64,000 nt of DNA. Source: Pseudooceanicola endophyticus. GTDB taxonomy: Bacteria; Pseudomonadota; Alphaproteobacteria; Rhodobacterales; Rhodobacteraceae. The notes beneath the pieces are model-generated. The model was not told where the DNA came from. It ran no database searches and saw only the letters and a program-made list of their open reading frames with translations. The stretch's first letter is position 1; every line of letters starts with the position of its first letter. The stretch is from positions 124,001-188,000 of the forward strand of contig NZ_JAHIAB010000003.1 in NCBI RefSeq assembly GCF_018760365.1, read 5' to 3'. A program made the translations under genes and the position numbers. This document shows positions 1 to 64,000 of this stretch, piece after piece.

Positions 1-205
1 GGTCCGGGCCGAGGCGATCCCGGTGGTCTTCTCGGAAAGTACGGTCTCCGACAAGCCGGCGAAACAGGTCGCCCGCGAAACCGGCGCGCGCTATGGCGGG
101 GTCCTCTATGTCGACAGCCTCAGCGGGCCGGAGGGGCCGGTGCCAAGCTACCTCGACCTGCTGCGGGTGACGGCGGAAACCATCGTGACGGGGCTGTCGT
201 CATGA
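1..205 (+). CDS. Mn/Fe/Zn ABC transporter substrate-binding protein, C-terminal end (partial)
   Basis: Only the last 67 or so codons are present; the gene begins left of the window. The visible residues (VVFSESTVSDKPAKQVARE, then YVDSLSGPEGPVPSYLDLL) match the C-terminal lobe of cluster A-I metal-binding receptors (SitA/MntC/ZnuA type), where a conserved Asp late in the protein completes the metal site. The stop TGA overlaps the ATG of the ATPase gene as ATGA, so the two are translationally coupled. The downstream ATPase and two permeases make this the receptor of a four-gene importer. Manganese or iron(II) is the likely cargo from the SitABCD-like order, but the metal cannot be fixed from this fragment. 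Confidence 0.85.
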   Translation, partial: VRAEAIPVVFSESTVSDKPAKQVARETGARYGGVLYVDSLSGPEGPVPSYLDLLRVTAETIVTGLSS

Positions 206-972
206 GCGCCGCGCCCGATGTGGCCGGTCTGCAGGCCGAGGGCCTCTCGGTCACCTATCCAAACGGCCACACGGCGCTGCGCGACGCCAGCTTCCGCCTG
301 CCGCAGGGCAGCATCACCGGGCTTCTGGGGGTGAACGGGGCGGGCAAGTCGACGCTGTTCAAGGCGCTGATGGGGTTCGTTCCGCTGAGCGCGGGCCGTG
401 TTCAGATCCTGGGAGAGAGCGTGGCGCGCGCCCGCAAGGCCCAGGCCGTCGCCTATGTGCCCCAGTCCGAGGAGGTCGACTGGAGCTTTCCGGTGCTGGT
501 CGAGGACGTGGTGATGATGGGCCGCTACGGCCACATGGGGCTGCTGCGTCGGCCCCGCGCCGCCGATCGCGCGGCGGTCGATGCCGCCCTGGCCCGGGTC
601 GAGATGACCGACTTCCGCCACCGCCAGATCGGTGCCCTGTCGGGCGGGCAGCGCAAGCGGGTCTTCCTGGCCCGCGCCCTGGCCCAGGATGCCCGGGTGA
701 TCCTGCTGGACGAACCCTTCACCGGCGTCGACACCGGCACCGAGGCGCAGATCACCGCGCTGCTGCGCGCGCTGCGCGAGGAGGGGCGGGTGATGCTGGT
801 CGCGACCCACAACCTTGGCACCGTGCCCGCCTTCTGCGACCGGGTGGTGATGGTGCGCGGCACCGTGCTGGCCGAGGGGCCCACGGAGCAGGTCTTCACC
901 CCCGAGATCCTGCACGCGACCTTCGGCGGCCCCGGCACCGCCTGGGGGCTGGTCGCCGGAGGGGCGGCATGA
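202..972 (+). CDS. sitB: Manganese/iron ABC transporter ATP-binding protein (SitB/MntB-like)
   Basis: 256 residues, normal for the family. Walker A GVNGAGKST lies at 43-51, the ABC signature LSGGQRKR near 146-153 and Walker B VILLDEP near 166-172, with the switch His in ATHNLG after it. The region around the Q-loop (VPQSEEVDWSFPVLVEDVV) is typical of metal-type (MntB/SitB/ZnuC) ATPases. It is a cytoplasmic subunit energising the two downstream permeases. The start overlaps the receptor stop (ATGA) and the stop overlaps the next start, so the four genes form one operon. A Mur/Fur-type operator would be expected upstream, outside the window. Confidence 0.93.
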   Translation: MSAAPDVAGLQAEGLSVTYPNGHTALRDASFRLPQGSITGLLGVNGAGKSTLFKALMGFVPLSAGRVQILGESVARARKAQAVAYVPQSEEVDWSFPVLVEDVVMMGRYGHMGLLRRPRAADRAAVDAALARVEMTDFRHRQIGALSGGQRKRVFLARALAQDARVILLDEPFTGVDTGTEAQITALLRALREEGRVMLVATHNLGTVPAFCDRVVMVRGTVLAEGPTEQVFTPEILHATFGGPGTAWGLVAGGAA

Positions 973-1778
973 TCCTGCTGGAACCCTTTTCCTACGGCTA
1001 CATGACCAACGCGATCTGGGTCTCAACGCTGGTGGGGGCGGTCTGCGCCTTCCTGTCGGCCTTCCTGGTGCTGAAGGGCTGGTCGCTGATCGGAGATGCG
1101 CTGTCGCATGCGGTGGTGCCGGGGGTGGCGGGCGCCTACATGCTGGGCCTGCCCTTCGCGCTTGGCGCCTTCCTGTCGGGCGGGCTGGCGGCGCTGGCCA
1201 TGCTGGGCCTGAAACGGCTGAGCGGCCTGAAGGAGGACGTGGTGATCGGCCTGATCTTCACCGCCTTCTTCGGGCTGGGGCTGTTCCTGGTCTCGCTCAA
1301 TCCCATGGCGATCTCGGTTCAGAGCATCATCATGGGCAATATCCTGGCGATCACCCCCGCCGACACGCTGCAACTGGCGCTGATCGGGGGGCTGTCGCTG
1401 CTGGTGCTGCTGGTGAAATGGCGCGACCTGATGGCCGTCTTCTTCGACGAGGGGCACGCGCGTTCCATCGGGCTGAACGTGCGCGGGCTTCAGGTGCTGT
1501 TCTTCACGCTGCTCTCGGCCTGCACGGTGGCGGCGATGCAGACGGTCGGCGCCTTCCTGGTGATCGCACTGGTGGTCACCCCCGGCGCTACCGCCCTGAT
1601 GCTGAGCACGCGGTTCTCGCGGGTGCTGATGCTGTCGGTGGGCATCGGAGCGGGCAGCGCGGGGTTGGGCGCCTACCTCAGCTATTTCCTCGACGGGGCC
1701 ACGGGGGGCGTCATCGTCTGCCTGCAAACGCTGGTCTTCCTGCTGACCTTCTTCCTGAACAGGAGGCCCGTGCGATGA
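969..1778 (+). CDS. sitC: Manganese/iron ABC transporter permease (SitC-like)
   Basis: 269 residues with about eight hydrophobic segments, as in ABC-3 family (ZnuB/MntC/SitC) permeases. Family landmarks visible are VLKGWSLIGDALSHAVVPG near residues 36-54, which holds the conserved D-x-x-x-H, and the late AFLVIALVVTPGATALML segment. The gene overlaps both neighbours by four bases. A second, clearly paralogous permease follows. Paired permeases forming a heterodimer are typical of SitCD systems and unlike single-permease ZnuABC operons, which favours Mn/Fe over Zn as substrate. Confidence 0.92.
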   Translation: MILLEPFSYGYMTNAIWVSTLVGAVCAFLSAFLVLKGWSLIGDALSHAVVPGVAGAYMLGLPFALGAFLSGGLAALAMLGLKRLSGLKEDVVIGLIFTAFFGLGLFLVSLNPMAISVQSIIMGNILAITPADTLQLALIGGLSLLVLLVKWRDLMAVFFDEGHARSIGLNVRGLQVLFFTLLSACTVAAMQTVGAFLVIALVVTPGATALMLSTRFSRVLMLSVGIGAGSAGLGAYLSYFLDGATGGVIVCLQTLVFLLTFFLNRRPVR

Positions 1779-2611
1779 GCGAGACACTGCTGCTGCCGTT
1801 CCAGTTTCCCTTCCTTCAGAACGCCTTCCTTGTGGTGCTGCTGATCGCGCCGGCGGCGGCGATGCTCAGTTGCTTCCTGGTGCTGAAGGGCTGGGCGCTG
1901 ATGGGCGATGCCACCGCCCATGCGGTGCTGCCCGGCGTCGTGCTGGCCTATGTGGCGGGGCTGCCGCTTTTGCTGGGGGCCTTCGCGGCGGGGCTGTTCT
2001 GCGCGCTGGCCACGGGCTGGATCCGCGACCGCGCCGGGCTGCGCCAGGACACGGTGACCGGGGTGGTCTTCTCGGGGATGTTCGGGCTGGGGGTCGTGCT
2101 TTACACCGCCATCGAGAGCGACGTGCATCTGGATCACATCCTGTTTGGCAACATGCTGGGGGTCGGGGCGGCGGATCTGTGGACCTCCGGGCTGATCGCC
2201 GGGGGCGTGGTGCTGGGGCTGGGGCTGCTGTGGCGACCGCTGCTGGCGCAGGCCTTCGATCCGGTGCAGGCGAAGATGATCGGCCTGCCGGTGGCGCTGC
2301 TGCATTACGGGCTGCTGGCGGCGCTGTCGGCCTGCATCGTGGCGATGCTGTCGTCGGTCGGGATCATCCTGTCGGTGGCCAGCCTGATCGCACCCGGCGC
2401 CACCGCCTTCCTGCTGACGCGCCGCTTTGGCGCCATGCTGGCAGTGGCGGTCCTGGTGGCGATGCTGGCCGGGGTCGCGGGCACCTATGCCGCCTTCTGG
2501 CTGGACAGCGCCCCCGCGCCGACCATCGTGCTGGTGCAGACGGCGCTGGTGCTGCTGGCGCTCGGCTGGCGGCGCTACCAGGGCAGCGTTGCGCCGCTGC
2601 GCTCCAGATAG
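1775..2611 (+). CDS. sitD: Manganese/iron ABC transporter permease (SitD-like)
   Basis: 278 residues from the ATG that overlaps the sitC stop; GGAGG about ten bases upstream serves as ribosome site. It is a paralogue of the previous gene: CFLVLKGWALMGDATAHAVLPG repeats the same D-x-x-x-H signature, and IAPGATAFLL is the counterpart of the late signature. Longer upstream readings run through sitC and are not credible. The last 37 bases overlap the 3' end of the convergent SDR gene, so there is no room for a terminator between them. Confidence 0.92.
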   Translation: MSETLLLPFQFPFLQNAFLVVLLIAPAAAMLSCFLVLKGWALMGDATAHAVLPGVVLAYVAGLPLLLGAFAAGLFCALATGWIRDRAGLRQDTVTGVVFSGMFGLGVVLYTAIESDVHLDHILFGNMLGVGAADLWTSGLIAGGVVLGLGLLWRPLLAQAFDPVQAKMIGLPVALLHYGLLAALSACIVAMLSSVGIILSVASLIAPGATAFLLTRRFGAMLAVAVLVAMLAGVAGTYAAFWLDSAPAPTIVLVQTALVLLALGWRRYQGSVAPLRSR

Positions 2612-3279
2612 GCCAGCCCGGGCCGGTCCAGCCGCGACAGCAGGGTGTCGGCGATGTCGGGGATCGTCTCTTCCAGCCCGAAGGGGGCCTCGGGACCGCC
2701 AAGGGCGGTGCGGATCCAGCCCGGCGCCATCAGCAGCAGCGGCCGCCCGGGACGGCGGGCCGAAAGGCTGCGCAGCGCCTGGTTCAGCGCCGCCTTGCTG
2801 GCGCGATAGGCCTCGCGGCCGCCGGTGCGGTTGTTGGCCAGGCTGCCCTGACCCGAGGACATCACCCCGATCAGCCCGCCGGGGCGCACCAGATCCTCCA
2901 GCGCGGCGATCACCCGCAGCGGGCCCAGCACGTTGGTCAGCATCAGCGCCGCGAAATCCTCTGGCGGGACCTGTTCCAGCGGCGCCGTGGGATCGGCATT
3001 GGTGGTGCCCGCATTGACGAACAGCATGTCGTAAACCTGCCCCTCCAGCCGCGCCCGCAGCGCCGTGATCGAGGCGGCCTCGGTGATCTCAAGCCGTTCG
3101 GTGCGGATCCGGTCGGGCCGGGCGGCGGCCAGATCATGCAGCGGCGTGCCCGATGGCGCGCGCAGCGTGCCGGTGACATGCCAGCCGCGCTCGGCAAATT
3201 CGACCGAGAGCGCATGGCCCAGACCGCGCGAGGCGCCGATCAGCAGCAGTTTCCGGGGGGTGTTCGGGGGAAGGGTCAT
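2575..3279 (-). CDS. SDR family NAD(P)-dependent oxidoreductase (CsgA-like)
   Basis: 234 residues from the ATG giving MTLPPNTPRKLLLIGASRGLG. Rossmann motif GASRGLGHAL is near the N-terminus, NAG occurs in VNAGTTN, and the catalytic Ser and Tyr-x-x-x-Lys appear as MSSGQGS and YRASKAALNQ. This short pattern resembles CsgA/C-factor-like SDRs. The substrate is not readable. A longer upstream start is possible, but the chosen ATG places the glycine motif at the usual distance from the N-terminus. It faces a LysR-type gene across about 130 bases, so that regulator is a plausible controller. Its 3' end overlaps sitD. Confidence 0.85.
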   Translation of the reverse strand: MTLPPNTPRKLLLIGASRGLGHALSVEFAERGWHVTGTLRAPSGTPLHDLAAARPDRIRTERLEITEAASITALRARLEGQVYDMLFVNAGTTNADPTAPLEQVPPEDFAALMLTNVLGPLRVIAALEDLVRPGGLIGVMSSGQGSLANNRTGGREAYRASKAALNQALRSLSARRPGRPLLLMAPGWIRTALGGPEAPFGLEETIPDIADTLLSRLDRPGLAYLERSGATLPW

Positions 3280-3406
3280 TCTGGCGTCTCCTGCATGGAA
3301 TGGCCCTGATCTGGGGCAGGGATGATAAATGCGCCAGACGCACAGGTTGCACGGTATCCTTGCATCAGACGCTATGCCCCGGCCCGATCCCGCGCTAGGC
3401 TGGGTC

Positions 3407-4336
3407 ATGAGCGATCCGGATCTGAACCTTCTTCCCGCCCTTGATGCGCTTTTGCGCGAGGGCAGCGTGACCGGGGCGGCGCGCCGCCTCGGCCTCAGCG
3501 CCTCGGCGATGAGCCGCACGCTGGCGCGGCTGCGTCAGGCCACGGGGGATCCGCTGCTGGTGCGCGCCGGGCGCGGCATGGTGGCGACCCCCCGGGCACT
3601 GGAACTGCGCGCGCAGGTGCAGGTGCTGACCCATGGCGCGCGCCAGGTGCTTTCGCCGCAGGTTGCGGTGCTGGACCCGGCCCGGCTGGAGCGCGCCTTC
3701 AGCCTGCGCGCCAATGCCGGGTTCCTTGACCGTTTCGCGCCCGCGCTGGTCACCGCGCTGCGGGCCGAGGCGCCGGGCCTTCAGCTGCGCTTTCAGGCCA
3801 AGCCCCTGAAAAGCGCCGATCCGCTTCGGGACGGGGCGTGCGATCTTGAGGTCGGCACCCCGGCAGATCCTGCCTCCGAGGCCCCGGAGCTGCGTCGCAA
3901 GCTGCTGTTTCGCGATCATTTCCTGGCCGCAATCCGGGCCGGCCATCCGCTGCGCGCCCACCCCGGCGATGCCGCGGCCTTCGCCGCCTGCGATCACGTG
4001 GTGGCGGCGCGGCGTGGTGGTGGGCGCGGCCCCGTCGATACCGCGCTGGAGCAGCTGGGACTGGCGCGGCGGATCGCCGTCGTGGTGCTGGGCTTTCCCG
4101 AGGCGCTGCGCATCGCCGCCGCCTCGGATCTGGTGGCGCTGGTGCCGGCCTCGATGATGGCCGGGCAGGGCGCGGCGCTTGAGGCGTTGGCGCTGCCGGT
4201 CGAAACGCCCCCGCTTTCGGTCTGGCTGATGTGGCATCCCCGCCTGCAGGAGGATCCCGGACACCGCTGGCTGCGCGGTGCCGTGGTCCGGATCTGTCAT
4301 GAGATGGCAGCGAAAACCGCTAGGCCGCGTGGGTGA
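3407..4336 (+). CDS. LysR family transcriptional regulator
   Basis: 309 residues from the ATG that gives MSDPDLNLLPALDALLREGS. The N-terminal winged helix-turn-helix is clear (VTGAARRLGLSASAMSRTLARLR), followed by the linker helix and a LysR substrate-binding domain. An in-frame ATG further upstream would add 26 low-complexity residues and is less likely. It is divergent from the SDR gene, the usual arrangement for LysR regulators controlling a neighbour. Its last 17 bases overlap the 3' end of the convergent amidohydrolase. The inducer is unknown. Confidence 0.88.
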   Translation: MSDPDLNLLPALDALLREGSVTGAARRLGLSASAMSRTLARLRQATGDPLLVRAGRGMVATPRALELRAQVQVLTHGARQVLSPQVAVLDPARLERAFSLRANAGFLDRFAPALVTALRAEAPGLQLRFQAKPLKSADPLRDGACDLEVGTPADPASEAPELRRKLLFRDHFLAAIRAGHPLRAHPGDAAAFAACDHVVAARRGGGRGPVDTALEQLGLARRIAVVVLGFPEALRIAAASDLVALVPASMMAGQGAALEALALPVETPPLSVWLMWHPRLQEDPGHRWLRGAVVRICHEMAAKTARPRG

Positions 4337-5981
4337 TCTCTCCGCCGCAGAGGGTCATGCGGGCCGAAGCCTCGGCCAGGCGCGCGGGGTCCATCGCCTC
4401 CAGATCCTGCGAGAAGATCGTGATGTCGGCCATCTGTCCGGCGATCAGCTGCCCCTTGCGCCCCTCGTTGAACTCGGCCCAGGCATTGTCGCAGGTGTAG
4501 CTTTTGAGGGACTCGTGCAGGCTCTGGCGCTGTTCGGGCCAGGCGGGCGACAGCGCCACCGGCGCCACGGCGGCGCGCAGGGTTTCCAGCGGCGCGACAC
4601 CGATCACCGGCCAGTCGGTTGCAAACAGCGTGCGCGGGGCGGCGGCGCGCAGGTCCCGCCAGGCAAAGGCGGTGGCCAGCTGATGCGGGTGCAGCCGGTG
4701 GTCCAGCCCCTGCGGCGGCGCGATGCCCCCGCGCGGCGCATGGCCGGGCTGAAGCGAGGCGACGACGCCCAGATCGCCCAGCCGGGGGATGTCGTCGGGG
4801 TGGATCGTCTCGATATGCTCGATCCGGTGGCGGCTGTCGCGGGCGCCGTTGGCGGCGCGGGCGGCTGCGAAACCATCCAGCGTCCGGCGCACCGCCAGAT
4901 CGCCGATCGCATGGACCGACAGCTGAAAGCCAAGGGCATCGCCGGCAACGCAGACGCGGGTGAATTCCTCGGGGTCGAAGACCGCGTCGCCGCAGGTCTC
5001 AAGCCCCGGATAGGGCGCCAGCATCAGCGCGGTGGAGCTTTCGATGACCCCGTCCATGAACATCTTGATGCGCCGGCTCCACAGCCGGTCCGAGGCGAAG
5101 CGGCGGCGCATCTCCTGTGCCTCTTCCAGCCGCGACAGGCTTTGCCCGGTGCGGAAATGCAGCGGCACCTCGGTGCGGCAGAGCAGCTCTCCGGCAGCTT
5201 CCAGATCTGCCAGAAGTTCCAGCGTGTAAAGGTTGCCATCCATGTTGTGCAGCCCGCTCAGCCCGTGGCGGGCGCAATGGGCCAGACCCTGACGCAGCAC
5301 CGCGCGGTCGATGGCGCGCTCGGCCTCTGTGGCGGGGGGCTCTGGGTCCTGGCCGGTGGTCATGCCCAGCAGGTCGCGCCCGCCGAACCGGCAAAGCCGC
5401 AGCACCGGGGCATAGGCGCCGGGTTCGCGCAGCTCTCCGGTGGCGGTGCCGTCGGGGGCCATGACGACTTCGGCGCCCTGTTCGACGGGCGCACCATGCA
5501 GCAGCCCCGCCATTTCCAGCGCGCGGGTATTGGCCCAGACGGTGTGGTGATCGGCGGAAAAGAGCGCCAGCGCCCGGTCCGGCAGCACCTGATCCAGCGC
5601 CTGGCGGGTGGTGGTCTGATCGGGCCCCAGCAGCGCATAGGCGGCCTGCACCGCCATCAGCACCCGGTCTTCGGGATGGGCCGCCGCATAGGGGCGCACG
5701 GCCTGCGCCAGCGCCGCGGCGCCGCAGATACCGGCCAGGCTGAGGTAGGAGAGTTCCGCCGCGCCCATGAACAGGTGCACGTGGCTGTCGATCAGTCCCG
5801 GGGTGACGGTGCCGCCCTCGGCGTCGATCACCTTGGTTGCGGGGCCGATCAGGGGGCGGATGTCGGCCTCTTCTCCCAATGCCAGGATCGTGCCGCGCCG
5901 GATCGCCAGCGCCCCGGCGCGGGGGCGGGCGGCATCGAAGGTCATCAGGCGACCATTCAGGATCACGGTATCGGCGGTCAT
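4320..5981 (-). CDS. Amidohydrolase family protein (YtcJ-like, TRZ/ATZ group)
   Basis: 553 residues, typical of YtcJ-like amidohydrolases. The first metal motif is H67-V-H69 in LIDSHVHL, preceded by the beta-sandwich part that ends in GGTVTPG. Later landmarks are IKMFMDGVIESS, LSVHAIGD, HRIEHIE and the metal Asp in ATDWPV. These enzymes are cytoplasmic metal-dependent hydrolases acting on amide or cyclic imide bonds; the true substrate is rarely known. The gene diverges from a LuxR-type regulator. With a polyamine-like pathway on the other side of that regulator, a nitrogen-scavenging role is possible but not proven. Confidence 0.9.
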   Translation of the reverse strand: MTADTVILNGRLMTFDAARPRAGALAIRRGTILALGEEADIRPLIGPATKVIDAEGGTVTPGLIDSHVHLFMGAAELSYLSLAGICGAAALAQAVRPYAAAHPEDRVLMAVQAAYALLGPDQTTTRQALDQVLPDRALALFSADHHTVWANTRALEMAGLLHGAPVEQGAEVVMAPDGTATGELREPGAYAPVLRLCRFGGRDLLGMTTGQDPEPPATEAERAIDRAVLRQGLAHCARHGLSGLHNMDGNLYTLELLADLEAAGELLCRTEVPLHFRTGQSLSRLEEAQEMRRRFASDRLWSRRIKMFMDGVIESSTALMLAPYPGLETCGDAVFDPEEFTRVCVAGDALGFQLSVHAIGDLAVRRTLDGFAAARAANGARDSRHRIEHIETIHPDDIPRLGDLGVVASLQPGHAPRGGIAPPQGLDHRLHPHQLATAFAWRDLRAAAPRTLFATDWPVIGVAPLETLRAAVAPVALSPAWPEQRQSLHESLKSYTCDNAWAEFNEGRKGQLIAGQMADITIFSQDLEAMDPARLAEASARMTLCGGEITHAA

Positions 5982-6101
5982 CGGGGCTCTTTCTGTCGCT
6001 GTCTGTCCAAGGGGTAGTCGGCAGGACAGAATGCGAAAATACCACCAGGATGGTATTGTTCGACGCAGAAAGCCGCTTCAGGGTGTTAGACGGAGGTCCC
6101 C

Positions 6102-6911
6102 ATGAAAGACGACGGACAGCAACGCGAATACGATTTCCTGGGCCGGGTGGCCTCGGCGGCCTCGGTGCCCGATTTCGCCGCCGAGGTGGTGCCCTACTGC
6201 CGCGACCTCTTCGAGGCGGGCAGCGTGCTGGCCGTGCTGTTTCACCGCGACCGTGCCCCCGAAGTGCTGTTCCGCTGGAGCACCGACCGCCTCAGGTCGG
6301 AGAATTTCGACCGGAACTACCCGGTGATCGGCTATCTGCTGGACCCGTTCTATCGCATCGCCTTCGACGGGGCGGCGCGCTTTGCCGGGCCGCTGCGCGA
6401 GATCGCGCCGGATCGTTTCGAGGCCAGCGAGTATTACGATGCCTATTTCGGCGCCACGCGGCTCAGTGACGAACTGGGCGCGGTGGCGCGCCTGGGGGCA
6501 AGTCGCAGCCTGCATCTGGCGGTCGGGCGTGATCGCGGCCAGCGGCGCTTTCGTGCCTCGGAGGTGGCGCGCTTCGATCTGCTGTCGCGGGTGCTGATGC
6601 CCTGCCTTGCCGCGCTGGCGCCGGTGCCTGCGCCCGGTGTTCCCCTGCCGCCGCTGCGCACCCGGCTGGAGGCGCTGGCGCTTGAGACCGGAGAGCAGCT
6701 TTCGGCGCGCGAGGCCCAGGTGGCCGAGCTGATCCTTCAGGGCCATTCCAGCCGCGCCATGGCGCTGAAGCTGGGGATCTCGGTCCATACCGCCAAGGTG
6801 CACCGGCGCAACCTTTACCGGAAGATGAACATTTCCTCGCAGAGCGAGCTCTTCGTGCATGTGAACCGCGCCATCGGCCTGCAGGCGGCCGAGCTGGGCG
6901 CCCCGGGCTAG
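6102..6911 (+). CDS. LuxR family transcriptional regulator
   Basis: 269 residues. The last 65 or so form a LuxR-type helix-turn-helix (LSAREAQVAELILQGHSSRA, then ISVHTAKVHRRNLYRKMNI). The N-terminal 190 residues are not a recognisable receiver, since no phospho-acceptor pattern is seen, nor a clear autoinducer domain, so the signal is unknown. AGGT lies just before the ATG. It is divergent from the amidohydrolase and 108 bases upstream of the puuA-like gene, with two tandem palindromes between. It is the best candidate regulator of both. Confidence 0.85.
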   Translation: MKDDGQQREYDFLGRVASAASVPDFAAEVVPYCRDLFEAGSVLAVLFHRDRAPEVLFRWSTDRLRSENFDRNYPVIGYLLDPFYRIAFDGAARFAGPLREIAPDRFEASEYYDAYFGATRLSDELGAVARLGASRSLHLAVGRDRGQRRFRASEVARFDLLSRVLMPCLAALAPVPAPGVPLPPLRTRLEALALETGEQLSAREAQVAELILQGHSSRAMALKLGISVHTAKVHRRNLYRKMNISSQSELFVHVNRAIGLQAAELGAPG

Positions 6912-6950
6912 GCCCGCCCGGGCCTCCGGGGCAGAACGGAGGCATCCCCA

Positions 6951-7006
6951 CGCCGGCAGGTGCCGGCGCATCAGTCCCCCCGCCGGCCTATGCCGGCGCA
7001 TCAGTC
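6951..7006. repeat. Two tandem 30-bp units, each a GC-rich palindrome
   Basis: Units begin at 6951 and 6981. Each reads CGCCGGC, a short spacer, GCCGGCG and then CATCAGTC. The first palindrome is CGCCGGCA-GG-TGCCGGCG and the second CGCCGGC-CTAT-GCCGGCG. They end directly before the ribosome site (GGGAG at 7008-7012) of the puuA-like gene. They could be operators for the LuxR-type protein or RNA hairpins in the leader. Confidence 0.8.
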
Positions 7007-7019
7007 AGGGAGCCTCCGC

Positions 7020-8363
7020 ATGGTGGCATTTGAGACGAGCAAGGATCCTCTGGCCGCCGACGCCTATGTGGTGGCCGCGGTCTGCGACCTGAACGGCATC
7101 TACCGCGGCAAGAGGATTCCCGCCGCGCAGGCCGCCAAGATCGAGACCGCGGGCATCCGGATGCCGATGTCCTCGGTCGGGGTGGATATCTGGGGCAGCG
7201 ATGCGGTGGGCAGCGGTCTGACGCTGAGCCAGGGGGATACCGACGGGGTCTGCCTGCCGATCGGGCGCGGTGCGCTGCCGGTGCTGGGGGATCGCGACCG
7301 GGCACGGCTGGTGCCGATGTGGATGCAGACCGAGGACGGCCAGCCGTTCTATTCCGATGCGCGGCAGGTGCTGGCGCGGGTGCTGGCGCAGTACGCTGCG
7401 CGCGGGTTGACCCCGGTCGTCGCGACCGAGCTGGAGTTCCACCTGACCGATCCCGCAGGCCCCGGCATCGCCCCTGCGGATCTGGCCGCCGGCCTGCCGC
7501 CCGGGCGTTTCGACAACATCTACTCCGTGCAGGAGATCGACGGCGCCGCCGCCCTGTTCGACGAGGTGCAGGAACTGGCCGCGCGCTGCGGGATCGAGCC
7601 CGAGTCCCTGATCGCCGAGGGCGGCCCGCGCCAGTACGAGATCACCCTGCGCTACCGCGACGACGCGCTGCGCATCGCCGACGACACGCTGCTGCTGAAG
7701 CAGATCCTGCGCTCGGTCGCGGCGCGGCACGGCCATGCCGCCTGCTTCATGGCGAAACCCTATGCCGAGCGTTCGGGCAACGGGCTGCATGTGCATGTCT
7801 CGGTGCTGGATGCGGCGGGGCGCAACATCTTCGACGATGGCGGCCCCGAGGGCACGCCGGTGCTGCGTCAGGCGATTGCCGGGCTGGTCGGCTCCATGCG
7901 GGATCTGGGGCTTGTCTTTGCGCCGCACCAGAATTCCTTCCGGCGGCTGGCGCCGGGGACGCTGGCGCCCACCACCGCCGCCTGGGGCTATGAAAACCGC
8001 ACCTCGGCGATCCGGGTGCCCGGCGGGCCCGCGCTGGCGCGCCGCTTCGAACACCGCGTCGCGGGCGCCGATGCCAATCCCTACCTGGTGCTGGCGGCGA
8101 TCCTCGCCGGGGCGCTGGACGGGATCGAACGCGCGCTGGAGGCTCCGGCGCCGGTCAGCGGCAATTCCTACGATGCCGAGGCCCCGGCGCTGGATCCCGA
8201 CTGGCGCGCCGCGATCGAGCGTTTCGCCGGGTCCGCCCTGGCCGCACGGCTGCTGCACCCCGATTTCGTGCATTATTTCACCGCCTGCAAGCGACAGGAG
8301 CTTGCCGGTTTCGACGCCCATATCCCCGCCTTCGAGATCGCCACCTACCGCGCCTCGGTCTGA
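7020..8363 (+). CDS. Glutamine synthetase family protein (PuuA-like gamma-glutamylpolyamine synthetase)
   Basis: 447 residues from the ATG at 7020, which has GGGAG eight bases upstream; an earlier in-frame start would read through the tandem repeats. Glutamine synthetase family features include the metal Glu in ELEFHL, GNGLHVHVS (ATP/metal His region) and NSFRRLAPGT, then NRTSAIRVP. The protein lacks the adenylylation Tyr context of housekeeping GlnA. Followed by a puuB-like oxidase, it most likely gamma-glutamylates putrescine or another amine using ATP. The amine is inferred from context only. Confidence 0.87.
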   Translation: MVAFETSKDPLAADAYVVAAVCDLNGIYRGKRIPAAQAAKIETAGIRMPMSSVGVDIWGSDAVGSGLTLSQGDTDGVCLPIGRGALPVLGDRDRARLVPMWMQTEDGQPFYSDARQVLARVLAQYAARGLTPVVATELEFHLTDPAGPGIAPADLAAGLPPGRFDNIYSVQEIDGAAALFDEVQELAARCGIEPESLIAEGGPRQYEITLRYRDDALRIADDTLLLKQILRSVAARHGHAACFMAKPYAERSGNGLHVHVSVLDAAGRNIFDDGGPEGTPVLRQAIAGLVGSMRDLGLVFAPHQNSFRRLAPGTLAPTTAAWGYENRTSAIRVPGGPALARRFEHRVAGADANPYLVLAAILAGALDGIERALEAPAPVSGNSYDAEAPALDPDWRAAIERFAGSALAARLLHPDFVHYFTACKRQELAGFDAHIPAFEIATYRASV

Positions 8364-8387
8364 TCCGAGCACGAGCCCGAGACTGCC

Positions 8388-9680
8388 ATGACCGAATCCT
8401 ATCCCCAAAGCTACTATGCCGGCAGCCGCCACGAGACCGCGCCCTTTGCCCCCCTGGACGGGGATACCCAGGCCGATGTGGCCATCATCGGCGGCGGTTT
8501 CACCGGCGTTGCCACCGCGCTGGAACTGGCAGAACGCGGCGTCTCGGTCGTGCTGGTGGAGGCCAACCGGATCGGCTGGGGCGCCACCGGGCGCAATGGC
8601 GGGCAGATCACCGGGTCGCTCTCGGGGGATGCGGCGATGCTGCGGGAATTCTCCAAGGTGCTGGGCCCGGAGGCGGCGGAACGCTTCGTCTGGGATCTGC
8701 GCTGGCGCGGCCATGACATTATCCGTGCCCGGGTGGCGCGCTACGGCATCGACTGCGACCTGAAGGATGGCCATCTGCACGCGGCCTGGAAGGCTTCGCA
8801 TCTGCCGGAGCTGGAGGCGATGCACCGTCTGGCCTGCACCCGCGGCATGGAGGACCAGGTGACGCTGCTGCGCGGAGAAGAGGTGCAGCAGGCCGTGGGC
8901 TGCGATCTTTACGTCGGCGGGCTGCTGAACCGGCGCAACATGCATGTCCATTCGCTGAACCTCTGCCTCGGAGAGGCCGAGGCCGCGCGTTCCCTCGGCG
9001 CGCGCCTGCACGAGGGCACCCGGGCGCTGGATATCGAGGAGGGCGACAGCCCCGTCGTGATCACCGACCGGGGGCGCATCCGTGCCGGGCGGGTGCTGCT
9101 GGCGGGCAATGCCTATCACCGGCTGGCAGGGCGGCGGCTTGCGGGGCTGCTGTTCCCGGCGACGCTGGGTGTGGTCGCCACCGATCCGCTGCCCGAGGCG
9201 CTGGCCCGCCAGGTCATCCCGATGGACATCGGCGTCTACGACACCCGCTTCGTGCTGGACTACTACCGCCTGACCGCCGACCGCCGGCTGCTGTTCGGCG
9301 GCGGCACCAACTACACCGGGCGGGATCTGGGCGATGTCGCCGGCCAGCTGCGCCCGGCGATCGAGCGCACCTTCCCGGCGCTGCGCGGCATCGGCATTCC
9401 GCTGGCCTGGCAGGGCACCGCCGGCATCACCCTGAACCGCATTCCCCAGCTTGGCACCCTGTCGAACCGCATCTTCTACGCCCAGGGCTATTCCGGCCAC
9501 GGCATCGCCACGACACATATCGTCGGAGAGATCATGGCCCAGGCGCTGACCGGGCGCAGCCGCGATTTCGAGGTCTTCTCGAAGGCGCACCAGTGGCGGC
9601 TGCCGGTGGGGCGGCGGATGGGCAACCTGATGCTGGCGCTCGGCATGTGGTATTTCCAGAAGCGCGAAGCCTGGCGCTAG
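8388..9680 (+). CDS. FAD-dependent oxidoreductase (PuuB-like gamma-glutamylputrescine oxidase)
   Basis: 430 residues, the usual PuuB/DAO length. The N-terminus YPQSYYAGS is characteristic of PuuB. The dinucleotide-binding motif follows (ADVAIIGGGFTGVATALEL), then GWGATGRNGGQITGS, where flavin contacts occur. C-terminal DAO motifs include FYAQGYSGHGIATTHIVGE. It would oxidise the gamma-glutamylated amine made by the preceding enzyme to an aldehyde and release H2O2. It sits 24 bases after the synthetase, so the two are co-transcribed. No puuC or puuD follows; the next feature is a riboswitch. Confidence 0.9.
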   Translation: MTESYPQSYYAGSRHETAPFAPLDGDTQADVAIIGGGFTGVATALELAERGVSVVLVEANRIGWGATGRNGGQITGSLSGDAAMLREFSKVLGPEAAERFVWDLRWRGHDIIRARVARYGIDCDLKDGHLHAAWKASHLPELEAMHRLACTRGMEDQVTLLRGEEVQQAVGCDLYVGGLLNRRNMHVHSLNLCLGEAEAARSLGARLHEGTRALDIEEGDSPVVITDRGRIRAGRVLLAGNAYHRLAGRRLAGLLFPATLGVVATDPLPEALARQVIPMDIGVYDTRFVLDYYRLTADRRLLFGGGTNYTGRDLGDVAGQLRPAIERTFPALRGIGIPLAWQGTAGITLNRIPQLGTLSNRIFYAQGYSGHGIATTHIVGEIMAQALTGRSRDFEVFSKAHQWRLPVGRRMGNLMLALGMWYFQKREAWR

Positions 9681-9766
9681 GGCGCAGGGGCAGGGGATCA
9701 CGGCATCGTGTAGCCGGCTGGCGCACCGGGGTTTGCCCGCCGCCCCCGGCTTCGGCTATGGCCGGA

Positions 9767-9937
9767 GCGTGATGGTTCCCGGTCCGGGAACAATGGGAAT
9801 GCGGTGCGGGTTTCGCGACCCAATGCCGTGACTGCCCCCGCAACTGTAGGCGGAAAGTCCGCGTCACCATGGCCACTGGGCAACTGGGAAGGCCGGCGCC
9901 GGGCGCTGATCCGCAAGTCAGGATACCGCCATCACGC
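9767..9937 (+). promoter_or_regulatory. Cobalamin (B12) riboswitch upstream of the NiCoT transporter
   Basis: Closing stem P1 is GCGTGATGG (9767-9775) with CCATCACGC (9929-9937). Inside are the conserved blocks AATGGGAATGCGGTGCGG, CTGCCCCCGCAACTGT, GCCACTGGGCAACTGGGAAGG and AAGTCAGGATACC, in the order of the Rfam cobalamin aptamer. It ends about 75 bases before the transporter ATG. It should lower transporter expression when B12 is plentiful. No clear U-tract terminator follows, so control may be on translation. Confidence 0.95.
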
Positions 9938-10011
9938 CATGGTCTGCGCAGCCGCGCCGGACGGGGTGTTCCGGGGTCTGGCCTTGCGGAGACGACCAGC
10001 AGAGAGGGCAC

Positions 10012-11076
10012 ATGTCCAGCCTCGTTTCTTCCTCCGGCGCCAGGGGTCTGCGCCGCCGCGTCAGCGCGATCTACGTCTTTCTCATCCTGTTCAACCTCGG
10101 CGCCTGGATCTGGGCCTTCGTGGCGCTGGACGGCCAGCCGCTGCTGCTGAGCGCGGCGGCGGTGGCCTGGGGCTTCGGCCTGCGCCACGCGGTCGATGCC
10201 GATCACATCGCCGCCATCGACAACGTGACCCGCAAGCTGATGCAGGAGGGGCGCCGCCCGGTGACGGTGGGGCTGTTCTTTGCCCTGGGCCATTCGACGG
10301 TGGTGCTGCTGGTCTCGGTTCTGGTGGGGCGGGCGGCCATCGTGCTGCAGGGGCAGGCGGCGGGCTGGCAGGCCATCGGCAGCGCCTTCTCGACCTGCAT
10401 CTCGGCGCTGTTCCTGTTCCTGATCGCGGGGATGAACATCGTCATCCTGCGCGGCGTCTGGCGCGCCTTCCGCGACCTGCGCCGCGGCCTGCCCTATGCC
10501 GAGGAGGATCTGGACCTGCTGCTGGGCAACCGCGGCCTGCTGGCGCGGCTGGTCCGGCCGATGTTCCGCCTGGTGTCTCGGCCCGTCTACATGCTGCCGC
10601 TGGGCTTCCTGTTCGGGCTGGGATTCGACACCGCGACCGAGGTCAGCCTGCTGGGCATGTCCGCCCACCAGGCGGCGCAGGGGGTGTCGATGTCCTCGAT
10701 GATCGTGCTGCCGGTGCTGTTCGCCGCCGGCATGTCGCTTGTGGATACCACGGACGGCATCCTGATGCTGGGGGCCTATGAATGGGCCTTCCTGAAACCG
10801 GTGCGCAAGATCTACTACAACCTCTGCATCACCCTGGTCGCGGTGGTGGTGGCGGTGCTGATCGGCGGCATCGAGGCACTGGGCCTGCTGGGCCAGGAGC
10901 TGGACCTGACCGGCGCGCCCTGGCGCCTTGTCGGGGCGCTGAACGACAATTTCGACAATCTTGGCTTCTTGATCATCGGGATCTTCCTGCTGGCCTGGGT
11001 GCTGTCCTACGCGATCTACCGGATGCGCGGATACGACCGGCTGGACCCGGTGCGCCTGCCGGCGGACCGGGGCTGA
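10012..11076 (+). CDS. NiCoT family nickel/cobalt transporter, probably cobalt
   Basis: 354 residues. The NiCoT signature RHAVDADHIAAIDN is at 58-71, in transmembrane segment 2, with the metal-selecting H-x4-D-H, and the second family motif LGFDTATEVSLLG is present. Eight hydrophobic segments and a large cytoplasmic loop are visible. GAGAGGG lies upstream of the ATG. The cobalamin riboswitch before it points to cobalt, needed for the corrin ring, as the physiological substrate rather than nickel. It stands alone, with no cbiMNQO genes nearby. Confidence 0.93.
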   Translation: MSSLVSSSGARGLRRRVSAIYVFLILFNLGAWIWAFVALDGQPLLLSAAAVAWGFGLRHAVDADHIAAIDNVTRKLMQEGRRPVTVGLFFALGHSTVVLLVSVLVGRAAIVLQGQAAGWQAIGSAFSTCISALFLFLIAGMNIVILRGVWRAFRDLRRGLPYAEEDLDLLLGNRGLLARLVRPMFRLVSRPVYMLPLGFLFGLGFDTATEVSLLGMSAHQAAQGVSMSSMIVLPVLFAAGMSLVDTTDGILMLGAYEWAFLKPVRKIYYNLCITLVAVVVAVLIGGIEALGLLGQELDLTGAPWRLVGALNDNFDNLGFLIIGIFLLAWVLSYAIYRMRGYDRLDPVRLPADRG

Positions 11077-11179
11077 GTGCGCGGCTGAGCCTGGGGCGCG
11101 TGGCACGACGGCCTGAGCGGTTGCAGCCCGCGCCCGATGGGCGTCTACTCGCTCCGCAAGGACTCAAGGCGGACGGGCG

Positions 11180-12109
11180 ATGAGCGAAGACCCCTATGAC
11201 GTGCTCGGGCTGGGCCGGACGGCCAGCGCCGAGGAAATCAAGAAAGCCTACCGGAAGATCGCGAAGGACAGCCATCCCGATCTGCATCCCGGCGATGCGG
11301 CGGCAGAGGCGCGCTTCAAGGCTGCCGGGGCGGCCTACGATCTGCTGAAGGACCCCGAGACGCGCAAGCGTTTCGATGCCGGAGAGATCGACGCCAGCGG
11401 CCAGGAAAAGCCGCGCGAGCGGCCCTTCTACCGCGACTATGCCGAACAGCCCGGCAACCCCTACCGCCAGGGCCCGCGCTACGAGGGGTTCGGGGACGAC
11501 AACGACTTCTTCTCGGAATTCCTGCGGCGCGGGGGCGGGCGGACCGGCGGCTTCGGCGGCCAGGGGATGCGGGCGCGCGGGGCGGATGCCCATTACGCGC
11601 TGGAGGTGCCCTTTCTGGAGGCCGCCAATGGCGGCTCCATGCGGATCACCCTGCCGGGGGGCAATGACCTGGAGGTGAAGATCCCCAAGGGCATTTCCGA
11701 AGGGCAGGTGCTGCGGCTGCGCGGCAAGGGCAGCCCGGGCTTCGGCGGCGCCGAACCGGGGGATGCCTATGTGACCCTCTCGATCACCCCGCATCCGCTG
11801 TTCCGCCGCGAGGGCGACGATATCGTCATGACCCTGCCGGTGGCGCTGGACGAGGCGGTGCTGGGCGCCAAGGTCGAGGTGCAGACCATCGCCGGCCCGG
11901 TGAAGGTCAGCGTGCCGGCGGGGGCGACCTCGGGGCAGGTGCTGCGGCTGCGCGGGCGCGGCATCGCGGCGGCGGGTCGCCCGGCGGGCGATCAGCGCAT
12001 CGAGCTGCGCATCGCCATGCCGAAACAGATCGACGAGGACCTGAAGCGCTTCATGGAAGAGTGGCGCCGGGACCATGCCTATGATCCGCGCAAGGGAGGT
12101 CAGTCATGA
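11180..12109 (+). CDS. cbpA: DnaJ-type co-chaperone / curved DNA-binding protein (CbpA-like)
   Basis: 309 residues. J domain at 5-70 (YDVLGLGRTASAEEIKKAY with HPD in SHPDLHPG), a Gly/Phe-rich linker around 110-130 (RRGGGRTGGFGG), then two DnaJ C-terminal beta domains with VLRLRGKG and VLRLRGRG. It has no zinc-finger domain, which separates CbpA from DnaJ. It would stimulate DnaK ATPase in the cytoplasm. It overlaps cbpM by four bases (ATGA), and the pairing supports the call. Confidence 0.92.
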   Translation: MSEDPYDVLGLGRTASAEEIKKAYRKIAKDSHPDLHPGDAAAEARFKAAGAAYDLLKDPETRKRFDAGEIDASGQEKPRERPFYRDYAEQPGNPYRQGPRYEGFGDDNDFFSEFLRRGGGRTGGFGGQGMRARGADAHYALEVPFLEAANGGSMRITLPGGNDLEVKIPKGISEGQVLRLRGKGSPGFGGAEPGDAYVTLSITPHPLFRREGDDIVMTLPVALDEAVLGAKVEVQTIAGPVKVSVPAGATSGQVLRLRGRGIAAAGRPAGDQRIELRIAMPKQIDEDLKRFMEEWRRDHAYDPRKGGQS

Positions 12110-12438
12110 GCGCAGAGACGGGTTTCTACTCTGAAGAAGAGGCGATCGCGGCGGTGGGCCGTCTGGACCACGCGCTGCTGGCGCGCTTCGTGCGCACCCG
12201 GGTGATCCTGCCTGCCGACAGCGAGGCGGGCTCGGTCTACCGGGGCGTCGATCTGGCGCGGATGGAACTGCTCTGCGACCTGTGCTGCGATTTCGATCTG
12301 GGGGACGAGGCGCTCGACATGGTGATGCGGCTGGTCGATCAGCTGCATGGCGCGCGCGGCGACCTGAAGGCGCTGATGCGCGCGCTTGGCGAAGAGCCCG
12401 AGGAGGTGCGGCTGAGGGTGCTGGGCCGGCTGGGCTAG
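12106..12438 (+). CDS. cbpM: Chaperone modulator CbpM
   Basis: 110 residues following cbpA with a four-base overlap. CbpM is a small MerR-like helical protein that binds the CbpA J domain and inhibits it; size and position fit, and the acidic N-terminus with a YRGVDLARMELLCDLCCDF segment resembles the family. Its TAG stop overlaps the stop region of convergent murJ by four bases, so the two transcripts converge without a spacer. Confidence 0.8.
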   Translation: MSAETGFYSEEEAIAAVGRLDHALLARFVRTRVILPADSEAGSVYRGVDLARMELLCDLCCDFDLGDEALDMVMRLVDQLHGARGDLKALMRALGEEPEEVRLRVLGRLG

Positions 12439-13997
12439 CCGCGGCGCAGCAGGCCGCAGGCCCAGGCGGCCAGCGCGAAGCTGACCATCCCCGAAAGCAC
12501 CAGCGCCAGCAGCGCCGGGTAGCGCCATCCCTCGGCATATAGCCAGGGGGCAAGCGCCTGGCGGGTGGCCCAGACCACGGCGCCCATCAGCGCACTGGCC
12601 AGCAGCAGGCGCGGCAGGGCGCGCTTCAGCCTTGCGTCGGGGCGGGCGGCCTCTCCGAAGCGGCGGCTGCCCTGCCAGAGCTGAAGCGCCATCACCCAGC
12701 CCGCGACGGTGGTGCCGAGGGCGGCGGCGGCAAAGCCCAGCAGTGGCGCCAGCCCCAGGGCCAACCCTGCGTTCACCGCCATCGCCCACAGTGCCTGGCG
12801 CAGCGGGCTGCGGGTGTCTTCGCGCGCGAAATAGAGCGGTTGCAGCACCTTCTGAAGCACGAAGGCCGGCAGGCCGGCGCCGTAGATCGCCAGCGCCAAT
12901 GCGGTCGGGCCGACATCGGATGGCAGGAAGGCGCCGCGCCGGAACAGCACCGAAACGATGGGATCGGCGGCGATCATCAGCCCCAGCCCCGCCGGCAGCG
13001 TCAGCAGCAGCGCCAGCTCGGTCGCGCGGTTGAAGGCATGGCGCCCGGCGCCGGTGTCTCCGGCCTTCAGGCGGCGCGTCAGCTCGGGCAGCAGCACGAT
13101 GCCGATGGCGATCCCCACGACCCCGAGGGGCAGCTGGTACAGCCGGTCGGCATTGGTCAGCCAGACGATGCCGTGATCGAAGAAGGACCCGACCTGCCGC
13201 CCGACCAGCAGGTTCACCTGCACCACGCCGCCCGCCAGCACCGCCGGGGCCGCCACCGCGATCAGGCGCCGCATCTCGGGGCTGAGCCTCGGACGGCGCA
13301 GACGCAGCCCAAAGCCCATGCGCCGCGCCGCGTTCCAGACCAGCGCCAGCTGGGCCAGCCCGGCGACGGGCGTCGACCAGGCCATCGCCAGCCCCATGTC
13401 CCAGCCGCAGGCCCGGGCCAGCACCATGGCGCCGATCAGCACCAGATTCATCAGGACGGGCGCCGCCGCCGCCGCCCAGAACCGCCCGCCCGCGTTCAGC
13501 ACCCCCGACAGCAGCGCCGTCAGCGAAATGAAAAGGATGTAGGGAAAGCAGATCCGCCCGTAAGCCACCGCAAGGCCGAAGCGGTCATCGCCCAGAAAGC
13601 CTCCGGCCTGGGCCATGACCAGCCAGGGCATCGCCAGATGCGCCGCGACCGAGAGTACCAGAAGCATGCTGAACAGCCCCGAGAACGCCTCTTCCGCGAA
13701 GGCGCGGGGGGCATCGCCCGCTTCCAGGCGGCGGGCGAACATCGGCACGAAGGCGGTGTTGAAGGCGCCCTCGGCGAAGAAGCGGCGGAACATGTTGGGC
13801 AGGGTGAAGGCCACCAGATAGGCCTGGGCCACCGGGCCCGCGCCCAGATAGGCCGCGATCAGCACGTCGCGCGCCAGGCCCACGACGCGGCTGGCCAGCG
13901 TCAGGCTGCCGACCGACAGGATGCCCCGGAGGAGGCGGGAACGGGGAAGCAAGATTTCGGCCCTCGGCTGTGCGGGCGGCTGGGCCCCGGCTTCCAT
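12435..13997 (-). CDS. murJ: Lipid II flippase MurJ
   Basis: 520 residues with about 14 hydrophobic segments, the MurJ size. The diagnostic N-terminal run LASRVVGLARDVLIAAYLG is followed by AYLVAFTLPNMFRRFFAEGA and the EEAFSGLF region, and a central cavity segment (GVVQVNLLVGRQVGSFFDHG) is visible. It moves lipid II across the inner membrane for peptidoglycan synthesis. The ATG at 13997 was chosen because it gives a short cytoplasmic N-terminus; a start nearer the first membrane helix is possible. Longer readings run into the neighbouring binding-protein gene. Confidence 0.93.
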   Translation of the reverse strand: MEAGAQPPAQPRAEILLPRSRLLRGILSVGSLTLASRVVGLARDVLIAAYLGAGPVAQAYLVAFTLPNMFRRFFAEGAFNTAFVPMFARRLEAGDAPRAFAEEAFSGLFSMLLVLSVAAHLAMPWLVMAQAGGFLGDDRFGLAVAYGRICFPYILFISLTALLSGVLNAGGRFWAAAAAPVLMNLVLIGAMVLARACGWDMGLAMAWSTPVAGLAQLALVWNAARRMGFGLRLRRPRLSPEMRRLIAVAAPAVLAGGVVQVNLLVGRQVGSFFDHGIVWLTNADRLYQLPLGVVGIAIGIVLLPELTRRLKAGDTGAGRHAFNRATELALLLTLPAGLGLMIAADPIVSVLFRRGAFLPSDVGPTALALAIYGAGLPAFVLQKVLQPLYFAREDTRSPLRQALWAMAVNAGLALGLAPLLGFAAAALGTTVAGWVMALQLWQGSRRFGEAARPDARLKRALPRLLLASALMGAVVWATRQALAPWLYAEGWRYPALLALVLSGMVSFALAAWACGLLRRG

Positions 13998-14061
13998 GCC
14001 ATGGCGCCCGCGCGCGCGAAAGCGGCCAGCGGCGGGACCGGCGGCGGACAGCCGATGCGCC

Positions 14062-15090
14062 CTAGGGCACGGTGCCAAGGTGGAAGGTGTCGGACCAGAA
14101 ATCCAGCAGCAGCGCCCGGCGGTTGGCATCCAGCGCCACCACCAGCGCCGGGGACAGCGGGATCGGGCGGCGGGCGCTTTGGGGCAGGGCCGTCTCGGCC
14201 TCTTCCAGCCCCGAGACGAGGCCGGCGCGCGTCAGCATCGCCTGGGCCTTGGGGGTCAGCAGGAAGTCCAGCAGCCGCCCCGCCAGCGCCCTCTGGTCAG
14301 AGCCCTTCGGGATCATGTAGCCGCGCGAAAGCACCAGGGTGTAATCCTCGGGCAGGATCATCCCGACGTCGCGCCCGGCAGCATTGATCGCGTAGGAGCC
14401 AAGCACATTGTAGGCCAGCAGGTAGCGCCCCTCGGCAACGCCGGCGATGATCTCGGCCGAGCAGCAGGTGGCCACCGCATCGACACGGGCAAAGCCCTCC
14501 ATCAGCGCGCCGAAGGTCGAGGCCTCCAGACTGTCGCTATAGGCGAACAGATACCCCAGCCCCGAGGCGCCGATGTCGTAGGTGGCGATGCGCCCGCGAT
14601 AGAGTTCGGGGGTTTCGCGCAAGGCGTCGAGCAGGGCGAAACGGCTGCGCGGCACCGCCTCGGCGGGAAGCAGGCGCTTGTTGTAGGCGATGACGGCGGG
14701 TTCGCTGGTCACGCCCCACAGCTCGTCCCGCCAGCGCCGGGTTTCGGGCAGGGCAAGGGTGGCGGCCGAGCGGTGCGGCGCGGCGCAGGCGGCATTGACC
14801 AGCCAGACCATCTGCTGCACCGCGGAAGAGAACAGCGCATCGGCGGGATCGGCGCCGTTCCGGCAATCGGCGCGGGCGCGGGCGAAGAGCGCATTCGATC
14901 CCCATTGTTCGTAGGTCAGCGTCATCTCGGGGTGCAGGGCGGCAAAGCGCGTCAGCACGGGGCGGATCACGGTGATGTCGGTGGTCGAGCGCAGCAGGAA
15001 GGGCGTCGGGCCGGTTCCGAAGGTCGCGGTGGCCTCCTGCGCGCAGGCAGGCGCGGCCAGCATCAGCAGGGCCAGCAGGGCGCGGATCAT
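14062..15090 (-). CDS. Periplasmic ABC-type extracellular solute-binding protein
   Basis: 342 residues with a signal peptide (MIRALLALLMLAAPACA, cleavage near residue 18). The mature part follows the family 1 solute-binding fold: FAALHPEMTLTYEQWGSNAL near the start, LWGVTSEPAVIAYNK, and a C-terminal LAGRLLDFLLTPKAQAML typical of AfuA/ThiB-like proteins. Its start overlaps the histidine-kinase stop by four bases, so it is the third gene of the tctD-tctE operon. No permease or ATPase accompanies it, so it may serve as a sensor partner of the kinase rather than a transporter part (inference). Confidence 0.82.
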   Translation of the reverse strand: MIRALLALLMLAAPACAQEATATFGTGPTPFLLRSTTDITVIRPVLTRFAALHPEMTLTYEQWGSNALFARARADCRNGADPADALFSSAVQQMVWLVNAACAAPHRSAATLALPETRRWRDELWGVTSEPAVIAYNKRLLPAEAVPRSRFALLDALRETPELYRGRIATYDIGASGLGYLFAYSDSLEASTFGALMEGFARVDAVATCCSAEIIAGVAEGRYLLAYNVLGSYAINAAGRDVGMILPEDYTLVLSRGYMIPKGSDQRALAGRLLDFLLTPKAQAMLTRAGLVSGLEEAETALPQSARRPIPLSPALVVALDANRRALLLDFWSDTFHLGTVP

Positions 15091-16517
15091 GCGGGGGGCT
15101 CCTTCTCGGGGGGATCTACGGCGGGCAGCACCAGCGCGACGCGGAAGCCATCGGCATCGGCGCGGGTCTCCACCCGGCCTCCGAAGGCCCGCGCCACCGC
15201 CGAAACGATCGACAGGCCGATCCCGGCGCTGTCCTCGGACGATCCGGCGCTGCGGTTGAAGCGTTGCCCCCAGCGCGCCACGACCGCCGGATCGGGCCCG
15301 GGGCCGCTGTCCTGCACCCAGAGCAGCGCCTTGTCGCCGCGCCGCTCGGCCCCCAGCCGCACCGGCGCCTGCCCGTGCCTCAGCGCATTGCTGAGCAGGT
15401 TGCGCGCCGCCTCGCCCAGGGAAAAGGCATCGGCGCGCACGATCACCGGGTCCTCGCCGATCTCCAGCCGCAACTCGCTGCCGGGGGCCAGCAGCAGGTG
15501 ATCCTCGCGCTCCATGATCTCGAGCGCGGTTTCGCGCAGGTCGACGGCGGTGCGCTGGGCGCTGTCGGTGCGGTGGATCACCAGCGCGCGCGACAGCAGC
15601 TGATCCAGCAGCGTGCCCAGCGAACGGGTGCGCGCCAGAAGCCGCTCCAGCGCGCGGCCCCGGGCCTGTTCGCCCGGATCCGAAAGCGCCATCTCGGCCT
15701 GCACGCGGATCGCGGCGACCGGGGTGCGCAGCTGGTGCGCGGTGTCGGAAATCAGCGTCCGCATCGCCGAGACCTGGGCATCGAGGCGTCCCATGAAGCG
15801 GTTCATCGCACCCAGCATCACCTGAAGCTCCCTTGGCAGGCCATCGGCGGGCATCGGCGTCAGGTCGTAGGGATCGCGGCGCGCCAGATCGCCGGTCAGC
15901 GCCTCCAGCGGGCGCAGGGCACGGCGCACCACCACCCAGGACATCATCAGCAGGGCGATCCCGGCGGCCAGCATCGGCAGCATGGCATCCAGCACCAGCT
16001 GGCCGGTCATCGCCCGCCGTGCGCGCTGGGTCTGGCCGACGACGACCTCCACGGGGCCGGAGAAATTGCGTTCGACGAAGCGGCGGGTGATGCGGACAAA
16101 GCGCGCGGGTTCGCCGTTCAGGGGGGCTTCGAAGAAGGCGGTGCCGGCGGCGCCGCGCGGCGGGGCGGGGATCTTCAGCGTGGCATCCAGCCCGGTGATG
16201 AAGCGCCCGCCGGGGCCGGTGACGGCATAGTAGACGCGATCCTCGGGCGCCTGGGCCAGCAGTTCGAAGGCCGAGACCGGCAGGTCCACCAGCGGCGCAC
16301 CGTCCTGGATGCGGATCGATTCCGCGATGTCGCGGGCGGCGCCCAGCAGCAGCCGGTCATAGGACTGGCGGGCGGCCAGCCGGCCGTTCCACCAGGTCGA
16401 CCCCGCCACCAGCACCCCGCCCAGCAGCAGGATCACCAGCACCGCCCCCAGCACCCGGGCCGCCAGGCTGGGCGCGGGCAGAGCCTCGGGGTGGGGCCCA
16501 TGGGGGGGCTCAGTCAT
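15087..16517 (-). CDS. tctE: Sensor histidine kinase (TctE-like)
   Basis: 476 residues: a first membrane helix (near 24-45), a periplasmic domain, a second helix near 180, HAMP, HisKA with the phospho-acceptor His in SDTAHQLRTPVAAIRVQAE, and an HATPase domain with LLSNALRHG (N box), WVQDSGPGPD and GIGLSIV. The periplasmic part resembles the 2CSK_N domain of TctE. It overlaps the response-regulator gene by eight bases and the solute-binding protein by four. It lies divergent from tctCBA, so it most likely senses a tricarboxylate or related acid. Confidence 0.88.
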   Translation of the reverse strand: MTEPPHGPHPEALPAPSLAARVLGAVLVILLLGGVLVAGSTWWNGRLAARQSYDRLLLGAARDIAESIRIQDGAPLVDLPVSAFELLAQAPEDRVYYAVTGPGGRFITGLDATLKIPAPPRGAAGTAFFEAPLNGEPARFVRITRRFVERNFSGPVEVVVGQTQRARRAMTGQLVLDAMLPMLAAGIALLMMSWVVVRRALRPLEALTGDLARRDPYDLTPMPADGLPRELQVMLGAMNRFMGRLDAQVSAMRTLISDTAHQLRTPVAAIRVQAEMALSDPGEQARGRALERLLARTRSLGTLLDQLLSRALVIHRTDSAQRTAVDLRETALEIMEREDHLLLAPGSELRLEIGEDPVIVRADAFSLGEAARNLLSNALRHGQAPVRLGAERRGDKALLWVQDSGPGPDPAVVARWGQRFNRSAGSSEDSAGIGLSIVSAVARAFGGRVETRADADGFRVALVLPAVDPPEKEPPA

Positions 16518-17181
16518 TCAGGCCGATCCGGTAGCCCACGCCGCGCAGGGTCTGGATGCCCACGTCGCTGCCCGAAACCTTCTTGCGCAGCCGCGCGATG
16601 TAAAGCTCGATCGCATTCACCCCGACATCGGCATCGTCGAAACTGTAGAGGCTGTCGTAAAGCCGGGTCTTCGACAGGTACTGCCCCTGGTGGCGCATCA
16701 GAACGTCAAGCAGCGCGGCCTCGCGCCGGGTCAGCTCCAGCGGGCGGCCCGACAGGGTGGCGCTGCGCGGCCCCGGCGCATAGGCCAGCGCGCCCAGCAC
16801 GATCTGCTCCTGCTTGCGCTCGGCCTCGCGGCGCACCAGGGCGCGCAGCCGGGCCTCCAGCTCGCGCTGGTCGAAGGGCTTGCCCAGGTAATCGTCGGCG
16901 CCCTGATCCAGCGCCTCGATCCGGTCCTCGACCGAGGCGAGCGCGGTCAGCATCAGCACCGGCGTGCGGTCCGCGCCCGCGCGCATCTCGCGCAGCAGCC
17001 CAAGGCCCGAGCCGTCGGGCAGGTTGATGTCGAGGATCACCGCATCGTAGCGCTGCACCCGGCGGGCATCGCGCGCATCCTCGATGCTGGGGGCCAGATC
17101 GCAGGCCATGCCGCTGCGGGCAAGGTGGGCCATCACCCCCTCGGCCAGGTCCTCCGCATCCTCCACCATCAGGATCCGCAT
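16510..17181 (-). CDS. tctD: Response regulator, OmpR family (TctD-like)
   Basis: 223 residues from the ATG giving MRILMVEDAEDLAEG. The receiver has acidic residues near 8-11, phospho-acceptor D51 in AVILDINLPDG and the conserved Lys in GKPFDQRELEARL. The C-terminal winged helix shows LTRREAALLDVLMRHQG and LRKKVSGSDVGIQTLRGVGYR. A longer upstream reading adds residues that do not fit the receiver fold. It is first gene of its operon and divergent from tctC, with 11-bp direct repeats between them that are a good candidate binding site. Confidence 0.9.
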   Translation of the reverse strand: MRILMVEDAEDLAEGVMAHLARSGMACDLAPSIEDARDARRVQRYDAVILDINLPDGSGLGLLREMRAGADRTPVLMLTALASVEDRIEALDQGADDYLGKPFDQRELEARLRALVRREAERKQEQIVLGALAYAPGPRSATLSGRPLELTRREAALLDVLMRHQGQYLSKTRLYDSLYSFDDADVGVNAIELYIARLRKKVSGSDVGIQTLRGVGYRIGLND

Positions 17182-17226
17182 CGCAAATTCTCCCCCGCTG
17201 ACCTGATCCGCCCGCTTCACGGGGCG

Positions 17227-17244
17227 GTGACAGGTTCGTGACAG
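17227..17244. promoter_or_regulatory. Direct repeat GTGACAG with 11-bp period between tctD and tctC
   Basis: GTGACAG occurs at 17227-17233 and again at 17238-17244; the complement reads CTGTCAC-GAAC-CTGTCAC. OmpR-family regulators bind such direct repeats about one helical turn apart. The site is in the 171-base gap between the divergent tctD and tctC genes, so a TctD operator is the simplest reading. The spacing also resembles a Pho box. Confidence 0.55.
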
Positions 17245-17352
17245 CTCCATTGGTTACACATTCGGAACCCGCAGGAAAGTGGCCCCCGGCCCGGGCCTGC
17301 CGGGACTGCCGCCGCCCCTGAGGAGAGGGTCGGCCGACCTGAGGAGGACGAC

Positions 17353-18330
17353 ATGAAATTTACCGCAACCCGCGGCCTGCTGGCCGCTGCCCTGCTCTCG
17401 CTTGGCGCCGTCGCCGCACAGGCACAGGACACGCCCGAGTGCATCGCCCCCGCCAACCCCGGCGGCGGCTGGGACTTCACCTGCCGTCAGGTGGGCAAGT
17501 CGCTGCAGGATCTGGGCCTGATCGATGCCACCATGCAGGTGGTCAACCTGGCCGGCGGCGGTGGCGGCGTGGCCTATGCCGAGGTGGTCAACAAGCGTGC
17601 CAGCGACGACAACCTGATCGTCGCGGCCTCTTCGGCCACGGCCACCCGCCTGGCGCAGGGCGCCTATCCCGGCAACACCATGGACCAGGTGCGCTGGGTT
17701 GGCTCCGTGGGCGCCGATTACGGCGTGATCGCGGTCGCTGCCGACAGCAAGATCGACACGCTTCCCCAGCTGCTGGACCAGATCAAGGCCAACCCCGGCT
17801 CGGTCTCGGTCGCGGGGGGCTCGGCCGTGGGGGGCTGGGATCACCTGAAGGTGCTGATCGCCGCCAATGCCTACGGGATCGAGGATGTGCGCAAGGTGAA
17901 ATACATCGCCTTCGATGGCGGCGGCGAGGCGGTGACCCAGCTTCTGGCGGGCTCGGTCCAGGCTTTCACCGGAGACATTTCCGAAGCCAAGGGCTTTGTT
18001 GAATCCGGCGACATCAAGGTGATCGCGATCCTTGCGCCCGAGCGGCTTGAGGGCGAATTCGCCAGCTTCCCGACCGCGCGCGAACAGGGTGTCGATGCCA
18101 TCGGCGCCAACTGGCGCGGCTTCTACGCCCCGGGCAAGATGTCGGATGCCGCCTATGACAAATGGGCCAAGGACATCGGCACGCTCTATGCCTCGGACGA
18201 ATGGAAGGCCGTGATGGAGGCCAACGGCCTGGCACCGCTGGATCTTCAGGGCGCCGACTTCCAGAAGTTCGTGGCGGGCTCGGTCAGCCAGATCCAGTCC
18301 ATCTCGCGCGAGATCGGCATCATCAAGTGA
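17353..18330 (+). CDS. tctC: Tripartite tricarboxylate transporter substrate-binding protein (TctC/Bug family)
   Basis: 325 residues with a signal peptide (MKFTATRGLLAAALLSLGA, cut near AQA-QD). The Bug-family ligand loop is recognisable: CIAPANPGGGWDFTCRQ near residues 29-45, with the glycine-rich carboxylate-binding turn. GGGEAVTQLLAGSVQAFTGD is the second domain signature. It is the high-affinity periplasmic receptor for citrate or a related carboxylate, delivering to TctAB. GAGGAGG lies just before the ATG. A hairpin follows the gene, consistent with more receptor than membrane protein being made. Confidence 0.93.
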   Translation: MKFTATRGLLAAALLSLGAVAAQAQDTPECIAPANPGGGWDFTCRQVGKSLQDLGLIDATMQVVNLAGGGGGVAYAEVVNKRASDDNLIVAASSATATRLAQGAYPGNTMDQVRWVGSVGADYGVIAVAADSKIDTLPQLLDQIKANPGSVSVAGGSAVGGWDHLKVLIAANAYGIEDVRKVKYIAFDGGGEAVTQLLAGSVQAFTGDISEAKGFVESGDIKVIAILAPERLEGEFASFPTAREQGVDAIGANWRGFYAPGKMSDAAYDKWAKDIGTLYASDEWKAVMEANGLAPLDLQGADFQKFVAGSVSQIQSISREIGIIK

Positions 18331-18341
18331 TCCTTCCGGAA

Positions 18342-18358
18342 GGGGGTGAACCACCCCC
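18342..18358 (+). terminator. Intercistronic stem-loop between tctC and tctB
   Basis: GGGGGTG-AAC-CACCCCC, a perfect 7-bp stem 12 bases after the tctC stop, without a T run. Likely an RNA-stabilising or partial-termination hairpin that raises the tctC:tctBA ratio. Confidence 0.6.
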
Positions 18359-18395
18359 GTCCTTTCCAGACCGCCCCAACGACCGGAGATCCGCC

Positions 18396-18827
18396 ATGAG
18401 CGATCGCATTTTCGGTGTCGTCGGCCTGCTTCTTGCCATCGGATATGCCATCTCGGCTTTCGCGATCGAAGAAAGCTTCCTCTCGGATGCCGTCGGCCCC
18501 AAGGCCTTCCCCCTGATCATCGCCACCATCCTTGCCATCGCCAGCGCGGTGATCGCGCTGCGCCCCGATCCCGAACCTGTCTGGCCCAGCCTGTCGCGCC
18601 TGGCCGAGGTGGCCGCCGCCGTCGTCGTGCTGCTGCTCTATTCCGAACTGCTGCCGGTGGCGGGCTTCCTGATCGCGACCGCCTTCGCCGCCGCCTACCT
18701 GGGCTGGCGCCTGGGCGCGTCGGCGCTGGAAGCCGTGGCCGTGGGCATCGGCACCTCGGTCGGGATCTACGTCATCTTCCACCTGGTCCTGGGGCTGTCG
18801 CTGGCCCGCGGCCCGTTCGGCTTCTGA
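18396..18827 (+). CDS. tctB: Tripartite tricarboxylate transporter TctB
   Basis: 143 residues from the ATG giving MSDRIFGVVGLLLAIGYAIS, with CGGAGAT just upstream. Four hydrophobic segments, a short soluble turn near residue 52 (LRPDPEPVWP) and SEGLP-like SDAVGPKAFP near the first loop fit the small membrane subunit TctB. It lies between tctC and tctA with 66 and 12 bases of spacing, as in other tctCBA operons. A longer upstream reading overlaps tctC and is not credible. Confidence 0.9.
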   Translation: MSDRIFGVVGLLLAIGYAISAFAIEESFLSDAVGPKAFPLIIATILAIASAVIALRPDPEPVWPSLSRLAEVAAAVVVLLLYSELLPVAGFLIATAFAAAYLGWRLGASALEAVAVGIGTSVGIYVIFHLVLGLSLARGPFGF

Positions 18828-18839
18828 AAGGGGGGCATC

Positions 18840-20378
18840 ATGGAGCTTCTGTCTTCGCTGGGCGACGGCTTTGCCGTGGCCATCACCTTCCAGAACCTCG
18901 GTCTGGCGCTGCTGGGCTGCTTTCTGGGCACCATCATGGGCGCGCTGCCGGGGCTTGGCCCCTCGAACGGCGTCGCCATCCTCATTCCGCTGGCCTTCAC
19001 CCTGGGCCTAGGGGCCACGCCCTCGTTGATCCTGCTGACCTCGGTCTATTACGGGGCGATGTACGGCGGGCGGATCTCTTCCATCCTGCTGGGCATCCCC
19101 GGGGACGAGCCCGCCATGATGACCGTGCTTGACGGTCACCCGATGGCCAAGAAGGGCATGGCCGGAGAGGCGCTGTCGCTTTCGGGCGTGGCCTCCTTCA
19201 TCGGTGCCTTCATTGCCACCTGGGGGCTGATTCTGCTGGCCCCGCAGCTGGTGAAGATTGCGCTGCTGTTCGGCCCGGCGGAATATTTCGCGCTCTTCGC
19301 GCTGGCCTTCATGACCCTTGGCGGCGTCAGCTCGACCAATCAGGCGAAATCGGCCTTCGCGGCCGCCCTGGGCCTTGGGCTTGCCACCATCGGCGTCGAT
19401 ACCCAGACCGGCGTGCCCCGCTTCACCTTCGGTGAGGTGCACCTTTACGACGGGCTCGACTTCCTGGTCGCCATCGTCGGCCTTTTCGCCCTGTCCGAGG
19501 TCTTCATCTTCCTGGAAAACCGCCATGGCGGCGCCGAGGGCGACAGCGGCAAGCTGAAGATCGGCCGCCTGACCCCGCCGATCTCGATGCTGAAATCCTG
19601 CATGCCGACGATGCTGCGCACCTCGGTGCTGGGCTTCATCGCCGGGGTGCTGCCGGGGGCGGGGGCCTCTCTGGGCTCCTTCATCTCCTACTCGATGGAA
19701 AAGCGCCTGGTCGACAAGGAGAACACCTTCGGCACCGGCGATCCGCGCGGCGTCGCCGCCCCCGAGGCCGGCAACAACGCCGCCGCGGGTGGCGCGCTGG
19801 TGCCGATGCTGGCGCTCGGCGTGCCGGGATCGGGCACCACTGCGGTGCTGCTGGCGGTGCTGCTCTCGCTCAACATCACGCCGGGGCCGCTGCTGTTCAC
19901 CCAGAACCCGGATGTGGTCTGGGGCCTGATCGCGGCGCTCTTCATTGCCAACTTCATGCTGCTGGCGATGAACATCCCGATGGTGGGGCTGTTCACCCGG
20001 GTGCTGATGATCCCCTCGCGCATCCTGATGCCGATCGTCGCCATGGTCAGCTTCGTGGGCATCTACGGCATCTCGGGCTCCAGCTTCGACCTGCTGGTGA
20101 TGGTGGGCTTCGGGGTGCTGGGCTGGCTGCTGCGCAAGTTCGACGTGCCGCTGGTGCCGATCATCCTGGGCACGCTGCTGGGCAACGCGATGGAGAACAA
20201 CCTGCGCCGCGCCGTGACCATCGACAACGGCAACTGGCTGACGCTGATCGACAGCCCGCTGTCCATCGCGCTCTGGGCCATCGCCATCATCGGCTTCGTG
20301 CTGCCGCTGATCGTCGGCGCGCGGGTGAAGAAGAAGATGCACGCGCGCCGCGACAGCGAGGGTTCGCTGAGCGACTGA
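18840..20378 (+). CDS. tctA: Tripartite tricarboxylate transporter permease TctA
   Basis: 512 residues, about 12 hydrophobic segments. Family landmarks are GALPGLGPSNGVAILIPLAF near residues 32-51, the repeated counterpart GVLPGAGASLGSFISY near 275, and APEAGNNAAAGGALVP and LGVPGSGTTAVLLAVL in the middle. It is the large permease of a cation-driven, receptor-dependent importer. AAAGGGGG precedes the ATG. The transcript ends at the hairpin at 20400-20423. Confidence 0.94.
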   Translation: MELLSSLGDGFAVAITFQNLGLALLGCFLGTIMGALPGLGPSNGVAILIPLAFTLGLGATPSLILLTSVYYGAMYGGRISSILLGIPGDEPAMMTVLDGHPMAKKGMAGEALSLSGVASFIGAFIATWGLILLAPQLVKIALLFGPAEYFALFALAFMTLGGVSSTNQAKSAFAAALGLGLATIGVDTQTGVPRFTFGEVHLYDGLDFLVAIVGLFALSEVFIFLENRHGGAEGDSGKLKIGRLTPPISMLKSCMPTMLRTSVLGFIAGVLPGAGASLGSFISYSMEKRLVDKENTFGTGDPRGVAAPEAGNNAAAGGALVPMLALGVPGSGTTAVLLAVLLSLNITPGPLLFTQNPDVVWGLIAALFIANFMLLAMNIPMVGLFTRVLMIPSRILMPIVAMVSFVGIYGISGSSFDLLVMVGFGVLGWLLRKFDVPLVPIILGTLLGNAMENNLRRAVTIDNGNWLTLIDSPLSIALWAIAIIGFVLPLIVGARVKKKMHARRDSEGSLSD

Positions 20379-20399
20379 GCACGCAACAAAGCGAAAGGC

Positions 20400-20423
20400 G
20401 AAGGGGCGGTTGACCGCCCCTTC
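20400..20423. terminator. Bidirectional terminator between tctA and the SDR gene
   Basis: GAAGGGGCGGT-TG-ACCGCCCCTTC, an 11-bp inverted repeat between two convergent stops at 20378 and 20439, followed by TCTGCCGTTTC. It can serve both strands. Confidence 0.75.
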
Positions 20424-20438
20424 TGCCGTTTCAGAGCC

Positions 20439-21137
20439 TTAGCGCACGACGATGCCGCCGCTGATGCACAGCGTTTCGCCGGTGACATAGCCCGGGGCGG
20501 CGCAGAATTTCCACGCCCAGTCGGCGATCTCGGCGGGTTGGGCGGCGCGTCCCAGCGGCACCTGCTTCACCGCTTCGGCGATGCGGCCCCCGGCCAGCGT
20601 GCCGGCGGTCTCGACCCAGCCGGGCGCGACGGCGTTCACCGTGATGCCCAGCGGCGCAAGCTCGACCGCGAGAGAGCGCACCAGCGACAGGACCGCCGCC
20701 TTGGAGGCACTGTAAAGCAGCTGGTTGCGCGACACCGCATAGGCGTCGATGGAGGCGAACATCAGCATCGTGCCGCCCTGCGCCATGCGCTGCCTTGCCT
20801 GGCGCGCCACGTTGTGCGACCCCAGCACGTTGACGTCGAAGATCCGGCGGTAGAGCTCGGGGGTGAAATCCTCCAGGTTGGAGGTCGGGAAGATCCCGGC
20901 GGCATTGACCAGCGCCGAAACCGCCCCGGCGGCTTCGATCCCGTCCAATGCGGCTGAAAGCGCGGCCTCGTCGGTGATGTCGCAGGTCAGCGGATGGAAG
21001 CCCGGCACGGCCTCCTGCGGGCGGGCGTCAACGCCGATGACGCTCCAGCCTTCGGCCAGGAAACGTTCGGCGCAGGCCTGGCCCATGCCAGAGCCCGATC
21101 CGGTGACGATGACGGTCTTGATGTCTTGCAGGTCCAT
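20439..21137 (-). CDS. SDR family NAD(P)-dependent oxidoreductase
   Basis: 232 residues, classical SDR. Motifs are VTGSGSGMGQACAERF (cofactor), NAAG in VNAAGIF, FASIDAYAV (catalytic Ser), YSASKAAVLSL (Tyr-x-x-x-Lys) and VAPGWVETA. The C-terminus GETLCISGGIVVR is typical of 3-oxoacyl-ACP-reductase-like or sugar-alcohol SDRs. It is last in a four-gene minus-strand run (LysR, flavin monooxygenase, NhaC, SDR) with 56 bases after nhaC, so it may act on the monooxygenase product. Substrate unknown. Confidence 0.88.
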   Translation of the reverse strand: MDLQDIKTVIVTGSGSGMGQACAERFLAEGWSVIGVDARPQEAVPGFHPLTCDITDEAALSAALDGIEAAGAVSALVNAAGIFPTSNLEDFTPELYRRIFDVNVLGSHNVARQARQRMAQGGTMLMFASIDAYAVSRNQLLYSASKAAVLSLVRSLAVELAPLGITVNAVAPGWVETAGTLAGGRIAEAVKQVPLGRAAQPAEIADWAWKFCAAPGYVTGETLCISGGIVVR

Positions 21138-21193
21138 GATGTCTCTTGATCTTTCGGAAGGGAACGGGGGCCGGTTGAACGGCCCCCGCGGGA

Positions 21194-22695
21194 TCAGCCG
21201 CGCGGGGCGCGGGCCAGCGCCGGGGCCCGGCTGCCGCCCAGGAAGGCGGGCAGGCGGACCACCGGGTCGCGGCGGGTGGTGATGGTAAAGCCGGTGGCCG
21301 CATAGAGGATCGACAGCGCGACCGAGGCCATCATGAAGAACATGAATGGCAGGTAATCCAGCGTCGCGACCCCCAGCACGCCCGAGGCATAGAGCGCGCC
21401 GCTGGACCAGGGGAAGGTCGGGTCGTTGACGGTGCCGATGTCCTCGATGGTGCGCGACAGGTTCTTGGGCTCCAGGTCGAACTGGTCGTAGAGCGGGCGC
21501 ATGATCGTCGCCGTCACCACCGCCGCAAAGCTGAAGGAGGCGCCGATCACCAGCGTCACCAGCACCATCGGAATGGCGCTGAGCGTGACCCGGCGCGGGC
21601 TGCTGAGGCGCGGCAGGACCGGCTTGACCAGGGCACCGACGACGCCGGTGCCTTCCAGCACCCCGCCCAGCGACACCGCCAGCACGAACAGCAGCGCCAG
21701 TTCGAACATGTGGCTCATGCCGCCACGGTTCAGCAGGCCGTTCAGGTTGTCGATGCCGGTCTCGACCGAAAAGCCGCTGTACATGACGTTCAGGCCCTGG
21801 GTCAGGCTGGCGCCCTGCAGCGGGATCGCCAGCAGTGCCCCGGCCAGGCCGCCCGCGAAGATCGCGAGGTAGGCGGGCAGGCGCAGCGCCAGCAGCGCCA
21901 CCACCACGATGATCGGCAGCACCGCCCAGCCCGAGATGTTGAACTGCGCCAGCAGGCCCTGACGGATCGCCTCGACCTGGGCCTGGTCGGTGCTGGCGCC
22001 ATCGTGGCCGCCGCCGAAGAGGCCGATCAGGAAGAAGGCCAGAAGCGCGATGAGGATGGCGGGCACCGTGGTCCAGAGCATACGCTGCATGTGCTCGATC
22101 AGGGTGCTGCCGCAGACCGCCGGGGCCAGGTTGGTGCTGTCGGACAGGGGCGAGAGCTTGTCGCCGAAATAGGCCCCCGAAATCACCGCGCCGGCGGTGA
22201 TCGCGGGCGACACGTCAAGCCCGGCTCCGACGCCCATCATCGCGACGCCCATGGTCCCCATGGTGCCCCAGGAGGTGCCGGTGGCCAGAGAGGTCGCCAT
22301 GCACAGCAGGACCGCCGTCACCAGGAAATACTTCGGCGAGATGGTCGAGAGCCCGGCATAGATGATCGCGGGCACCGTGCCCGACAGCAGCCAGGCGCCG
22401 ATCAGCGCGCCCACCGAAACAGGATCAGCACCAGCGGGATGATCTGCCCGACCGCCGAGGTCAGGCAGCGTTCGGAGGTTTCGAAGCGCACGCCGGCCAG
22501 CGCCGCGCCGACCATGGCCGCGGCAAGGCTGATCATCATCGCGAGGTTCAGCGCGACGCCCAGCAGCACGAAGCTGATGAACATGGAGGCGATCACGGCG
22601 CCCATGATCGCCATGGCGGGGCGCAGGGGCATTTCGGCACGTGCGGGGCCGTCCGGCGCCATTGGCTGGCCCGGGGAGGAGAGAGGTCTGGTCAT
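21194..22695 (-). pseudogene. nhaC: Na+/H+ antiporter NhaC family, interrupted by a one-base frameshift
   Basis: Two reading frames together make one NhaC protein. From the ATG at 22695 the first frame gives about 90 residues (MAIMGAVIASMFISFVLLGV onward) to GQIIPLVLILF, then reads RWAR and stops. The second frame continues directly with VGALIGAWLLSGTVPAIIYA down to the stop at 21194. NhaC proteins have this stretch unbroken, usually with one small residue between. A missing T in the run at 22417-22419 (AAA on the plus strand) explains it: a codon TCG would restore the frame. The joined protein would be about 500 residues, the normal family size, and the rest is well conserved. Either a recent mutation or a sequencing error. 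Confidence 0.85.
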
Positions 22696-22780
22696 CGGTT
22701 TTCCCTGTTGCTGGGTCTGGCGGATTTGTCCGCCTTCTTCTGGTTGGGACCCGGCCAAAGGGGCTTAGGCCGGGTCGGGA

Positions 22781-24067
22781 TCAGGCGCGTGCGGCGGCGT
22801 CCCCGCTGACGGGACGGGCGGCGGCCAGCACGCCAAGCTGGGCCATCGTCTGGTCGTAATCGGCCTGCCAGTGGCGGCGGACCAGATCGATGCGGGTCTC
22901 GGGGGTGTTGGTGGCGGCAAAGCGGGCCGCCAGGTCGGTGATCTCGCTGCGGGCCAGGCGGATCATCCGGGCAATCGCGTGGGCCTGCTGGTTGTAAAGC
23001 GGCCACTGCGGTCCGCGCGGGCCGCAAAGCCCCACGAAGTAAAGGTTTTCCCGGGTGGTCGGCAGGATTGTCGCGGCGGTGCGCAGCGGCACGCCGGCCT
23101 CCCATTCCAGATGGGCGGGATCCAGGAAGGGCATGCAGACGTCAAAGCCGGTGGCCCAGAGGATGGTGTCGAAATCCTCCTGGCGGCCATCGCTGAAGGT
23201 GACGGTGCGGCCCTCGATGCGTTCCAGCCCCGAGGCGACGGCAATGCGGCCATGCTGGATCCAGTAGAGCAGCAGGTCGTTCACGATCGGCGCCTGATCG
23301 TCGAGGTTGAAGGTTTCCGGCTCCGGCAGGCCGGGATATTCCGAGGCCGGCCCGTTCGACACCAGGATCAGCAGGTTCAGGATCATGTTCTGCTGCTCGG
23401 GGGGCAGGGTGGCCAGCCAGGGGATCTCGGAGCGGGGTTTGCCGAACAGCGTCTTGGGCTGGAACAGGTGGCCGCGCCGCATGGCGATGGTGACATCGCG
23501 CCGGGCCTGGGCGGCATCGACCGCCAGGTCGCAGCCGGAGTTGCCGAAGCCCACCACCAGCACCTTGCCCTCGATGTCATTGACGTTGGTGTAATCGTGC
23601 GAATGCAGCGACTTGCCGGTGAAATCGGCGGCGATGGCGGGCAGGCGGGGTTTCCAGAGGTGGCCGTTGGCGACGATCACCCCGTCGTAATCCCGGGTTT
23701 CGCCGTTCGACAGGCGCACCTTCCAGCCTTCGGTGCCGGCCATGCCCTGCGGGGTGATCTCCTCGACCGCGGTGTTGAAGGTGATCTTCTCGCGCAGGGC
23801 GAAGGCATCGGCATAGGCCAGCATGTAGTCGAGGATCTGTTCCCGGCTGGGATAGGTCGGCAGGCTTTTCGGCATCGGGAACCCTTCGAAGCCGGAGCTG
23901 TCGCGGGCGGTGATCAGGTGCAGCGCCTCGTAATCGTGGTGCCAGTGGCCGCCGACCTCGGCATCCTTTTCGAAGCAGTCGACCGCGATGCCCTCATCGG
24001 TGAGGGTCTTCAGCGCGCCCATCCCGGCGGCCCCGGCGCCGATGATGCAGTAACGTCCCTGTGTCAT
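22781..24067 (-). CDS. Flavin-containing monooxygenase family protein
   Basis: 428 residues from the ATG giving MTQGRYCIIGAGAAGMGALK. FAD motif GAGAAGMGAL is at 10-19, and GGHWHHDYEALHLITA lies near the FMO fingerprint. The NADPH-binding motif is VVGFGNSGCDLAVDAA, and FATGY-type ILWATGFDVCMPFLD occurs near the C-terminus. The group includes bacterial trimethylamine monooxygenases and Baeyer-Villiger-like enzymes; the substrate cannot be read. It is soluble, uses FAD and NADPH, and sits between a LysR regulator and the nhaC pseudogene in one orientation. Confidence 0.9.
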   Translation of the reverse strand: MTQGRYCIIGAGAAGMGALKTLTDEGIAVDCFEKDAEVGGHWHHDYEALHLITARDSSGFEGFPMPKSLPTYPSREQILDYMLAYADAFALREKITFNTAVEEITPQGMAGTEGWKVRLSNGETRDYDGVIVANGHLWKPRLPAIAADFTGKSLHSHDYTNVNDIEGKVLVVGFGNSGCDLAVDAAQARRDVTIAMRRGHLFQPKTLFGKPRSEIPWLATLPPEQQNMILNLLILVSNGPASEYPGLPEPETFNLDDQAPIVNDLLLYWIQHGRIAVASGLERIEGRTVTFSDGRQEDFDTILWATGFDVCMPFLDPAHLEWEAGVPLRTAATILPTTRENLYFVGLCGPRGPQWPLYNQQAHAIARMIRLARSEITDLAARFAATNTPETRIDLVRRHWQADYDQTMAQLGVLAAARPVSGDAAARA

Positions 24068-24173
24068 GTTCTTTTCGTCCTGAGGGTCCAATATGCATCT
24101 CAGGGTGACATTTGACCGGGCCGCGATGAAGAGAGCCGGACAGGCGGCTTGCATCGGGAAAACCGATGGCTGC

Positions 24174-25094
24174 TCAGAGGTCCTGGTAGCGGGTCTGGAT
24201 CCGGGCCAGATGCTGGCGCAGCAGCTCCTTCAGGGCGCGGGTGGCGGGTGAGAGCGTCACGTCGCGGTTCTGGATGAAGGCGAAGGTCTCGAAGATCGGC
24301 GGCTCCAGCGGGACCCAGTGCAGGCTGTCGCCAAAGCCCAGGTGATGCACGATGGGCCGGGTCGCCAGCACGTCGCCGATGCCGTCGCGGGCCAGTTCCA
24401 GCCCGGTGATCTGGTGCTCCACCTCGACCAGCGGATGCAGGGCAACGCCGGCGGCACGGGCCCGTTCGTTCAGGATCCGGCGCACCGGGTCGCCCCGGCC
24501 CCAGCGGGCCTCGGTCATGATCAGCGGCGCCCGCGCCAGATCGAGGATCGTCTTCGGCGCCTGCGCCCGCGCCGGAACGACGCTGAGATAGCCCACCGGG
24601 GTGGACCAGACCGGCTCGCTGACGATCAGGTTGCGTTCCTGCACCGGCAGCATGACAAGGCCGGCTTCCAGCCGCCCCTCGCTGACGTCATGGGCGACCT
24701 CGGCCGAGTTGTTGCCCACCAGCCGCAGCCGCATCCCGGGATAGGCCTGGCGGAAATCCCGGATCAGGGCGCGCAGAAAGTAGTGGTGGGCGCTGCCGAA
24801 GGTGCCGAAACTTGCGATGCCGCCAGCCAGGCCGCGCAGATCCTGCACCGCGCGTTCGCCCTGCTGGAGCGCCTCCAGGCTGGCGCGGGCATGGGGGGCA
24901 AAGTTGCGCCCCGCCTCGGTCAGTTCCAGCGCGCGGTTGGTGCGGATGAAAAGCGTGGCGCCCAGGGCTTCTTCAAGCCGGATCACCTGCTCGGAAAAGT
25001 TCGACTGGCTGACGCCCATCGCCTCGGCAGCGCGGGTCAGCGTGCCCTGCTCCATGGCGGCCAGGAAAAAACGCATCTGCTTGAGGGTGATCAT
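24174..25094 (-). CDS. LysR family transcriptional regulator
   Basis: 306 residues from the ATG giving MITLKQMRFFLAAMEQGTLT. The N-terminal helix-turn-helix reads AAEAMGVSQSNFSEQVIRLEEALG, followed by FIRTNRALELTEAGRNF. The rest is a LysR co-inducer domain of normal length. A longer upstream start would add 19 Pro/Arg-rich residues and is unlikely. It is transcribed in the same direction as the flavin monooxygenase 106 bases downstream, so it may control that cluster or be part of it. Inducer unknown. Confidence 0.88.
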   Translation of the reverse strand: MITLKQMRFFLAAMEQGTLTRAAEAMGVSQSNFSEQVIRLEEALGATLFIRTNRALELTEAGRNFAPHARASLEALQQGERAVQDLRGLAGGIASFGTFGSAHHYFLRALIRDFRQAYPGMRLRLVGNNSAEVAHDVSEGRLEAGLVMLPVQERNLIVSEPVWSTPVGYLSVVPARAQAPKTILDLARAPLIMTEARWGRGDPVRRILNERARAAGVALHPLVEVEHQITGLELARDGIGDVLATRPIVHHLGFGDSLHWVPLEPPIFETFAFIQNRDVTLSPATRALKELLRQHLARIQTRYQDL

Positions 25095-25206
25095 CGGGGG
25101 TCTCCGGGGGGCGGGCCGGGGCAGACTGGCCGCTTTGCGGGCCGGGGCCAAGGCGACGCGCCGGGAAACCCCGGGGCAGCCGTGGCCGCCGGTCGGGCGC
25201 TGCCCG

Positions 25207-26781
25207 TCAGCCGGGCAGTGCCGGCGGCCCGGGCTCCGCGACCTCCTCGGTGATGACGCCGTACCAGCGCAGGATGGTCCCGTCGGCGGCCCGGTAGGGG
25301 CTGCTTCGGCTGCGCATCAGCCGGTACTGACCAAAGGGTCCGCGCAGCCGGAACAGGCACTGGAACGGCGTGCCAAGCGGCACCGTGGCCCGCCATTCCG
25401 CCTGGACGCGGGGATGATCCTCGGGGTGGACATTATGCAGCCAGCGGGTGATCCGCGCCTGCATGGTCTCTCCGGGCAGGTCGGTGGTGGTGGGGCCGAT
25501 ATAGTCGATCTCTCCGTCCGGCTGGGCGCCCCAGATGATGTCCATGTGCAGCTCGGAGGCATGGCGCAGGTGTTCCTCCATGGTGCGCAGGGTGCGCAGG
25601 GTCGCCTGGCGTTCGGTGACGTCGATGGCAACGACGGAAAACCCGATGACATCGCCGGGCCCGGCCAGCACCCGGCTGCAGAAGGTCAGGTAATCGCGCC
25701 CGTTGGTGCGGTAAAGCTGCTCGATTGGATTGTCGCTGACCAGCGCCCGGTGTAGCACCGCCAGCACGGTGTCGCGCAGGGCCGTGTCGTGCAGATCGCG
25801 CACCGAGGTGCCTTCCAGCTCTTCCTGGGTCAGGCCGTGCATGGCGGCGAACCGGGCATTGGTGCGCACGTGGCGCGCTTCCCGGTCGAGGAAGCACAGG
25901 CCGACGGGAATGCGCTCGTACAGGGTATTGAGCTGGTGCAGCTGCTGGAACGGCGAATTGTCGATGGGCTGCGCGGGGGGGGGGGTGTCCTGATGGCGCA
26001 TGGCGAAGCTGGCGGCCTCGACCGGGCGCAGGGCGCGGGCGAACAGCCATCCCTGGCCCAGATCGCAGCCCAGGGCGCGCAGCTGGCTGCGCTCGGCCTC
26101 GGTCTCGATGCCCTCGGCCACCAGGCTCAGCCCCAGGCTGTGGCCCAGGCCGATGACGGCGGTGACGATGCGCCGCTTGCTGGGGGCGTCGGCCATGCCA
26201 TGGATGAAGCCGGCGTCGATCTTCAGCTTGTGGAAGGGAAAGGCCTCCAGTCGTGTCAGGCTGGAATAGCCGGTGCCGAAATCGTCGATCGCCAGCCGCA
26301 CGCCAAGCGCGGCCAGCGCATGCAGAGTCCGTTCCGCCTGGCCGTCATCGGCGACCATCAGGTTCTCGGTCACTTCCAGCTCCAGCCGGTGCAGCGGAAA
26401 GCCGGTGGGGGCAACCAGGGTGGCGATGCGCTGGGTGAAATCGTCCTGCCGCAGCTGGTCGGGGGCGACGTTGAAGGCCAGGGTGAATTGCCCGGGCCAG
26501 CTGGCCGCCGCCGTGCAGGCGCGCAGCAGGAAGGTATCGAGCAGGGCATCCATCAGGCCGTGGCGCTCCAGCGCGGGAATGATCTGGGCCGGGGACAGGG
26601 GGCCGGTGTCGGGGGCCTCGTAGCGGGCCAGGACCTCAAAGCCCGCCAGTGCACCGCTGCGCAGGTCCATCACCGGCTGGAAGGCCGGATGCAGCTGTCC
26701 CTGCGCCAGCGCCTGCAGCAACGCCGGGCGCTCGTGCCAGGCACGGGATGGGGACGCGGGGCGCGGCGGGGTTTGCGGCAT
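25207..26781 (-). CDS. EAL-domain cyclic-di-GMP phosphodiesterase with C-terminal PAS domains
   Basis: 524 residues if started at the ATG at 26781, which has GGAGAG close upstream; ATGs at 26805 and 26814 are alternatives. The EAL domain comes first (about 15-260): the signature reads EVLAR, followed by FNVAPDQL, LELEVTEN, AIDDFGTGYSSL, KIDAGFI, VAEGIE and QGWLFA, so the metal and catalytic residues appear intact. Two PAS segments follow (about 290-400 and 415-515). There is no GGDEF domain and no membrane helix, so it should be a cytosolic c-di-GMP hydrolase sensing through PAS. The order EAL then PAS is the reverse of the common layout. Confidence 0.87.
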   Translation of the reverse strand: MPQTPPRPASPSRAWHERPALLQALAQGQLHPAFQPVMDLRSGALAGFEVLARYEAPDTGPLSPAQIIPALERHGLMDALLDTFLLRACTAAASWPGQFTLAFNVAPDQLRQDDFTQRIATLVAPTGFPLHRLELEVTENLMVADDGQAERTLHALAALGVRLAIDDFGTGYSSLTRLEAFPFHKLKIDAGFIHGMADAPSKRRIVTAVIGLGHSLGLSLVAEGIETEAERSQLRALGCDLGQGWLFARALRPVEAASFAMRHQDTPPPAQPIDNSPFQQLHQLNTLYERIPVGLCFLDREARHVRTNARFAAMHGLTQEELEGTSVRDLHDTALRDTVLAVLHRALVSDNPIEQLYRTNGRDYLTFCSRVLAGPGDVIGFSVVAIDVTERQATLRTLRTMEEHLRHASELHMDIIWGAQPDGEIDYIGPTTTDLPGETMQARITRWLHNVHPEDHPRVQAEWRATVPLGTPFQCLFRLRGPFGQYRLMRSRSSPYRAADGTILRWYGVITEEVAEPGPPALPG

Positions 26782-27080
26782 GAACTCTCCGGGGGTCTTG
26801 AACATGTCCTGCATATGATAGCGGGATCCGGGCCAAGGGGGAGGGGCCGTGGTGACGCGCCCGTTACGGCAAGCGGGCTGCCGCCCCATTTTGCGGCACG
26901 CCGGGCGGCTGCGGCCCCTGGGCGCTGCCCGCAGGACGGGCATTGGCGGGGGCCTACGAAAACGTGAAGGCGGGCGCGCGGGACGCCCGGGCTGGTGCCC
27001 GCGCCGTGGCGCCCTAAGGTCCAGACCGGAGCAGCCGCGCGACGAGGCGCGGCGCAATGACTGAACTGACAGGAGACGCC
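26782..27080. other. Intergenic region between divergent EAL-PAS and paoA-like genes
   Basis: About 300 bases holding the 5' ends of both divergent genes. It is GC-rich throughout. I see no recognisable promoter, repeat or RNA; a LysR- or MerR-type site could be present but is not evident. Confidence 0.5.
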
Positions 27081-27692
27081 ATGGCCATCCCCCATCCGGT
27101 TCCCTTCGGGCCTCTGGCCCGCCGGGCGGCCTTCGCCACCCCTGATGCCGGGCGCGGTGCCGCGCCGGCCGAAGATCCCTACCGCAGCAGCGTGACGCTG
27201 ACGGTGAACGGCACCCCGCACCGGCTGACGCTGGACAATCGCACCACGTTGCTGGACGCGCTGCGCGAGCATCTGCACCTGACCGGCAGCAAGAAGGGCT
27301 GCGACCACGGCCAGTGCGGCGCCTGCACCTGCACCGTGAACGGCACCCGCATCAACACCTGCCTGAGCCTGGCGGTGATGCATGACGGCGACCGGATCGA
27401 GACCATCGAGGGACTGGGCTCGGCGCAGGCGCTGTCGCCCATGCAGCAGGCCTTCGTGGCCCGCGACGGCTTCCAGTGCGGCTATTGCACCCCCGGGCAG
27501 ATCCAGTCCGCCTGTGCCGTGCTGGAGGAGATCCGCGCGAATATCCCCAGCCATGTCACCGCCGATCTGACCGCCCCGGTGCAGATCACCGAGGCCGAGA
27601 TCCGCGAACGCATGTCGGGCAACCTGTGCCGCTGCGGCGCCTATGCCAACATCCTCGCGGCGATCCGCGATGTGGCGGAGGCGCAGGCATGA
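27081..27692 (+). CDS. paoA: Aldehyde oxidoreductase iron-sulfur subunit (PaoA/YagT-like)
   Basis: 203 residues from the ATG at 27081, which has AGGAG at ideal spacing; an upstream ATG at 27057 is less well placed. Plant-type [2Fe-2S] ligands are [12 protein letters not shown], then the Cys of NTCLS; the second cluster uses GFQCGYC and NLCRCGAY. It is the electron-transfer subunit of a xanthine-oxidase-family enzyme. PaoA of E. coli carries a Tat signal; here the N-terminus has only a short ARRAAF and no hydrophobic core, so a cytoplasmic enzyme is more likely. Confidence 0.92.
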
Positions 27693-28642
27693 AACCCTTC
27701 AGCTATCACCGCGCCAGCGATGCCGCCCAGGCCGTGGCCCGCGCCGCCGAATTGCCGGGCGCGCGCTTCATCGCCGGGGGAACCAACCTGCTGGACCTGA
27801 TGAAACTGGGGATCGAGGCGCCGGCCCATCTGATCGACGTCAACGGGCTGGGGCTGGACCAGATCACCGAAACGCCCGCCGGCGGGCTGCGCATCGGAAC
27901 GCTGGTCAGCAATACCGCGCTTTCGGCAGATGACCGGGTGCGCCGCGACTACCCGCTGCTGACCCGCGCCATCGCCGCCGGGGCCAGCGGCCAGCTGCGC
28001 AACAAGGCCACCACCGGGGGCAACCTGCTGCAACGCACGCGCTGCCCCTATTTCTACGACACCGCCATGCCCTGCAACAAGCGCCTGCCCGGGTCCGGCT
28101 GCGCGGCTTCCACGCCCGGCGCGGTGACCCGCCCGCTGGGGGTCATCGGAACTTCGCAGGCCTGCCTTGCCACGCATCCCTCCGACATGGCGGTTGCGCT
28201 GCGGGCCCTCGATGCCGAGGTCGGCACGCTTTCCGCCGACGGCGCCCGGCGCGAGATCCCCCTGGAATCCTTTCACCGGCTGCCTGGCGCCATGCCCGAG
28301 CACGACACCGTGCTGCGCCCCGGAGAGCTGATCACCCATGTCACCCTGCCGGCGCCGGTGGGCGGTCGGCAGCTGTATCACAAGGTGCGCGACCGCGCCT
28401 CCTATGCCTTCGCGCTGGTCTCGGTCGCGCTGATCCTGCAGCCCGACGGCACCGGTCGCGTGGCGCTGGGCGGGGTTGCCCCGAAGCCCTGGCGCCGCCC
28501 CGAGGCCGATGCCGCCTTGCCGCGCGGGGCCGGTGCGGTGATGGAGCGCCTGCTGGAGGGCGCCCGCCCGCTGTCCGGCAATGCCTTCAAGATCCCCCTG
28601 GCCACCCGCACCCTGGCCGCTCTGCTGAAGGAGGCCGCATGA
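27689..28642 (+). CDS. paoB: Aldehyde oxidoreductase FAD-binding subunit (PaoB/YagS-like)
   Basis: 317 residues; ATGA overlap with the preceding gene. The FAD site is seen in [13 protein letters not shown] near 28-40 and TGGNLLQRT near 109-117. Directly after it come C119, C129, C138 and C159 ([20 protein letters not shown]), the insertion that binds an extra [4Fe-4S] cluster in PaoB and 4-hydroxybenzoyl-CoA reductase-type enzymes. That cluster marks the PaoABC branch rather than ordinary xanthine dehydrogenases. Confidence 0.92.
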
Positions 28643-30837
28643 TGGATTTCGACCAGCCCGCCGGTGACAGCCGGATCGACCTGTCGCGCATCCTTGGCCA
28701 GCCCGCCACCCGCATCGACGGCCCGCTGAAGGTCAGCGGCGCGGCCCGCTACGCCTATGAGCAGCACGACGTGCTGGAGGGCCAGAAGGTCGGCTATCCG
28801 GTTCTGGCGACCATCGCCCGGGGCCGGATCACCGCCATGCGCACCACTGCCGCAGCGGCCATGCCCGGGGTGATCGGCATCGTCACCGCCCCCGAGGTCG
28901 GCAAGATGCCCAAGCCCTTCGCCTTCAACGTCGCGCCGCTGTTTGGCGGCGACGAGGTGGTGCATTACCACCAGGCCATCGCCGTCGTGGTGGCCGACAG
29001 CTTCGAGGAAGCCCGCGCCGCCGCCGCCCGGGTGGAGGTCGACTATGCCGGGGAGACGGGCGGTTTCGATCTGCATGGGCTCTGGCCCGAGCGGCGCGAG
29101 GATGCCCGCGATCCGGTGGCGCGCGTCGGCGATTTCGAGGCTGCCTTTGCCGCCGCCCCGGTGCGGCTGGACCATGATTACAGCACGCCCGCGCATTCCC
29201 ATGCCATGATGGAGCCCCATGCGACGCTGGCGCATTGGCAGGACGGGCGGCTGACGGTCTGGACCTCCAACCAGATGGTGGAATGGGCGCGCACGGGCCT
29301 GGCCAGCACCTTCGGCCTCTCCGAGGACCAGGTGCGGGTGATCAGCCCCTACGTGGGAGGCGGCTTCGGCACCAAGCTGGTGCTGCGGGCCGATGCGATC
29401 CTGGCGGCGCAGGCGGCGCGGCGGCTGGGCTGTCCGGTGAAGGTGGCGCTGCCGCGTCCGGCGGTGATGAACAACACCTCGCACCGGGCCGCGACGCTGC
29501 AGCGCATCCGCATCGGCGCCGAGGCCGACGGCCGGATCACCGCCATCGCCCATACCGCGCTGTCAAACACGCTGCCCGGCGGGCGGGGCGAGAACGCGGT
29601 GGACCAGAGCCGCTGGTTCTATGCCGGGGCGCACCGGCTTTTCGTCCATCACCTGGGAGAGATGCACCTGCCCGAGTCCAATGCCATGCGCGCCCCCGGC
29701 GAGGCGCCGGGCCTGATGGCGCTGGAGATCGCCATGGACGAGATGGCCGAGAAGCTGCGCATGGACCCGGTGGCCTTCCGGATCCGAAACGACACCCAGG
29801 TCAGCCCCGAGGATCCCGACAAGCCCTTCTCGGACCGGCATTTCAGCGAATGCCTGACCCGCGGCGCGGAGGCCTTCGGCTGGTCTGACCGGCCGCTGCG
29901 CCCGGGCAGCCGCCGCGATGGCGACTGGATGCTGGGCTGGGGCGTGGCCGGGGCCTACCGGGGCGGCCCGGCGATGACCTCGGGGGCGCGGCTGCGGCTG
30001 CAGCCTTCGGGGCGGCTGCTGGTCGAGACCAGCATGACAGACATCGGCACCGGCAGCTACACGATCCTGGCGCAGACGGCAGCCGAGGTGCTGGGCCTGC
30101 CGCTGGAGGCGGTCGAGGTGCGGCTGGGCGACAGCGACCTGCCGGCCTCTGCCGGTTCGGGCGGGCAATGGGGCGCGGCCAGCGCCACCGCCGGGGTCTA
30201 TGCGGCGGGCCTGGCGCTGCGCACCGAGATCGCCCGCCGGCTGGGCGTCAACGATGCCGATACGCTGGTCTTCGAGGCCGGTACGGTCCGGGGCAGCGAC
30301 GGGGCGCGCAGCCTGGCCGATTTGGCCGCCGAAGGAGAGATCGTGGCCGAGGACGCGATCCGCTTCGGCGATTTCCGCAAGCGCCAGATCGTCGCCACCT
30401 TCGGGGCGCATTTCGTCGAGCTGGGCGTGCATGCCCTGACCGGAGAGATCCGCCTGCGCCGGATGCTGGCGGTTTGCGATGCGGGCCGGATCCTGAACCC
30501 GGTGACCGCGCGCAGCCAGGTGATTGGCGGCATGGTCATGGGCGTGGGCGCCGCGCTGATGGAAGAGGCCGCCATCGACACCGGGCGCGGCTTCTTCCCG
30601 GCCCATGACCTGGCCGGCTACGAGGTGCCGGTCCATGCCGATATCCCCGTGCAGGAGGTGATCTTCCTCGACACCGCCGATGCCTCGGCGACACCGCTCA
30701 AGGCCAAGGGCGTCGGAGAGCTGGGTCTGTGCGGCGTGGCGGCGGCGATCGCCAATGCGCTCTACAATGCCACCGGCGTCCGGGTCCGGGACTATCCGCT
30801 GACGCTGGAACACTACCTGGACGAGCTGCCGGCCTGA
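28639..30837 (+). CDS. paoC: Aldehyde oxidoreductase molybdenum-binding subunit (PaoC/YagR-like)
   Basis: 732 residues, matching PaoC. The order of family motifs is intact: [41 protein letters not shown], and the catalytic base E694 in [11 protein letters not shown]. It binds a molybdopterin (cytosine) cofactor and oxidises aldehydes by water addition. It overlaps paoB by four bases. The usual paoD maturation chaperone does not follow, so insertion of the cofactor must rely on a gene elsewhere. The aldehyde is unknown. Confidence 0.92.
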
Positions 30838-31002
30838 GGCGCTCTCCGGTTCGGCGCGGGGCTTGCTCCGTGCCGGGCCGGCTCTCCCAGGGTCATCTGC
30901 ATCGCGACGCAAGGTTTTGCGTTAACGCCCTTGTGAAGCTCCGTGATCGGTCGTTAGCATGTGCCTAATCAATGGCACGAAATCGATGATGGAGAGTAGT
31001 CG

Positions 31003-32010
31003 ATGAAACACCAGACCCTCTGGGCCGGCATTGCCCTGGCCGCAGCCCTGACCGCCGGCAGCGCCGGCGCGCAGGAGATGTCGTTCTTCCGGATCGGCAC
31101 CGGCGGCACCTCGGGAACCTACTACCCGATCGGCGGTCTGCTCGCCAACGCGATCTCGAGCCCGCCTGGCTCGCGCGCCTGTGACCAGGGCGGTTCCTGC
31201 GGCGTGCCGGGCCTGGTGGCCTCGGCGCTGTCCTCGAACGGCTCGGTTGCCAACATCAACGCGATTGCCGGCGGTACGCTGGAATCGGGCTTCTCGCAGT
31301 CCGACGTCGCGACTTGGGCCTATACCGGCACCGGCATCTGGGACGGCAAGCCCGCGGTCGAGAAGCTGCGCGCCATCGCCACGCTCTACCCTGAATCCAT
31401 CCACCTGGTCGCCAGCGCAGAGTCGGGCGTGAAAAGCGTCGCCGACCTGAAGGGCAAGCGCGTCTCGATGGACGAGCCGGGCTCGGGCACGCTGGTTGAT
31501 GCACGCATCATCCTGGAGGGCTACGGCCTGAGCCAGGACGACGTGAAGGCCGAGTTCCTGAAACCCGATCAGGCGGCGGACCGGATGCGTGACGGCGCCA
31601 TGGACGCCTTCTTCTTCGTCGGCGGCTACCCGGCGGGCGCCATCGCCGAGCTGGCCAGCCAGCACGACGTGACCATCGTGCCGATCTCCTGCGACGAGGC
31701 CCCCTCGATCTGCGAGACCTACGGCTTCTTCTCGGCCGACATGATCCCGGGCGGCACCTATGAGGGCGTCGCGGCGGACACCCCGACCCTGTCTGTGGGC
31801 GCGCAGTGGATCACCTCGGCCGACCAGCCCGAGGATCTGATCTACGGCATCACCAAGGCGCTGTGGAACGAGAACACCCGCAAGCAGCTGGACGCGGGCC
31901 ACGCCAAGGGCAAGTCGATCACGCTGGAGACCGCGCTGGACGGCATCGGCATCCCGCTGCACCCGGGCGCCGAGAAGTTCTACAAGGAAGCCGGCCTGAT
32001 TTCCGAGTGA
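31003..32010 (+). CDS. TAXI family TRAP transporter solute-binding protein
   Basis: 335 residues with a signal peptide (MKHQTLWAGIALAAALTAG, cleavage near GAQ-E). The TAXI signature is FRIGTGGTSGTYYPIGGLLA near residues 28-47. Later, GSGTLVDARIILEGYGL and VGGYPAGAIAELA fit the family. It is the periplasmic receptor for an organic acid, perhaps glutamate or 2-oxoglutarate. A strong terminator-like hairpin separates it from the permease, which would give more receptor than permease. GGAGAG precedes the ATG. Confidence 0.93.
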   Translation: MKHQTLWAGIALAAALTAGSAGAQEMSFFRIGTGGTSGTYYPIGGLLANAISSPPGSRACDQGGSCGVPGLVASALSSNGSVANINAIAGGTLESGFSQSDVATWAYTGTGIWDGKPAVEKLRAIATLYPESIHLVASAESGVKSVADLKGKRVSMDEPGSGTLVDARIILEGYGLSQDDVKAEFLKPDQAADRMRDGAMDAFFFVGGYPAGAIAELASQHDVTIVPISCDEAPSICETYGFFSADMIPGGTYEGVAADTPTLSVGAQWITSADQPEDLIYGITKALWNENTRKQLDAGHAKGKSITLETALDGIGIPLHPGAEKFYKEAGLISE

Positions 32011-32035
32011 TCCGGCCCGACAGAGGCTGATCGGA

Positions 32036-32070
32036 ACGGGGCCGTGCATGTCGCGGCCCCGTCTCTTTTT
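32036..32070 (+). terminator. Terminator or attenuator between TAXI receptor and permease
   Basis: ACGGGGCCG (32036-32044) pairs with CGGCCCCGT (32054-32062), followed by CTCTTTTT. A classic intrinsic terminator shape, placed inside the operon. Partial readthrough would set the receptor:permease ratio. Confidence 0.8.
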
Positions 32071-32142
32071 CATGTGCTTGCCGGGACGGGTCCCACCGGG
32101 TCCGGTCCGGCGTTTTTCATGTTTCATCCATCCGGAGTCCCG

Positions 32143-34227
32143 ATGACCCAGGACAAACCCCAAACGCCGCCGCCCGAGGGCGAGGAGATCCGCAGCCTCA
32201 GCGCCGACGAACTTCAGGCACTGGAAGAGAAATTCGACCCCGAGCTGCGTTTCCGGGTGCTGGCGCGGCCACTGGCCATCGCCGCCTCGCTGATCCTGTT
32301 CGCGCTGTCGTGCTATCACTACTACACCGCCGGCTTCGGCATTCCCCAGGCCACCACCCACCGCGGGCTGCACATGGGCACGACGCTGGCGCTGGTGTTC
32401 CTGAGCTTCTCGGCCTTCGGCAAGAAAGAGATCAAGCCCTCGGTGCTGGCGCCGCTGGGCCTGCCGATCTGGGACTGGGTGTTCATGATCGCGGGCGCGA
32501 TCGCCGCCTTCTACGTGCCCTGGATCTACGCGGATCTGGCGTTCCGGGTCGGCAACCCGCTGCCCATCGACATCGCCATGGGCACCATCCTGATCGTCGT
32601 GCTGCTTGAGGCGGTGCGCCGTTCGATGGGCTGGCCGCTGCCGGTGATCGCGCTGATCTTCATCGCCTATGCCTATTTCGGCAAAAGCATGCCCGGCATC
32701 CTGGTGCATCCGGGCGCCAGCTGGGCCAATATCGTCAACCACCTCTACCTGACCTCTCAGGGGGTCTACGGCACGGCCCTGGGGGTGATCGCGACCTACG
32801 TGTTCCACTTCGTGCTGTTCGGCGTCATGGCGACGCGGATCGGGCTGGGGCAGCTGTTCATCGATATCGCCTCGGCGCTGGCGGGGCGCTATGCGGGCGG
32901 TCCGGCGAAGGTCTCGGTGGTGTCCTCGGCGCTGCTGGGCTCGATCTCGGGCTCGTCCATCGCAAATACGGTGACCACCGGGTCGCTGACCATCCCGGCG
33001 ATGATCCGCATCGGCTATCCGCGCCACTTCGCGGCGGCGGTCGAGGCCGCGTCCTCCACCGGGGGGCAGATCACGCCGCCGGTGATGGGCGCCGTGGCCT
33101 TCCTGATGATCGAATATCTGGGCGTGCCGCTGACCACCATCCTGACCGCGGCACTGGTGCCGGCCTTCATGCACTTCTTCGGGGTGCTGGTGCAGGTGCA
33201 CCTTGAGGCCCGCCGCCTTGGCCTGCGCGGCCTTTCGGCGTCCGAGCTGCCCAATGCCTGGAAGGTCTTCAAGAAGGGCTGGCTGTCGGTTCTGCCGCTG
33301 GTCATCCTGGTCGCCGTGCTGCTGTCGGGCCGCACGCCCTTCGCCGCCGCCTTCTACTCGATCTCGGCCTGCATCGTGGTGCTGGCGATTCAGCAGATCA
33401 TGGCCGGTGGCCTGGTCGAGGGCCTGAAGGGCACCGTGCACGGGGTCTGGGAAGGCTTCATCCTGGGCGCGCGCCAGTCGCTTTCGGTGACCGCCGCCGC
33501 CGCCCTTGTGGGCGTGGTGATCGGTGTCGTGACGCTGACCGGCGTCGGCTTCAAGATCGCCTACATGGTGACCGGGGTCGCCGCCAACTGGGCAACCGAA
33601 GTGTCGGGCTGGCTGTCGGTGCTGCCGTTCGAGGTGATGGGCGTCTCGACGCTGACGCTGCTGTTCACGCTGCTGCTGACGGCGATCGTCTGCATCCTGA
33701 TGGGCTGCGGCATCCCGACGACGGCGAACTACATCATCATGGTCGCCGTGGCCGCGCCGGTGCTGGGCCTGCTGCAGGTGCAGCCGCTGGTCGCGCATTT
33801 CTTCGTCTTCTACTACGGGGTGCTGGCGGATGTGACGCCGCCCGTGGCGATGGCGGCCTATGCGGGTGCGGGGATCGCGGGGGCCAATGCCTTCAAGGCC
33901 GGCAACACCGCCTTCCGCCTCAGCATGGGCAAGGCGCTGGTGCCGTTCATCTTCGTTTTCCAGCCGGCGCTGCTGCTGGTGACCGACGGCTTCACCTGGC
34001 CGGCCTTCTTCCTGGCCTTCGGGGGCGCGGTTCTGGGCATCTGGGCGCTGTCGGCGGCGGTGTCGAACTGGCTTTTCGCGCCGCTCGCCTGGTTTGAACG
34101 CATCGTTCTGGCGCTGGCGGCGATCCTGCTGGTCGCTCCGGATCTGACGGCGACCGTGGTGGGCATCGTGCTGATCCTGCCGACGGCGTTGCGCCAGCTG
34201 CTGGGCAAGCGCGCCGCCCCCGCTTAA
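32143..34227 (+). CDS. TRAP transporter permease, 4TM/12TM fusion
   Basis: 694 residues from the ATG that follows GGAG in TCCGGAGTCCCG; an earlier in-frame ATG lies in the terminator and is rejected. An N-terminal soluble stretch (EEIRSLSADELQALEEKFDP) precedes a four-helix DctQ-like part and a DctM-like part of about 12 segments with SGSSIANTVTTGS, STGGQITPPVMGAVAF and MGCGIPTTANY. Fused permeases are the rule in TAXI systems, so this with the receptor makes a complete sodium-driven carboxylate importer. Confidence 0.93.
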   Translation: MTQDKPQTPPPEGEEIRSLSADELQALEEKFDPELRFRVLARPLAIAASLILFALSCYHYYTAGFGIPQATTHRGLHMGTTLALVFLSFSAFGKKEIKPSVLAPLGLPIWDWVFMIAGAIAAFYVPWIYADLAFRVGNPLPIDIAMGTILIVVLLEAVRRSMGWPLPVIALIFIAYAYFGKSMPGILVHPGASWANIVNHLYLTSQGVYGTALGVIATYVFHFVLFGVMATRIGLGQLFIDIASALAGRYAGGPAKVSVVSSALLGSISGSSIANTVTTGSLTIPAMIRIGYPRHFAAAVEAASSTGGQITPPVMGAVAFLMIEYLGVPLTTILTAALVPAFMHFFGVLVQVHLEARRLGLRGLSASELPNAWKVFKKGWLSVLPLVILVAVLLSGRTPFAAAFYSISACIVVLAIQQIMAGGLVEGLKGTVHGVWEGFILGARQSLSVTAAAALVGVVIGVVTLTGVGFKIAYMVTGVAANWATEVSGWLSVLPFEVMGVSTLTLLFTLLLTAIVCILMGCGIPTTANYIIMVAVAAPVLGLLQVQPLVAHFFVFYYGVLADVTPPVAMAAYAGAGIAGANAFKAGNTAFRLSMGKALVPFIFVFQPALLLVTDGFTWPAFFLAFGGAVLGIWALSAAVSNWLFAPLAWFERIVLALAAILLVAPDLTATVVGIVLILPTALRQLLGKRAAPA

Positions 34228-34253
34228 GCCTATCCGGATCGCTGAAATCCCTG

Positions 34254-34287
34254 ACCGGCGCCCGTCCTGCGGGCGCCGGTTTTCGTT
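34254..34287 (+). terminator. Intrinsic terminator after the TRAP permease
   Basis: ACCGGCGCCCG-TCCTG-CGGGCGCCGGT, a perfect 11-bp stem at 34254-34280, then TTTCGTTT. Twenty-six bases after the stop. Confidence 0.85.
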
Positions 34288-34549
34288 TCGCTCAGCCTCT
34301 GGTCGTGGGGCGGGTGCCATTGTCCGCCGGGCAAGGGGATGTGACCTGACGCAGGGTTGACAGCCCCATGCCGCAGCGCGGAAAGTTCCCGGGTTTCCCC
34401 GTGACGCGTGTTGCAAGGTACATAGTTATTATGCCCGGCCGCGGCCGACCGGGGCAGAGACCAAGGCCGGTTGCGCAGGCATTTCCGCCCCGTCCGGCAC
34501 AGGCCCCTTGCCCGGCCTCCGGCGTCCGGCGCCGTAGGAAAGCCAACAG
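34288..34549. other. Intergenic region upstream of the PHA-synthase-like gene
   Basis: About 260 bases with a less GC-rich island near 34410-34432 (TGCAAGGTACATAGTTATTA), the likely promoter of the next gene, although no well-spaced -35/-10 pair is convincing. TTGACA occurs at 34356-34361 without a matching -10. No gene or RNA is seen. Confidence 0.4.
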
Positions 34550-35668
34550 ATGACCGACAAGACGACTTCCCCGAAGATCGAGCATTCCGTGCCCTGGTTC
34601 TGGCCCATGGCCGCCTGGATGGAGATGGAGGATGCCGGGTTCAAGGCGCTGGAAGACAGCCTGCGCTACATCGGAGAGGCGGTGGCGATCACCCGCCCGC
34701 CAGAGCCGAAATGGGCCACGAAGAACGACATCGTGCTGGATCTCGACACCATGCGGCTGCGTGATTTCGGCGGCAGCGGCACCGGCCTGCCGGTGATCGT
34801 GGATGCGCCCTTCGCGGGCCATTCCTCGACCATCGCGGATTACGACGTCGGGCAGAGCCTGGTGGAAACGCTGGTGGGCTGCGGTCTGGGCCGGGTGCTG
34901 TGCACCGACTGGAAGACCGCCACCCCCGAGATGCGCGACTTCGACATCGACAAGTACCTGGCCGAGATCAACGTCGCGGTCGACGACCTGGGCGGCAAGG
35001 TGATCCTGGTCGGGCTGTGCCAGGGCGGCTGGATGTCGGCCATGTATGCCGCCCGCTTCCCCGAGAAGGTCGCGGGGCTGGTGCTGGCGGGCTCTCCGAT
35101 CGACACCGATGCCGGGGACGGCCCGATCCGCAACATGGCGCATGAGATCCCGCTGTCGGTCTACGAGGACATGGTGAAGGCGGGCAAGGGGCGGATGCTG
35201 GGGCAGTTCATGCTGACCGGCTGGAAGAACATGCACCCCGACAAGCAGTACCTGAACAAGTTCATTGACCTCTATACCCATATCGAGGACGAGGATTACC
35301 TGGAGCGCAGCGAGACCTTCGAAAGCTGGTACGAACGCCCGCTTGACCTGCCGGGGCGCTATTACCTTCAGGCGATCGAGCTGCTGTTCAAGAAGAACCT
35401 CTTCGCGAAGGGAGAGTTCATCGGGCTGGGCCGCAAGCTGGATCTGGGGGCGATCACCTGTCCCGCCTTCCTGCTGGCCGGCGAAAGCGACGACATCACC
35501 ACGCAGGAACAGGTCTTTGCCGCGCGCGGCTTGCTGGGCACCCCGGATGCGCAGATCACGCAGAAGCTGGTGCCGGGCGGCCATATCGGCCTCTTCATGG
35601 GGCGCCGCACCCTGACCGATACCTGGCCGGGCATCGCCGAATGGATCGCCGCCACCGGCGGCCGATGA
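34550..35668 (+). CDS. Alpha/beta hydrolase related to PHA synthases and intracellular PHB depolymerases
   Basis: 372 residues. The nucleophile elbow reads VGLCQGGW with C157 in place of Ser, as in PhaC-type polyhydroxyalkanoate synthases. The acid is probably D314 or D315 (GESDDITT) and the base H345 in PGGHIGLFMGRR, which resembles both PhaC and PhaZ1-like proteins. The length fits class III PhaC (about 355 residues), but no phaE partner, phasin or phaR gene is nearby. Without these, true polymerase activity is uncertain; an acyl-transferase or thioesterase role is possible. It has its own terminator and no operon partner. Confidence 0.7.
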   Translation: MTDKTTSPKIEHSVPWFWPMAAWMEMEDAGFKALEDSLRYIGEAVAITRPPEPKWATKNDIVLDLDTMRLRDFGGSGTGLPVIVDAPFAGHSSTIADYDVGQSLVETLVGCGLGRVLCTDWKTATPEMRDFDIDKYLAEINVAVDDLGGKVILVGLCQGGWMSAMYAARFPEKVAGLVLAGSPIDTDAGDGPIRNMAHEIPLSVYEDMVKAGKGRMLGQFMLTGWKNMHPDKQYLNKFIDLYTHIEDEDYLERSETFESWYERPLDLPGRYYLQAIELLFKKNLFAKGEFIGLGRKLDLGAITCPAFLLAGESDDITTQEQVFAARGLLGTPDAQITQKLVPGGHIGLFMGRRTLTDTWPGIAEWIAATGGR

Positions 35669-35694
35669 GTCTATCGTCTTCGGAAACACCATGG

Positions 35695-35734
35695 CGCCGC
35701 GCCTCCTGTCCGGGGGCGCGGCGTCTTGCGTTTT
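35695..35734 (+). terminator. Intrinsic terminator after the PHA-synthase-like gene
   Basis: CGCCGCGCC (35695-35703) pairs with GGCGCGGCG (35715-35723), followed by TCTTGCGTTTTC. Confidence 0.7.
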
Positions 35735-35888
35735 CAGGAACCGTCAGCGTTTCGGAAGGGCACCCTTGCTGATCCGTTAAGAAACGCCACAGCCTGTTGC
35801 GCGTTGGGTCTCCAGAGGCGCGGCAGGGCGCCGCGACGCCCGTAAGGGGCCGTCCCGCCCATGCCCGCCCAGAAGAAAGGAGATTCCC

Positions 35889-36428
35889 ATGGCATTGGAC
35901 AGAACCGCGAACCCGTTCCTGGGGCTTGAACATGTCGGCGTCGTCGTCCCGGACATCAGGCAGGCGGAAACCTTCTTCGAGGAGGCCTTTGGCGCCACCG
36001 TGCTGTTTCGCGCCGCCACCCCGGAGGGGCCCTCGATCCCCGGAGAGAAGATGCACCCGATCAACGGCCTGGCCGAGGGCAGCGCGATGCGCGCCGTGAC
36101 CATGCTGCGGCTGGGCAACAGCGCCCAGGTGGAGCTGTTCGAGATCTCCCATCCGGGCCGCGAGGACCAGCCCCGCTTCGAGGACATGGGGCCGCAGCAT
36201 TTCTCGGTCTACTGCTCGGACATGGAGGCCGCCGCAGAGCGGCTTGAGGCGGCGGGCGCGACCCTGCTGGACGGCCCGGTGGCGGGCATGGGGCCCGAGG
36301 AAGGCAAGGGCAATGCCTCGCGCTTCTGCCGCACGCCCTGGGGGCTGCTGCTGGAATTCGCGCATATGCCCTCGGCCATGCAGTACGATCCCGAGGCCAC
36401 GCAAACCCGCTGGTATCCCTCCCGCTGA
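35889..36428 (+). CDS. VOC family protein (glyoxalase / methylmalonyl-CoA epimerase-like)
   Basis: 179 residues with two VOC half-domains. Probable metal ligands are the His of LEHVGVVVPD, the Glu of QVELFEI, the His of PQHFSVYC and the Glu of LLLEFAHMP, so the site looks complete. The unusual C-terminal tail (AMQYDPEATQTRWYPSR) is seen in a subgroup of proteobacterial VOC proteins of unknown substrate. AAGGAG precedes the ATG. The MFS transporter starts 72 bases later and may export or import its substrate. Confidence 0.85.
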   Translation: MALDRTANPFLGLEHVGVVVPDIRQAETFFEEAFGATVLFRAATPEGPSIPGEKMHPINGLAEGSAMRAVTMLRLGNSAQVELFEISHPGREDQPRFEDMGPQHFSVYCSDMEAAAERLEAAGATLLDGPVAGMGPEEGKGNASRFCRTPWGLLLEFAHMPSAMQYDPEATQTRWYPSR

Positions 36429-36500
36429 ACCCTTCCTTCGGGCGGGGGCGGTGATCCGGCCCCGCCCGGATCCCGACCGCCGCTTCCGAAAGGAGATCAG

Positions 36501-37694
36501 ATGACCACCCTTGACCATTCCCCCGATCAGGCGCGCAGCGGCTGGTGGCCCTTCGCCGCCGCCGCCTTCGCCTTCCTGGTCGCGATGATGGGGACGACGC
36601 TGCCGACGCCGATCTATGCGCTGTACGAGCAGCAGTTCCATCTTTCCCAGTTCATGATCACCGTGATCTATGCCGTCTATGCGGCGGGCGTCATCGGCGC
36701 GCTGCTGCTGACCGGCACCTGGTCCGACCAGATCGGGCGCAAGCCGCTGCTGTTCGCGGGGCTTGCGCTGTCGCTGGTCAGCGGGATCTGCTTTGCGCTT
36801 TCCGGAGGGCTTTGGGGGATCCTGCTGGCGCGGGTGCTTTCAGGTCTGTCGGCGGGGCTGTTTGCCAGCACCGCGACGGCGGCGGTGATGGATCTGGTCC
36901 CCGAGGGGCAGGAGCGCGCCGGCATCCTGACCGCCACGGGGGTGAACATGGGGGGGCTTGGCCTTGGGCCGCTGGTGGCGGGGGCCGTGGTGCAATACCT
37001 GCCCGATCCCATGCTGACGCCCTATCTGGTGCATATCGCCCTGGTGATCCTGGCCGGTCTGGCCTTCCTCACGGTGCCCGAGACGGTGGCGCGCGCCGAT
37101 CATCCCGACCTTGCGCCGCAGCGGCCCACGCTTCCTTCCGAAGTGGCGGGGGTTTTCCTGCCCGCCGCCCTTGTGGCGATTGCCGGCTTCATGGTGACGG
37201 GCTTCTATTCCGCCGTGGTGCCCAGCTTCCTGGCCGATCCCATGGGCTATCACAGCCATTTCCTTGTGGGCTTCGTCGCGGGCTTCCTGTTCCTGGCCTC
37301 CACCGCCGGTCAGATCCTGGCCGATACGCTGCCCGGGCGCAGCCATCTGAAGCTGGGCTGTGTGGTGCTGACGCTCGGGGTGCTGGTGATCGCCGCAGGG
37401 CTTTGGGCGGAAACGCTCTGGGGGCTGCTGCCGGGGACGCTGATCGCCGGGCTGGGCCATGGCCTTGCGTTCCGAAGCGGTCTGGGCGCCGTCGGCTCTG
37501 CCGCCCCGGAGGCGCGTCGCGGCAGTACCATCGCGCTTTACTTCACCATCAGCTACCTGGCGATCAGCGTGCCGGTTGTGCTGGTGGGGCTTGCGGGCCT
37601 TCTGTGGGCGCTGAAACCCGTCAGCATCGCCTTCGCTCTGCTCTCGGCGCTGCTCAGCCTGCTGGCGCTCTGGCGGATCCGCGGGCGCGACTAG
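36501..37694 (+). CDS. MFS transporter
   Basis: 397 residues with 12 predicted membrane segments. The signature between helices 2 and 3 reads GTWSDQIGRKPLL, and the pattern GLSAGLFASTATAAVMDL lies in helix 4/5. AAAGGAGATC precedes the ATG. The drug-exporter-like first half suggests efflux, but the substrate is not readable. Its stop is three bases from the stop of the convergent membrane-protein gene, with a small palindrome AGCCC-TTA-GGGCT covering both ends. Confidence 0.88.
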   Translation: MTTLDHSPDQARSGWWPFAAAAFAFLVAMMGTTLPTPIYALYEQQFHLSQFMITVIYAVYAAGVIGALLLTGTWSDQIGRKPLLFAGLALSLVSGICFALSGGLWGILLARVLSGLSAGLFASTATAAVMDLVPEGQERAGILTATGVNMGGLGLGPLVAGAVVQYLPDPMLTPYLVHIALVILAGLAFLTVPETVARADHPDLAPQRPTLPSEVAGVFLPAALVAIAGFMVTGFYSAVVPSFLADPMGYHSHFLVGFVAGFLFLASTAGQILADTLPGRSHLKLGCVVLTLGVLVIAAGLWAETLWGLLPGTLIAGLGHGLAFRSGLGAVGSAAPEARRGSTIALYFTISYLAISVPVVLVGLAGLLWALKPVSIAFALLSALLSLLALWRIRGRD

Positions 37695-37697
37695 CCC

Positions 37698-38486
37698 TTA
37701 GGGCTGGAAGCCGCCTGCGGGCTGGCCGGGCAGGGTGGTGCTGGATCCGAAACCGGGGAAGGCATCGCCTCCGGGTCCGGCGATCACCGGAGGGGAGCCG
37801 GGCCCTCCCATGGCCCCCGGGGGCGGCGCCAGCACCGGCGCATAGGGCACTCCCGGCGGGTTGATCGCGGCCAGCCCGCCATAGAGCAGCCCGATGGCCA
37901 CCAGCCAGCTGCCGGCAATGCGCCCGCCGATCCGCCCGACCCTGAGCGGCAGGCACCCCAGCAAGAGCGCGGCCGTCAGCGGCAGCCAGAGGCCAAGTCC
38001 GGCGCCCAGCAGCCGGATCGTCACATCGCCCGAGGCCGCGCTGGGGTCGTACAGCACGATGGAGGCGCCGCAGGCCGTCCCCGCCAGCAGCGCCAGCGGC
38101 GGCCCCAGCACTGGCAGGGCCCGCCAGCCCGCCAGCAGCGCCCCGCCGATGGCAAGAACCGAGGCCGGGAACAGCAGGAAATGGTGGGACGTCGCCCCGG
38201 GGATCTGGCCGATCAGCGCAAACAGCCCGCCCGAGAAAAAGATCCCCAGCCCGATCCCCGCCGCCCAGCCCAGAAAGACCGTGCCGGTGCTGCGTCGGGA
38301 CATCTGGCTCAGGGCAAGGCCCAGCCCCAGGCCCGGAACCAGGAAGGCGGGGTGCAACCCGCTTTGCATCAGCCATTGTGCCACCGGCGCCGGGGCCAGA
38401 AACCCGCAGAGCGTCAGAAGGGCCGCGCCCGTCAGGAGGCACGCAATCGCCGCCCCAAGGCGCGGGCCCAGGCCTTCAGGCCACAA
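37698..38486 (-). CDS. Integral membrane protein of unknown function, next to hupE
   Basis: About 262 residues if translation starts at the TTG overlapping the hupE stop (TTGTGGCCTGA); the start is uncertain because no ATG fits. Seven or so hydrophobic segments are visible, with two conserved-looking His (SHHFLLFP) and a Pro/Gly-rich C-terminal tail (PPGAMGGPGSPPVIAGPGG). I do not recognise the family. Translational coupling with hupE suggests a shared role, perhaps in metal handling. Confidence 0.6.
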   Translation of the reverse strand: MWPEGLGPRLGAAIACLLTGAALLTLCGFLAPAPVAQWLMQSGLHPAFLVPGLGLGLALSQMSRRSTGTVFLGWAAGIGLGIFFSGGLFALIGQIPGATSHHFLLFPASVLAIGGALLAGWRALPVLGPPLALLAGTACGASIVLYDPSAASGDVTIRLLGAGLGLWLPLTAALLLGCLPLRVGRIGGRIAGSWLVAIGLLYGGLAAINPPGVPYAPVLAPPPGAMGGPGSPPVIAGPGGDAFPGFGSSTTLPGQPAGGFQP

Positions 38487-39090
38487 GGTAGCCGATCCCG
38501 CACAGCGCAATAACCCCGCCCAGCAGACGGCAGATCCGACCCTGCCACAGCGGCCCCAGCAGCAGACCGACCCCGACACCGATGACATGGATCAGCCCTG
38601 TGGCGACAACAAAGCCCACGGCGTAATCGGCGGGGTTTGCCGCCAGCGGCAGCTCGGCCCCATGGGCATAGCCGTGACACAGCGCGAAAAAGCCGATGAT
38701 CGCAAGAGAGGCCCACTCCTGTGGTTTCCAGGCCAGCGCAATCGCCGCGCCCAGCACAAGGATCGACAGGGCGATGCCGGTCTCGATCCCGGGCACCTGA
38801 AGACCGGCAATGCCGACGATGCCGCCAATCACCATGACCATCGGGAAGGTCACGGGAAGGGTCCAGACCCGGCGCCCACCCATCTGCGCCCCCCACAGCC
38901 CGACCGAGAACATCGCCAGGAAATGATCGTAGCCGGTAAAGGGATGCTCGAACCCGGCACTCAGCCCGCCGCTGCCGGTGGGCACGATATGCGCCGAGGC
39001 ACTTTGCGCCCCCGCCAGCATCAGAAACAGAGCAAGAGGCGGCAGCGACCGAAGCGAAGGCGGCAGGGATCGGGGCAGGGAAAGCGACAT
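38476..39090 (-). CDS. hupE: HupE/UreJ family protein
   Basis: 204 residues with a signal peptide (LPPLALFLMLAGAQSASAH). The HupE/UreJ signature is FEHPFTGYDHFLAMFSVGLWG (H-P-x-G-x-D-H), with further His in CHGYAHGAELP. Six membrane segments follow. Family members are proposed nickel or cobalt permeases linked to hydrogenase or urease genes, but none is nearby here. The ATG at 39090 gives a proper signal peptide. A 110-base leader with several short complementary runs precedes it. Confidence 0.85.
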   Translation of the reverse strand: MSLSLPRSLPPSLRSLPPLALFLMLAGAQSASAHIVPTGSGGLSAGFEHPFTGYDHFLAMFSVGLWGAQMGGRRVWTLPVTFPMVMVIGGIVGIAGLQVPGIETGIALSILVLGAAIALAWKPQEWASLAIIGFFALCHGYAHGAELPLAANPADYAVGFVVATGLIHVIGVGVGLLLGPLWQGRICRLLGGVIALCGIGYLVA

Positions 39091-39924
39091 GGGCAGGCCT
39101 TTTCTGGAACGTGAACGCAGAAAGCCGTCTTCGGTCGGGAAGGGCAAGTCCCCGTTGTCCCGCAGCCCCTCACGGGGTGTCACCTTCCGCTGAGAGACGC
39201 ATCCGTGACGCGCCGCCCCGGTCTGCGTGCTTACTTTGGCAGAAGGCGGGCAAGGCGCTCCGGGCGTGACCCCTGTCTTATTCTCCGGGGGGTGCGCTGG
39301 GTCATGGACCGAAATCCCAATATCTCTCTCGCACGCATGGGCCTGTCCTGCCGGGATAGGCTGTCCGCCCTGCCTGACCGTCCCAGATTGCGCCTCCTGC
39401 ACGCCTGCCGCGCCAAGGCGCACTCTCTTGTGGTTCTGCGCTTTGGATCAGGCAGAAAATGGCATTGCCTGTCTTTGCAAAGCCTGGGGACTTGTCGACC
39501 TGCGAATTGCAAATTTCGGAAAGGGGTCGGTTCCTGCGCGGTGCAGGTCAAGATCCCGCGCTTTTGGCTCCGTGTCGGGGGCATCGGCGGGCCTGTCCCG
39601 GCTGCGGCGCAGCGCTGGGCCTGATCGGGCCCGGTCCGGCACCGGGTCCCGTTTCCCGAGGCCCGCGCATGTTCGCCTCAGCGTCCGACTTTGCGGCCCT
39701 TGGCAAGGGGCCCGTATGCCGGAACCAAGTGCTTCGGCGATCCGGGGGCCGTCGCAGGGACGCGCTGGGGACAGATCCCCTTTCCGACGCCGGCAGCATT
39801 TCGGTGGTGGCGGAGGGGAGGGTGACCTTTGGAACATTATAGGAGCATCAAGTGTTCACCAAAAGTTCCGGATCTGATCGGTGGGATCAAATGGAGAACA
39901 TCCCCGAGCGGCCCTGGGTTGGGC
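39091..39924. other. Long gene-free region between hupE and nrdF
   Basis: About 830 bases on which no reading frame shows protein-like composition. The longest open frames (39227-39877 and 39459-39842) are rich in Arg, Gly, Cys and Pro without family motifs. The right part contains less GC-rich patches (near 39490-39525). The stretch nearest hupE can form CCCC-GTGA-GGGG. It may hold the hupE promoter and possibly a small RNA, but nothing can be named. Confidence 0.45.
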
Positions 39925-39949
39925 ATGCTCCGGCCGGAAGCCGGAGCAT
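39925..39949 (-). terminator. Stem-loop at the end of the nrdHIEF transcript
   Basis: ATGCTCCGGC / GCCGGAGCAT, a 10-bp stem with a five-base loop, six bases past the nrdF stop on the minus strand. No T run follows, so it may be a 3'-end stabiliser or Rho-assisted end. Confidence 0.6.
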
Positions 39950-39955
39950 CGCGGT

Positions 39956-41102
<1,147 letters not shown>

Positions 41103-41111
41103 GAAGCCCGG

Positions 41112-43244
41112 TTACAGGGTGCAGGACACGCAGCCCTCGACCTCGGTGCCCTCAAGTGCGGTCTGGCGCAGGCGGACGTAGTAGATCGTCTTGATGCCCT
41201 TCTTCCAGGCCTGGATCTGGGCGCGGTTGATGTCGCGCGTGGTGGCCTCGGCCGGGAAGAAGAGGGTCAGCGACAGGCCCTGGTCGACGTGTTCCGTTGC
41301 CGCAGCGTAGGTGTCGATCAGCGCGTCCGGGCCAATCTCGTAGGCGTCGCGGTAGTAGGCCAGGTTCTCGTTGGTCATGAAGGGCGCAGGGTAGTAGACC
41401 CGGCCGATCTTGCCTTCCTTGCGGATCTCGATCTTCGAGACGATCGGGTGGATCGAGGAGGTCGCATTGTTGATGTAGCTGATCGAGCCGGTCGGCGGCA
41501 CCGCCTGGAGGTTGCGGTTGTAGAGGCCATGGGTCATGACTTCCGTGCGCAGTGCCTCCCAGTCGGCGCGGGTCGGCAGGGTGACATCGGCAAAGAGCGC
41601 CTGGACGCGGGCACTTTCGGGCAGCCAGTCACGGCTCGTGTACTTGTCGAAGAACGTGCCCGAGGCATAGGTCGAGGTTTCGAAACCGCGGAAGCTTTCG
41701 CCCTTTTCCCGCGCCAGTGCGCAGGAGGCGCGGATCGCGTGATAGGCGACGGCGGCAAAGTAGACCGAGGTGAACTCGATCCCCTCGGGGCTGCCGTAAT
41801 GGACATGCTCGCGCGCGAGGTAGCCGTGCAGGTTCATCTGGCCGAGGCCGATGGCGTGGCTTTCGTCATTGCCGCGGCGCACCGAGGGCACGCTGTCGAT
41901 GGCCGACATTTCCGACACGGCCGTCAGGGCGCGGATCGCCGCCTCGACCGTGGCGCCAAGGTCCGGCCCGTCCATCGCCTTGGCGATGTTGAGCGAGCCG
42001 AGGTTGCAGCTGATGTCGGTGCCGAGGTGGTCGTAGGAGAGATCGTCCTTGAAGGTCGAGGCCTCGTTGACCTGAAGGATCTCGGAGCACAGGTTCGACA
42101 TGGTGATGCGGCCCGCGATCGGGTTCATCCGGTTCACCGTGTCTTCGAACATGATGTAGGGATAGCCGCTCTCGAACTGGATCTCGGCCAGGGTCTGGAA
42201 GAAGGCGCGGGCGTTGATCTTCTTTTTGGCGATGCGCTTGTCATCGACCATCTCGGCGTATTTCTCGCTCACCGAGATTTCCGAGAAGGGCACGCCGTAG
42301 ACCTTTTCCACGTCATGGGGCGAGAAGAGGTACATCTCTTCGTTGCGCTTGGCGAGCTCGAAGGTGATGTCGGGGATCACCACGCCGAGCGAGAGCGTCT
42401 TGATGCGGATCTTCTCGTCCGCGTTCTCGCGCTTGGTGTCGAGGAAGCGCAGGATGTCGGGGTGGTGGGCATTCAGGTAGACCGCACCGGCGCCCTGGCG
42501 CGCGCCCAGCTGGTTGGCGTAGCTGAAGCTGTCTTCCAGCAGCTTCATGATCGGGATCACGCCGGAGGACTGGTTCTCGATCCCCTTGATCGGGGCGCCG
42601 TGCTCTCGGATGTTGGTCAGCATCAGGGCCACGCCGCCGCCGCGCTTGGAAAGCTGCAGCGCGGAGTTGATGCCGCGGCCGATGCTTTCCATGTTGTCCT
42701 CGAGGCGCAGCAGGAAGCAGGAGATCAGCTCTCCTCGGCTTTTCTTGCCGGCGTTCAGGAAGGTGGGGGTGGCGGGCTGGAAGCGGCCCGAGAGGATCTC
42801 TTCCATGAAGGACATTGCCAGCGCCTGATCGCCGCGTGCGAGCGCCAGCGCGCACATCACCACCCGGTCCTCGTAGCGTTCCAGGTAGCGTTTGCCGTCG
42901 CGGGTCTTCAGCGTGTAGCTGGTGTAGTACTTGAAGGCGCCCAGGAAGGTCGGGAAGCGGAACTTCTTCGCGAAGGCGGCGGCCCAGATCTCGTGCAGGA
43001 AGGCGGTCGGGTAGGCCGCCAGGACCTCGGCCTCGTAATAGCCCTGCTCGACCAGATATTCGAGCTTTTCGTCCAGCGAATGGAAGAACACCGTGTTCTG
43101 GTTGACGTGGGTCAGGAAGTACTGGCGCGCGGCCAGGCGATCGGCCTCGAAGCGGATGTTGCCGTCCGCATCATAGAGGTTCAGCATCGCGTTCAGCGCG
43201 TGGTAGTCGAGCCCCTCGGTCAGGCTGTCGTTGCGGTCGAGCAT
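41112..43244 (-). CDS. nrdE: Class Ib ribonucleotide reductase alpha subunit NrdE
   Basis: 710 residues from the ATG giving [20 protein letters not shown]; family length about 700. Active-site Cys regions are [15 protein letters not shown] and [15 protein letters not shown], and the C-terminal redox pair is GCVSCTL, which NrdH would reduce. There is no N-terminal ATP cone, as expected for NrdE. It overlaps the nrdI stop by 25 bases, so it is translationally coupled. It makes deoxyribonucleoside diphosphates in the cytoplasm without needing B12. Confidence 0.95.
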
Positions 43245-43642
43245 GGGGTCCCCCAGAAGGCGGTCAGCCCGTCGCGGATACGGGCAAGGTCGGTGTCGGT
43301 GCCGGCGAGCTCGAACTTGGTGAGCATCGGCACGGCGCATTTGCGGGCGATGACATCGGCGGCCAGCCCGTAGGTGGCGCCGAAGTTGCGGTTGCCGCCG
43401 CCGATGACGCCCCGGATCAGGGCGCGGCGGGCGGGATCGTTCAGAAAGCGGATGACCTGCTTGGGCACCGCACCGCGCCCCTCGCCATCGGCGAAGGTCG
43501 GGCAGATCAGCACGTAGGGCGCGGTGATGTCGGGCATCTCCTCTTTCGGCGAGACGGGGATGCGCAGCGCCGCGCCGCCCAGCCGGGCGACGAACCGGGC
43601 GGTGTTGCCGCTGGCCGAGGAGAAATAGACGAGGCCCGCCAT
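43220..43642 (-). CDS. nrdI: Class Ib ribonucleotide reductase assembly flavodoxin NrdI
   Basis: 140 residues from the ATG giving [20 protein letters not shown]. The flavin-phosphate loop SSASGNT and [17 protein letters not shown] are NrdI hallmarks. It supplies oxidant for assembly of the dimanganese-tyrosyl radical in NrdF. It lies 11 bases after nrdH and overlaps nrdE by 25 bases. Confidence 0.93.
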
Positions 43643-43653
43643 CGGGACGCCGA

Positions 43654-43878
43654 TCAGGCGGCGAGGCGGCCGATCATGTCGGGGCGGAAGCCCGACCAGT
43701 GATCTTCGCCGGCGATCACGACGGGGGCCTGGCGATAGCCCAGCTCGGTCACGCGGGCCATGGCTTCGGCGTCCTGGGTCAGGTCGACGACCTCGTAGGA
43801 CAGGCCCTTGGCATCCAGCGCGCGGGTGGTGGCGGTGCATTGCACGCAGGCGGGTTTGGAATAGACGGTGATGCTCAT
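43654..43878 (-). CDS. nrdH: Glutaredoxin-like protein NrdH
   Basis: 74 residues, the usual NrdH size. Redox motif C11-V-Q-C14 in [14 protein letters not shown], cis-Pro in RQAPVVI, and C-terminal [12 protein letters not shown] match NrdH redoxins, which accept electrons from thioredoxin reductase and reduce NrdE. First gene of the operon. GAGGA precedes the ATG. The leader upstream holds a cobalamin riboswitch. Confidence 0.94.
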
Positions 43879-43992
43879 CGCGGCGTCCTCATGGTCCTGG
43901 AAGGGAAGGACGCAGGCCAACCGGACGGCCTCGCCGTCAGATCCACCTTAGATGCGCCCCCGAACCCTCCGTTCGTGGTCAAATCCTGTGCT

Positions 43993-44158
43993 CCTGGCAG
44001 GTCTCCTGGCTTGCGGCCTGCTCCCGTTCCGCCGGTCCGGAGCCCCGGTGGCAGTCGGGCCCGTGCGGACCGCTCACAGTTGCGGGGGCAGCTTCGGCTT
44101 TGACAGTGGAGTCGCACCGAATTCCCATTTTCACCGGGGCAAGCCCCGGCACCTGAAG
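43993..44158 (-). promoter_or_regulatory. Cobalamin (B12) riboswitch upstream of nrdHIEF
   Basis: On the minus strand the leader reads CTTCAGGTGCC, then AATGGGAATTCGGTGCGACTCC, GCTGCCCCCGCAACTGTGAG, ACTGCCACC and finally GCAAGCCAGGAGACCTGCC, all canonical cobalamin-aptamer blocks. CAGGT/ACCTG closes P1. It ends about 115 bases before the nrdH ATG. That interval contains two hairpins (CGAAC-GGAGG-GTTCG near 43961-43975 and GACGGC-GAG-GCCGTC near 43924-43938), possible expression-platform elements. Binding of B12 should turn the operon down. Confidence 0.96.
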
Positions 44159-44294
44159 CGGCTACATGTAGACAGGAGCTTGGCGGCAACGTCAATATGC
44201 TGATTTCGCGGGGCCGCTTTTTCGCCTTCCGGCCTTGCGGGACAAGGGCTTTGCGGCACGGTCGCGCGACGGATCGGAAGGGGGGAGAGGAAGG

Positions 44295-44370
44295 TGGTAG
44301 GCCCGGCAGGATTCGAACCCGCAACCAAAGCGTTATGAGCGCTCTGCTCTAACCGTTGAGCTACAGGCCC
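44295..44370 (-). tRNA. tRNA with CAT anticodon, probably tRNA-Ile2 (lysidine-modified)
   Basis: A 76-base cloverleaf including an encoded CCA. Acceptor GGGCCTG pairs with CGGGCCT (first pair G-T), D arm GCTC...GAGC, anticodon stem GAGCG/CGCTT around loop CTCATAA, T arm GCGGG-TTCGAAT-CCTGC. The TTAGAGCAG start and CTCATAACGC loop context resemble bacterial minor tRNA-Ile with CAT rather than elongator or initiator Met. The isotype call is by similarity. Confidence 0.9.
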
Positions 44371-44515
44371 GTCCGGAACTACCGATAGGCGGCGGCGCGG
44401 CGGCGGTCAAGCCGATGCGGGGAGCTTCCCCTGCGCCGTCCCCGGAATGGCGTTGCACGGGGGCAGGGGATGGGCTAACCGGAGCCAAATTTTGCCGCCG
44501 GGGAAGGAACCAGCG

Positions 44516-45556
44516 ATGAGCGAGAGCAAGAACGGCATCACCTACGCCGACGCGGGCGTCGACATCGACGCCGGGAACGAACTGGTCGAACGCATCAAGC
44601 CGGCGGCCAAGCGGACCAGCCGTCCGGGCACCATGTCGGGCCTTGGCGGCTTCGGCGCGCTGTTCGACCTGAAGGGCGCGGGCTACGAGGATCCGATCCT
44701 GGTCGCGGCCACCGACGGCGTGGGCACCAAGCTGCGCATCGCCATCGACACTGGCCATGTCGACACCATCGGCATCGACCTGGTAGCAATGTGCGTCAAC
44801 GACCTGGTCTGCCAGGGCGCCGAGCCGCTGTTCTTCCTGGACTACTTCGCCACCGGCAAGCTGGAGCTGGAACAGGCGACCGCGATCATCAACGGCATCG
44901 CCAAGGGCTGCGAGCTGTCGGGCGCGGCGCTGATCGGCGGTGAGACCGCCGAGATGCCCGGAATGTACCACAAGGGCGATTTCGACCTGGCGGGCTTTGC
45001 CGTCGGCGCAATGGAGCGCGGCGAGGATCTGCCCAAGAACGTGGCTGCGGGCGACGTGCTGCTGGGCCTGGCCTCTGACGGGGTGCATTCCAACGGCTAC
45101 TCGCTGGTGCGCAAGATCGTCGAGCTTTCGGGCCTCGGCTGGGATGCGGCCTGCCCCTGGGGTGAAGGCTCGCTGGGCGAGCTGCTGCTGACCCCGACCC
45201 GTCTTTACGTGAAGAACAGCCTCGCAGCGGTGCGGGCCGGCGGCGTCCATGCCCTGGCCCATATCACCGGCGGCGGCCTGACCGAGAACCTGCCCCGCGT
45301 GCTTGATGGCCTGGGCGCAGAGATCGACTTTGCCTCCTGGGAAAAGCCCGGCGTCTTCAAGTGGCTGCAATCCGTTGGCGGCATCGCCGAGCGCGAGATG
45401 CTGAAGACCTTCAACTACGGCATCGGCATGGTGCTGGTGGTCGATCCCGCCCGCGCCGAAGCGCTGGAAGCGCTGCTCTCGGAGGCCGGCGAGACCGTCT
45501 GCCGTCTGGGCACGGTGACCGAGGCTGCCGGCATCACCTACACCAACCTCGACTGA
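44516..45556 (+). CDS. purM: Phosphoribosylformylglycinamidine cyclo-ligase (AIR synthetase)
   Basis: 346 residues, the PurM length. [15 protein letters not shown] near the N-terminus is diagnostic, followed by [14 protein letters not shown] (ATP site), [20 protein letters not shown] and [19 protein letters not shown] precedes the chosen ATG. It closes the imidazole ring in purine synthesis (FGAM to AIR, with ATP). purN follows nine bases after, forming a two-gene operon ended by the hairpin at 46167. Confidence 0.97.
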
Positions 45557-45565
45557 GGCGGTCCG

Positions 45566-46144
45566 GTGAACACGCAGAAAAAAGTCGCCATCCTGCTGTC
45601 GGGTGGCGGATCCAACATGGTCAAGCTGGTCGAGTCCATGGGGCCCGATCATCCGGCGCGGCCCGTGCTGGTGATGTCGAACGACCCGCAGGCGGGCGGT
45701 CTGCAGAAGGCCGCCGCCCTGGGGGTGGCCACCGATGCCGTCGATCACCGTCCCTTCGGCAAGGATCGCGCCGCCTTCGAGGCGGCGCTGATCGAAAAGC
45801 TGGATGCGGTGCAGCCCGACATCATCTGCCTGGCCGGTTTCATGCGCATCCTGACCGAGGGCTTCATCCGCCATTACGAGGGCCGGATGCTGAACATCCA
45901 CCCATCGCTGCTGCCCAAGTACAAGGGCCTGCACACCCATGCCCGCGCCCTTGAGGCCGGTGACACGGAAGCGGGCTGCTCGGTGCACGAGGTGACGGCG
46001 GAGCTGGATGACGGTCCGATCCTGGGCCAGGCCCGGGTCGCGATCCTGCCCGGCGACACGCCCGAGACCCTTGCCGCCCGGGTTCTGGTGGAAGAGCACA
46101 AGCTTTACCCCGCAATGCTGCGGGAATTCGCCACCCGGGGCTGA
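45566..46144 (+). CDS. purN: Phosphoribosylglycinamide formyltransferase
   Basis: 192 residues from a GTG start nine bases after purM. Motifs are VAILLSGGGSNM (phosphate loop), GFMRIL, and NIHPSLLPKYKGLHTH with the catalytic Asn-His, then CSVHEVTAELDDGP containing the conserved Asp. It transfers formyl from 10-formyl-tetrahydrofolate to GAR. Size and motif order are normal for PurN. Confidence 0.96.
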   Translation: MNTQKKVAILLSGGGSNMVKLVESMGPDHPARPVLVMSNDPQAGGLQKAAALGVATDAVDHRPFGKDRAAFEAALIEKLDAVQPDIICLAGFMRILTEGFIRHYEGRMLNIHPSLLPKYKGLHTHARALEAGDTEAGCSVHEVTAELDDGPILGQARVAILPGDTPETLAARVLVEEHKLYPAMLREFATRG

Positions 46145-46166
46145 CCCCAGCCGGGGCACGGAATGG

Positions 46167-46203
46167 AAAAGGGCCCGCCGGGAGAGAACCGGCGGGCCCT
46201 TTT
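46167..46203. terminator. Bidirectional intrinsic terminator after purN
   Basis: AAAAGGGCCCGCCGG-GAGAGAA-CCGGCGGGCCCTTTT, a perfect 15-bp stem between purN and the convergent small-protein gene. A/T tracts flank both sides, so it works on both strands. Confidence 0.92.
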
Positions 46204-46222
46204 GCCTTTCGGCGCGGGTGGT

Positions 46223-46399
46223 TCAGCGCAGGGCTTCGATATTGCCCGCATTGCCGCGCCAGCCGATTTGCGGCGTGGTGCTGTCCTGCGGGAACAGGGC
46301 AGAGCCCAGCAGCAGGACGGCGAGGGCGGCGGCGGCCACGACGGCGCCAAGCGGCAGACGATGCGGCACGCTGTAGGTCAGGGCGATCTGAGTCGACAT
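46223..46399 (-). CDS. Small single-span membrane protein, unknown function
   Basis: 58 residues: MSTQIALTYSVPHRLPLGAV, a hydrophobic segment around 18-36 (VVAAAALAVLLLGSALF), then a short tail ending NIEALR. AGGA (in AAAGGACTGCC) sits at good distance upstream of the ATG, and the strong bidirectional terminator lies just after the stop. These signals support a real gene despite its size. I do not recognise the family. Its promoter would be in the 230-base gap shared with divergent rnd. Confidence 0.65.
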   Translation of the reverse strand: MSTQIALTYSVPHRLPLGAVVAAAALAVLLLGSALFPQDSTTPQIGWRGNAGNIEALR

Positions 46400-46632
46400 T
46401 GGCAGTCCTTTCAGGGTGGGCCCCCGAAAGCGTCGGGGGGGGGCTGGGATTGCCCAAGCAGATAACGCGACTTCGCTTCTAACGGAAATGAATGATTGAT
46501 CGGTTTTGCATCACGAATTCTGATGGCGTGTGATCTCGGCGCCGGTGCCGGCCTTGGGAGGAGCAGGGCGGCTTTTCAATCCCCCTCCGATGCAATATGC
46601 CTGACCAATAACCCGAGGCGGCAGACCGACGA

Positions 46633-47799
46633 ATGATCACGATCACGACTACCGAAGAACTTGCGGCATTCTGCGAGACGGCGAAGACGAAGCCCTACGT
46701 CACCGTCGACACCGAGTTTTTGCGCGAACGCACCTATTATTCGCAGCTCTGCCTCGTGCAGCTTGCGCTTCCCGGCATCAGCGAGGACGAGGGCGGCGCC
46801 GTTCTGGTCGATCCGCTGGCCGAGGGGCTGTCGCTGGAACCCCTCTACGCGCTGTTCCGCGATACCAACGTGGTGAAGGTCTTCCATGCTGCGCGCCAGG
46901 ATCTTGAGATCTTCTACGTCGATGCCGGGCTGATCCCGACGCCGCTGTTTGACACCCAGGTCGCGGCCATGGTCTGCGGTTTCGGCGAACAGGTCGGCTA
47001 CGAGACGCTGGTGCGCAAGATCGCGCGCGAGAACCTCGACAAGTCCTCGCGCTTCACCGATTGGTCGCGCCGTCCGCTGACCGAGGCCCAGAAGCGCTAT
47101 GCGCTGGCCGACGTGACGCATCTGCGCAAGATTTACGAATTCCTCTCGGCCGAACTGAAGAAGGCCGGGCGCGAGGCCTGGGTGGCCGAGGAAATGGGCA
47201 TCCTCACCAACCCCGAAACCTATATTTCCCGCCCCGAGGACGCCTGGGAGCGCGTGCGCACCCGCACCAACTCGGGCCGGTTCCTTGGCATCCTGCGCGA
47301 GCTGGCGCAGTTCCGCGAGGCCTATGCCCAGGACAAGAACGTGCCGCGCAACCGGATCTGCAAGGATGACGCCCTGGTCGAGCTGGCCTCGACCAAGCCG
47401 ACCTCGATCGCCGATCTGGGCCGGTCGCGGCTGCTGCTGCGCGAAGCCCGCAAGGGCGAGATCGCCGATGGTCTGCTGGCGGCGATCAAGGCGGGGATGG
47501 ACTGCCCCGATGCCCAGCTCCCGAAGCCCGACAAGGCAAAGGAAAAGCTGCAGGTCAACCCGGCCCTGGCGGATCTGCTGCGGGTGCTGCTGAAGGCGAA
47601 ATCCGATGGGGCGGGCGTTGCGCCCAAGCTGATCGCGGCCACCTCCGAGCTGGACGCCCTGGCGGCGGGCGAACGCGACGTGCCGGCGCTGCATGGCTGG
47701 CGCCGCGATGTCTTCGGCGAAGACGCGCTGCGGCTCTGCGATGGCCGGATCGGCCTGGCGACCAAGGGCCAGCGCGTCATCACCTTCGAACTGGACTGA
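46633..47799 (+). CDS. rnd: Ribonuclease D
   Basis: 388 residues. DEDD exonuclease residues appear in TVDTEFLRERTYYSQL, FHAARQDLEIFY and RYALADVTHLRKIY. HRDC-type helical domains follow, including NVPRNRICKDDALVELA. It is a 3'-5' exoribonuclease for tRNA maturation. It stands alone and is divergent from the small membrane-protein gene. An AT-richer patch near 46480-46530 is the probable promoter region. Confidence 0.94.
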   Translation: MITITTTEELAAFCETAKTKPYVTVDTEFLRERTYYSQLCLVQLALPGISEDEGGAVLVDPLAEGLSLEPLYALFRDTNVVKVFHAARQDLEIFYVDAGLIPTPLFDTQVAAMVCGFGEQVGYETLVRKIARENLDKSSRFTDWSRRPLTEAQKRYALADVTHLRKIYEFLSAELKKAGREAWVAEEMGILTNPETYISRPEDAWERVRTRTNSGRFLGILRELAQFREAYAQDKNVPRNRICKDDALVELASTKPTSIADLGRSRLLLREARKGEIADGLLAAIKAGMDCPDAQLPKPDKAKEKLQVNPALADLLRVLLKAKSDGAGVAPKLIAATSELDALAAGERDVPALHGWRRDVFGEDALRLCDGRIGLATKGQRVITFELD

Positions 47800-47843
47800 T
47801 CGAAACGGGCGCCGACCGGGAAACCGACGGCGCCCCTTCGCCG

Positions 47844-48314
47844 TTACGGGCGGATCGACACGCTGTTGTCAGAGCCGCGCACCTCGACGCTGCTCAGTGT
47901 CGCCAGATCCTCGTCATTTATCCGCACGGCGGCAACGATCTTGCGCGATGCCGCGCTGCCCACCGGGTAGCTGCCCTTGCGCGGCGGCTGCGGCAGGTAG
48001 CCCACCAGGGCGAAATGCCGGGTGGGACCGGTCGGGTCCATTCCATCGAGCGATTTCAGCGAAACGTCGAAGACACCCTGGATCGGCGCCGTGGCGGTCA
48101 CTTCGATCACCGTGCCGCCGGGCAGGCGGCGCGAGACCACCGAATCGATATGGGCCACCGTGGGCCGGTCATCCGGCGCCGCCAGGGTCGCGCCCTCGGG
48201 CATCAGGGACTTGCTTCCCACCGCCGAGGGGTCCACCGGCTCGGCGGGGCCGCGGTGACCGCAGGCCGACAGGGCCGTGGTGGCAATCAGGAGCAGGGCG
48301 AGCGTCTTGCGCAT
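47844..48314 (-). CDS. Lipoprotein, unknown function
   Basis: 156 residues from the ATG giving MRKTLALLLIATTALSACGH. The lipobox LSAC puts the lipidated Cys at residue 18, after a short signal sequence. The remainder (VAHIDSVVSRRLPGGTVIEV, then GPTRHFALVGYLPQPP) is a beta-rich periplasmic domain with no family I can name. It faces rnd convergently with 44 bases between and is divergent from sufE. Confidence 0.8.
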   Translation of the reverse strand: MRKTLALLLIATTALSACGHRGPAEPVDPSAVGSKSLMPEGATLAAPDDRPTVAHIDSVVSRRLPGGTVIEVTATAPIQGVFDVSLKSLDGMDPTGPTRHFALVGYLPQPPRKGSYPVGSAASRKIVAAVRINDEDLATLSSVEVRGSDNSVSIRP

Positions 48315-48471
48315 GGGGAAGCCTTTCCGGAAAATCGCATTTTGCCTACCGCATCCGCCCCGCGAAGAAAAGCCGCACCGATGCGCACCGGAGGCGCTCC
48401 GCCGGTCGGGCAGGGCTGGACCTTCCGGGCGCGGGGGCATACCTCTCGGCCAGAGGCAAGAGAGGCATATC

Positions 48472-48876
48472 ATGGCGCAGGACGCATTCGAGGACATCGT
48501 CGCGGATTTCGATTTCCTGGAGGACTGGGAAGACCGCTATCGCTACGTGATCGACCTGGGCAAGGCGATGGATCCGCTGCCCGAGGCGCTGAAGGTGCCC
48601 GCCACCAAGGTCGATGGCTGCGCCAGCCAGGTCTGGCTGCATCCGCGCCCCGAGAAGGGCACCTTCTATTTCGACGGTGAAAGCGATGCGATGATCGTGC
48701 GCGGCCTGATCGCGGTGCTGCGCGCGCTCTACAACGGCACGCCGATGGCGGATCTGCCCAAGGTCGATGCCAAGGCCGAGCTCTCGCGCCTCAGCCTGGA
48801 AGACAACCTGTCCTCGCAACGCTCGAACGGGCTGCGCGCGATGATCGAGCGGATCCGCGAACAGGCCCCCGCCTGA
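48472..48876 (+). CDS. sufE: SufE family sulfur acceptor protein
   Basis: 134 residues, typical of SufE. The catalytic Cys is C50 in KVDGCASQVWLHP. SLEDNLSSQRSNGLRAMIERI is the conserved C-terminal helix. It accepts persulfide from a SufS-type cysteine desulfurase for Fe-S assembly. No suf operon is nearby; isolated sufE genes are common. An in-frame longer start lies in the lipoprotein leader and is rejected. Confidence 0.93.
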   Translation: MAQDAFEDIVADFDFLEDWEDRYRYVIDLGKAMDPLPEALKVPATKVDGCASQVWLHPRPEKGTFYFDGESDAMIVRGLIAVLRALYNGTPMADLPKVDAKAELSRLSLEDNLSSQRSNGLRAMIERIREQAPA

Positions 48877-48884
48877 CGCCCCCG

Positions 48885-48940
48885 CCTTCATCTTTCCTTA
48901 AATATGCCCGCCGGAGGCAGCCGCCCCAAGGGGGCGGCTT
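48885..48940. repeat. Copy of the interspersed ATATTT/AGATGAA element plus hairpin
   Basis: Reads on the minus strand GCCTCCGGCGGGCATATTTAAGGAAAGATGAA (48887-48918 region). It is followed on the plus strand by GCCGCCCC-AAG-GGGGCGGC (48920-48938) and TTTCCTCC, a likely terminator for sufE. Confidence 0.75.
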
Positions 48941-48946
48941 TCCTCC

Positions 48947-49450
48947 TCAGCCGCGCTGCGGCACGTAGCGGCGCAGCGAGCGCACGAAGGCGTCGATTGC
49001 CGCCTCGGCCCGGCTTTCCGGGAAGGCGCTGACGATCTCCGCCTCCAGCGGCGCCGAGAGCTTTCCCAGATGCGCCACCCGGATCGCCTCGTCGCTCTCG
49101 GAGAGCGGCAGGGCGCCGGCGGCCTGCAACAGCTCGATCCGGGCATGGATCGCGCGCATGCCGGCGAAGGCCATGATCATCGGGCGCGCCAGTTTCGGCG
49201 TCTCCTGCCAGCTGCCGCCCCGGAACACCTCCTGGGTGACGCGCTGTCCCGCGCCCAGGCAATCATAGTCGACGCAGCCCTGGAAACCCTTCTCCCCCAG
49301 CTCCTTGTGGATCGAGCAGCCGTGCCCCTCCAGCATCGGACAGGGCAGGCCCGCGGGCTTGTCGATGGCGAAGCGCTCGCCCTTGTCCAGAGCCAGCGCC
49401 ATGCAGCACAGCGCCGCGCATTGGCTGCAATCGGCCTTGAGATCGATCAT
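48947..49450 (-). CDS. Cys-rich putative metal- or Fe-S-binding protein
   Basis: 167 residues. Eight Cys cluster in the first 65: CSQCAALCC at 8-16, LPCPMLEGHGCSIH, then GFQGCVDYDCLGAGQRV. The pattern resembles the N-terminal domain found in front of actinobacterial pentapeptide-repeat proteins (from memory of that family), here standing alone with a helical C-terminal half. The cysteines could bind a cluster or zinc. It overlaps the DUF1638 gene by four bases, so it belongs to the corrinoid-protein operon. Function unknown. Confidence 0.75.
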   Translation of the reverse strand: MIDLKADCSQCAALCCMALALDKGERFAIDKPAGLPCPMLEGHGCSIHKELGEKGFQGCVDYDCLGAGQRVTQEVFRGGSWQETPKLARPMIMAFAGMRAIHARIELLQAAGALPLSESDEAIRVAHLGKLSAPLEAEIVSAFPESRAEAAIDAFVRSLRRYVPQRG

Positions 49451-50088
49451 CGGCCCGCCTCCCGTTCCATTTCCACCGCCAGGTCGCCATAGCCGGTGAC
49501 CCGTCGTTCAAAGCGCAGCCCCAGCCGTGCCGCCGCCGCGCGCGCCTTCGCGGTCAGGGCCTCATCCTCGGTCTGGGCCAGGTAGACCAGCCGGTCGTAA
49601 TGGCCGAAATACATCTCCAGCAGCTGCGGATGCCGGTCCAGGCCCAGGGGTTCCCAGACGAAGGCATCGAACTGCCGGGCCAGGAAATCGGTCAGGTAGA
49701 AGGCGGTCAGCTCTTCGCGGGCGGCAAAGGCCTCAACCCCTTCGAAGAAGGCGTAGCAATGCGGCCCCTTCAGCAGGGTGACGCCCAGCCGGTCGCATTC
49801 GGCCTGCAGCAGGCCGCCGGTTCCACAGTCCGCGTAAAGCACGAAGATCCGGTCGTAATACCCTTGATTTTCCGTGATTTTCGCAGTGACCTCTGGGGTG
49901 ATCTTCTGCGGAGTGTTGTGCAGGATCGCCGGCAGGCAGACCAGGTCCATGTGGTCCCAGCCGTGAAGCCTTTGCAGCGCCAGCACCTCTCGGGCCAGGG
50001 CGCCGCAGGCGATCAGCAGCAGCCTTTGCGGCGCCGCCTGCCGCAGGTCGGCGCCCTCCCTTGTCAGGGTGGCGTCGCTGGGGATCAT
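49447..50088 (-). CDS. DUF1638 domain protein
   Basis: 213 residues from the ATG giving MIPSDATLTREGADLRQAAP. The core (LLLIACGALAREVLALQRL, CLPAILHNTPQKITPEV, VLYADCGTGGLLQAECDRLG) matches DUF1638 proteins, which are often encoded next to corrinoid methyltransferase genes. Conserved Cys in ACGAL, VCLP and ADCGTGG hint at a metal or cluster site. It is coupled by four-base overlaps to genes on both sides. A role in charging or reactivating the corrinoid protein is inference. Confidence 0.82.
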   Translation of the reverse strand: MIPSDATLTREGADLRQAAPQRLLLIACGALAREVLALQRLHGWDHMDLVCLPAILHNTPQKITPEVTAKITENQGYYDRIFVLYADCGTGGLLQAECDRLGVTLLKGPHCYAFFEGVEAFAAREELTAFYLTDFLARQFDAFVWEPLGLDRHPQLLEMYFGHYDRLVYLAQTEDEALTAKARAAAARLGLRFERRVTGYGDLAVEMEREAGR

Positions 50089-50246
50089 AGGCGCGGGCCG
50101 GCCTTGAAGCGCGCGACCAGCGCCAGCGCGATGAAGACGGCCGGAACCCAGAGCCCCTTGTTGCCAAGCGCGGTCAGCGCCCAGATCGTCAGGCCACCTG
50201 CGATGCCTGCGGACAGCAGCACGACGAAGAAGACACGAAATGGCAT
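50085..50246 (-). CDS. Small two-span membrane protein
   Basis: 53 residues from the ATG giving MPFRVFFVVLLSAGIAGGLT, with a perfect GGAGG eight bases upstream that decides this start over a longer one. Two hydrophobic segments (about 4-20 and 30-43) are separated by ALTALGNKGLW. Its stop overlaps the DUF1638 start by four bases. It lies 102 bases after the corrinoid-protein gene. Function unknown. Confidence 0.75.
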   Translation of the reverse strand: MPFRVFFVVLLSAGIAGGLTIWALTALGNKGLWVPAVFIALALVARFKAGPRL

Positions 50247-50348
50247 GGATACCCTCCTGAAGCTGATCGCCAGATAGGACGGACCGGCCAAAAGCGCAAC
50301 GGGCGCCTGGGCGCCCCCTGCCGCAGATCCCTGCGGATCGGACCCGGA

Positions 50349-51044
50349 TCAGGCCTGATTGTGCTTGCGCGCCACGAAGCTTTTTGCGGTTTCCACCGCC
50401 ACGGCGGCATCCCGGCAATAGGCATCGGCGCCGATGGCGCGACCGAATTCCTCGTTCAGGGGGGCGCCGCCGACCAGCACGATGTAGTCGTCCCGGATGC
50501 CCTGTTCCTTCAGCGTGTCGATCACGACTTTCATGTAGGGCATCGTCGTGGTCAGCAGGGCGGACATGCCGAGGATGTCGGCATTCTGTTCCTTGAGCGC
50601 GGCGATGTACTCCTCTGCAGGGTTGTTGATGCCAAGATCGACGATTTCGAAACCGGCGCCCTCCATCATCATCGCGACCAGGTTCTTGCCGATGTCGTGG
50701 ATGTCGCCCTTCACCGTGCCGATCACCATGCGACCGATGGTCGGCGCACCGGTCTCGGCCAGCAGGGGTTTCAGGATCGCCATGCCGGCCTTCATTGCGC
50801 CGGCGGCCAGAAGCACTTCGGGGACGAACAGGATGCCGTCGCGGAAATCGTTGCCGACGATGGTCATGCCGCCGACCAGCGGCTTGGTCAGAACGTCGTA
50901 GGGGGCCCATCCGCGCGACAGCAGGATGTTGACGCCTTCCTCGATCTCTTCCTTCATGCCGTCATAGAGGTCGTCGATCATCTGGTCGACCAGCTCGTCG
51001 TCGTCGAGTTCGGAAAGGATGATTTCGTCTTCGTCGTCGGACAT
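50349..51044 (-). CDS. Corrinoid (B12-binding) protein, MetH/MtaC-like
   Basis: 231 residues. An acidic N-terminal stretch (SDDEDEIILSELDDDELVDQ) precedes the helical cap domain (residues 25-100). The Rossmann B12-binding domain has D114-x-H116-x-x-G119 in GDIHDIGKN, with H116 the lower cobalt ligand, then LGMSALLTTTMPYMK and VGGAPLNEEF. It matches the B12-binding part of MetH and of split methionine synthases known from Rhodobacterales such as Phaeobacter. The Hcy-binding partner is 1.4 kb away; the folate-binding and reactivation parts are not in the window. Confidence 0.93.
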   Translation of the reverse strand: MSDDEDEIILSELDDDELVDQMIDDLYDGMKEEIEEGVNILLSRGWAPYDVLTKPLVGGMTIVGNDFRDGILFVPEVLLAAGAMKAGMAILKPLLAETGAPTIGRMVIGTVKGDIHDIGKNLVAMMMEGAGFEIVDLGINNPAEEYIAALKEQNADILGMSALLTTTMPYMKVVIDTLKEQGIRDDYIVLVGGAPLNEEFGRAIGADAYCRDAAVAVETAKSFVARKHNQA

Positions 51045-51212
51045 GGGTCTTCCCGTCTCTGTCTGCGCGCAGCCTGGCTTTCAGGATGGGCCGCCGCCAC
51101 GGGCGGGACTGTCCGGAAAGCGACACCTCTTGCGGTAGTTTCGACCTGTAGAAGGGCGCCGCCAAGGGGGTAGGGAAAAAGAGTCATAGAGATCATGGGA
51201 CAAGTCGCCTAT

Positions 51213-51227
51213 GTTCGCCCTATGTTC
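51213..51227 (+). promoter_or_regulatory. LexA-type (SOS) box GTTC-N7-GTTC
   Basis: GTTC at 51213-51216 and GTTC at 51224-51227 with seven bases between, the direct-repeat operator bound by alphaproteobacterial LexA. It lies 18 bases before the preferred ATG of the radical SAM gene. Confidence 0.7.
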
Positions 51228-51245
51228 CAGATCGAGTCGCCCGCC

Positions 51246-52322
51246 ATGTCCCATCCCGTCGAGAAAGAGCGCCGCAAGGGCCGTGCTGCCGCCAGCAATG
51301 AGACCGGCCGCTTCGAACTTCACGCCCGCGAGCCGGTGGATGATGGCTGGGATCTGGCCGAGGAGCTGCAGGTGCTGCGCACCGAGCTGCGCGAGGAACA
51401 GGCCCGCAGCCTGATCACCTACAACCGTTCGCCGGATCTGCCCTTCGACCGCTCGATCAACCCCTACCGCGGCTGCGAGCACGGCTGCATCTACTGTTTC
51501 GCCCGGCCCTCCCATGCCTATCTGGGCATGTCGCCGGGCCTGGATTTCGAGACCCGGATCATCTCGCGCCCCAATGCCGCCGAGGTCCTTGCGCAGGAGC
51601 TGGGCCGACGCGGCTATGCGGTGGCGCCGCTGGCCATCGGCACCAATACCGACCCCTACCAGCCGGTCGAGGGACGCTGCGGGATCATGCGCGACTGTCT
51701 CGAGGTGCTGTGGGAACATCGCCATCCCGTCGCCATCGTCACCAAGGGCACCGGCATCCTGCGCGATATCGATCTGTTGCGGCAGATGGCCAAGCTGGGG
51801 CTGGTGCGGGTCGGGGTTTCGGTCACCTCGCTGGATCCGGAGGTGTCGCGCAGGATGGAGCCGCGGGTGCCCGCGCCGGCGAAGCGCCTGCAGGTGATCG
51901 CGGCGCTGGCCCGGGAGGGGATCCCGGTGCGCGTCATGGTGTCGCCGGTGGTGCCGGGGCTGACCGATGCGGAAGTGGAGGCGATCTTGGCGGCGGCACG
52001 GGAGGCCGGCGCGACCTCGGCCAGCTGGATCATGCTGCGCCTTCCGCGCGAGGTTTCACCGCTGTTCCAGGACTGGCTGGCCGAACATTACCCGGACCGC
52101 GCCGCGCGGGTGATGACCCGACTGCGAGAGATGCATGGCGGCAAGGAATACGACGCCAACTGGCACCGGCGGATGCGCGGCGAGGGGCCCTATGCGGCGA
52201 TGATCGCGCAGCGTTTCCGCACCGCGGCGCGGCGGCTGGGACTGGACCTGCCGCAACCGGCGCTGCGCTGCGACCTGTTCAAGGTGCCGGTGCGCCCGGG
52301 CGAGCAACTGTCGCTGTTCTGA
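51246..52322 (+). CDS. PA0069 family radical SAM protein
   Basis: 358 residues from the ATG at 51246. The radical SAM cluster motif is C77-EHG-C81-IY-C84, followed by TNTDPYQPVEG and VTKGTGILRDIDLL. The N-terminal RKGRAAASNETGRFE and C-terminal SLF are usual in the PA0069/Rv2578c group, related to spore-photoproduct-lyase-like enzymes. ATGs at 51195 and 51222 are possible, but they lie before or within the LexA-type site, so they are less likely. The substrate is unknown; SOS control would suggest a DNA-repair role. Confidence 0.88.
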   Translation: MSHPVEKERRKGRAAASNETGRFELHAREPVDDGWDLAEELQVLRTELREEQARSLITYNRSPDLPFDRSINPYRGCEHGCIYCFARPSHAYLGMSPGLDFETRIISRPNAAEVLAQELGRRGYAVAPLAIGTNTDPYQPVEGRCGIMRDCLEVLWEHRHPVAIVTKGTGILRDIDLLRQMAKLGLVRVGVSVTSLDPEVSRRMEPRVPAPAKRLQVIAALAREGIPVRVMVSPVVPGLTDAEVEAILAAAREAGATSASWIMLRLPREVSPLFQDWLAEHYPDRAARVMTRLREMHGGKEYDANWHRRMRGEGPYAAMIAQRFRTAARRLGLDLPQPALRCDLFKVPVRPGEQLSLF

Positions 52323-52382
52323 GGGCCGCCTGCGCCGGATCGCCCGGCGGGCGGCGCTGCCGCATGGGCCTTGCTTGGGGAC

Positions 52383-52405
52383 GCCCGTATTTGGGGAAAG
52401 ATGAA
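52383..52405 (+). repeat. Copy of the interspersed ATATTT/AGATGAA element
   Basis: GCCCGTATTTGGGGAAAGAT then GAA, between the radical SAM and bmt genes. It is a close match to the copies at 57277-57311 and 57331-57363. Confidence 0.75.
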
Positions 52406-52421
52406 ACCGGGAGCTGTCATG

Positions 52422-52462
52422 GCAAACGCCCTGCCGGTGGACAGGGCGTTTGCATATTTTTG
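52422..52462. terminator. Intrinsic terminator between radical SAM and bmt genes
   Basis: GCAAACGCCCTG-CCGGTGGA-CAGGGCGTTTGC, a perfect 12-bp stem (52422-52453) followed by ATATTTTTGG, between convergent stops. It can act on both strands. Confidence 0.85.
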
Positions 52463-52474
52463 GAAAGATGAAGG
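52450..52474 (+). repeat. Copy of the interspersed ATATTT/AGATGAA element
   Basis: TTGCATATTTTTGGAAAGAT then GAAGGG, partly overlapping the terminator stem and its T tract. Second copy within 70 bases. Confidence 0.7.
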
Positions 52475-52476
52475 GC

Positions 52477-53493
52477 TTAGCCGCGGCGGCGGCGGTTGCG
52501 CCGGGCCGGGCCGCTCTCTGCCGCGTCGCCGGTGCCGTCGGAGGCCGAGGAGAAACCGCCGAGCTTCTCGGCGATCTGCTCGAGGGTGGGGCGCGGGCCA
52601 CGGGGCCGGGTCGAGAGCGCTTCGTGCATCTTTTCCAGGTGCTCGGGCATGGTCCCGCAGCAGCCACCGATGATGGTGGCGCCGCAGTCGCGGGCCATGA
52701 CGGCATAGTTGGCCATCAGCTCGGGCGTGCCGTTGTAGTGGATGTGGCCATCCTCGTATTTCGGGATGCCGGCATTGCCCTTGGCGATGACCGGACGCTC
52801 GACGCCCATGGCGGAAAAGCCCAGGACCGTGCGCAGCAGGTCGGAGGCGCCGACGCCGCAGTTGGCGCCATAGGCGATCGGCGGATTTTCCAGCTTTTCG
52901 ACCATCTTGACCATCGCTTCGGAGGTCAGCCCCATCATGGTGCGACCGGCGGTGTCGAAGGACATGGTGCCGCACCAGGGCATGTCGGCCAGTCGGAAGG
53001 CCTCGGCGGCGGCGCGGTATTCCTCGGCGGCGGAGATGGTTTCCAGCCAGAGCACATCGGCACCACCCGCCTTCAGCCCCTCGGCCTGCTGGTGGAAAAT
53101 TTCGACGGCGGTGGCATGGGAAAGCGGGCCCATCGGTTCCATGATTTCCCCGGTGGGGCCGACGGAGCCGGCGACGATCACCGGGCGCCCGGCCTTGTCG
53201 GCCACTTCACGGCCAAGCTCGGCGGAGATGCGCGACAGGTCCCCGGCGCGATGCGCCGCGTCGTGCAGTTTCAGCCGCGAGGCATTGCCGCCGAAGGAGT
53301 TGGTCAGGAAGATGTCGGAGCCGGCATCGACGGCGGACTGGTAGAGCCGGAGGATCCGGTCGGGATGCTGCTCGTTCCAGAATTCCGGCGCGTCCCCCGA
53401 GCTCAGGCCCATGTTGAAGAGATTGGTGCCGGTGGCCCCGTCGGCCATCAGCCAGTCACGGGACTCCAGAAGGCGGGTGAGCGCGTTGGTCAT
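52477..53493 (-). CDS. bmt: Homocysteine-binding methyltransferase (BHMT-like; MetH homocysteine domain)
   Basis: 338 residues. An N-terminal MADGATGTNLFNMGL precedes the barrel. The zinc site is C212 (GANCGVGASD) with C278-C279 (IGGCCGTMPEH), the pattern shared by betaine-homocysteine methyltransferase and the first domain of MetH. The C-terminal tail is Arg-rich. With the corrinoid protein nearby it most likely methylates homocysteine from methyl-B12, as in split methionine synthases, although betaine use cannot be excluded. It has its own orientation and terminator. Confidence 0.9.
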   Translation of the reverse strand: MTNALTRLLESRDWLMADGATGTNLFNMGLSSGDAPEFWNEQHPDRILRLYQSAVDAGSDIFLTNSFGGNASRLKLHDAAHRAGDLSRISAELGREVADKAGRPVIVAGSVGPTGEIMEPMGPLSHATAVEIFHQQAEGLKAGGADVLWLETISAAEEYRAAAEAFRLADMPWCGTMSFDTAGRTMMGLTSEAMVKMVEKLENPPIAYGANCGVGASDLLRTVLGFSAMGVERPVIAKGNAGIPKYEDGHIHYNGTPELMANYAVMARDCGATIIGGCCGTMPEHLEKMHEALSTRPRGPRPTLEQIAEKLGGFSSASDGTGDAAESGPARRNRRRRG

Positions 53494-53556
53494 CGGGGGC
53501 TCCTTGCAATCAGCAGTGCGGTCCGGGTGCCACCGGGCGGCAGTCCTGCTCCCGTC

Positions 53557-55416
53557 TTACGATGCCTCGTCGCCGGTTGAAAGGGGATCTCCGGCGCCGG
53601 CGGGCCGGCGCATGGCCAGGGCCAGATCGACGGCAGCCAGGACCAGTGCCGCCGGGCTGGGGGCGGCCATGTAGAGCGGCTGGCGGCGCGGGGCGAAGGA
53701 ATCCTTGAAGCGGCAAAGGCCATCGCCGCCGGAGCTGCGGGCGATGCGGGCACGCAGCCGCGCAAGACGGGGGTGTTCGCGGACTTCGCGGGCCGGCATG
53801 GCGGCCAGCGACAGCGGCACCCCTTCCGCAGCGGCGTCGTGGATGGCGGCCACCACCAGCGCGTGCATGGTGCCGTCGGGAAGATCCGGCCCGTGCCGCA
53901 TCAGGTCGAGGCAATATTCCCGGGTGTTGGCGTGGAAGGTGACAAAGGCCACGAGCTGGCTGTCCTGCTCGGCGCAATAGACCCGTTGGCGGGCAACGTA
54001 GGAGGGGGCGAAACGCCCGGTGGAGAGGCCGCGCGCCAGGCCGTGGCTGTCCTTCCAGGCACTGTCGAGCCGGGCCATGTCGGCCAGCGGCAGGTCGAGC
54101 GGGCGGCGGATGCGGATGCCGGCCTTTTCGGCGTGGCGCAGCTTGCGGCGCAGCTGGCGGTGGCGAGGAGTGTCGATCTGGAAGCCGGCGGCGTCGATCA
54201 CGGCCTCGTCGGCGACGCGGGCCAGTTTCCAGCCGGCGCGGCGGGCCAGGATCGCCTGACGGGGACTGCACTTGTAGACCACGGCCAGGCGGTTGCTGGC
54301 ACGGGCCGCCCGGTGCAGCCGGGGCAGCAGCGTGTCGAGCGGCCCGGTCAGCGGATCGAAGAGCAGGGTCAGGGTCTGTGGCGTGTCGATGCAGAGCGCG
54401 CCATTGCGGGTCTCGCCCAGCAGGCGGGCGCCGTTCTGCCGGGCAACCCCGCTTTCCGAGCGCGGCGCGTGCAGCAGCAGCAGTTCGGGGACCCGGCGGG
54501 GGACATGGGCCCGGGCATCGGTGGCGCGTTCGCGCGGGCGCAGAAGCTGCGGGGCGGCGGCCAGGGCGGGCAGGGCATAGTAGACCAGGCGAAAGGCCAG
54601 GACGGCGGCTAGAAGCTCGGGCTCGGGCAGGGCGGGCAGCAGTGCCAGCAGCGTCAGCTCGAACGGGCCGACGCCGCCGGGGGTGCCGCCGAAAAGGCCG
54701 GCGCCAAGGGCCAGCAGGAAGACCGGCAGGAAGGTGGGGAAGGGCGGCGGGGCGGGCAGCAGCGCATACATCGCCGCACCGGCGGCGGCGGTGTCGAGGG
54801 CGGCGAAGAGGCTGATCGCCGCCATGGCATGGAGCGAGGGCAGGCGGAAACGCCAGCGTGCCAGCCGCAGCTCCGGCAGGAAGAGGGCCAGGGCCGGCAG
54901 CAGGAAGACCCCGGCCAGCGCCGACAGCAGCATCCAGCCCGGCAGCAGGTGCGGCGCCAGAACCAGGCAGGCCAGCGCCGTGATCAGCGCCCAGGAGATC
55001 AGGAAGGAGACCGAGACCGCAGCCGTGACCTGGGCCGCGCGCAGCGGTCCCAGCACCGGCAGAAGCCGCCAGCGCACCAGGGCGCCGGTCAGCACGCCAA
55101 GGCCCAGAAGCTGCGCCAGCGCGATGGCCGAGGCGCCCGACACCTGGGCCTCCAGCGGGCCGATGCCGGTGCGCAGGTGGCGGTGGATCACCGCGTCGTA
55201 GCGCCCGAGCGCCCAGAAGCTGATCGCGGTGGCGGCGATCGCCGCCAGCCACTGGCCCGGTCGGACCGCGCGGAACGCCTCCCAGATCAGGGCGGGGTCG
55301 AGACCCGACAGCCGCCCCGTCAGCAGCCACAGGCAAAGCCCCCCGATCCCCAGCGGCAGGGCATAGCGCAGCCAGGCCTTTGCCGGCCCCTTGCGTCCAG
55401 CGATGGCCATCGTCAT
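53557..55416 (-). CDS. MprF-like phosphatidylglycerol aminoacyltransferase / flippase
   Basis: 619 residues. The first 310 hold about eight membrane segments with the LPG-synthase transmembrane pattern (LFGGTPGGVGPFELTLLALL). The rest is a cytosolic DUF2156 catalytic domain (RRKLRHAEKAGIRIRRPLDL, FVTFHANTREYCLDLMRHG, GLCRFKDSFAPRRQPLYMA). It would add an amino acid, often lysine or alanine, to phosphatidylglycerol and reduce surface charge. S. aureus MprF is about 840 residues; this version lacks the first group of helices. GGGAG lies near the ATG. Confidence 0.85.
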   Translation of the reverse strand: MTMAIAGRKGPAKAWLRYALPLGIGGLCLWLLTGRLSGLDPALIWEAFRAVRPGQWLAAIAATAISFWALGRYDAVIHRHLRTGIGPLEAQVSGASAIALAQLLGLGVLTGALVRWRLLPVLGPLRAAQVTAAVSVSFLISWALITALACLVLAPHLLPGWMLLSALAGVFLLPALALFLPELRLARWRFRLPSLHAMAAISLFAALDTAAAGAAMYALLPAPPPFPTFLPVFLLALGAGLFGGTPGGVGPFELTLLALLPALPEPELLAAVLAFRLVYYALPALAAAPQLLRPRERATDARAHVPRRVPELLLLHAPRSESGVARQNGARLLGETRNGALCIDTPQTLTLLFDPLTGPLDTLLPRLHRAARASNRLAVVYKCSPRQAILARRAGWKLARVADEAVIDAAGFQIDTPRHRQLRRKLRHAEKAGIRIRRPLDLPLADMARLDSAWKDSHGLARGLSTGRFAPSYVARQRVYCAEQDSQLVAFVTFHANTREYCLDLMRHGPDLPDGTMHALVVAAIHDAAAEGVPLSLAAMPAREVREHPRLARLRARIARSSGGDGLCRFKDSFAPRRQPLYMAAPSPAALVLAAVDLALAMRRPAGAGDPLSTGDEAS

Positions 55417-55567
55417 CCCGGCTCCCTTCCCCTTCAGGTGTGACGCTTCAGGGGTAGGCGGGCTTCCTTGCCGGTTGCTTAAGCCCGGGGCGGGAAAGTT
55501 CCTCGGTTTGAAGACACTTCCCGCTTGTCCGGCGCGGCGGATGGGCCGGCGCCGGGATCAGGGGGGA

Positions 55568-55894
55568 TCAGTGGGCGTGCGGCGGGGCCTCCGGCGCCCC
55601 CTCGGCGGCATGGGCGAGGTCGAGAAGGTGCTGGTAATGGCTCTCGATCTCGGTCCGGGTGACGTGGCCGGCCAGCAGCCGCACCACCGCCTCGGGCACC
55701 GGAAGATGTCCCTCCAGGTCGGCCTGCAGCAGCCGCTGGGCGGTGATCTCGGCGGCGCCGTCCTGCTGGCCCAGCGACTGTGCGGCCCAGACCGCCAGGG
55801 CGCGCTTGGCCCGGGACAGGACGCGGAACTCGGTCTCAGCGGCGCCGGCCCAGCGGGCCTCTGCGGCGCGCTCGCGGTCATCGAACGTGGTCAT
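55568..55894 (-). CDS. DUF1476 protein (ATP synthase inhibitor zeta-like)
   Basis: 108 residues, starting MTTFDDRERAAEARWA, which is the DUF1476 signature start. The zeta subunit of Paracoccus F1Fo-ATPase belongs to this family and blocks ATP hydrolysis through its N-terminus. Later parts, AKRALAVWAAQSLGQ and AAEITAQRLLQADLE, fit, but the C-terminal half is diverged and ends in a His-containing tail. It is a plausible paralogue rather than the main zeta subunit. A promoter region of about 270 bases separates it from divergent purC. Confidence 0.8.
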   Translation of the reverse strand: MTTFDDRERAAEARWAGAAETEFRVLSRAKRALAVWAAQSLGQQDGAAEITAQRLLQADLEGHLPVPEAVVRLLAGHVTRTEIESHYQHLLDLAHAAEGAPEAPPHAH

Positions 55895-56168
55895 GGATCA
55901 GTCCTCCTCTCTGGACCGGCCTCCTCCGCCGGCCCCCGGAGCGCGATGCTCCGGAACATATTCAGTATAGCGCATTTCCGGTGGCTGCGGGTAGTGCCCC
56001 GTTGCGGGCCTTCGCGGCGTCGCCAGGACCCGGAAAAACGGGCCGTCGCCTTGTTTTCAAGGCCTGTGCCCCGGGCGGGCCGCAGCGCCGCTTGCGGCAG
56101 GACACGGCTTGGACTAAGAGGGCGCAACCAGAAGACTCTCCCCCAAAGTCAACAGAGGCCCCAAGCCA

Positions 56169-56927
56169 ATGGCGCGACGCAAGAAAATCTATGAAGGCAA
56201 GGCCAAGATCCTGTACGAAGGCCCGGAGCCCGGCACCATCGTCCAGTATTTCAAGGACGACGCCACCGCGTTCAACGCGCAGAAGAAGGCCACCATCGAA
56301 GGCAAGGGCGTGCTGAACAACCGCCTGAGCGAGTTCTTCATGACCGGCCTCAACAACATCGGCGTGCCGACGCACTTCATCCGTAGGCTGAACATGCGCG
56401 AGCAGCTCTGCCGCTCCTGCGAGATCATTCCGCTGGAGATCATCGTACGCAACTTCGCCGCAGGCTCGCTGTCCAAGCGCCTGGGCGTCGAGGAAGGCGC
56501 GCAGCTGCCCCGTCCGATCGTCGAATACTGCTACAAGGACGATGCGCTCGGTGATCCGCTGGTGTCGGAAGAGCACATCGCCGCCTTCGGCTGGGCCAGC
56601 CAGCAGGACATGGACGACATCGTCCACCTGGCGCTGCGGGTGAACGACTTCCTGTCCGGCGTCATGATGGCCGTCGGCATCAAGCTGGTGGACTTCAAGA
56701 TCGAGATCGGCCGCGTCTACGAGGGCGACTTCCAGCGCCTTGTCGTTGCCGACGAGATCAGCCCCGACAGCTGCCGCCTCTGGGACATCGAGACCGGCGC
56801 GCACCTGGACAAGGACGTGTTCCGCCGCGACCTGGGCAGCCTGACCGATGCCTATACCGAAGTGGCCCGCCGCCTTGGCGTGATCCCCCAGACCACCGGC
56901 GTCTCCAAGCCTACCCTGATCAATTGA
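56169..56927 (+). CDS. purC: Phosphoribosylaminoimidazole-succinocarboxamide synthase
   Basis: 252 residues, the short bacterial PurC form. [20 protein letters not shown] is the ATP-binding start; [26 protein letters not shown] and VDFKIEIGR with [12 protein letters not shown] are family signatures. It joins aspartate to CAIR to make SAICAR. purS follows after 13 bases. No riboswitch was seen upstream. Confidence 0.97.
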
Positions 56928-56940
56928 GGAGAGACCTGAA

Positions 56941-57171
56941 ATGAAAGCCCGCGTCCATGTCATGCTGAAGAACGGTGTGCTCGACCCGCAGGGAGAGGCG
57001 GTGCGCCACGCGCTCGGAAGTCTCGGTTTCGCAGGCGTCGAGGGCGTCCGCCAGGGCAAGGTGATCGAGCTGGACCTGGCCGAGGGCACCTCGGAGGACA
57101 CCGTGAAGGAGATGTGCGAGAAGCTGCTCGCCAACACGGTGATCGAAAGCTACTCGGTCGAGATGGTCTGA
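56941..57171 (+). CDS. purS: Phosphoribosylformylglycinamidine synthase subunit PurS
   Basis: 76 residues, the size of PurS. VMLKNGVLDPQGEAVRHALG is characteristic, and it ends with VIESYSVEMV. It bridges PurL and PurQ in the three-part FGAM synthase. It is co-transcribed with purC. A strong terminator follows, so purQ is in a separate unit even though it encodes the partner subunit. purL is not in the window. Confidence 0.95.
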   Translation: MKARVHVMLKNGVLDPQGEAVRHALGSLGFAGVEGVRQGKVIELDLAEGTSEDTVKEMCEKLLANTVIESYSVEMV

Positions 57172-57214
57172 GGCGTTTCGCCCGGGGCCTGCCGGTTCCG
57201 GACCACGAGATCAG

Positions 57215-57250
57215 AACCCCCGCGGGCCCCGGCCTGCGGGGGTTTTTCTT
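57215..57250 (+). terminator. Intrinsic terminator after purS
   Basis: AACCCCCGC (57215-57223) pairs with GCGGGGGTT (57236-57244), followed by TTTCTTT. Strong terminator between purS and purQ. Confidence 0.9.
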
Positions 57251-57276
57251 TGGGAAACCGGCGCGGGCGCGCCGGT

Positions 57277-57311
57277 GCCTCCGGCGGCCGTATTTTGCGG
57301 AAAGATGAAGG
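57277..57311 (+). repeat. Copy of the interspersed ATATTT/AGATGAA element
   Basis: GCCTCCGGCGGCCGTATTTT then GCGGAAAGATGAAGG. First of two adjacent copies between purS and purQ. Confidence 0.75.
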
Positions 57312-57330
57312 CGGGCGCGGGCGGCAGGAC

Positions 57331-57363
57331 GCCTCCGGCGGGCATATTTGGGGAAAGATGAAA
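57331..57363 (+). repeat. Copy of the interspersed ATATTT/AGATGAA element
   Basis: GCCTCCGGCGGGCATATTTG then GGGAAAGATGAAA. Second adjacent copy, 54 bases after the start of the first. Confidence 0.75.
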
Positions 57364-57485
57364 GGGGCGGGGCCAGGAATTGCGACGGCAGGGTGCAATT
57401 CGTGCGGGCGGTGCTTGATCCGGGGGGCGCGCGCGCGTATCAGCAGGGCGAAATTCCCCGCCACGCCAGATGCCGGAGCCCCGCC

Positions 57486-58154
57486 ATGAAAGCCGCCGTC
57501 CTCGTCTTCCCCGGGTCCAACTGCGACCGTGACCTCAAGACCGCCTTCGAGAAGGCCGGCGCCGAGGTCACCATGGTCTGGCACAAGGATCATGAGCTGC
57601 CCCAGGGCATCGACATCGTCGGCGTGCCCGGCGGCTTTTCCTATGGTGACTATCTGCGCTGCGGCGCGATTGCCGCCAACTCGCCGATCTGCGCCTCGCT
57701 GAAGGCCCATGTGGAGCGCGGCGGCTATGCCCTGGGTGTCTGCAACGGTTTCCAGATCCTGACCGAGACGCGCATCCTGCCGGGCGCGCTGCTGCGCAAT
57801 GCGGGTCTGAAATACATCTGCAAGCATGTGCCGCTGAAGGTCGAGACTTCGGACAGCATCTTCACCCGCGCCTACAATGCCGGCTCCAGCCTGTCGATCC
57901 CGATCGCGCACCATGACGGCAACTACCAGGCCGATGCGGAGCTGCTGGCGGAACTGCGCGGCGAGGACCGCATCGCCTTCACCTACGAAGAGAACCCCAA
58001 CGGTTCGGCCGGGGATATCGCCGGCGTGCTGAGCGCCAACCGCCGCGTGCTGGGCATGATGCCGCACCCGGAGCGCGCCGCCGATGCCGGCCATGGCGGC
58101 ACCGATGGCACCGCGATGTTCACCGGGCTGATGGACGCGCTGGTCAGCGCCTGA
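57486..58154 (+). CDS. purQ: Phosphoribosylformylglycinamidine synthase subunit PurQ
   Basis: 222 residues from the ATG giving MKAAVLVFPGSNCDRDLKTA. The glutaminase nucleophile is the Cys of GVCNGFQIL; GVPGGFSYGDYLRCGAIAA is the family motif and the His-Glu pair is in MMPHPERA. It supplies ammonia from glutamine to PurL. Longer upstream readings cross the repeat elements and are rejected. Confidence 0.96.
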   Translation: MKAAVLVFPGSNCDRDLKTAFEKAGAEVTMVWHKDHELPQGIDIVGVPGGFSYGDYLRCGAIAANSPICASLKAHVERGGYALGVCNGFQILTETRILPGALLRNAGLKYICKHVPLKVETSDSIFTRAYNAGSSLSIPIAHHDGNYQADAELLAELRGEDRIAFTYEENPNGSAGDIAGVLSANRRVLGMMPHPERAADAGHGGTDGTAMFTGLMDALVSA

Positions 58155-58254
58155 GCGAGCCGGGGCGGCGCTTCTTCGCCCATGGCGTGCCGCCTGCTGT
58201 CCGCCCGGTCAGCACGCGCTTGAGCAGGCATCGCGCCCGGCGTAATCTGGCGCA

Positions 58255-60009
58255 ATGTTTGCGAGGCGATCTTCGAGGCCCCTGAGGGGGCGCACTGTCA
58301 GCTGGCGGGCGCGGATCGCGCTCGCCTTCTTCGTTGCCATGGTCATTGTCGTGGTCACGGTGACCAACGGCCTGCTGATGGATCGCTTCACCGCGAATAC
58401 CCGCACCCGGGCCGAGCTGCGGCTGGCGCTGTTTGGTGCCAACCTGGTGAGCGAGCTGCGCCGCAATTCCATCGTGCCGCAGCTGCTGGCCCGCGATCCG
58501 GAGCTGATCGGGGCGCTGAATTCAGCCGATTACAGCCGTTCGACCCAGCGTCTGATGTCCTTCGTGGACGAGATCGGCGCGGCCAGCCTGATGCTGCTGG
58601 ACAAGGACGGGCGCGCGGTTGCCAGCACCGACCGCAACCGGCTGGGCGAGAACCACCGCCAGGACAGTTTCTTTGTCGATGCGCAGCGTTCCAACGACAC
58701 GGTGTTTTCGCTGCTGAAGGGCGACAGCCCCGGTTTCACCTTCACCTATTCGCGCCGGATCGAGGACCACGGGGTTCTGCTGGGGGTGATCGTCGTCACC
58801 GTCGACCTGCAGAAGTTCGAACGCTCCTGGTCGGGGATCTCGGATGCGCTGCTGGTGATGGACAGCGAGGGCCGTATCATCCTGTCGACCGAGCCGATCT
58901 GGCGCGGCCTTCAGGAGGACGAGGCGGTCAGCCGCGAACCGCCCAGCTCCGCGATCCAGCGGGCGCTGCTGGCGACTGCCGACTGGGCGCCTTCGGTCGA
59001 TGGCTATCTGGGCGGTGAGGCCGTCATGCGGGTCTCCAGCCGGATCCCGTTCCGGGGCTGGCAGGTCGCCAGTTACACCAGTTACGCCAGTGTTCGCGAA
59101 AAAGTGAATGGCGTGCTGGCGCTGGAGATCATGGGCTTTGCCATCCTGCTGGCGCTGGCCTTCTACGCGCTCAGCCGCAAGACCATGCTGCGGCTGGCCT
59201 TCACCCAGGAGGAGTCCGCGGACCTGCGGGCGCTGAACGAAAGGCTGCAACGCGAGATCGCCGAGCGCGAGCGGATGAAACGCTCGCTTCACGTGGTGGA
59301 GCAGAGCCTGGCCCAGAGCCAGAAGCTGGCCGCCCTGGGCGAGATGTCGGCGGCTGTCAGCCATGAGCTGAACCAGCCGCTCGCCGCCATGAAGACCTAC
59401 CTGGCTGGCGCCCAGCTGCTGCTGCGCCGCAACCGCCCCGAAGAGGCGCTGGCCAGCTTCCAGAGGATCGACGACCTGATCGGGCGGATGGGCAAGATTA
59501 CCCGTCAGCTCAAGAGCTTCGCCAGCAAGGGCGGGGATCAGCTGACCCCGGTGAACATGGGCGACGCGCTGGCCTCGGCGCTGGCAATGATGGAGCCGCA
59601 GCTGCGTCAGCGCCGCGTCCGCATCACCCGGGCGCTGCCCGAAAAGGCGGTGATGGTGATGGCCGACCAGGTGCGGCTGGAGCAGGTGATGATCAACCTG
59701 CTGCGCAATGCGCTGGATGCCACGGCGGCAGTGGAGAATGCGCAGGTCGACATTATATTGTCTGCCGGAGAGACCGCGACATTGACGGTGCGCGACAACG
59801 GCACCGGCATTCAGGACCTCGATGAACTGTTTGAGCCCTTCTACACAACCAAGCCGCCGGGCGATGGCACGGGGCTGGGGCTGGCGATCTCCTCGGGGAT
59901 CGTGGGTGACCTTGGGGGACGACTGACCGCACGGAACGCGGAAGGGGGTGGGGCTGTTTTCGAAGTACAGCTTCCTATCTTGTCCGAAGACATAGAAGCC
60001 GCAGAATAA
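58255..60009 (+). CDS. Sensor histidine kinase (DctB-like)
   Basis: 584 residues: N-terminal helix (about 22-42, ALAFFVAMVIVVVTVTNGLL), a long periplasmic sensor of double-PAS type, a second helix near 290-308, a coiled linker (LRALNERLQREIAERERMKR), HisKA with H370 in AVSHELNQPLAAMKTYLAG and an HATPase domain with NLLRNALDAT, DNGTGI and GTGLGLAIS. This is the DctB plan; the ligand is probably a C4-dicarboxylate, although no dctPQM transporter is in the window. The regulator gene follows 18 bases later. Confidence 0.9.
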   Translation: MFARRSSRPLRGRTVSWRARIALAFFVAMVIVVVTVTNGLLMDRFTANTRTRAELRLALFGANLVSELRRNSIVPQLLARDPELIGALNSADYSRSTQRLMSFVDEIGAASLMLLDKDGRAVASTDRNRLGENHRQDSFFVDAQRSNDTVFSLLKGDSPGFTFTYSRRIEDHGVLLGVIVVTVDLQKFERSWSGISDALLVMDSEGRIILSTEPIWRGLQEDEAVSREPPSSAIQRALLATADWAPSVDGYLGGEAVMRVSSRIPFRGWQVASYTSYASVREKVNGVLALEIMGFAILLALAFYALSRKTMLRLAFTQEESADLRALNERLQREIAERERMKRSLHVVEQSLAQSQKLAALGEMSAAVSHELNQPLAAMKTYLAGAQLLLRRNRPEEALASFQRIDDLIGRMGKITRQLKSFASKGGDQLTPVNMGDALASALAMMEPQLRQRRVRITRALPEKAVMVMADQVRLEQVMINLLRNALDATAAVENAQVDIILSAGETATLTVRDNGTGIQDLDELFEPFYTTKPPGDGTGLGLAISSGIVGDLGGRLTARNAEGGGAVFEVQLPILSEDIEAAE

Positions 60010-60027
60010 TCAGAAGCGGAGACGCAG

Positions 60028-61365
60028 ATGCAAAAAGCCATGAAGATCGCGATCGTCGATGACGAGCAGGACATGCGCCAATCGATCAGCCAGTGGCTGG
60101 CCCTGTCGGGTTACGACACCGAGACCTTCCCGAGCGCCGAAGAGGCGCTGAAGAAGCTCGGGCCCGATTATCCGGGCATCGTGATCTCGGACATCAAGAT
60201 GCCGGGCATGGATGGCATGGCCTTCCTGAAGAAACTGATGGGGACCGACAGCGCCCTTCCGGTGATCATGATCACCGGCCACGGCGACGTGCCGATGGCG
60301 GTGGAAGCGATGCGCCTTGGTGCCTTCGACTTCCTTGAAAAGCCGTTCAACCCCGACAAGATGACCCAGCTTGCCAAGAAGGCCGCCAATGCGCGCCGTC
60401 TGGTGATGGACAATCGTCAGCTGCGCAAGGAACTGTCGGACGGCGGCCAGATCATGAAGAAGTTGATCGGCACCTCTCCGGCGATGGAACGCCTGCGCGA
60501 GGACATTCTGGACCTGGGCCAGGCCGACGGCCATGTGCTGATCGACGGCGAAACCGGTACCGGCAAGACGCTGGTGGCCCATGCGCTGCACGCGGTGGGC
60601 GCGCGCGCCGGCAAGCGCTTCGTTCTGATCTCCTGCGCGGCCTTCGAGGAAGACGCGCTGTCCAAGCGCCTGTTCGGCCCGATGATGCCCGAGGATTCGC
60701 GCCTGCCCGCGATCGAGGAAGCCCGCGGCGGCACCCTGGTTCTGGAAGACGTCGAGGCGCTCTCGGATCAGCTTCAGGCCCGCCTGCTGAGCGCGATCAA
60801 CGAGCAGGGCACGCCCGGGGAAACCCGGATCGTGGCGATCTCAAACCTGCAGGAGCAGAACCGCACCTGCGAGGACGTGCTGCGCCCGGACCTGTTCTAC
60901 CGTCTGGCCGCGCTGCGCATCACCGTGCCGCCGCTGCGCCAGCGCGGCGAGGACATCCTGACCCTCTTCACCCGCTTCAGCGAGCAGTTCAGCGATGAAT
61001 ACGGCTGCGACAGCCCGCAGGTTTCGGCGCAGGAGGCCGCCCAGCTGCTGCAGGCGCCCTGGCCGGGCAACGTGCGTCAGCTGATCAACGTCGCCGAACG
61101 CGCCGTGCTGCAATCGCGTCGCGGCTCGGGCACCATCGCCTCCCTGCTGATGAGCGAGAACGAGGAGATGCAGCCGGTGATGACCACCGAGGGCAAGCCG
61201 CTGAAGGAATACGTGGAAGCCTTCGAGCGGATGCTGATCGACAATACGATGCGTCGCCACAAGGGCTCCATCGCCAGCGTCATGGAAGAGCTGTGCCTGC
61301 CGCGCCGGACCCTGAACGAGAAGATGGCGAAATACGGCCTGCAACGGGCCGATTACCTGGTCTGA
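60028..61365 (+). CDS. Response regulator of the NtrC/DctD family, lacking the GAFTGA loop
   Basis: 445 residues. Receiver at 1-125 with D11, D12 and phospho-acceptor D55 (VISDIKMPG). The AAA+ domain has Walker A GETGTGKT at 174-181, but after it the sequence runs RLFGPMMPEDSRLPAIE to GGTLVLEDV: the E-K-GAFTGA segment is missing and the Walker B acidic pair is ED instead of DE. A Fis-type helix-turn-helix ends the protein (GSIASVMEELCLPRRTLNEK). Without GAFTGA it should not activate sigma-54 polymerase, like Rhodobacter capsulatus NtrC, which works with the housekeeping sigma factor. Paired with the DctB-like kinase. Confidence 0.9.
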   Translation: MQKAMKIAIVDDEQDMRQSISQWLALSGYDTETFPSAEEALKKLGPDYPGIVISDIKMPGMDGMAFLKKLMGTDSALPVIMITGHGDVPMAVEAMRLGAFDFLEKPFNPDKMTQLAKKAANARRLVMDNRQLRKELSDGGQIMKKLIGTSPAMERLREDILDLGQADGHVLIDGETGTGKTLVAHALHAVGARAGKRFVLISCAAFEEDALSKRLFGPMMPEDSRLPAIEEARGGTLVLEDVEALSDQLQARLLSAINEQGTPGETRIVAISNLQEQNRTCEDVLRPDLFYRLAALRITVPPLRQRGEDILTLFTRFSEQFSDEYGCDSPQVSAQEAAQLLQAPWPGNVRQLINVAERAVLQSRRGSGTIASLLMSENEEMQPVMTTEGKPLKEYVEAFERMLIDNTMRRHKGSIASVMEELCLPRRTLNEKMAKYGLQRADYLV

Positions 61366-61387
61366 GCGCAGGGCCTTGCGAAAAAGC

Positions 61388-61421
61388 AAACGGGGATGGT
61401 CCAGCCATCCCCGTTTTTCTT
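61388..61421. terminator. Bidirectional terminator after the DctD-like gene
   Basis: AAACGGGGATGG-TCCAG-CCATCCCCGTTT (61388-61416), then TTCTTT. It lies between convergent stops and serves the phytase-like gene as well. Confidence 0.92.
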
Positions 61422-61426
61422 TGGCC

Positions 61427-62515
61427 TCAGCTGTGGGGCAGGTCCACGGCGAACCAGGCGAACTGGTTCACCTCATGCGAAGAGAAGTTGTTGTCGGCTT
61501 CCAGGATCAGGCTCTGCTTGCCGTCGATGACGGGGCCGAACTCGATGGCTTCCAGATTGTCGACGGGCACCTTGAAGGGATTGTGATCCTTGTCGAGCTG
61601 GAACCACAGGGTCTTCTGGACGGGGGTGTCCTTGGCCAGGTCCAGCTTGTCCTGACCCGAGACATCGGTGGCCCCATCAAGGCTGACCAGATAGGCACGG
61701 ATGTTGTCGCCGACACCCTTGGTCCAGCTGCGCTCCAGCACCACGTAGCGGCCGTCGGGCAGGGCGGCCATGGCGCTGATGCCGTTGTCGGCCCAGTCTC
61801 CGGCTTTCGGCGGCGCGGCGGGGATCTTGTCGACCTCGTAGAGGTACTGGGCGCCGGGTTTCAGCGTCTCAAGGTCGAAGGTCAGCAGGCGGGCGGGGCT
61901 GCCGGCCTCCAGCGTTGCCTTCGGGCCGTCCTGCTGCAGCGCGTTCTCGGTCGCGGCGACCAGCATCTTGCCGTCGCCGCTCAGGGTCAGCCCCTCGTGG
62001 CCGAGGTTCTCGTAGACGCCGTGGTGCCCCGAGGCATCGGGCAGGAAGGCGGCGGGCAGGTCCAGCTTGTGGCTGTCGGTGCCGTCCATCTTGGCGACGT
62101 AGATCGCCGGGGCGTTCTCCTCGTCGCGCTCCGAGCTCCAGAACATGCGGTCATGGGCGGGATCCAGCGCGATGCCCTCGGGGTCGGCGCCCTTCTGGTC
62201 GAAATGCGCGCCGCCCGGCGCCATCAGCTCGTGCATGGACTTGATGTCCAGGCCCTTGAACTTGCCGTCCGCCAGCGTCAGCCCCAGCGTATAGAAGCGC
62301 ACCGGGCCGAATTCCCCCTTGTCGTCCGAGATCGCGACGAAAGTGCCCGTTTTGGCATCATAGGACAGATCCGAAAGCCCGCCGAGGCCGACGCCGCCGA
62401 TGGACAGCCCCGAGGTCAGCTCGAAATCATCCATGAACTGCGGCGCGGGCAGATCCTGGGCCATCAGGGCAGAGGGGGCTGCGGCCAGCAGCAGAAGGGG
62501 AAGAAGGTGTTTCAT
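61427..62515 (-). CDS. Phytase-like esterase domain protein, secreted
   Basis: 362 residues from the ATG at 62515, with AAGGA seven bases upstream. Signal peptide MKHLLPLLLLAAAPSALMAQ. The mature part is a beta-propeller of the 'esterase-like activity of phytase' family: GLSDLSYDAKTGTFVAISDD, DPEGIALDPAHDRMFWSSE, NLGHEGLTLSGDGKMLVAAT and DNLEAIEFGP. Such proteins are periplasmic or secreted; activity against phosphate esters is proposed. GTCA-type half-sites 11 bases apart lie upstream (62566-62594). Confidence 0.85.
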   Translation of the reverse strand: MKHLLPLLLLAAAPSALMAQDLPAPQFMDDFELTSGLSIGGVGLGGLSDLSYDAKTGTFVAISDDKGEFGPVRFYTLGLTLADGKFKGLDIKSMHELMAPGGAHFDQKGADPEGIALDPAHDRMFWSSERDEENAPAIYVAKMDGTDSHKLDLPAAFLPDASGHHGVYENLGHEGLTLSGDGKMLVAATENALQQDGPKATLEAGSPARLLTFDLETLKPGAQYLYEVDKIPAAPPKAGDWADNGISAMAALPDGRYVVLERSWTKGVGDNIRAYLVSLDGATDVSGQDKLDLAKDTPVQKTLWFQLDKDHNPFKVPVDNLEAIEFGPVIDGKQSLILEADNNFSSHEVNQFAWFAVDLPHS

Positions 62516-62565
62516 CGGCAATCCTTGTGATGAAAAGATGTGTTTCGCCGCCTTCGCGCGGCGAT

Positions 62566-62594
62566 GTCACGATCGAATGACAGCGCCGTGACGT
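62566..62594 (-). promoter_or_regulatory. Possible Pho-box-like direct repeats upstream of the phytase-like gene
   Basis: On the minus strand, GTCA, GTCA and GTGA half-sites fall at 11-base steps (ACGTCAC, CTGTCAT, TCGTGAC); the middle one is a perfect Pho-box half-site and the others are weak. Suggestive only. Confidence 0.3.
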
Positions 62595-63124
62595 TCGCAA
62601 GACGTAGTTGTTTACCCGCCCGAAGTGCCTCTGCCGGGGTTGCGCGCGGCGGCCCCCGGCGGCGAGGCAGACAGAAATATCGCCGTTCCTCCTGCGGTTG
62701 TGACATTTTCCGCATTGTCATAAGGGCATGATGCACCTTATGTTCATGAAACGACTTTAGGGCTCTCACCCTGAACGAGAGAGTTTCCTGGCTCCGGGCG
62801 CACGGGTCTCCCGACCCCGGCTCCAGATAATGTGAACCCGACCGGGTTTAGAACTTGCCGCATGGCCCGAGGGCCGGACCGGCAGACAGTTGGCGCGGCG
62901 CCAGGTGCCGGTGGGCGGACCCGAGGACGGGACGCCCCGGTGATCTGGTCCGTGTCGGAGAAGAAACGCGATGTGGTGTGCGTGGACAGAGGCAAACGGA
63001 ACGGGCGGCGAAAGCCGGACCCGCCGTATTGCCGCACCCGCCGGCCAGATCGCCCCTGACAGACGCCTTGCGACCGGGCCGCTCCTGATGGAGGCGGCCC
63101 TGTCGTCATGCGCAATTGGATCCA
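62595..63124. other. Long leader / intergenic region upstream of rne
   Basis: About 530 bases with no convincing gene. A promoter candidate for rne is TTGTCA (62715-62720), 18 bases, then TATGTT (62739-62744). Just before it, TTGTGACA and TGTCATAA (62698-62723) form an imperfect dyad. The rest would be a long rne 5' leader, in keeping with rne genes that regulate themselves through the leader (known in E. coli). Confidence 0.45.
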
Positions 63125-64000
63125 ATGGCAAAGAAAATGCTTATCGATGCCACCCACGCGGAAGAAACCCGCGTCGTGGTGGTGGACGGCAACAAGGTCG
63201 AAGAGTTCGACTTTGAATCCGAAAACAAGCGCCAGCTTGCTGGCAACATCTACCTGGCAAAGGTAACGCGGGTCGAACCCTCGCTGCAGGCCGCCTTCGT
63301 GGATTACGGCGGGAACCGTCACGGTTTCCTGGCCTTCTCGGAGATTCATCCCGATTACTACCAGATCCCCGTCGCCGACCGTGAGGCGCTGATGGAGGAA
63401 GAGCGCGCCTATGCCGAGGCAATGAAGGCGCGCGACGAGGAAGAAGAGAAGAAGCCCCGCCGGTCGCGTTCGCGTCCCGCCCAGGCCTCTTCCACCGACA
63501 GCAGCGATGCCACCGCCAGCCGCGAAATCAGCGGGATGGAGACCATCGACCTCGAAGAGGAACCTACCGACGAGACCGCCGAAGAGGGCCGCTCGCCGAT
63601 GGAAACCGTGCGCGACACGCCGGTCGAGGAACCTTCCGAGGACGAGGCAAGCGCCGAGGCAGAGGACAGCGCGGACGAGGATGAGGGTGAGGAAGACGGC
63701 GCTCGCCGGTCCTCGCGCCGTCGCCGCACGCGTTCGCGCCGTGGCAAGCAGGACGCCGAAGAGGCCGACAGCGATCCCGCCGACGAGATCGAGAGCGTCG
63801 CCGATGACGACGACCACGAGGATATCCGCCCGCCGCGCAAGCCGCGGCCCAAGCGCTACAAGATCCAGGAAGTCATCAAGGTCCGCCAGATCCTTCTGGT
63901 CCAGGTCGTCAAGGAAGAGCGCGGCAACAAGGGCGCGGCGCTGACCACCTACCTGTCGCTGGCCGGCCGCTACTGCGTGCTGATGCCGAACACCGCCCGT
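63125..64000 (+). CDS. rne: Ribonuclease E, N-terminal part (partial)
   Basis: The first 292 residues are present and the frame is open to the window end. MAKKMLIDATHAEETRVVVV is the conserved RNase E/G start. The S1 domain (NIYLAKVTRVEPSLQAAFVD, GFLAFSEIHPDYY) is split by an insertion of about 140 residues rich in Glu, Asp, Arg and Ser (about 97-240), after which S1 resumes at IQEVIKVRQILLVQVVKEER. This insertion is usual in alphaproteobacterial RNase E. It is the main endoribonuclease of the degradosome. Confidence 0.95.
   Translation, partial: MAKKMLIDATHAEETRVVVVDGNKVEEFDFESENKRQLAGNIYLAKVTRVEPSLQAAFVDYGGNRHGFLAFSEIHPDYYQIPVADREALMEEERAYAEAMKARDEEEEKKPRRSRSRPAQASSTDSSDATASREISGMETIDLEEEPTDETAEEGRSPMETVRDTPVEEPSEDEASAEAEDSADEDEGEEDGARRSSRRRRTRSRRGKQDAEEADSDPADEIESVADDDDHEDIRPPRKPRPKRYKIQEVIKVRQILLVQVVKEERGNKGAALTTYLSLAGRYCVLMPNTAR

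Follow-up and report, generated by a model that had tools for sequence, protein, structure and literature searches.

Why should the operon of a B12-independent ribonucleotide reductase carry a cobalamin riboswitch in its leader? The question is raised by a nrdHIEF operon on the minus strand of a 64,000-nucleotide stretch of Pseudooceanicola endophyticus DNA (hereafter the window). All four proteins of this single operon score above their curated cut-offs—the glutaredoxin-like reductant NrdH (43654-43878; TIGR02194, 100.6 bits against 85.75), the flavoprotein for NrdF assembly NrdI (43220-43642; TIGR00333, 143.3 against 74.65), the large subunit NrdE (41112-43244; TIGR04170, 1205.4 against 750), and the small subunit NrdF (39956-40930; TIGR04171, 474.6 against 355)—which bears out the original prediction of a class Ib system. 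That prediction was drawn over 43220-44158, a range that covers nrdI, nrdH, and most of the leader, ends 13 nt before the 5' end of the aptamer, and omits nrdF entirely along with most of nrdE. Judging from its family, the enzyme would use a Mn(III)2-tyrosyl or an Fe cofactor, and manganese use by NrdF is consistent with what is known of class Ib. The operon is flanked on the same strand by a gene for a HupE/UreJ protein (38476-39423; PF04955, 182.9 bits), whose family has ties to nickel/cobalt transport, about 530 bp past nrdF, and by a tRNA gene (44298-44370) with a CAU anticodon, as read from the alignment, that ends 127 bp ahead of the aptamer.

We searched the leader with the Rfam cobalamin model, the check attached to the original prediction, and recovered the full aptamer that had been claimed: RF00174 matches at 44171-43979 (minus strand) with 96.4 bits (gathering score 31.5; cmscan, E = 9e-23), spans model positions 1-189 of 189 uncut, and ends 100 nt from nrdH. 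The copy, which is row L027 of our leader comparison, keeps the L5 stretch, the B12 box, and a downstream GGNGG hairpin, and is predicted to bind cobalamin. The GGGAAG part of the conserved CCACTG...GGGAAG internal loop is missing, however; this element is kept in 18 of the 18 other aptamers of alignment A2 and in 50 of the 55 rows of the larger leader comparison, and where the window reads CCGGACC, all 18 others read a CCGGGAAG-type sequence. Because the pattern is also missing from two further leaders (L058 and L094), it is not strictly defining for a cobalamin riboswitch, though B12 control may be weakening in the lineage of the window.

The surrounding genome, a 5.2-Mb assembly in 46 contigs, encodes the B12-dependent isozymes on which the original prediction hinged. 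Our search for nrdJ returned two class II reductases, so that the refuting case named with the prediction, a genome without nrdJ, did not arise. One, a NrdJ of about 1244 residues, shares the contig of the window (NF005736, 2198 bits, cut-off 1737); the other, of 761 residues, lies on another contig (TIGR02504, 600.8 bits, cut-off 399.95). NrdF was the only class I small subunit found. The proposed switch from class II to class Ib when B12 falls is thus supported on its genomic side. Given two B12-dependent reductases, the riboswitch probably turns the spare enzyme on only at B12 shortage. No B12-independent methionine synthase reached its cut-off in this genome, the one partial match scoring 101 bits against 929.95.

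Scoring 150 of 474 first-look candidates gave a lower bound of at least five cobalamin riboswitches in the genome. Besides the one before nrdH, these precede a nickel/cobalt transporter NiCoT (TIGR00802), a CbiM-like gene followed by cobW and cobN, a periplasmic binding protein (PF01497), and bluB; since these four lead into cobalt/B12 genes, nrdHIEF alone among the five targets lies outside cobalt/B12 supply. Directly behind the five riboswitches found, we recognised no manganese uptake gene, only nrdH and the cobalt/B12 genes. The window itself holds a second cobalamin riboswitch (9756-9947, plus strand, 102.6 bits) that the original prediction did not mention, and the gene behind it (10012-11076, plus strand) encodes a HoxN/HupN/NixA-type nickel/cobalt transporter.

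Within the family, a class Ib NrdE is an optional feature: it exceeds the cut-off in 17 of 149 sampled genomes (genera), and 11 of 22 genomes of the window's genus match the nrdH part of the query. A riboswitch lies beside nrdHIEF in 13 of the 17 class Ib family genomes (Rfam). All 38 genomes checked from the family and genus encode a class II reductase, so the family offered no NrdJ-less genome for comparison. Scanning with 13 aligned NrdE proteins yielded 80 named loci, whose leaders were scanned with a covariance model built from 19 aptamers and whose genomes were searched for class II reductases. Leaving out L117 (only 644 bases upstream) and L092 and L108 (no genome), 77 loci were usable; three genomes occur twice among the loci (L063/L028, L069/L023, and L047/L134), and two decayed aptamers (L047, 37.6 bits; L056, 80.2 bits) were counted as riboswitches, whereas L068 (11.9 bits) was not. 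On this count, a riboswitch precedes nrdHIEF in 53 of 59 NrdJ-bearing genomes and in 0 of 18 NrdJ-less genomes; the six NrdJ-bearing exceptions are all Paracoccus, 18 loci have neither feature, and none has a riboswitch without NrdJ. An Rfam recheck of the 24 riboswitch-less loci found no cobalamin match. Five Paracoccus operons (L054, L061, L062, L066, and L086) in NrdJ-bearing genomes have no cobalamin match whatever, and riboswitch-bearing nrdHIEF operons also occur on plasmids, as in Paracoccus aestuarii and Marinibacterium anthonyi.

Broader draws gained few contrasts, as class Ib turned up in 5 of 385 class-level and 29 of 398 phylum-level genomes. A separate set was taken from these two levels; NrdJ was looked for in 30 new genomes and leaders were fetched for 20 of them. 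Here the riboswitch was present in 5 of 9 genomes with NrdJ above the cut-off, in 0 of 9 without it, and in 0 of 2 where the class II match fell below the cut-off. Class Ib loci without a riboswitch in NrdJ-bearing genomes thus number ten in the near sets (6/59 and 4/17) and 4 of 9 in the separate draw. As the riboswitch is found, in the genomes compared, only beside NrdJ, yet not always, NrdJ looks necessary but not sufficient for it, and on this comparative side too the predicted class II to class Ib logic is supported.

How the aptamer might act on nrdH was examined in 47 leaders with a short aptamer-to-nrdH distance, 20 of 67 rows having been dropped (12 long leaders, 4 decayed, and 4 without a recognised start). 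In all 47, a GGNGG-looped hairpin comes after the aptamer, and its stem varies by paired substitutions (for example CGAAC/GTTCG, CCGTGC/GCACGG, and CCGGAC/GTCCGG); in the window it occupies 43975-43961 (minus strand), with the stem CGAAC/GTTCG and the loop GGAGG (43970-43966). Its mean score is 5.1, compared with 0.71 in shuffled flanks, a contrast that somewhat favours the observed value, as this is the best of the candidate loops with one bulge allowed and the null has a fixed loop. The hairpin is probably P13/L13, the element that kisses L5.

Further downstream, the Shine-Dalgarno strand of nrdH can pair with a strand 11-58 nt upstream in these leaders. In the window, the anti-Shine-Dalgarno strand GCGTCCTT (43913-43906, minus strand) and the Shine-Dalgarno strand GAGGACGC (43890-43883) would form eight pairs in the predicted OFF state. 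Two tests of this helix, both of which ignore kinship among the leaders, compared each leader's own strand with those of the others. By duplex energy, the weaker test, own strands averaged -14.23 and cross pairings -13.26 (reached by 40 of 10000 permutations), with a median rank of 14 of 47 for the own strand; by contiguous stem, a second and later-chosen measure that gave the stronger result, the values were 16.12 and 14.80 (10 of 20000 permutations and 0 of 200 shuffles reaching the observed value). Folds of the window leader that hide and free the Shine-Dalgarno sequence differ by 0.2 kcal/mol (-47.9 against -47.7). An antisequestor formed by the bases after the hairpin and the anti-Shine-Dalgarno strand can be drawn in the window, but covariation across the 47 leaders fails to support it (the observed mean is reached in 1643 of 20000 permutations), and we do not claim it.

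Other leaders of this kind are built differently near the start codon. In 22 Hyphomicrobiales-type leaders (L087-L107, L110-L112, L116, and L118), a short ORF of 11-21 codons lies between the aptamer and nrdH; its ATG comes after a conserved context of the type CTTCGGGGTGAAGTC in all 22 examined, and its stop lies 98-224 nt upstream of nrdH. The encoded peptides are unlike each other, so it is the start site that is conserved. Four Stappiaceae-type loci (L073, L074, L078, and L081) have a similar context ahead of nrdH itself.

A second input may act at the promoter. NrdR boxes are described as 16-bp palindromes, two per promoter and mostly 15-16 bp apart (PMC12176259, PMC12051234). Using a consensus for these boxes, we located two probable boxes on the minus strand of the window leader: box 1 (44190-44205), the last six bases of which form a -35-like TTGACG (44195-44190), and box 2 (44159-44174), 31 bp from it, which overlaps both a -10-like TCTACA (44172-44167) and the 5'-most bases of the aptamer. 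The pair is the best in the leader, with a score of 26.0 that 1.0% of shuffled leaders reach, and its position near the promoter, with the boxes about three helical turns apart, is that of an NrdR site as far as a sequence match goes. Across leaders, 76 of 78 exceed the 95% level of shuffled leaders, and box centres 31 bp apart are the commonest spacing (53/78). The boxes overlap the promoter, which accounts for part of this signal; bases ahead of TTGAC are conserved as well (of 51, 46 have C at -7, 41 have A at -5, and 44 have T at -2). A strict sigma-70 scan did not find a promoter in the window leader. Each of the two class II genes also has a similar box pair upstream (2/200 and 0/200 shuffles). 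NrdR is predicted to bind the window boxes, and the nrdHIEF promoter is probably also under its control—a feature that, like the weakened aptamer motif, was absent from the original prediction. More speculatively, and with somewhat less than even confidence, we suggest that the alphaproteobacterial nrdHIEF leader is a two-input gate in which box 2, lying on the -10 and the aptamer start, lets dATP/ATP (through NrdR, on DNA) and B12 (on RNA) be read at one place, and that the Hyphomicrobiales riboswitch controls the start of the short upstream ORF rather than of nrdH.

Taken together, we consider it likely that the operon is a B12-repressed class Ib backup for the class II enzymes, governed by a riboswitch that hides the Shine-Dalgarno sequence and by a promoter under probable NrdR control. 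Ligand binding, the direction of control, and its translational mode are inferred, as is binding by NrdR. When plentiful, adenosylcobalamin would be bound by the aptamer, and the bound form would hold the GGNGG hairpin in its kissing contact, leaving the anti-Shine-Dalgarno strand free to pair with the nrdH Shine-Dalgarno and the operon untranslated. When B12 falls, for example under cobalt limitation, nrdH would be freed and class Ib could take over from the failing class II enzymes, with NrdR, a sensor of ATP/dATP, probably acting on the promoter as well. As a class II reductase is present in all 38 family genomes checked, DNA synthesis in the family leans on B12; a B12-controlled class Ib operon would then be an optional escape from B12 or cobalt shortage. 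Such an operon would also be a simple and testable example of cofactor choice by a riboswitch, in which an essential step runs either on cobalt or on manganese or iron.

This reading has to be set against three others. Riboswitch and NrdJ could be paired through shared ancestry alone, with no functional link among related alphaproteobacteria. The NrdE tree lends this idea some weight, as it holds 2 changes in NrdJ and 3 in the riboswitch, with 1 well-supported independent pair (2 on all branches)—changes so scarce that the association falls short of statistical proof. We nevertheless regard descent alone as a very improbable explanation: the aptamer is kept across many diverged leaders, in three groups NrdJ-less genomes lack it, among them Pseudochrobactrum beside Brucella relatives and family f174, where one genome has neither feature (G695) and two have both (G662 and G853), and published examples of this arrangement come from other classes and phyla (PMC3848588, PMC545781). 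Alternatively, the window aptamer may be losing its function, the operon turning B12-insensitive and NrdR becoming the main control of nrdHIEF. Apart from the missing GGGAAG motif, this would fit Oceanicola sp. S124, the best named NrdE match to the window (89%), which appears to belong to the same genus judging from identical NrdJ places: its aptamer is decayed (37.6 bits, model R1), with several conserved motifs gone and with a B12 box and L5 stretch that no longer match. The leaders of Mangrovicoccus algicola and Paracoccus caeni are also decayed. Against such a loss stand the 96.4 bits of the window copy across the full model and its retained L5 stretch, B12 box, and hairpin, which make it an unlikely account of this locus. 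In the decayed loci themselves (L047/L134, L056, and L068, respectively), nrdHIEF is intact and the riboswitch has been lost while NrdJ persists.

The remaining alternative accepts the riboswitch and places its action on transcription, through intrinsic or Rho-dependent termination in the leader instead of hiding of the Shine-Dalgarno sequence. The antisequestor expected of a translational switch found no support, the result for the Shine-Dalgarno helix is modest, and a Propionibacterium acnes nrdAB operon with a cobalamin riboswitch sees transcription end ahead of its first gene (PMC3848588). A terminator scan, however, found no terminator-like site in the window leader, the single site recovered (against 0.7 expected) lying in nrdI, and the Shine-Dalgarno helix adjoins the nrdH start codon; control by termination therefore strikes us as doubtful. 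With a conserved hairpin, a possible Shine-Dalgarno helix, and no terminator found in the leader, translational repression of nrdH is the best reading, which we hold with moderate confidence.

The B12-repressed backup that we favour has clear precedents. In Streptomyces, Borovok and co-workers reportedly described a riboswitch before nrdABS by which a B12-repressed class I reductase backs up the class II enzyme; as in the window, a class I reductase is the reserve, but it is of class Ia and from an actinobacterium. Our literature search found nothing on a riboswitch before alphaproteobacterial nrdHIEF, although the original papers on B12 elements lay outside it and we do not claim novelty. The principle of B12 elements before B12-independent reductases was in print by 2004: one report places such elements before NrdDG in genomes that also have NrdJ and proposes the same logic, citing earlier work (PMC545781). 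This delta-proteobacterial system shares with the window a cobalamin riboswitch on a B12-independent reductase beside NrdJ, but concerns the class III NrdDG rather than the aerobic class Ib NrdHIEF of Alphaproteobacteria (PMC545781). In P. acnes, nrdAB and nrdDG are likewise preceded by cobalamin riboswitches and carry nrd-boxes at their promoters (PMC3848588). There, too, riboswitch and NrdR-type boxes are joined on B12-independent reductase operons beside NrdJ, though in other reductase classes and another phylum, and most nrdAB transcription ends before the first gene, whereas translational control is favoured for the window (PMC3848588). With the principle already published for other reductases, the window operon is a class Ib, alphaproteobacterial case of a known control, in a form common to many alphaproteobacteria.
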